Part shown: one piece after another, positions 1 through 22,722 of the stretch | Layout: each line of letters starts with the position of its first letter | How positions within the stretch are numbered: position 1 is the first letter of the stretch | Assembly (NCBI RefSeq): GCF_000972705.2 | Contig: NZ_LATL02000284.1 | Location: 1-22,722, forward strand | DNA length: 22,722 nt | Direction of reading: 5' to 3' | Source of the DNA: Limnoraphis robusta CS-951 | GTDB lineage: Bacteria > Cyanobacteriota > Cyanobacteriia > Cyanobacteriales > Microcoleaceae | The notes under the pieces: model-generated | The model's database searches: none | Told to the model about the DNA's origin: nothing | Seen by the model: the letters and a program-made list of their open reading frames with translations, nothing else | Program-made: the position numbers and the translations under genes

Positions 1-122
1 TTACAGAGACAGAACCTTCAAACCTTGAACCGGAAATAACTCCTGAACCAACAGAAGTTCAACCAGAAGGAATGCCCAGTGGGTTCGAGCAACCGTTAGA
101 AGTTGAAACTCCTGCTGAGTAG
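1..122 (+). CDS. C-terminal fragment of a Pro/Glu-rich protein (5' truncated by window)
   Basis: An open frame enters from the left edge (codons starting at position 3) and ends at TAG 120-122. The roughly 39 visible residues are dominated by Glu, Pro and Thr (motifs such as EPEITPEPTEVQPE, ending VETPAE). This is a low-complexity acidic tail of the sort found at the end of membrane-anchored or multidomain cyanobacterial proteins. No domain is visible, so function cannot be assigned. The consistent reading frame and the Glu/Pro codon pattern are the only evidence for coding. Confidence 0.5.
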   Translation, partial: TETEPSNLEPEITPEPTEVQPEGMPSGFEQPLEVETPAE

Positions 123-185
123 TCAAAAGAATTGATGAATTATAGCAATGACCAGAGAGCTGTTTACCAAAAATTGCCGCACACG

Positions 186-563
186 CCCCTACCTTCAGGT
201 ATGGGGATATAAGGCTCTTTCTAATGCTATAATAACTCTACTGGCAGGGTATTCAACCAGTTGAAAAACCCAGCATCTAATCGATGCAATGAACCTTGAA
301 AACTTAAGGTACGGGGTTCTTGCTCTGAATGCTTTGGCCATATAAAACCTTAAAGCACCAAGTACAGAGAATCAAGCATTTTTTTCTCAAGTACGGTAGG
401 GCATACCGAAACTATCTCTGAAATGAGATGAACGACTGGGGAGACTCACCCCAAAGAGCGTTGATTGGGAAACCAGTTGGCTTTAAGGGTTGTCAATGAA
501 TCAGTAATCCAAAGCCGTGAGGCTTGGAGAATCCCCTTTCTTTAGAAATGGGGAGTATGTCAA
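186..563 (+). mobile_element. ORF-less IS200/IS605-type element (PATE/MITE-like)
   Basis: The two ends carry hairpins of identical architecture. The left one (186-206) is CCCC-TACC, loop TTCA, GGTA, bulged T, GGGG. The right one (533-553) is CCCC-TTTC, loop TTTA, GAAA, bulged T, GGGG. Short imperfect palindromes with one unpaired T are the signature recognised by Y1 TnpA transposases of the IS200/IS605 family. The right hairpin is followed by AGTATGTCAA (554-563), and the tnpB element at 11937-13373 ends its right hairpin with the comparable tail AGGATGTCAA. No transposase ORF lies between the ends; the interior is structured RNA. The element is therefore probably non-autonomous and mobilised in trans. 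The exact left boundary (somewhere in about 150-186) cannot be fixed by eye. Confidence 0.65.
211..530 (+). ncRNA. Candidate HEARO / IscB-type omega-RNA without its nuclease gene
   Basis: About 320 nt form a dense series of stem-loops. They are ACTGG/CCAGT (240-244/257-261), GCATC/GATGC (273-277/283-287), CCTT/AAGG (294-297/306-309), CGGTA/TACCG (394-398/404-408), ATCTC/GAGAT (414-418/425-429) and TGGGG/CCCCA (437-441/449-453). There are also two GNRA-capped stems: TGG-GAAA-CCA (466-475), and CCAAAGCC-GTGA-GGCTTGG (509-527, one bulged A). A nested pairing between roughly 318-336 and 351-377 is also possible. Size, position inside an IS605-type element and general look resemble HEARO RNAs, the omega-RNAs that guide IscB. 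That family assignment is from memory of the class, not an alignment. In IscB systems the guide is 5' of the scaffold, so bases just upstream of the element would be the guide. No iscB ORF follows. Confidence 0.55.
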
Positions 564-570
564 AACTTCT

Positions 571-600
571 TCTTTGTGTTTTTTGTGTCTTGGTGGTTAA
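571..600 (+). repeat. Dispersed GTGTCTT-type repeat, copy A
   Basis: This is a T/G-rich stretch built on TTTGTGT and TTGTGTCTTGGTGG units. Related copies lie at 11806-11833 (inverted) and 15100-15126. It starts eight bases after the GTCAA right end of the ORF-less IS element. Such 'gtgtcttcgtgtctttgtgg' repeats are widespread in cyanobacterial intergenic DNA. No coding potential is evident. Confidence 0.5.
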
Positions 601-650
601 ATAAGGCTTGATCCTTGTAAAGAGACCAACGCTCGATCAATAAATTTCAA

Positions 651-686
651 CCCTATCTTAAAATAGGGCGCAAACCGAGTGCGCCC
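651..686 (-). terminator. Overlapping stem-loops downstream of the DUF4330 gene
   Basis: Two hairpins share the GGG at 666-668 and so are mutually exclusive. The first is CCCTAT (651-656) with ATAGGG (663-668). The second is GGGCGCA (666-672) with TGCGCCC (680-686). On the minus strand they lie 12-48 bases past the stop codon of the 699-1220 gene and are followed by an A/T-rich tract, which fits a terminator. The GGGCGCA..TGCGCCCC motif also recurs as a dispersed cyanobacterial repeat, so the terminator role is inferred. Confidence 0.45.
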
Positions 687-698
687 CTACACAGCGTT

Positions 699-1220
699 TT
701 AACTTTTTACCCGCACATCAATCACGGTGGCATTGAAGTTATAGTTTTTACCTTCGAGTTCAACCGTTGTGCCGATTTTAATTTTAATATTCCCCAAAAC
801 AGGCCCGCTATCTGTGATTTGACCGTTTCCGACTAACGTCATTAAGATATTATGGCTGTAGGTGTACTCAGCAGTCGGGTCAGGTCGAGCTTTTGAAGTG
901 CCATCGGGTTGAGCAACCGGGATGAGTCGGGGTAAAACTTCAAGGCTTTTAATATTTACCTGTCCGTAGGGTTGATTACGGATAATCAAATTTGTCTTTT
1001 CGTTGGCTTTGATCATTGCGTTGGGGTCACGTCCCTTTAAACCTAGAGCAATTACATCAACTTCTACAGGTTTAGTGGTAACACCCACCTGAGCCACAGA
1101 ACCGGATGTTCCCGGATAGAAAAATATTCCCACAATCACTAACAAAATCACAAAAGCAGCACCGAAATCTAAAATGCTGACTTTTCCAAACAGGCGACCT
1201 TTAGAATCTAAAATATTCAT
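699..1220 (-). CDS. DUF4330 domain-containing membrane protein
   Basis: A 173-aa protein beginning MNILDSKGRLFGKVSILDFG, the characteristic opening of cyanobacterial DUF4330 proteins. One N-terminal membrane helix (about residues 18-36, FGAAFVILLVIVGIFF) is followed by a soluble domain. That domain carries the family motifs VGVTTKPVEVDV, IIRNQPYGQV, GPVLGNIKIKIGT and C-terminal YNFNATVIDVRV. It is probably anchored in a membrane with the domain outside the cytoplasm. The molecular role is unknown. The frame is open 12 codons further upstream (to 1256), but family conservation starts at MNILD. An AAGGAG on the minus strand lies about 14 bases before this ATG, somewhat distant but usable. It is divergent from the histidine kinase gene, with about 360 bases between them. 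Confidence 0.85.
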   Translation of the reverse strand: MNILDSKGRLFGKVSILDFGAAFVILLVIVGIFFYPGTSGSVAQVGVTTKPVEVDVIALGLKGRDPNAMIKANEKTNLIIRNQPYGQVNIKSLEVLPRLIPVAQPDGTSKARPDPTAEYTYSHNILMTLVGNGQITDSGPVLGNIKIKIGTTVELEGKNYNFNATVIDVRVKS

Positions 1221-1576
1221 CAAAAAAGTGGCAGCTCCTTGAGAGATCTGACACAACAGCAGTCGGGGAGCAGTAACCCACTGTCAGTTGTCAGTTGTCA
1301 GTTACTATGTTACACGTTACGGGTTCCGGATAAATCTGAGAGATTTGCAACTAAGAGGTCAAAATGGTAATAGAGGGTCACTCTCAATTGGAGATTGGCT
1401 TGGCTGTCAGGCTTACTGGGTTAACTCAGTATTTTCCTCATCTACAATCCCTTTGTCCTGGAAACTTGGAGTCAAACCCAACAGCTACGATCACCAATAC
1501 CTTCTGATTTGTTACTCAATGCGTTTTTACTGTTCTAACTTAAGATTCAACCATCGAGCACCTCCCACCGCCCCCT
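1221..1576. other. Divergent intergenic region with a GTCAGTT triplet repeat
   Basis: It separates the DUF4330 gene (minus) from the hybrid kinase (plus). Three perfect head-to-tail copies of GTCAGTT occupy 1283-1303, a form of the 'cagttgtcagtt' simple repeat common in cyanobacterial intergenic DNA. An ORF of 106 codons overlaps this stretch but begins inside the repeat, has no ribosome-binding site and no recognisable protein features. I see no clear -35/-10 pair for the kinase. Confidence 0.4.
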
Positions 1577-4500
1577 ATGTTAATTCCCTCTATCTCTCAA
1601 GCGATTGATCGTCATCCTGTTACCACAAAACCAGAAACGCCTGTCGAAGAGGTGATTCAGCTTATGAGCAGCACAGGTGCGAGCTATGTGCTAGTGATAG
1701 AGGAACCTGTTGCTCCCGCTACGAATCCGTCTCTGTTGGGCATCTTTACAGAACATGATATTATTCAGCTCAACTCTATTGGTGATTCTTTGAAGGGTTT
1801 TCCGATTTCACAGATTATGATTCGTTCTGTGATTGCTGTTCAACAGTCGGAAATTCCGGATGTTTTTTCTCTGTTTTCTCTGTTCAATAAACACCAGATT
1901 AATCATCTGCCGATTTTGGATGATTTTGGGGGATTGTTTGGTCTGATCACACCGTTGCATCTGCTGAGACTGGTTCAATCTCAATCCTCATCTGCTGATA
2001 AAAATAGCTCTAATTCTTCCAAGTTTTTAGCAAATTATGACAATAATTTCAACTCTAATAATTCGATTATTCAGCCGATTGTACTGCCCGATAATTTAAT
2101 TAAAATTGCTCAAATATCGGCTCATGCTATTCGCATTGTTCATGCTCCTCATCACGCTTCAGTTAGTTATCTGACCCAGTTAATGTTTCAATATAAAGTT
2201 AACTGTGTGGTGATTACAGAAACTGTTTCTTCTAATCGAGAAACGTCTTCGGGTTTTACGGGCGAATCTCAGTTTTCTCGAAAAAATACCAGTAAGTTAA
2301 AAGGAATTGTTACCAGTCGTGATATTATTCAAGTGCAAGGATTGGGACTTGATCTGAGTCAAATTAGAGCCAGTGCGATTTGTAATAAGCCTCCTTTACT
2401 GGTGCGATCGCAGGCTGCGGTGCAATCGGCGCTGAGTTTAATGCAAAAATATTATTATCAACTGCCTTTAATTGTGCTTGATGAGAGTGGTTATCCGATT
2501 AATATTATTTCGCCTCGAACGATTCTATTGCAAATCCTTTGTCCGAAATCGATGCACTCGACAATTTTAAGTTTGCAACAGCAAATTCAACAGATGAAAG
2601 CAACGATTCAAAGGTTATCTGAACCTGCAAAACTAGACGCTAATTCTATCGGAGAACTATCAAATTTAACTTCATCTGTTAATCCCGATGGATTGTGGGA
2701 TTGGAACTTAAAAACACAGGAGGTTTTCTATTCAACACCCTGGAAACAAATGTTAGGCTATCAAGACCCTGAAATTTCGACTAAAGTTGAAGAATGGTTA
2801 GGTCGAATTCATCATAAAGATTTGAAAGCGGTTCGTGCTACTCTCAAAGAACACTTCGCAAAAAAAACAAACTCTTGTGTTCTGAAATATCGGATAAAAT
2901 GCAAAGATGGTCGCTATAAGTGGGTATTATGTCAAGCACAAACAATCTGGGCAGAAAATGGTGAAGCGATTCGGATGATTGGCAATCAGACTGATATTAA
3001 ATCGAGTCAAGATATTGTTGAAAACCATCGAAACACCTCGCAACAACTAGAGTTTAATAGCCGTCAAAAATCCGTTTTCTTTCAATTAAATTATCAAGGT
3101 CAATTAACGTTTGTAAATGAAGCCTGGACTCAACAAACCGGATGCTTGGTTTCTGAAAGCTTAGGAACTGAATTCATTAATTATATTCATCCCGATGATC
3201 ACCTGAAATTTACGTCTTTCTCTCAAGGGATTTTGAGAGGGGAGTTAGAGTCTATCAACGAGGAATTTAGACTGCAAAATGCCTCTGATTATTCAGAAAA
3301 ATCAGAATTCAACCCGGATCAAAATGCTTCCCCCTATCAACGAGTTTTACTCTCAGCCTGTGCAGTCTGGAATAGCGAAAATCAGGTGATAGGAATAACG
3401 GGAACCCTCAACCCCTGCATCACAACTTTAGCGATTTCTGAAGAACTTAATGAAAAATCGCAAGTGATTCGCCAATTATATGAAATTGCGATTAACTCGG
3501 AGGCGAATTTTGAAGCTCATATCAATCAACTCTTGATTATGGGATGCGATCGCTTTAAAATGGATATTGGTTTATTAGGCAGAGTTAGAGCGGATCGTTA
3601 TGAAGTTATTTCGGCTTATTTATCCCAAGATTTCCCCTTCGGGTTTACAAAAGGCGATACTTTTTCCCTCGAACAAACCTTTGAATGGGAGGCTTTACGT
3701 TCAGAGGATGTTGTCTGTATAGAGTCGATTAAAAACTCACCTTGGAAAGATCACGAAGCCTATACAATTCGACGCTTAGAAGCTTATATTGGCACCCAAG
3801 TTAAGGTAGAAGGACGAGTCTATGGTACCCTCAGTTTTATGAGTCGGAAACCTCGCTCATTATTCCAGTCTATTGATCTCGAAATTATCAAACTGATGGC
3901 CAGTTATATTGGAAGTGAAATCGCTAGGGAAAATTCACAACAAGATTTGCAGCGACAGAATCAATACTTATTATTGATGAAGCAAATCACCCAAAAAGTT
4001 CGTTCTAAGTTAGAAACTCAGGAAATATTTCAAACAACGGCGACACAAATTGGTCGGGTTTTTGGGGTAAATCGCTGTTCGATTTATACTTATATTCCTC
4101 AACCTTATCCTCATCTGGCTTGCGTGGCTGAATATTTAGAAGTCGGCTATGAGTCTACCTTGAATTTAGAGATTTCTGTGAATTATAATCCCTACATTGA
4201 AAGACTACTCGCTGAAGATAAAGCCGTTGTTTCACCAGATGTATTTGCTGATTCGTTGTTAGAATCATCAGCGCCTATGTGTCGGCGTATGGGATTAAAA
4301 TCAATGTTAGCAGTTCGCACGTCCTACAATAGTGAACCCAATGGCATTATTATGTTACATCAATGCGATAGTTTACGACAGTGGACGGATGAAGAAGTTG
4401 AATTTTTAGAAGATGTTGCGAGTCAAGTCGGTTTAACACTTTTCCAAGCCAAACTGTTAGAATATGAAGTTAAAAGTCGTCAACAATTAGCGGATAAAAA

Positions 4501-6781
4501 CAAAGCCTTAGAAGAAGCCAGACTCGCCGCAGAAATCGCTAGTCGTGCTAAGAGTGAATTTCTCGCCACCATGAGTCACGAAATTCGTACACCGATGAAT
4601 GCGGTAATTGGGATGACGGGATTACTTTTGGATATGAACCTAAATGCGGAACAGCGTGATTTTGTTGAAACCATTCGCACCAGTGGAGATGCTTTGCTGA
4701 CGATTATTAATGATATTCTCGATTTCTCAAAAATTGAATCCGGTAAATTAGAACTCGAACATCAGCCTTTTAAGCTGCGAACCTGCATCGAAGAATCTTT
4801 AGACTTGCTTTCAGCTAAAGCTTCCGAAAAAGGCTTAGAATTAGCTTATATTATCGATCCGAATACGCCAGAAGTGATGATTGGAGATGTGACTCGCTTA
4901 CGCCAAGTTTTAGTTAATTTACTCAGCAATGCGGTTAAATTTACCAATCAAGGTGAAGTGATTGTCTCGGTTACTTCTACGGTGGTGATTCCTGAAGCCG
5001 TGAACAAATCAGAAGCTTCTGTTGTAGAAACGGTAGAAATCGAACCCTCTTCATCTCCGCCTATTTATGAAGTACAATTTGCAGTTAAAGATACCGGAAT
5101 TGGGATTCCTCCTGATCGAATGCACCGTTTATTTAAAGCCTTTTCTCAAGTGGATGCGTCCACGACTCGACAGTACGGCGGAACGGGTTTAGGACTAGCA
5201 ATCAGTCAACGTTTGAGTGAAATGATGGGCGGACAAATGTGGGTTGTCAGTTGGATTCAACCCGAACAAAAATCCTCAAAATCTGAATCTCTGATCTCTA
5301 GCGTGACTGGAAATCCACCCGCGTCATTTGAAATCCCTAATTTGGATTATACCGGATCTATCTTTTATTTTACCCTAAAATCATCAGCCATATCAACTTC
5401 ATTATCTGATGAATTTGCCGATAAATTATTCACCGGAAAACAGGTTCTGATCGTCGAAAGTCATGGAGTCAATCAAACGGTGATCACTCGACAAGTCAAA
5501 GCTTGGGGTATGAACCCCATTGTTGCAAAAACTGGAATTGATGCCCTAAAATCGATTCAAGAAAATCCTAGCTTAGATTTAGTGATTATCGGTATTAATT
5601 TGCCGGATATTGACGAAATTGAACTCGCCCGTAAAATTCGTTTACTCGAAAAAGATTTAACCCGAAATAATCCCAAACGACAAGCTGTTCACTTAGTTCT
5701 GTTTAACTATGCGAGTAACACTAATATTGTCAAACGCATCGAACGTACTAATATTAACTGTGCGGGATTCGTTAATAAACCCCTGAAACAATCTCAGTTT
5801 TATAATACATTAGTTCAGATTTTTGCCGACAGTGAAACGATAGAAAATTCCTCTCCCTTCAAACATCTCGATGAGTCTGGGCCACTTAATATTCCTCAAC
5901 ATCACGCCGCTTTACGCATTTTACTCGCTGAAGATAATGTTACCAATCAAAAAGTTGCCACCAAACTATTACAAAGATTAGGATATCGAGCGGATATTGC
6001 CGGGAACGGCGTGGAAGTATTAGATGCCCTCAAACGACAACCCTATGATGTGGTTTTAATGGATGTACAAATGCCCCAAATGGATGGTTTAGAAACTTCC
6101 CGTCGTATCTGTAAAGAATATGGCGATGGTAGCGATGAACGCCCGAGAAAACCTACAATTATTGCGATGACAGCTAATGCGATGCGAGGCGATCGCGAAA
6201 TGTGTCTGGCTGCGGGTATGGATGATTATGTCACAAAACCTGTTCGTCGAGAAGAACTCGCTCAAGCCTTAGCAAAATGTCAACCTTTATATCCCCTTAC
6301 GCCTGAACATATTCCCCTGGAACAACACTCATCAAATAACAGCTATTCCTCACCTGAAATGACTAACACACCCAACGAAAAACCCCTTGCTGATGTTCCT
6401 TCTATTGATGCTAAAATCTTGCAAAACCTCCGAGAATATGATGATGAAGATGAGCCATTTGTTAATATTTTAATTGAGACTTATCTCAATGAAGCCCCTC
6501 AACATCTCGACGGAATTCGGACGGGGGTTCAGTCTGAAGATGCAAAACTTATGAAAGAATCGGCTCACACCCTAAAATCCAGTAGCGCTCAATTAGGTGC
6601 GATGAAATTTTCTCAACTGTGTAAAGAAATGGAATATATGGGACGGATGGGAATGGAAACGGACTCAATAGAAATTGAATGTTTTGTGTCGGGAACTGCG
6701 GCTCAACGACTCTTAGAAATTGAAGCGGAATGGCAAAAAGTCGAAGCGGCTTTGCGTGAAGAAATCACAATAAAAGAGTAA
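1577..6781 (+). CDS. Hybrid sensor histidine kinase with CBS, PAS, GAF, two REC and HPt domains
   Basis: A 1734-aa cytosolic multisensor phosphorelay kinase with no membrane segment evident. Domains in order: two CBS pairs (about 1-135 and 165-325), PAS (372-475, with the W/GY..DP PAS_3 pattern), a second PAS-like domain (495-615), GAF (640-785), GAF (815-960), HisKA with H1001 in [10 protein letters not shown], and HATPase_c (N1114/N1118, DTGIGIP 1172-1178, [10 protein letters not shown] 1201-1210). Then a first receiver (about 1288-1415), a second receiver (1447-1568; E1452/D1453, phosphoacceptor D1496, T1532, K1554), and a C-terminal HPt with H1664 in SAHTLKSSS. The first receiver is degenerate: Gly1339 sits where the phosphoacceptor Asp belongs and ES replaces the acidic pair, so phosphate should flow H1001 to D1496 to H1664. 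The CBS modules suggest adenine-nucleotide sensing, as in other CBS families; this is inferred. GAF chromophore cysteines are not obvious. No strong SD precedes the ATG, but the [11 protein letters not shown] start fits homologues. Confidence 0.93.
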
Positions 6782-6888
6782 AGAAAATATCGACAACCCA
6801 GAAAAATAGACAGATTGGATATGACGGTTTTCAAGTCTTTTGAGGTACAACTGCTATACACCGTTAAAAAGGTTCTTACTCAAAATAC

Positions 6889-6918
6889 TTGATTCAGCAT
6901 CTTGATTTGAGTTATAAC
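6889..6918 (+). promoter_or_regulatory. Candidate sigma-70 promoter for the DUF4231 gene
   Basis: TTGATT (6889-6894) and TATAAC (6913-6918) are separated by 18 bases, about 100 bases before the ATG at 7016. The predicted leader holds an inverted repeat GATGAG/CTCATC (6936-6941/6954-6959) around a T-rich loop, which might act as a leader hairpin. This is read from consensus match only. Confidence 0.4.
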
Positions 6919-7015
6919 TGAAATATCTGAGGGTTGATGAGTCTATTTTTTGGCTCATCTCATCTTCATTCTTCGGATAATTTTCAACGCTTCAAAAGTT
7001 TACAAAGGAGAAATT

Positions 7016-7867
7016 ATGGCAAACTTAGACGCCATGAGTTCAGTGGAAACCCCTGCCAATCAAGCCTTGAGTCAAGACGATCAACTTCCCGGAATTTACC
7101 TTTTCCTCAAGATAGTTGAGTATCTGATCCTGGCAGCTTCTATTGGTACTGTTATCTTGTTATTTGTGCTAGGAGAAGATCGACTCCGCATCTATGCAGC
7201 AGTTTTTACCTCTCTATTCATTTTTCTGTTTCTCACCAATGGCCAATTGAGGCAGAATTATCAAAAAAGTGCAGTTGAGTCTAAGTTAGCTCAACATTCC
7301 GAACTATACAATTATATGTATACACCGGAAACAGACGCTTTCTCCTCGAAGGCCTCCCTACAATTATCCAGAAAAAAGGCATTAAAATATTCTATGGAGT
7401 TGATTGAAGATTACAAAAAAACCAGGGATAACTCCAGAAATATCTATTACGTTTCACAAATTGCTACGATTATTCTCTCAGGTGTGACACCGATTTTAGT
7501 CTTGCTAGAACGCTTAGATTCGGGTTCAGGCTGGTTAAAGTGGCTTCCCGTGCTGTTTCCCGCATTAGCCTCCATTGTTACCAGTATCGTCACTTCTTTT
7601 CCCTTCCAAGAAACTTGGATCGCGGCTAATAAAACTGTTGAGTTATTAGAAGCAGAACAAGAGAAATTTATCTTAGGAATTACTCCGGCTTATCGTTGCT
7701 ACGATATCAATGACCCTACCCAACGACAACAAATGGCGAAAAAAGCCATTGAAAACTTTATTAGTCAGGTCAACAATATTCATCTCAAGCAACTGCAACA
7801 GGGGGGTTCAGAGCAGCTAGAAACGGAGAAAAAAGAGGAAAATAAATCCGCTTCTCCAGTCGCTTAG
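7016..7867 (+). CDS. DUF4231-type four-helix membrane protein
   Basis: A 283-aa protein. The start at 7016 is chosen because AAGGAG (7005-7010) sits five bases upstream; the longer frame from a TTG at 6950 lacks such a signal. Four hydrophobic helices appear as two pairs (about 34-52 with 58-75, and 144-165 with 173-194), joined by a charged segment rich in Lys, Ser and Tyr. The second pair, together with the following SFPFQETWIAANKTVELLEAE segment and an acidic/basic C-terminal tail, fits DUF4231, a two-TM family related to SLATT domains. SLATT proteins are proposed pore-forming effectors in nucleotide-signalled bacterial immunity (established for the class, not for this protein). No nucleotide-cyclase partner is adjacent, so a defence role is speculative. 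It lies downstream of the kinase but with its own promoter-like signal and terminator hairpin. Confidence 0.75.
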   Translation: MANLDAMSSVETPANQALSQDDQLPGIYLFLKIVEYLILAASIGTVILLFVLGEDRLRIYAAVFTSLFIFLFLTNGQLRQNYQKSAVESKLAQHSELYNYMYTPETDAFSSKASLQLSRKKALKYSMELIEDYKKTRDNSRNIYYVSQIATIILSGVTPILVLLERLDSGSGWLKWLPVLFPALASIVTSIVTSFPFQETWIAANKTVELLEAEQEKFILGITPAYRCYDINDPTQRQQMAKKAIENFISQVNNIHLKQLQQGGSEQLETEKKEENKSASPVA

Positions 7868-7904
7868 TAAGTTATAGCTCACGTTTAACCCATTGACTCT
7901 GTAT

Positions 7905-7925
7905 AGACGCCCTCAGAGGGCGTCT
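7905..7925 (+). terminator. Stem-loop after the DUF4231 gene
   Basis: AGACGCCCT (7905-7913) pairs perfectly with AGGGCGTCT (7917-7925) around a CAG loop: a nine-base-pair, GC-rich hairpin 38 bases past the stop. The following bases (CTAACTATTT) do not form a proper U-run, so it may be an imperfect terminator or a dispersed hairpin repeat. Confidence 0.5.
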
Positions 7926-7949
7926 CTAACTATTTGAAGAGGATTTTAC

Positions 7950-8010
7950 TTGACATTTTAGATAAAATATGTATATGCTCAAATATATAAACTCATAACG
8001 AGTATGAGTT
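7950..8010 (+). promoter_or_regulatory. Promoter with downstream 7-bp inverted repeat (possible operator)
   Basis: A perfect TTGACA (7950-7955) is followed after 16 bases by TATATG (7972-7977). Just downstream, AACTCAT (7990-7996) and ATGAGTT (8004-8010) form a perfect inverted repeat with a seven-base spacer, at or just after the expected transcription start. The position suits repressor binding. The ferredoxin/MBL gene starts 20 bases later. The promoter is consensus-based; the operator role is inferred. Confidence 0.55.
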
Positions 8011-8030
8011 AACCAGCAAGGAAAAGGACA

Positions 8031-8903
8031 ATGGCTCAACTCAAACAACGTCGCTCCGAAAACCAGAGCGGTAACTTTTACGTCGATCAAAGCTGTATTG
8101 ACTGCGATACCTGTCGCTGGATGGCGCCGGAGGTTTTTCATCGAGCAGGTGAACAGTCAGCCGTGTATCATCAACCGAGTAATGAAACCGAACAACTCCG
8201 AGCAATGCAGGCGTTGTTATCCTGTCCGACTGCTTCAATTGGTACGGTCGAAAAACCCCATGATATTAAAATTGTACATCAAAGTTTCCCCCTTTTAATC
8301 GAAGATAACGTTTATCATTGCGGCTACCATTCTGAAAGTTCGTTTGCTGCGGCGAGTTATTTTATTCAACGCGAAGATGGTAATATTCTCATCGACTCCC
8401 CTCGGTTTGCGCCGCCACTCGTTAAGCGTTTAGAAGCATTAGGAGGAATACGTTATCTCTATCTCACCCATCGGGATGATGTCGCCGATCATCAAAAATT
8501 TCACGATCATTTTGGATGCGATCGCATTCTTCATACTGATGATATCACTGCTGACACCCAATCGGTAGAAATTCAACTTTCGGGTTTTGAAGAGATCGAA
8601 TTCGCTCCCGATCTATTAATTATTCCCGTTCCCGGACACAGCAAAGGTCATACAGTTTTACTGTACAATCACAAGTATTTATTTACAGGTGATCATCTTG
8701 CTTGGTCAGACTCGTTAAATCAACTTTACGCTTTTCGTCGCTACTGTTGGTATTCCTGGTCAGAGCAAATTAACTCCATGAAAAAACTAACAAATTATTC
8801 CTTTGAGTGGGTGCTTCCTGGTCACGGACACCGCCATCATACTGATAGTATCACGATGGAAAAACAAATGCAAGAATGCGCCAGTTGGATGACCCAAAAT
8901 TAG
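8031..8903 (+). CDS. Ferredoxin / MBL-fold metallo-hydrolase fusion protein
   Basis: A 290-aa protein with two modules. The N-terminal module (1-75) is a mono-cluster ferredoxin: C22, C25 and C28 in SCIDCDTC plus C65 in the SCP motif, the usual CxxCxxC...CP arrangement of a 4Fe-4S domain. From about residue 85 comes a metallo-beta-lactamase fold: THRDDVADH (146-154, a variant of HxHxDH in which the first His is kept and Arg-Asp replace His-x), PGHSKGH (201-207), GDH (220-222) and PGHGHRH (263-269). The same fusion occurs in other cyanobacteria and chloroplast-lineage proteins. The substrate is unknown; the ferredoxin may feed electrons to or stabilise the hydrolase. It is soluble, with no signal peptide. 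AAGGA at 8018-8022 supports the ATG. It is monocistronic between its own promoter and a strong terminator. Confidence 0.88.
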   Translation: MAQLKQRRSENQSGNFYVDQSCIDCDTCRWMAPEVFHRAGEQSAVYHQPSNETEQLRAMQALLSCPTASIGTVEKPHDIKIVHQSFPLLIEDNVYHCGYHSESSFAAASYFIQREDGNILIDSPRFAPPLVKRLEALGGIRYLYLTHRDDVADHQKFHDHFGCDRILHTDDITADTQSVEIQLSGFEEIEFAPDLLIIPVPGHSKGHTVLLYNHKYLFTGDHLAWSDSLNQLYAFRRYCWYSWSEQINSMKKLTNYSFEWVLPGHGHRHHTDSITMEKQMQECASWMTQN

Positions 8904-8915
8904 AGGGTTTAACCC

Positions 8916-8950
8916 AGAAACCCGGTTTCTCACAGAAACCGGGTTTCTTT
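8916..8950 (+). terminator. Perfect 15-bp terminator hairpin / dispersed repeat
   Basis: AGAAACCCGGTTTCT (8916-8930) and its exact reverse complement (8934-8948) flank a CAC loop, 13 bases after the MBL stop codon, followed by TT. The same motif recurs as a looser hairpin at 11056-11090. This AGAAACC-GGGTTTCT unit is a common iterated repeat in filamentous cyanobacteria, so this copy may both terminate transcription and belong to a repeat family. Confidence 0.75.
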
Positions 8951-9010
8951 CGGTTAACGGTAAGCCTAAGCCATCACAACAGTTATAAACCTATTTTGAC
9001 CTCACCCCTT

Positions 9011-9038
9011 CCCCTCTCCTAGAAGGCGAGGGGTTTTT
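9011..9038 (+). terminator. Second terminator-like hairpin with T-run
   Basis: CCCCTC (9011-9016) pairs with GAGGGG (9028-9033), with an inner CCT/AGG pair around an AGA loop, followed by five T (9034-9038). The preceding bases (CTCACCCCTTCCCCTCTCC) match a dispersed 'cctcaccccttcccctctcc' repeat seen in many cyanobacteria. Confidence 0.55.
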
Positions 9039-9360
9039 GTATTCCAACCCATCACAACCCATAGACCCCAAAAATTAACTGTCGGATCGGTTAAACACTA
9101 TTTTTACCTGATCCCTTTCATACCTACGTGATCTTCACAAGTTTGAGAGTATTCTAAAATTTTTTATTTTTCAGTGGTTGTACGGATGACAGCGAGCAAT
9201 ATTTAGTTTTAAACTAGACGCATAAGTTTAGTTAGGGGAAAAAGACAGGTTTTTTCTGAAGGAGACAGCAAAAATAATTTTGCTAAAAGACTGTATTGAT
9301 TATCGTTACTTTGCCAGATTTTTCTCGATTCAGAGTTCTTGTATACACAAGCAAAATTTG
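9039..9360 (+). other. A/T-rich leader region before the LRAT-like gene
   Basis: It contains a perfect inverted repeat TAGTTT-T-AAACTA (9204-9216) with a further half-site TTTAGTT (9226-9232), a possible operator. A strong ribosome-binding site AAGGAG (9259-9264) is not followed by an ATG at normal spacing. The only in-frame early start is TTG at 9280, 15 bases away. This leaves the true start of the downstream gene uncertain. Confidence 0.4.
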
Positions 9361-9864
9361 ATGAATAAGAAAGAAATTCATAACTTGATTGATGCTAATC
9401 AAGAGTATTCAGACTTTGGACGTTTGTTGTATCATCGAGAGCGCAAAAATAAGAAGGTCTTGCATTACTCAGTGCAACTGAATGATACGGAGTCATTAGC
9501 TTGGGAACCTGTTCATAGCGATCGCCAAAAAGATAAAGGTGAAATAGACATTTGGAAAATTAACAAGCATTTTCACCCCGCTAAATACGTTCATCATTGG
9601 TCTAGAAATAACATGACTCGGGCTTTGCATATCTCTGTTGATGAGTTTCACAAAAATTGGCAGTATGAACTCTTTCGATTTAACTGTGAACACTGGGCGC
9701 GTTTAGTAACAACAGGTGATTGTCGCTGTTTCCAAATTCACGAATTTAAGAAATTGCAGAAAATCCCAGTGGCTGGTTTAGCTATCGTTGGTGTTGCAGG
9801 CTTTGTAACAGGTGCTTGGGAACATAATGGCTATGCACAAAAGGCAATTACTAAAGGTCTTTAG
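9361..9864 (+). CDS. LRAT / NlpC-P60-like (NC domain) protein
   Basis: A 167-aa protein from the ATG at 9361; the frame extends to a TTG at 9280 (27 more residues), which has a strong SD upstream, so either start is possible. The diagnostic motif is FNCEHWARLV (107-116): Asn-Cys-Glu-His is the nucleophile motif of lecithin-retinol acyltransferase-like and NC-domain proteins, with Cys109 the expected nucleophile. Candidate catalytic histidines (H25, H36, H52) precede it, but their exact match is unclear. A hydrophobic stretch near the C-terminus (about 136-152, VAGLAIVGVAGFVTGAW) is likely a membrane anchor, as in eukaryotic LRAT-type acyltransferases that act on membrane phospholipids. Acyl transfer or phospholipase activity is inferred. 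The gene is 48 bases upstream of a GTPase gene, with which it is probably co-transcribed. Confidence 0.72.
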   Translation: MNKKEIHNLIDANQEYSDFGRLLYHRERKNKKVLHYSVQLNDTESLAWEPVHSDRQKDKGEIDIWKINKHFHPAKYVHHWSRNNMTRALHISVDEFHKNWQYELFRFNCEHWARLVTTGDCRCFQIHEFKKLQKIPVAGLAIVGVAGFVTGAWEHNGYAQKAITKGL

Positions 9865-9912
9865 GTTGGGTTTTGTACAAGATAACTTTTGGAATTTAGA
9901 GAATCAATTCAG

Positions 9913-11031
9913 ATGAATTACACAACAGCACAAAGTCAAGAAGTAGATATCAGTAAAATTCTCGAATTGGCGATGAAAACTGCTATAAATTTACGCGGCA
10001 ATGTCAATCTTTTAATAGCGGGTAAAACAGGTGTTGGTAAAAGTACCTTAATTAATGCTGTTTTCCATGAAAATCTAGCCGAAACAGGTCAAGGTAAACC
10101 GGTCACACCCACTACACGAGAGATTAAAAAAGAAGGTTTCCCCCTAACAATTTTTGATAGTAGAGGTTTGGAGGTTGCCAAGTACAAAGAAACAATTTGT
10201 GAATTAGAAAACCTAATAAAAGAACGTTGCAATCATTCCGATCCCAACCGCCATATTCATATTGCATGGGTGTGTATTTGTGAAGATATCCGACGGGTTG
10301 AAGATGCAGATAAAGAGCTTGTGGAAATGCTCAGTCGATATGTACCTGTTGTTGGTGTAATTACTAAAGCCAGAGCAGATAATGGCTTTCGATCAGAGGT
10401 ACAAAAAGAACTTTCTGTAGCTAAAAATGTAGTTCGTGTAAGAGCAATTTCTGAGCAGTTAGATGATGGTCATTCGCAACCTGTTATGGGTTTAAAAGAA
10501 TTAATTGATATAACTATGCAAATCGTTCCAGAGGGGCAAAGAAATGCAATAGCAGCCGCTCAAAAAGTCTCTCTTCGAGAAAAAGTCAAACGCTCTCATG
10601 TAATTGTAACTACCGCAGCAACGAGTGCTGCTAGTGTGGGTGCTATTCCCATACCATTTTCTCATGCTGTAGCTTTAGTTCCTATACAGGTTACAATGTT
10701 AGCCAGTATCAGTGTAGTGTTCGGTTTAGACTTAAGCCAAGCATCTTTAGGAACACTCATCTCTGGTGTAATTGCAGGAGGGTGTAAACTAGGAGGTAAT
10801 ATGTTGCTCAGTGGTTTAGCGAAACTGATTCCGGGTGCAGGTAGCCTTGTCGGTGGAATTTTAGCAGGAAGTACGGCTGCGTTGCTAACAACACTTTTTG
10901 GAGAAGCCTATATTGCTGCTTTATGGGCTATTTTTTCAGGACATCCTGATGCTCAACCGACACCACAGGAAGTAGCAGAAACTTTCAAGACAGAACTATC
11001 CAGAAAGAATTTCCTTTCCCTCTCAAAATAG
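9913..11031 (+). CDS. Membrane-associated GTPase (Era/IRG-like with hydrophobic C-terminus)
   Basis: A 372-aa protein from the ATG at 9913; a TTG at 9889 would add eight residues. G1 P-loop GKTGVGKS (37-44), TPTT (65-68) as a G2 candidate, G3 DSRG (82-85) and G4-like TKAR (151-154) mark a TRAFAC-class GTPase. G4 lacks the consensus NKxD Asn. The C-terminal third (about 230-345) is strongly hydrophobic and Gly/Ala-rich, resembling the DUF697/YcjF-type membrane region. Acting at membranes, such GTPases remodel or assemble on lipid surfaces; function here is unproven. Close linkage to the LRAT-like gene suggests a joint membrane-lipid role. There is no obvious SD, so translation may depend on the upstream gene. 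Confidence 0.85.
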   Translation: MNYTTAQSQEVDISKILELAMKTAINLRGNVNLLIAGKTGVGKSTLINAVFHENLAETGQGKPVTPTTREIKKEGFPLTIFDSRGLEVAKYKETICELENLIKERCNHSDPNRHIHIAWVCICEDIRRVEDADKELVEMLSRYVPVVGVITKARADNGFRSEVQKELSVAKNVVRVRAISEQLDDGHSQPVMGLKELIDITMQIVPEGQRNAIAAAQKVSLREKVKRSHVIVTTAATSAASVGAIPIPFSHAVALVPIQVTMLASISVVFGLDLSQASLGTLISGVIAGGCKLGGNMLLSGLAKLIPGAGSLVGGILAGSTAALLTTLFGEAYIAALWAIFSGHPDAQPTPQEVAETFKTELSRKNFLSLSK

Positions 11032-11055
11032 TTAACTTTCATCAGTTAAACTCCC

Positions 11056-11090
11056 AGAAACCCGGTGCGCGATAAAGTTACCGGGTTTCT
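11056..11090 (+). terminator. AGAAACCCGGT hairpin repeat after the GTPase gene
   Basis: AGAAACCCGGT (11056-11066) pairs perfectly with ACCGGGTTTCT (11080-11090) over a 13-base loop, 24 bases after the stop. It is a second copy of the repeat at 8916-8948 with a different, longer loop. It probably terminates the LRAT/GTPase operon, although only a short A-rich tail follows. Confidence 0.6.
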
Positions 11091-11370
11091 AAAGACTTCA
11101 GTTTTTATACTGAAAAATAATATTGCGATTCGTTTCAATTGTTGCTAGAACTTAACTCTTGTTATTTTTACTTAACACGGTCTATCCTGTAGGCATTTCC
11201 AACCCTCATTCAGTCGGTTAACCGTCCCTAAAACAGTAACACAACTTAAACGATTGTAAATATTCTGTGATTGAAAATAAATGTTGCAAGTTCACACAAT
11301 CACTGTTATTTAGTTTATTATAAAAGTGTAGAAGATCAATATCAATTGACAGAGACAGAGGTGAACAGAT
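11091..11370 (+). other. Leader/upstream region of the 49-aa gene
   Basis: An A/T-rich stretch of 280 bases. A TATTAT box (11316-11321) lies 50 bases before the small ORF and a weak TTCACA (11291-11296) is 19 bases upstream of it, a possible promoter. A 102-codon minus-strand ORF crosses this area but is antisense to the better-supported microprotein and has no recognisable features. Confidence 0.3.
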
Positions 11371-11520
11371 ATGAATATTCTTCATGCCCTTGGAAATATG
11401 GTTGTTTATGTCTCCGAAGCTGCTGCTCGCATTTTCAGCCCCAGCGACGACAGTTATCCCATGATTGGTGTACAGCCCTTTGAAGGTATTCCGAATCACG
11501 ATTATAAATGGGAAGACTAA
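11371..11520 (+). CDS. 49-aa microprotein (previously easy to miss)
   Basis: ATG 11371 to TAA 11518-11520 encodes 49 residues, opening MNILHALGNMVVYVSEAAAR, continuing IFSPSDDSYPMIGVQPFEGI and ending PNHDYKWED. The ribosome-binding site GAGGTGA (11358-11364) is a near-perfect anti-SD match six bases before the ATG, and a long terminator hairpin follows at 11571-11606, so a complete transcription unit is visible. The N-terminal half can form an amphipathic helix (residues 1-22). The C-terminal half has a Pro/Gly/aromatic pattern (YP..G.QPF.GIP....Y.W) that looks conserved rather than random. I do not recognise a named family with certainty; no signal peptide or metal site is seen. It is isolated, flanked by the GTPase module and a tnpB element. 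Confidence 0.75.
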   Translation: MNILHALGNMVVYVSEAAARIFSPSDDSYPMIGVQPFEGIPNHDYKWED

Positions 11521-11570
11521 TCTCAAAAGAAGTGAATTTCAGTGAATTTAAAATATAGTCTGAGTCAATA

Positions 11571-11606
11571 TAAACCCTCAACCTGCACGTTGTAGGAGAG
11601 GGTTTA
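11571..11606 (+). terminator. Terminator of the 49-aa gene
   Basis: TAAACCCTC (11571-11579) pairs with GAGGGTTTA (11598-11606). Inside, CCTGCA (11582-11587) pairs with TGTAGG (11591-11596, one G-U) around a CGT loop. A T-rich tail follows (ATTGTCTTTT). This is a convincing intrinsic terminator 50 bases past the stop. Confidence 0.75.
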
Positions 11607-11665
11607 ATTGTCTTTTAATACAACCCGTTTAAATAGAAATTAATCCGAGATGACTCATTCGCCCT

Positions 11666-11689
11666 AGCCCAACGGTTGGGGCTTTTTTT
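11666..11689 (+). terminator. Second intrinsic terminator with T7 run
   Basis: AGCCCAAC (11666-11673) pairs with GTTGGGGCT (11675-11683) with one bulged G, followed by seven T. It lies 60 bases after the previous terminator with no ORF in between. It may be a back-up terminator or the end of a short untranslated transcript. Confidence 0.6.
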
Positions 11690-11805
11690 GGCTGTCTCTA
11701 TTTAATGAGCAACAAGATATTAATAGTCAATTATCCGTCCTTGTACAGACAGCCATCTCAGTGCGATCATTGAATTATGTAATGCTTGCCAAGCATAGGA
11801 AAATT

Positions 11806-11833
11806 CACCACTAAGACAGGAAGACACTAAGAT
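11806..11833 (-). repeat. Dispersed GTGTCTT-type repeat, copy B (inverted)
   Basis: It reads CACCACTAAGACAGG then AAGACACTAAG on the plus strand, the reverse complement of the repeat at 15100-15126. It lies about 100 bases upstream of the tnpB element's left hairpin. An ATGCTTG-CC-AAGCAT palindrome (11781-11795) is next to it. Confidence 0.45.
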
Positions 11834-11940
11834 TTGCTTCTTGACTGTTCTCTGTGTCGAGCGTGGTTTTTCTGAGAGGGCTTTTCCGAGTAATGAAGCT
11901 GTCCTAACTTACCAAGAGAAGCAGGTTTAGAGCAAGGTCG

Positions 11941-11969
11941 TTTACGACGGATTATTTTTGTGCTACAAT
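11941..11969 (+). promoter_or_regulatory. Candidate tnpB promoter
   Basis: TTTACG (11941-11946) and TACAAT (11964-11969) are 17 bases apart, 30 bases before the tnpB ATG. The -35 lies in the loop and right arm of the left-end hairpin, a compact arrangement typical of IS200/IS605 elements. Confidence 0.4.
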
Positions 11970-11998
11970 AGTTTATCGTGGCTTGATGCCGATAATCT

Positions 11999-13132
11999 AT
12001 GCTTGTGTATGAAATGAAGCTGCAAGGAACACAATACCAGTACAGAAAGTTAGACGAAGCTATCCGTACTGGTAGGTTTGTTCGCAACAGCATCATTAAA
12101 GCATGGATAGACGGTCAAATCAAAAGTCGTAACGATGCTTATACCTACTGCAAACTACTGTCAGACAACCCGAGTTTTCCCTGGGTAAACCAACTCAATT
12201 CTATGGCTCGACAAGCCCACGCAGAAAGAGCATGGGCATCCATTGAACGATTTTATCAAAATTGTCGGAAAAAAATACCAGGTCGAAAAGGCTTTCCCCA
12301 ATTTAAAAAGTACCAAGTCCGAGCATCAGTTGAGTACAAAACATCAGGCTGGAAACTTTCAGAAGATAGACGTTATTTAACGTTTACTGACAAGTTTCAA
12401 GCAGGTACATTTAAACTTTGGGGTAGCCGAGATTTACACTTCTATCAACTCCAACAAATTAAACGGGTTAGAGTGATTAGAAGACACGATGGGTATTATG
12501 CTCAATTTTTAATCGATCATACCAGAGAGGAAAACAAAGAACTCACAGGAAAACAAACTGGGCTAGATGTAGGTCTTAACCATTTCTACACCGATTCTTT
12601 TGGCAATCAAATAGACAATCCCCGCTTTTTCAGGAAAGACGAGCGACGTATTAAAAAGCTGCAACGTCGCTTATCTCGAACAAAAAAGGGAAGTCAAAAC
12701 CGCTCAAAAGCCAGAAATCGTTTAGGTAGAAAATATCTTAAGGTTTCACGCAGACGTAACGATTGGGTTTGTAAACAGGCTCAACACGTCATACAGTCTA
12801 ACGACTTGGTAGCGATTGAAAATCTACGGATACGGAACATGGTTAAAAACCATCATTTAGCCAAGTCAATTAACGATGCTGCGAGGGTTCGATTTAGAGA
12901 ATGGTTAGAATATTTTGGGAGAATTTATGGGGTTCCGGTGATCGCCGTTGAACCTGCATACACATCTCAAAACTGCTCAAATTGCGGTGAAAAGGTTGTC
13001 AAAACTCTCAGTACGAGAACTCATAAATGTCCTCACTGTGGGTATGTAGCAGACCGAGACGAAAATGCCGCCAAAAACATTCTAAAATCTGCACTCAAAC
13101 AGTTATCAAATCAAGAAACGGATAAGAAATAG
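11999..13132 (+). CDS. tnpB: RNA-guided endonuclease TnpB (IS200/IS605 family)
   Basis: A 377-aa, full-length protein opening MLVYEMKLQGTQYQYRKLDE, the standard TnpB start. Its role is omega-RNA-guided cleavage of the donor joint, which favours retention of the element (known for ISDra2 TnpB). The RuvC residues are intact: D190 in GLDVGL, E274 in AIENL, and the DRDENAAKNI motif (352-361). A zinc finger is formed by CSNC (326-329) and CPHC (344-347). The N-terminal REC/wedge region (about 1-180) and the basic helix (210-255, many Arg/Lys) are present. No frameshift is seen, so this copy appears active. No SD is visible before the ATG. The omega-RNA should run from the 3' end of the gene to 13373. 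Confidence 0.93.
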   Translation: MLVYEMKLQGTQYQYRKLDEAIRTGRFVRNSIIKAWIDGQIKSRNDAYTYCKLLSDNPSFPWVNQLNSMARQAHAERAWASIERFYQNCRKKIPGRKGFPQFKKYQVRASVEYKTSGWKLSEDRRYLTFTDKFQAGTFKLWGSRDLHFYQLQQIKRVRVIRRHDGYYAQFLIDHTREENKELTGKQTGLDVGLNHFYTDSFGNQIDNPRFFRKDERRIKKLQRRLSRTKKGSQNRSKARNRLGRKYLKVSRRRNDWVCKQAQHVIQSNDLVAIENLRIRNMVKNHHLAKSINDAARVRFREWLEYFGRIYGVPVIAVEPAYTSQNCSNCGEKVVKTLSTRTHKCPHCGYVADRDENAAKNILKSALKQLSNQETDKK

Positions 13133-13135
13133 ATT

Positions 13136-13200
13136 AACGGATTAACTTGACTGTAAAACGCATAAATCTAGGCTTCTCACACGTAGCTTAATCCGTTTTT
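13136..13200 (+). terminator. Large stem-loop after tnpB
   Basis: AACGGATTAA (13136-13145) and TTAATCCGTT (13188-13197) form a perfect ten-base-pair stem across a 42-base loop, ending in a T-run (13196-13200). It lies just past the tnpB stop codon and may end tnpB mRNA or form part of the omega-RNA 5' region. Confidence 0.45.
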
Positions 13201-13373
13201 CCGCTTAATATCTGTTTTGAAAATACCGTCGGGCAGATGGAAATTAACGCCTCCCGAGAGACTGACCTCTGCTTGGACGGGGAAACCCAATCCTTGTAAG
13301 TCAACTCATAGAAAGAGGAAGCCCAAATAGTGATGTTTGGAATCTCCGTTGTTTACGACGGAGAGGATGTCAA
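13201..13373 (+). ncRNA. TnpB omega-RNA (reRNA) scaffold
   Basis: In TnpB systems the guide RNA scaffold is encoded at the 3' end of tnpB through the right end, and the guide is the flanking DNA just beyond it. Here 13201-13373 has paired elements that fit. GGAC..GGGGAAACCC..TCC folds near 13275-13304, CCAAA/TTTGG at 13323-13327/13336-13340, and the right-end hairpin at 13344-13363. The guide would begin at 13374. The 5' end is not defined from sequence. Confidence 0.65.
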
Positions 13374-13580
13374 AATCGCACTGCTGTAATCATTATAAGA
13401 TCTCACACTGGACTTTAAATCTTGAATTTTCGTTGACAAACTGGGTTGATGGGTGACTGTTGGCTAAGATAGAGTTAAGTTCGCTAAACTTATATTTAAT
13501 CAATTTTTGGGGAATTCCCCTTGTCGTTTTTATGTTGTCGGGTTGAACGCGATCGCACAACCGATCTTAAGGGAAAATCA

Positions 13581-14060
13581 ATGAATAAAGTTGGGATTAG
13601 TTATTTATTGTGGGCGGCTTGTTTTGTTAGCCCGTTTCATGGACTGCACCGTTTTTATAATGGCAAAATTGGCACGGGTTTGTTGTGGTTGTGTACCTTT
13701 GGTTTATTTGGGTTTGGGCAATTTTTAGATTTATTTTTGATTCCGGGGATGGTAGACGAACAAAACGCCAAAATTCAAGCCAAATTGGGCGTTTCTAGTA
13801 CAGGTGTACCTTTGTACTCATCCACCCCTGCGGTTACTTATAATATTACCCCAACCACTCAAGAACAATTGCGAGTCAAGCTCTTGAAAGCGGCTGCAAC
13901 CCGAGGCGGTAAACTATCCGTTACACAAGGCGTCATGGCGACAGGAGCGAGTTTTGAGGAAGTCGAAAAAGTTCTCAATCAAATGCTCAAAAGTGGCTAT
14001 GTAGGAATCGGAAATCATCCAGAGACGGGAATTGTTTTATACGACTTCCATGAATTATAG
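13581..14060 (+). CDS. TM2-domain protein with C-terminal winged-helix-like region
   Basis: A 159-aa protein. The ATG at 13581 is chosen because AAGGGA (13569-13574) is six bases upstream and the TM2 domain starts at once; the 20 extra codons to a TTG at 13521 look non-coding. Residues 3-60 form a TM2 domain: two helices (SYLLWAACFVSPFHGLHRFY and GTGLLWLCTFGLFGFGQFLD) with the typical G-x-HRFY-x-GK turn. From about residue 95 a soluble segment (LRVKLLKAAATRGGKLSVTQ... EVEKVLNQMLKSGYVGIGN) has a winged-helix-like helix pattern, recurrent in cyanobacterial TM2 proteins. It may sense or regulate at the membrane; no experimental role is known to me. It is 56 bases upstream of the next gene and may be co-transcribed. 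Confidence 0.82.
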   Translation: MNKVGISYLLWAACFVSPFHGLHRFYNGKIGTGLLWLCTFGLFGFGQFLDLFLIPGMVDEQNAKIQAKLGVSSTGVPLYSSTPAVTYNITPTTQEQLRVKLLKAAATRGGKLSVTQGVMATGASFEEVEKVLNQMLKSGYVGIGNHPETGIVLYDFHEL

Positions 14061-14116
14061 CTCGAATATTCGTTAACATATTCCTGTACGGGTTTTGCGT
14101 AAAAGGACGAACAATC

Positions 14117-14992
14117 ATGTTTCTAGTAACCGGAGCAACAGGTGGACTCGGTAGCCGTATTGTACGCCGCCTACGCCAACAGGAAAAAGAAGTCCGAGGG
14201 TTTGTGCGGTTAACCTCTCGGTATTCTGAACTCGAAAGTCGTGGGGCGAATATTTTTATCGGAGATTTAGAACGAGATAAAGATATCTACAAAGCCTGTC
14301 AAGGGGTAAAATATGTGATTAGTTCGCATGGTTCGGGAGGGAAAGCCCAAGCAATTGAATATCGGGCTAATATTGAATTAATTGATGCAGCCAAAGAAGC
14401 CGGAGTTGAACATTTTGTGTTTATTTCGGTATTGGGTGTTGATCGCGGTTATGAAGATTCACCTGTTTTTAAAGCCAAACGAGAAGTCGAAAAGTATTTA
14501 CAAACCAGTGGTTTAAATTATACCATTTTACGTCCTTCTGCCTTTGCTTCCAGTTTATTACCTCTAGCGGAACGGTTCAAACAAACGGGGATTTATTTGT
14601 TAATTGGTGATGCTCAAAATCGGACTTCTGTTGTCAGTACCGATGATTTAGCACGAATTGCCATTGATTCGGTTTTTGTCGAAGCCGCTCAGAATAAAAT
14701 TTTACCCGTTGGTGGGCCAGAAATTATTAGTCGGGGAGATATTCCTCAGATTTTTAGCCGTGTTTTTAACAAAGAGCCAATTATTATTAATCCACCACTT
14801 TTTTTATTTGATGGGTTACGCAGTACAATCGGTTTATTGAATGCTGATGCAGAGAAGAATTTAGGAACGTTACGAGTGTTATTGGGAAATGAATTTTTCT
14901 GTACTCCCGAAGAAATAGACACTTTAGAACTGATGTTTGACATGAAGATGGAACCCTTAGAAAGTTTTCTCCGTCGTTACTTGGGAGCTTAA
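14117..14992 (+). CDS. NmrA/HCF173-like atypical SDR (NAD(P)-binding) protein
   Basis: A 291-aa single-domain Rossmann protein. The dinucleotide motif VTGATGGLGSR (4-14) opens the sequence; R31 after the second strand favours NADP(H), and D50 in the IGDLERD segment follows the third strand. The YTILRPSAF strand (135-143) is typical of NmrA-like and Ycf39/HCF173-type atypical SDRs, several of which act in photosystem II assembly. The classical Tyr-x-x-x-Lys catalytic pair is not clear, so it may bind a cofactor without being an active dehydrogenase. SD AAGGA (14103-14107) is nine bases before the ATG. A strong terminator (15014-15040) ends the unit. Confidence 0.85.
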   Translation: MFLVTGATGGLGSRIVRRLRQQEKEVRGFVRLTSRYSELESRGANIFIGDLERDKDIYKACQGVKYVISSHGSGGKAQAIEYRANIELIDAAKEAGVEHFVFISVLGVDRGYEDSPVFKAKREVEKYLQTSGLNYTILRPSAFASSLLPLAERFKQTGIYLLIGDAQNRTSVVSTDDLARIAIDSVFVEAAQNKILPVGGPEIISRGDIPQIFSRVFNKEPIIINPPLFLFDGLRSTIGLLNADAEKNLGTLRVLLGNEFFCTPEEIDTLELMFDMKMEPLESFLRRYLGA

Positions 14993-15013
14993 TTTTTGAG
15001 GTTTAGGGTTCAT

Positions 15014-15040
15014 GGCTAATCTTTTAAGGTTAGCCTTTTT
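15014..15040 (+). terminator. Intrinsic terminator after the SDR gene
   Basis: GGCTAA (15014-15019) pairs with TTAGCC (15030-15035), continued by a T-G pair and CTT/AAG inside, followed by TTTTT (15036-15040). Confidence 0.8.
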
Positions 15041-15099
15041 CAGATTTCATCATCAAATCACTATCCCAAAAAACTCTACAGAAAACATCAAGAAAAAAC

Positions 15100-15126
15100 C
15101 TTCGTGTCTTCGTGTCTTTGTGGTCA
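15100..15126 (+). repeat. Dispersed GTGTCTT-type repeat, copy C
   Basis: It contains two tandem CGTGTCTT units plus TGTGGTC. Related copies are at 571-600 and, inverted, at 11806-11833. It is non-coding and located between the SDR terminator and the 68-aa minus-strand gene. Confidence 0.55.
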
Positions 15127-15179
15127 GTTTCTCCACCAAAAAAGTCAATCCTGTGTGATTTAAAATCAAAATACTAGAT

Positions 15180-15386
15180 TCAGCTTAACTTTAACGCACT
15201 CACTGGCACTTCATCCCAAGACTCAACAGTTCTCATCTGCGCTACCCAACCTTGTTGTTTTTGAGTTTCTGTCAAGTTTTTATCAAAAGATTCGTGACAG
15301 GCTTTGGCTTGTTCCTGATCACAACAAGCAATACAAGAATAAATTAGCCCAGCCGGATCAAGTTGTTCGTTAATCCAAATTGTCAT
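15180..15386 (-). CDS. Conserved small cyanobacterial protein (68 aa)
   Basis: A 68-residue soluble protein opening MTIWINEQLDPAGLIYSCIA. Four cysteines cluster in the N-terminal half (C18, C21, C22, C30), the CxxCC pattern suggesting a redox or metal role, but no known motif matches. The C-terminal half (QQGWVAQMRTVESWDEVPVSALKLS) resembles what I remember of small cyanobacterial conserved proteins that databases label inconsistently. The ribosome-binding site AAGGAAG lies eight bases before the ATG on the minus strand. A TACAAT (15430-15435, minus strand) could be its -10 box. It is divergent from the exoprotein gene. Confidence 0.7.
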   Translation of the reverse strand: MTIWINEQLDPAGLIYSCIACCDQEQAKACHESFDKNLTETQKQQGWVAQMRTVESWDEVPVSALKLS

Positions 15387-15494
15387 TTGTAAATCTTCCT
15401 TGAGTCAGTCTAATAATGGAACTCTTTATATTGTATCAGAAGTCAGTAGAGATGTTGACTCAAATCCTCCCCATTCATTAATTTGATAAACAAC

Positions 15495-15523
15495 TTGAAA
15501 GTTTTGCTGGTAAGCTCTATAAT
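15495..15523 (+). promoter_or_regulatory. Near-consensus sigma-70 promoter of the exoprotein gene
   Basis: TTGAAA (15495-15500) and a perfect TATAAT (15518-15523) are exactly 17 bases apart. Transcription would start near 15530, only about 20 bases before the ATG at 15550, giving a short leader with a weak AGGA (15543-15546). This is the best promoter in the window. Confidence 0.75.
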
Positions 15524-15549
15524 CATCTTACCCGGAAAAACCAGGATTT

Positions 15550-18500
15550 ATGAACCTTCTAAAATTTCCTTGTCTACCAACAATCCTCCCAACTTCCGTT
15601 GCTCTAGCAACACTGTACTCGGTTATTAATATATTACCAACTTCAGCACAAATAGTCCCCGATAACACATTAGGTTCAGAAAACTCTGTGGTTACTCCTA
15701 ATGTTAACATTCGCGGAATTAATAGCGATCGCATCGATGGGGGTGCGGTACGGGGGTCTAACTTATTTCATAGTTTTCAAGAATTTAATATCAGAGAGGG
15801 ACGGGGAGCCTACTTTTCCAACCCCGATAATATTATCAATATACTAACTCGCGTTACTGGGGGAAATATCTCAGAAATCCTCGGAACATTAGGCGTTTTG
15901 GGGAATGCCAATTTATTTTTAATCAATCCTGCGGGAATAGTCTTTGGACCAAACGCCAGGTTAGATGTAGGCGGTTCATTCTTTGCCACAACTGCCGATG
16001 GTATTTTATTTGAAAATGGCTTTGAATTTGCAGCCAGTAACCCGGAAGCACCGCCATTATTAACAATAAATATGCCGTTGGGTTTGAATATTCGAGAAAA
16101 TCCAGGCGCTATTGTTAATCAAGCCGCACCCCAACTGGTTCGACCCGATGGAAATCCGTTAAGAAATGATGCAGGATTTCTGATTCCGCAAGGCTTAAAT
16201 GTTCCGAAGAATCAAACCTTAGCATTAATAGGCGGAGATGTAATATTTGATGGAGGCGTTGCAATTTCTCCGGGTAGTCGAATTCAATTGGGGGGTTTAT
16301 CTGAACCGGGAATTATTGAATTAACAAATGTAGGGGCGAATGGCAATACGCCCATTCTTCAGTTTCCCGATAATATTCAACTGGGAAATGTTGCGTTAAC
16401 CAATGAATCTCAAATAAATGTTCGTGCAGATGGGGGTGGAGATGTTAATATTAATGCAAGGAATGTTGAGATATCCGGTGATAGTATTATTCGAGCGGGA
16501 ATTGATGAAGGTTTAGGGTTTCGAGAAGCACAAGGCGGAGATGTTAATATTAACGCTCAAGAAAATGTTTTGATAACAGGTACAGAAAGTTCGATTAGAA
16601 ACGTTATTGATTTTGATGCAATCGGTCAGCCTGGAAACATTAATATAACGGCTAATTCACTCAGAATAGATAGTGGAGCGTTTCTCGGTACGACTCTTTT
16701 TGGACAAGGAAATGCAGGAAATATAATGGTAAAAGCCGCATCCGTTGAGATAACAGGTACTTCTCCTGATGGTGAGTTTCAGAGTTCTTTTGTTGCTAAT
16801 GTCAATGAAGCAGGCGAAGGTAATGGAGGAAATATTTACATAGAAACCGGACAATTACGATTAACAGAAGGAGCAAGAATACAAAGCAGTACCTTTGGAC
16901 AAGGAAATGCAGGTTTAGTATCAATTTTTGCAACGGATTCTGTTGAATTATTGACTGGTAATATTTTTAGTAATGTTGGAGAAGGTGCAGTAGGAAATGG
17001 TGGAACAGTTGAAATTAATACGGGGAATTTATTGTTGTCTAGAGGAGCGCAAATTATTACTGACACTTCCGGTGTCGGAAATGCCGGAAATATAGCTGTA
17101 AAAGCTGCATCCGTTGAACTAACCGGAACTTCAGCAGAGGGCGAACTTACCAGTGCTTTTTTTGCTGATATTAATGAGACAGGGATTGGTAATGGAGGAA
17201 ATATTTACATAGAAACTGAACAATTCCGATTAACAGAAGGAGCAAGAATTCAAAGCAGTACCTTTGGACAAGGAAATTCGGGTTCTATATCGATTTTTGC
17301 AACAGATTCGGTGGAGTTAGCAAATAGTGATATTTTCAGTGATGTTGGAGAAAACGCTGTGGGAGATGGAGGAAATATTAAAATTGAGGCACAGAACATC
17401 AACTTTTCAAATTCTATTGTAGAAGGCGAAACTTTGGGAACAGGTAATGTTGGAAATATTATTATTAATACAGGAACTTTGGTCGTTCGAGATGGTACTG
17501 ATATTCAGCTTGATGTTAGCCCAGAAGCAACAGGTTCAACGGGGAATATAATCGTTAACGCTTCCGAGTCTGTAGACATAATAGGAGTTTCACCGACTGG
17601 CATTAGGAGTCGAATCAACACCCGGACACTTGGTAGTGGTAATGCAGGAAGCGTTATTATCAATACTCCCAGATTAGCCGTTCTGAATGGAGGTACTATC
17701 TTTGCGAATACCTTCAACACCGGACAAGCAGGAGATGTGATTATTAATGCTTCAGAATCAGTTGAAGTCAGTGGAGGAAGTCCCGTTCAATTTGATCTAG
17801 ATTCTGTTGAATTTGTTATAGAACCTTCCATTAATCCTGAAGATATAACTGCATCTTTTAGCAATATATCAACAGGGAGTTCTCTTTTAGAAGGAAGTGC
17901 AGGAAGTGTTTTCATCACGACAAATAAACTCACAATTCGAGAGGGAGGAAATATCGGAACTTATACTTTAGGAAGGGGAAGTTCAGGTTTGGTACAAGTC
18001 AAAGCCAATGAAGTAGAGATAGCAGGACAGTTGAATATTGATGGACGCTCCTCAAGAAGTAGCTTAGATGTTTTTACAAACGGTACAGGAACCGCAGGAA
18101 CTCTCAATTTAGAAACCGGACGATTAACCATTCGAGATGGAGGTCAAATATCAGTGACAAGTGTGAACGGCAGTAGCGCAGGTTCTATCAATATTCAAGC
18201 TTCTGTTGTTGAATTAATTGGAGATGGAAGGTTTTCTAGTGTAATTGGAGAAAGAATACTTCCCAGTCAAATTACTGTATCGATGAATAGGATACCAGAC
18301 GAAACATCTCCTAATACAGAATTTAGCGGTAGTAGCGTGGGAAGTATCACACTCGAAGCAGACCAATTAAGAATTCTCAACGGAGCAGAGATATCAACTT
18401 TTTCAGGGGATGTCGGCAGTTCGGGTTCAATAGATATTCGTGCCAATACTCTCGAAATTAGTGGTAGGGGAACTCGAACGACTACTTCATTCACAGGAGA

Positions 18501-20130
18501 ACCATCCACATGGGGTAGTCGGATTTTTGCTCAAGCGGGTAACGGAGGCAACACCGGAGATATTTCAATTACCACACAAAGATTAATCGGAATTGATGGA
18601 GCATCAATGAACACTTTTAGTTTGGGAACGGGTTCTTCAGGTTCAATTAGTATACAAGCTCAAGAGGTGTTATTTGATGATCAAGTTGATATTTCTAGTG
18701 GAACGTTTGGTGCGGGTAATGGAGGAAATATTACCATTGAAACAGAACAACTTACAATGCAGAATAATTCTAGAATTTTTTCAGGAATTAGTTTACCCAT
18801 TGAATCAGAAAATACTACTGTTGAAATGCCACCAAATCGTCGAGGAGGAACAGTCTTCATTAAAGCCTCGGATTCAGTTTTTCTTGATGGGGAAGGAACA
18901 TCAATTAACACTGGAGTCAGTGAAGAAGGAGGCATAGGAAACGGAGGCAATATTATTATTGAAACTGGAGATTTAACTATAAGTAATAAAGTTTTATTAT
19001 TTACAGGAACAAGTGGTATTGGAGATGCGGGGTCAGTGAATTTACAAGCCGAAACTGTTGAATTAATAGGTGGTTCTTCTATTGGTGCAAGAGTTTTTGA
19101 AACGGGGGTTGGAAATGGGGGAACGATAACTATTGAAACCGAAAATTTAACACTTCGTGAGCAAGCTCAACTATCCACATCAACTTCAGGAAAGGGGGAT
19201 GCAGGTTCGGTGAACTTACAAGCCGAAACTATTGAATTAATAGGTGGTTCTTCTATTGGTGCAAGAGTTTCTGAAACGGGGGTTGGAAATGGGGGAACGG
19301 TAACAATTGATGCAGAAAGTTTAACGATGAGAAATCAATCTGCTATTTTAGTAGGTAGTCAGAGTAGTAGAGGTAATCCCGGAAATCTAGAAGTGAATGC
19401 TTCCCAAGTTCGTTTGGAACAAGCATTTCTATTCGCAGACTCAGTAACAGGTGAAGGCGGAAATATTACTATCAATTCACCGGATATTAGCGTGCGGCGT
19501 CAAAGCGCCATTTCTGCCGCAGGAAGTCAAAGCGGTCAGACGTTTGATGGTAATATTGATATTAATTCCAATTTTTTAGTATTGTTGGAAAATAGCCAAA
19601 TTGTTACCAGCGCGTTTGACCCAACGGGAGGGAGCAATATTAATATTCGTCCTTTGGAAAGTGCCGAATTAGCAGTTTTACAATCTCAAAATAGTATTAT
19701 TAATGCTGCTGGAGAACTTTCTATTGATGATACTCTCAATTTTGACCCGCCAGAATCAACGCAAGTTGAAGTGGTTGACCCGGCGGCATTAATCGCTCAA
19801 GACCCCTGCAAACAGAGAGGAGACAGTCAATTTATTATAACGGGACGAGGCGGTATTGCATTCAACCCAACTCAAGATTTATTTGCAGTTCCCGAGTTAG
19901 AATTGTCTCTGATTGAACCTGTGACTCCTTCAGTTAATCGTTCCTCCCAACGTCGTCAACAAACAAAAAAACGAGATAATAATCCTATTGATTCTAGAAC
20001 CATTGTTCCGGCGAGGGGATGGATAAGAGATGAGAAAGGAGACGTTATATTAGTGGGTTATGACCCAACAAAAACGGGAGTTCAGCGTCAACCTCAACCT
20101 CTCCCAAATCAATGTAATTCTGAGGAATAA
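15550..20130 (+). CDS. Filamentous-haemagglutinin-type secreted exoprotein (TpsA-like)
   Basis: A 1526-aa protein with a signal peptide (about 1-33; hydrophobic TILPTSVALATLYSVINILP, then TSA before QIVPDNTLG). A TPS/haemagglutinin N-terminal domain follows (about 35-250) with the family motifs FHSFQEFNI, FSNPDNI, NILTRVTGG and LFLINPAGIVFGPNA, the last replacing the classical NPNG with NPAG as in many cyanobacterial members. Residues about 280-1390 are right-handed beta-helix repeats of the type GNGGNI.IE...L.L..GA.I...T.G.GNAG. Recent internal duplications are a 123-residue unit (369 bp; 16822 against 17191) and a 58-residue unit (174 bp; 19048 against 19222). The C-terminal cap has C1420 in DPCKQRGD and a final NQC. 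Expected export is by a TpsB/Omp85 partner, not in this window. It is probably a surface adhesin or sheath protein. Confidence 0.9.
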   Translation: MNLLKFPCLPTILPTSVALATLYSVINILPTSAQIVPDNTLGSENSVVTPNVNIRGINSDRIDGGAVRGSNLFHSFQEFNIREGRGAYFSNPDNIINILTRVTGGNISEILGTLGVLGNANLFLINPAGIVFGPNARLDVGGSFFATTADGILFENGFEFAASNPEAPPLLTINMPLGLNIRENPGAIVNQAAPQLVRPDGNPLRNDAGFLIPQGLNVPKNQTLALIGGDVIFDGGVAISPGSRIQLGGLSEPGIIELTNVGANGNTPILQFPDNIQLGNVALTNESQINVRADGGGDVNINARNVEISGDSIIRAGIDEGLGFREAQGGDVNINAQENVLITGTESSIRNVIDFDAIGQPGNINITANSLRIDSGAFLGTTLFGQGNAGNIMVKAASVEITGTSPDGEFQSSFVANVNEAGEGNGGNIYIETGQLRLTEGARIQSSTFGQGNAGLVSIFATDSVELLTGNIFSNVGEGAVGNGGTVEINTGNLLLSRGAQIITDTSGVGNAGNIAVKAASVELTGTSAEGELTSAFFADINETGIGNGGNIYIETEQFRLTEGARIQSSTFGQGNSGSISIFATDSVELANSDIFSDVGENAVGDGGNIKIEAQNINFSNSIVEGETLGTGNVGNIIINTGTLVVRDGTDIQLDVSPEATGSTGNIIVNASESVDIIGVSPTGIRSRINTRTLGSGNAGSVIINTPRLAVLNGGTIFANTFNTGQAGDVIINASESVEVSGGSPVQFDLDSVEFVIEPSINPEDITASFSNISTGSSLLEGSAGSVFITTNKLTIREGGNIGTYTLGRGSSGLVQVKANEVEIAGQLNIDGRSSRSSLDVFTNGTGTAGTLNLETGRLTIRDGGQISVTSVNGSSAGSINIQASVVELIGDGRFSSVIGERILPSQITVSMNRIPDETSPNTEFSGSSVGSITLEADQLRILNGAEISTFSGDVGSSGSIDIRANTLEISGRGTRTTTSFTGEPSTWGSRIFAQAGNGGNTGDISITTQRLIGIDGASMNTFSLGTGSSGSISIQAQEVLFDDQVDISSGTFGAGNGGNITIETEQLTMQNNSRIFSGISLPIESENTTVEMPPNRRGGTVFIKASDSVFLDGEGTSINTGVSEEGGIGNGGNIIIETGDLTISNKVLLFTGTSGIGDAGSVNLQAETVELIGGSSIGARVFETGVGNGGTITIETENLTLREQAQLSTSTSGKGDAGSVNLQAETIELIGGSSIGARVSETGVGNGGTVTIDAESLTMRNQSAILVGSQSSRGNPGNLEVNASQVRLEQAFLFADSVTGEGGNITINSPDISVRRQSAISAAGSQSGQTFDGNIDINSNFLVLLENSQIVTSAFDPTGGSNINIRPLESAELAVLQSQNSIINAAGELSIDDTLNFDPPESTQVEVVDPAALIAQDPCKQRGDSQFIITGRGGIAFNPTQDLFAVPELELSLIEPVTPSVNRSSQRRQQTKKRDNNPIDSRTIVPARGWIRDEKGDVILVGYDPTKTGVQRQPQPLPNQCNSEE

Positions 20131-20282
20131 AGCGATTTTCAGCTAATTAATAATGAACTTGTTTCTGATATGCCGAGGGCTTCTTGGTGAAATGCCTGTC
20201 TGACCGGGGGAAGCCGACAGTCCGGGGTGATGCAGCGCAAAGTCCGATCTTGCGGGCAGACCCCGCGCCACCTGCGGGCGCC

Positions 20283-20350
20283 AGCGCAAACTCGCGACTT
20301 GGCGGTTTCCGTCGAGAGCGCGAACTTGCGGCCCGGCGGTTTCCGGCGAG
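20283..20350 (+). repeat. 34-bp GC-rich tandem duplication
   Basis: Copies at 20283-20316 and 20317-20350 are contiguous and match at 28 of 34 positions. Five of the six differences are transitions. Each contains GGCGGTTTCCG and ends in CGAG. A reverse-complement segment (20407-20416) can pair with either copy. Confidence 0.8.
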
Positions 20351-20563
20351 ACTTAGTTCGCAATCTTAGCGAAGTTTGCAAGAGAGGGAATGCTGCCCAA
20401 GACAGGCGGAAACCGCTCGAGAAGGAACTTTGCAATCTTAGGAACGAAACATTAATACGGTTTATACCGTGTTATATCAGTTTTCGATAGCAGATTCACA
20501 GCCAAGAAACCACCGGGAACGGGTAACGCCCCAGTGCCAAGTCTTAAGATGATTTAACCAAGA

Positions 20564-20592
20564 TCGAAAAATGGCTACTTGTTTGCTACAAT
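20564..20592 (+). promoter_or_regulatory. Candidate promoter of the DprA-like/MAPEG operon
   Basis: TCGAAA (20564-20569) and TACAAT (20587-20592) are 17 bases apart, about 37 bases before the TTG start at 20629. The -10 is good, the -35 moderate. Confidence 0.45.
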
Positions 20593-20628
20593 CTACAGGG
20601 TTGTCTTGCTATACGATTAAGAATATCC

Positions 20629-21132
20629 TTGAGCCAATCTATCGATCTGCCCAGAGTAGATGAATTTCTAGAAGAACTCGCAGCTATCCAGCAAACAGGT
20701 TCCAAACGAATTGCTGTGCTGGGATCTCGTCATGTTCCCCTGACTCATCAGAATCTCATCGAACTGATGACTTATGCGCTGGCATTAGGGGGAAATCACA
20801 TTATTACATCGGGTGCAACGGGTACCAACTCAGCCGCTATCCGAGGTGCAATGCGAGCCGATCCGAATTTGTTGACGGTTATTTTACCTCAAAGTATGGA
20901 TCGTCAACCCCGAGAGTCTCGCGTACAACTCGAACAAGTGATCCATTTAGTCGAAAATCCTAAAGGGGATACCTTGTCTCTAGCTGAAGCGAGTTCCTTG
21001 TGTAATCAAGAGATTATTTCTCGCTGTCAACAGTTGATTTGCTTTGCTTTTCACGACAGTACCACCTTACTCAGCACTTGTGAGGAGGCGGAAAATCAGC
21101 GCAAAATTGTCACATTGTTCTACTTTGATTAG
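20629..21132 (+). CDS. DprA/LOG-like Rossmann-fold protein
   Basis: A 167-aa protein starting at a TTG codon; no in-frame ATG lies before residue 47 and homologues begin near here. It has an IAVLGSRHVPLTH strand-loop (28-40) and IITSGATGTNSAAIRGAM (58-75). These are the nucleotide-binding loops of the SLOG/DprA superfamily (GSR then SGGAxGxD-like). Cyanobacterial members are often annotated 'DNA recombination-mediator protein A' because of DprA resemblance, but the protein is much shorter than true DprA (about 360 aa) and lacks its SAM and winged-helix parts, so single-strand DNA binding is unproven. It might bind a nucleotide ligand. The next gene starts 17 bases after its stop, an operon arrangement. 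Confidence 0.85.
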   Translation: MSQSIDLPRVDEFLEELAAIQQTGSKRIAVLGSRHVPLTHQNLIELMTYALALGGNHIITSGATGTNSAAIRGAMRADPNLLTVILPQSMDRQPRESRVQLEQVIHLVENPKGDTLSLAEASSLCNQEIISRCQQLICFAFHDSTTLLSTCEEAENQRKIVTLFYFD

Positions 21133-21149
21133 ATGAGGAAATAGGATCA

Positions 21150-21575
21150 ATGGGGATTTTGCAACTGCCGACTGAGGCAATTCTAATAGATGCAATTTTT
21201 GTTGCTTTTTTGTTGGTTTATCTGCCTTTTTTTGTCGTCGGTTATGGTCGATTACAAGTTGGCTATGATATGAGCGCACCCAGAGCCATGTTTGACAAAC
21301 TTCCCCCTTTTGCTCAACGGGCGACTTGGGCGCACCAAAACTCTTTTGAGGCGTTTATGCTGTTTTCTGCTGCTGCATTATCCGCCTATGTAACGGGACA
21401 GGACTCACAATTAGCATCCGCCAGTGCGATGATTTTTGTCGTGGCTCGGCTATTCTATTCTGTGTTTTATATTTTAAATATTCCCCTCGCCCGTTCTCTG
21501 ATGTTTGCAGTGGGTTCTACTTGTATCTCTGTTTTATTCATTCTGAGTTTACTCACTGTTAATCCTTGGGGTTAG
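21150..21575 (+). CDS. MAPEG family membrane protein
   Basis: A 141-aa protein with four hydrophobic helices (about 10-32, 64-83, 88-112, 113-137). The motif QRATWAHQNSFEAFMLFSAA (56-75), with the conserved RAxxAHxNxFE signature, identifies the MAPEG family (membrane-associated proteins in eicosanoid and glutathione metabolism). Glutathione-linked detoxification is known for some bacterial members; the substrate here is unknown. RBS candidates are AGGA (21143-21146, close) and GAGGA (21135-21139). It is the second gene of the operon begun at 20629. Confidence 0.87.
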   Translation: MGILQLPTEAILIDAIFVAFLLVYLPFFVVGYGRLQVGYDMSAPRAMFDKLPPFAQRATWAHQNSFEAFMLFSAAALSAYVTGQDSQLASASAMIFVVARLFYSVFYILNIPLARSLMFAVGSTCISVLFILSLLTVNPWG

Positions 21576-21608
21576 TTGTCATCTAGATTTCAACGAAAGC
21601 GCGGGAGT

Positions 21609-21645
21609 CCCCACGCTCAGTGAAGCGTAGCGAAACGGCGTGGGG
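21609..21645 (+). repeat. Left-end-like hairpin upstream of the second tnpB
   Basis: CCCCACGC (21609-21616) and GCGTGGGG (21638-21645) form a perfect eight-base-pair stem over a 21-base loop containing GAAGCGTAGCGAAAC. It lies 104 bases before the tnpB-like gene and could be the element's left-end palindrome or an independent dispersed repeat. Confidence 0.5.
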
Positions 21646-21748
21646 AGGAATAGCGCAGCAATTGAGGGACTCGATGCCCCGAAAATTGCTACTTGACAAT
21701 CCAGTTTCACCTTCGTTAAGCTAGAAAACATTTCGTGAAGGTTTATCC

Positions 21749-22722
21749 GTGAAGCAAGTTGTGACCGCCAAGTTCAAATTAGACCTGTCTCCAGAGCAAA
21801 AAGAAGCTGTGAGACAGGTCACTTTGGCTTATCGGGATGCACTGAGCTACGCTTCTCGGGTAGCCTACGCCAACAACAAACTGAGTAATGGAACGAAACT
21901 CCAGAAACTCGTCTATTACGACATCAGGGATTTATTTAAGCTTCCTGCCCAGATGTCGTGTAACGTCCCTCGCCAAGTCGGTGCAACCTACAAAACGCAG
22001 TGGACAAAATTCAAACAAAACCAGCAAGCGATTAAAGACGGGAAGACGAAGAAACTGTTTAAGGGGTTAGAGCACCCTTGCAAGTTTTCTTCCCGAACCT
22101 GCACCCTCAATTACCAACGAGATTATTCCTGGAAAAAAGATAATCAGGTGAGTTTAGTTACCCTGTCAGGTCGCATTGTTGTTAAATATTCTGGCTACAA
22201 CAAGCACATTGACTGGATTAAACAGGGAGCAAAAATTGGTTCCGCCAAAATCTACTATACTGCTTCATCGAGAACCTATTACTTGTTAGTCAGCTTAGAA
22301 ATAGACTTGCCCGATATCGACCCCTACACCATTAAACAGGTGCAAGGTATCGATGTCGGGCAACGTTTTTTAGCTGTGTCCGCCAAAACAGACAACAGCA
22401 GTCAGTTCTTTTCTGGTAAAGCGATTAGACATAAAGCTAATCGCTATCACAAAACCAGGAAATCCTTGCAGAGGAAAGGCACTCGGTCAGCCAAGCGCAG
22501 ATTAGTTGCGTTATCTGGCAGAGAGAGACGGTTTACCTCTGACGTGAACCACCAAATCAGTAAACAGATTACTCAACCTCACAGCTTAATTGGATTAGAG
22601 GATCTTTTGCACATTAGAGAACGAACTCGTTCTAAATATGGGAAAAAAGCGAGTAAGAAGCAGCGCAAGGCTAATCGCAATAAAGCGAAGTGGTCTTTTG
22701 CTGAACTTCATTCCTTCATTGA
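21749..22722 (+). CDS. TnpB-like RNA-guided nuclease, second lineage (3' truncated by window)
   Basis: An uninterrupted frame of 324 codons runs from a GTG at 21749 off the right edge; the first in-frame ATG is not until 21953. The protein opens VKQVVTAKFKLDLSPEQKEA. RuvC-I Asp is seen in QGIDVGQRFLAV and RuvC-II Glu in LIGLEDLLHI. Between them lies an Arg/Lys-rich helix (HKANRYHKTRKSLQRKGTRS). RuvC-III and the zinc finger lie beyond the window. It differs strongly from the TnpB at 11999-13132 in its N-terminal region and RuvC-I context, so it belongs to another IS200/IS605 subgroup. No stop or frameshift is visible. A TTGACA (21693-21698) lies upstream, with only a poor -10. Confidence 0.85.
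   Translation, partial: MKQVVTAKFKLDLSPEQKEAVRQVTLAYRDALSYASRVAYANNKLSNGTKLQKLVYYDIRDLFKLPAQMSCNVPRQVGATYKTQWTKFKQNQQAIKDGKTKKLFKGLEHPCKFSSRTCTLNYQRDYSWKKDNQVSLVTLSGRIVVKYSGYNKHIDWIKQGAKIGSAKIYYTASSRTYYLLVSLEIDLPDIDPYTIKQVQGIDVGQRFLAVSAKTDNSSQFFSGKAIRHKANRYHKTRKSLQRKGTRSAKRRLVALSGRERRFTSDVNHQISKQITQPHSLIGLEDLLHIRERTRSKYGKKASKKQRKANRNKAKWSFAELHSFI

What the first reader, a model, noticed from the sequence alone, without database searches (positions are those of the whole stretch)
186..563. Stand-alone structured RNA in an ORF-less IS605-like element (HEARO-like)
Seen: matched end hairpins with identical 4+4 bp, bulged-T architecture flank at least eight stem-loops, two of them GNRA-capped, and no ORF. 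Known: IscB omega-RNAs (HEARO) sit in IS200/IS605 elements, and in some cyanobacteria copies lacking the nuclease gene occur. Inference: this is a guide-RNA-only element that could be served in trans by an IscB or TnpB elsewhere in the genome, either as a mobilised passenger or as a domesticated guide.
Basis: partly seen in the sequence, partly recalled or inferred. Interest (0 to 1): 0.75.

Follow-up and report, generated by a model that had tools for sequence, protein, structure and literature searches.

The report
Gene-less transposon carrying guide-RNA scaffold
A 396-base jumping element in a cyanobacterium carries no protein gene, only a likely promoter and a large, conserved RNA whose 3' half is related to the guide-RNA scaffold of TnpB nucleases; it is not the IscB-type RNA first suspected, and its 5' half matched no RNA family in Rfam.

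Summary
Window 168-563 is an ORF-less IS200/IS605-type element: TTAC|...|TCAA ends, twin 4+4-bp hairpins with a bulged T. A copy in Lyngbya aestuarii is 97%/90% identical; another relative has exact empty sites without target duplication. The RNA is real: 54 of 79 pairs in 25 relatives show two-sided changes.

It is not HEARO: RF02033 finds 9 of 10 control IscB loci but nothing here even at E<=10.

The 3' half (385-510) is a TnpB-type reRNA: its model hits tnpB 3' ends, including the window's own TnpB at 13217-13323. The 5' half (238-373) is a conserved domain not found in 30 TnpB and 9 IscB loci, with an extended -10 box before it. It occurs in 160 of 388 genomes drawn from the relative's order. 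TnpB is in 29 of 29 carrier genomes tested, and in one genome without a match.

Best reading: a non-autonomous element that is a self-promoted guide-RNA gene, moved by TnpA and served by TnpB in trans, with the guide downstream of 563. Expression and TnpB binding are untested.

The parts
164..167 (+). TTAC target / TAM-like site left of the element
   Evidence: TTTAC precedes the L. aestuarii copy; TTAC precedes 14 of 19 relatives scanned; two exact empty sites end in TTTAC
168..563 (+). whole ORF-less IS200/IS605-type element (396 bp)
   Evidence: 97%/90% identical copy with exactly these ends in another site; 433-bp relative with exact empty sites and no target duplication
186..206 (+). left-end hairpin, 4+4 bp with bulged T
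   Evidence: sequence, fold
225..233 (+). extended -10 promoter box TGCTATAAT
   Evidence: 31 of 49 distinct upstream regions have their best -10-like hexamer at -13 to -10 from the 5' domain; 19 of 49 reach a score met by under 10% of shuffles
238..373 (+). 5' RNA domain, no Rfam family, model R1
   Evidence: 120.4 bits with R1, of which the window is one building sequence; 160 of 388 genomes
240..271 (+). H-type pseudoknot: ACTGG 240-244/CCAGT 257-261 and GGGT 247-250/ACCC 268-271
   Evidence: second stem of the expected kind printed for 22 of 35 RNAs; as helix 1 97% of cells pair, 2 of 4 pairs with two-sided change; the first stem was only checked by the script
385..510 (+). 3' RNA domain = TnpB-type reRNA scaffold, model R2
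   Evidence: R2 hits tnpB 3' ends at 51.9-74.5 bits
389..414 (+). 26 nt identical to the 3' end of a Microcystis-phage tnpB gene
   Evidence: 100% identity in 5 phage records; inside the CDS annotated as transposase in MaMV-DH01
509..527 (+). GNRA (GTGA)-capped stem before the right-end hairpin
   Evidence: sequence; a similar hairpin follows the window's own TnpB reRNA, by eye
533..553 (+). right-end hairpin, 4+4 bp with bulged T
   Evidence: sequence; similar to an H. pylori phage IS605 right end and to the window's TnpB right end (score 45 vs shuffled max 29)
560..563 (+). TCAA right cleavage site
   Evidence: TGTCAA in 18 of 19 relatives scanned; L026 differs
564..583 (+). predicted guide (flanking DNA read through by the RNA)
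   Evidence: inference from TnpB anatomy (PMC10278001, passages)
11999..13132 (+). TnpB (377 aa), possible trans partner; Asp, Glu, Asp present in the motifs recalled as the RuvC active site
   Evidence: Pfam OrfB_IS605 and Cas12f1-like_TNB; motif positions
13217..13323 (+). reRNA of that TnpB, homologous to the 3' domain
   Evidence: R2 51.9 bits, E 5e-10; pairwise score 76 vs max 42 in 200 shuffles

Best explanation
It is a non-autonomous IS200/IS605-type transposon whose whole cargo is a dedicated noncoding-RNA gene. A promoter inside the element drives a ~326-nt RNA. That RNA consists of a conserved 5' domain (pseudoknot plus long helices) fused to the reRNA scaffold of a TnpB nuclease, and it reads on into the flanking DNA, which becomes the guide. 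A Y1 transposase (TnpA) encoded elsewhere moves the element by recognising the end hairpins and TTAC/TCAA. A TnpB encoded elsewhere binds the 3' scaffold and cuts the emptied donor site (TTAC next to the guide sequence), favouring retention and spread.

Shown: element ends, mobility in a relative, RNA structure, reRNA homology, wide distribution, presence of TnpA and TnpB genes in carrier genomes. Inferred: transcription, processing, which TnpA and TnpB act, binding and cleavage, and the role of the 5' domain (perhaps stabilising or processing the RNA where no tnpB mRNA exists).
For: Exact empty sites of a relative in two genomes, no target duplication. 97%/90% identical copy in different flanks in L. 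aestuarii. 54 of 79 pairs covary. R2 hits the MaMV TnpB 3' end (74.5 bits), the window's own TnpB (51.9) and 5 of 30 other TnpB loci, and 0 of 9 IscB loci. Two of the TnpB loci with an R2 hit (L094, L109) also have the TTAC site and the AAATTGGGTTTAAAGCC-type left end. R2 lies next to R1 in 20 of 22 further R1 loci. No TnpB in the flank held (up to 1.5 kb a side) in 50 of 51 and 25 of 25 locus records. TnpB in 13 of 13 and 16 of 16 carrier genomes; Y1 transposase in 18 of 19. -10 box before the 5' domain.
Against: No expression data. TnpB presence does not discriminate: G061, without a match, also has 116 TnpB matches. Only 5 of 30 sampled TnpB loci carry a scaffold close enough for R2, so the partner is not pinned down. 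The left end of the window's own TnpB element does not resemble this element's left end beyond chance (score 12, shuffled mean 9.3, max 30). The element RNA has an extra hairpin (helix 8) that the two TnpB reRNAs aligned lack. One carrier (G037) has no Y1 transposase match. Single-domain copies exist: R1 without R2 in L128 and L135, R2 without R1 in L114. No function of the 5' domain was tested.
Confidence: 0.68

Rival explanations
1. HEARO: an IscB omega-RNA without its iscB gene, guide at the 5' end, served by an IscB elsewhere.
For: ORF-less element with IS605-like ends and large RNA; IscB is common in several carrier genomes (12 of 13 have a PF14239 match, 11 over cut-off).
Against: RF02033 absent at E<=10 but 96-156 bits in 9 of 10 IscB loci; R1 and R2 hit 0 of 9 IscB loci; the 3' half matches TnpB reRNA instead; L. 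aestuarii has only a sub-cut-off piece and G004 no match to IscB although both carry the element.
Confidence: 0.03
2. Plain PATE/MITE: a core-deletion derivative of a TnpB element whose structure serves only as single-stranded DNA for TnpA; the RNA has no function.
For: Ends, lack of ORF and 26 nt identical to a phage tnpB 3' end fit decay from a tnpB element; some PATEs are described as such core deletions (PMC3119063, passages).
Against: Internal covariation far from the ends; G.U bias to one strand 184:38; conserved 5' domain not found in tested TnpB loci, so not simply what remained; recurring -10 position; a copy shared by two genomes is more conserved than 4-fold sites of a neighbouring gene (287/299 vs 123/152, Fisher p 4e-7).
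Confidence: 0.17
3. Domesticated guide RNA: fixed copies act with TnpB, or a nuclease-dead TnpB, as RNA-guided regulators, and the mobile copies are their relatives.
For: L065/L076: no left end recognised by eye upstream, RNA kept; RNA 287/299 and the next 32 nt 32/32 identical while 4-fold sites are 131/162 and 123/152. TldR precedent (PMC13418256, passages).
Against: Only two genomes of that genus could be examined; the next 32 nt lie just before a start codon and may be conserved for that reason; a pattern search with TTTAC plus guide found no convincing second target. The window copy itself keeps both ends.
Confidence: 0.12

Closest known systems
TnpB reRNA / omega-RNA of IS200/IS605 elements
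   Same: 3' domain homologous in sequence and fold to tnpB 3' ends; right end closes the scaffold; guide expected downstream
   Different: no tnpB ORF; a likely promoter of its own; an added 5' domain of about 140 nt and one extra hairpin
PATEs (palindrome-associated transposable elements, PMC3119063, passages seen)
   Same: near-terminal palindromes, no inverted repeats, no target duplication, too short for a transposase
   Different: some are described there as fused ends after core deletion; here the core is a conserved RNA found in many genomes
HEARO / IscB omega-RNA (RF02033)
   Same: large RNA in an IS605-type element, sometimes ORF-less (recalled)
   Different: no covariance hit, different scaffold, guide expected on the other side
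RAGATH-18 (RF03064), reRNA of IS607 TnpB (PMC11061315, passages seen)
   Same: weak full-length match in the 3' domain of one of five relatives searched, L061, 22.2 bits, E 3.2
   Different: half of the gathering score (44.9); may be chance; IS607 context with tnpB upstream

Membership tests
HEARO / IscB omega-RNA | match to RF02033 | tested here: not met
   none at E<=10; positive control 9 of 10 IscB loci
HEARO / IscB omega-RNA | iscB gene directly downstream | tested here: not met
   no ORF of 80 aa or more between 1 and 698; the next gene is DUF4330
TnpB reRNA | scaffold homologous to tnpB 3' ends | tested here: met
   R2 hits in L001, window 13217-13323 and 5 of 30 TnpB loci
TnpB reRNA | overlaps or adjoins a tnpB gene | tested here: not met
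   window: none within 11 kb; no TnpB near in 50 of 51 and 25 of 25 locus records
TnpB reRNA | binds TnpB and guides cleavage | not testable with these tools
   needs bench work
IS200/IS605 element (non-autonomous) | subterminal hairpins, no inverted repeats | tested here: met
IS200/IS605 element (non-autonomous) | site-specific insertion without target duplication | tested here: met
   exact empty sites of a relative in G040 and G043 after TTTAC; not tested for the window copy
IS200/IS605 element (non-autonomous) | moved by Y1 TnpA | tested here: inconclusive
   PF01797 in 18 of 19 carrier genomes; which TnpA acts is unknown
PATE | near-terminal palindromes, no duplication, too short for a transposase | tested here: met
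   duplication tested on a relative; definition from PMC3119063 passages
Group I or II intron | match to intron models | tested here: not met
   no such match in window 1-750 at E<=10 or in five relatives at E<=5

The most novel reading that the evidence does not exclude
A transposon that is nothing but a guide-RNA gene: a selfish RNA that exploits TnpA and TnpB made by other elements, driven by its own promoter. Its 5' domain is a new RNA family that replaces the role of the tnpB mRNA (stabilising, processing or preferentially recruiting TnpB). Fixed copies have lost their ends and been kept as stand-alone guides.
Probability: 0.4. Interest if true: 0.85.

Novelty: new variant of a known kind. 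Interest (0 to 1): 0.7.

Why it matters
TnpB guide RNAs are mostly known as products of tnpB transcripts (recalled; PMC10278001, abstract start and passages). Here a guide scaffold is uncoupled from its nuclease gene, has a likely promoter of its own, is fused to a conserved 5' domain with no Rfam match, and is spread over many cyanobacterial genomes and at least one cyanophage group. If TnpB serves it in trans, it is a natural case of guide RNAs parasitising or networking RNA-guided nucleases, comparable to the step to separate guide and effector genes in CRISPR. The 5' domain is a new RNA part that can be tested, and Nodularia phage and Dolichospermum give named examples.

Tried and rejected
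HEARO: rejected by Rfam with a positive control. Group I/II intron or another Rfam family: no match to the element. IscB in trans for this element: unlikely. Exact-pattern scans of viral contigs found nothing. BLAST of the window element against plasmids found nothing at E<=1e-5. A motif search of 12 IscB-family loci for the CCTTGAAAACT core found nothing. A second target for the conserved guide of L065/L076 was not found: apart from the two own sites, one 3-mismatch site whose left part is TTTAA. The left end of the window's own TnpB does not align with this element's left end beyond chance.

Literature searches for ORF-less or MITE-like TnpB guide RNAs listed no paper whose title or shown abstract start describes this element. 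Three of these listings showed only 15 of 162, 275 and 715 papers, and the library holds only open-licence papers, so this is not proof of absence. The TnpB retention paper I had in mind (PMC11758364) is not held.

Results against my reading: 2 of 22 R1 loci lack R2 (L128, L135); L114 has R2 without R1; L030 (R1 34.9 bits) lacks the 3' half by eye; 1 of 51 locus records has a TnpB nearby, on the other strand (L016).

Full report
What is there. Window 168-563 is a 396-bp element with TTAC on its left and TCAA as its last bases. Hairpins at 186-206 and 533-553 have the same 4+4-bp, bulged-T form. No ORF of 80 aa is present; the longest stop-free run is 58 codons. No genome is held for the window. 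The nearest relative found is Lyngbya aestuarii BL J, with 89% identity in the neighbouring DUF4330 protein. That genome holds a matching element in two pieces, 97% identical over element positions 1-242 and 90% over 243-396. The pieces lie within about 320 bases of the ends of two contigs and stop at the same element position, where a group II intron begins and ends (GTGCG start; RF00029 at 45.2 bits directly before the right piece). I infer one element split by an intron; that the two contigs adjoin is not proved. Both ends also resemble those of an IS605-type element in an H. pylori phage (element 18-48 at 87% and 361-396 at 89%).

It is mobile. A 433-bp relative in G042 (L037) is missing, to the base, from the same place in G040 and G043: both keep the left flank ending in TTTAC directly followed by the right flank. 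No target duplication is seen. This is how IS200/IS605 elements insert (recalled).

The RNA is real. Relatives were found by BLAST in 24 of 61 genomes of the family of G001 at E<=0.001, some of them through short tnpB-like pieces only. Of 35 RNAs extracted, 25 were aligned; I left out eight with large insertions (L016, L019, L025, L036-L039, L063) and two close to L021 (L023, L024). Of 79 pairs, 54 have changes on both sides; 92.5% of cells pair against at most 46.1% for slid controls. A 5' pseudoknot (for example CTGG/CCAG with GGGT/ACCC) varies compensatorily; the script printed the expected second stem for 22 of 35, other pairings for the rest and none for L078, and that stem pairs in 97% of cells. 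G.U cells exceed A.C cells 184 to 38.

It is not HEARO. The window gives no RF02033 match at E<=10. The same library finds HEARO in 9 of 10 IscB loci from related genomes.

The 3' half is a TnpB reRNA. Model R2 (window 385-510 and 23 relatives) hits the 3' end of a cyanophage TnpB (74.5 bits), the window's own TnpB element at 13217-13323 (51.9 bits) and 5 of 30 TnpB loci; it hits 0 of 9 IscB loci and not the H. pylori phage locus. Two of those five TnpB loci (L094, L109) have the same left-end sequence type and TTAC site; a motif scan also touched L102 at its edge, and did not find the motif in L001 or at the window's own TnpB. The homologous stretch includes 26 nt identical to the coding end of the phage tnpB, so the scaffold probably descends from a tnpB 3' end.

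The 5' half matches no family in Rfam. Model R1 (window 238-373 and 17 relatives) hits 160 of 388 genomes drawn from the order of G001 at E<=1e-5, and 47 of 386 in a draw from the whole phylum that overlaps it; only 8 candidates per genome were scored, so copy numbers are lower bounds. It hits none of 30 TnpB loci, two phage transposon loci or 9 IscB loci. R2 lies next to R1 in 20 of 22 further loci and was found in 15 of 15 earlier ones searched. Named carriers are Nodularia phage vB_NspS-kac65v151 (R1 67 bits, R2 88 bits) and the Dolichospermum flos-aquae plasmid pAfl69 (R1 40 bits, R2 78 bits). The downstream part was matched in five Nodularia phage records, one of them the RefSeq copy of kac65v151.

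It looks like a gene of its own. The best -10-like hexamer lies 10-13 bases before the 5' domain in 31 of 49 distinct upstream regions; 19 of 49 reach a score met by under 10% of their shuffles, so individual calls are weak although the position recurs. In the window it is TGCTATAAT at 225-233. Some relatives carry a divergent small ribbon-helix-helix-like ORF between left end and promoter (RHH_1 over cut-off for the one in L060, only sub-cut-off matches for those in L069 and L127).

Partners. TnpB (PF07282) is present in 14 of 14 genomes, 13 of them carriers of the element (G061 is not shown to be one), and in 16 of 16 carriers; since G061 also has it, presence alone does not discriminate. 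Y1 transposase is present in 18 of 19 carriers. TnpB is nevertheless rarely next to the element: 1 hit in 51 locus records, 40 distinct places since 11 were fetched twice, and none in 25 more; these searches used three TnpB queries and up to 1.5 kb of flank. The window's own TnpB has Asp, Glu and Asp in the motifs I recall as its active site.

How it probably works. TnpB uses a scaffold that ends at the right end, followed by a guide encoded outside the transposon, and processes the 5' end of its RNA (PMC10278001, abstract start and passages). By that rule this RNA would guide TnpB to TTAC plus the bases after 563, that is, to the donor site after excision. Transcription, binding and cutting are inferred. 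The role of the 5' domain is open; I favour stabilising or presenting the scaffold where there is no tnpB mRNA.

Fixed copies. In G107 and G081 one RNA sits between the same two genes. No left end was recognised by eye in the upstream sequence. The RNA is 287/299 identical and the next 32 nt 32/32, while 4-fold sites of the flanking genes are 131/162 and 123/152. This suggests selection on the RNA, but rests on two genomes, the only two of the genus examined.

Verdict. By the definition in PMC3119063 (passages) it is a PATE-type element, but one whose core is a conserved RNA, which I rate as a new variant of a known kind.

Noticed in passing
L009 252 / L010 321 (equivalent to window 409/410): In L. 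aestuarii the element appears interrupted inside the reRNA domain by a group II intron; the right piece is preceded by RF00029 and, by eye, by the end of an HNH-type maturase frame.
   Followed up: partly
L069, L075, L081, L060, L127: A small divergent ribbon-helix-helix-like ORF lies just upstream of the RNA promoter in some copies; it may regulate the RNA.
   Followed up: partly
L113 (Nodularia phage kac65v151) 1799-2106: A cyanophage genome carries the whole RNA between an intein-containing ribonucleotide reductase gene and gp175; a hypothetical gene gp174 is annotated over its 3' part on the other strand.
   Followed up: partly
L065 / L076: Copy shared by two genomes between a cystathionine gamma-synthase-like gene and a protein kinase gene, without a recognisable left end, more conserved than 4-fold sites of its neighbours.
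   Followed up: partly
window 21749-22720: A second, divergent TnpB-like ORF (PF01385) runs off the window end.
   Followed up: no
L034, L113, L115, L134, L138, L140, L141, L143: By eye, a second subtype of the RNA with a longer insert in the 5' domain and without the extra hairpin (consensus helix 8), closer to TnpB reRNAs in that respect.
   Followed up: no
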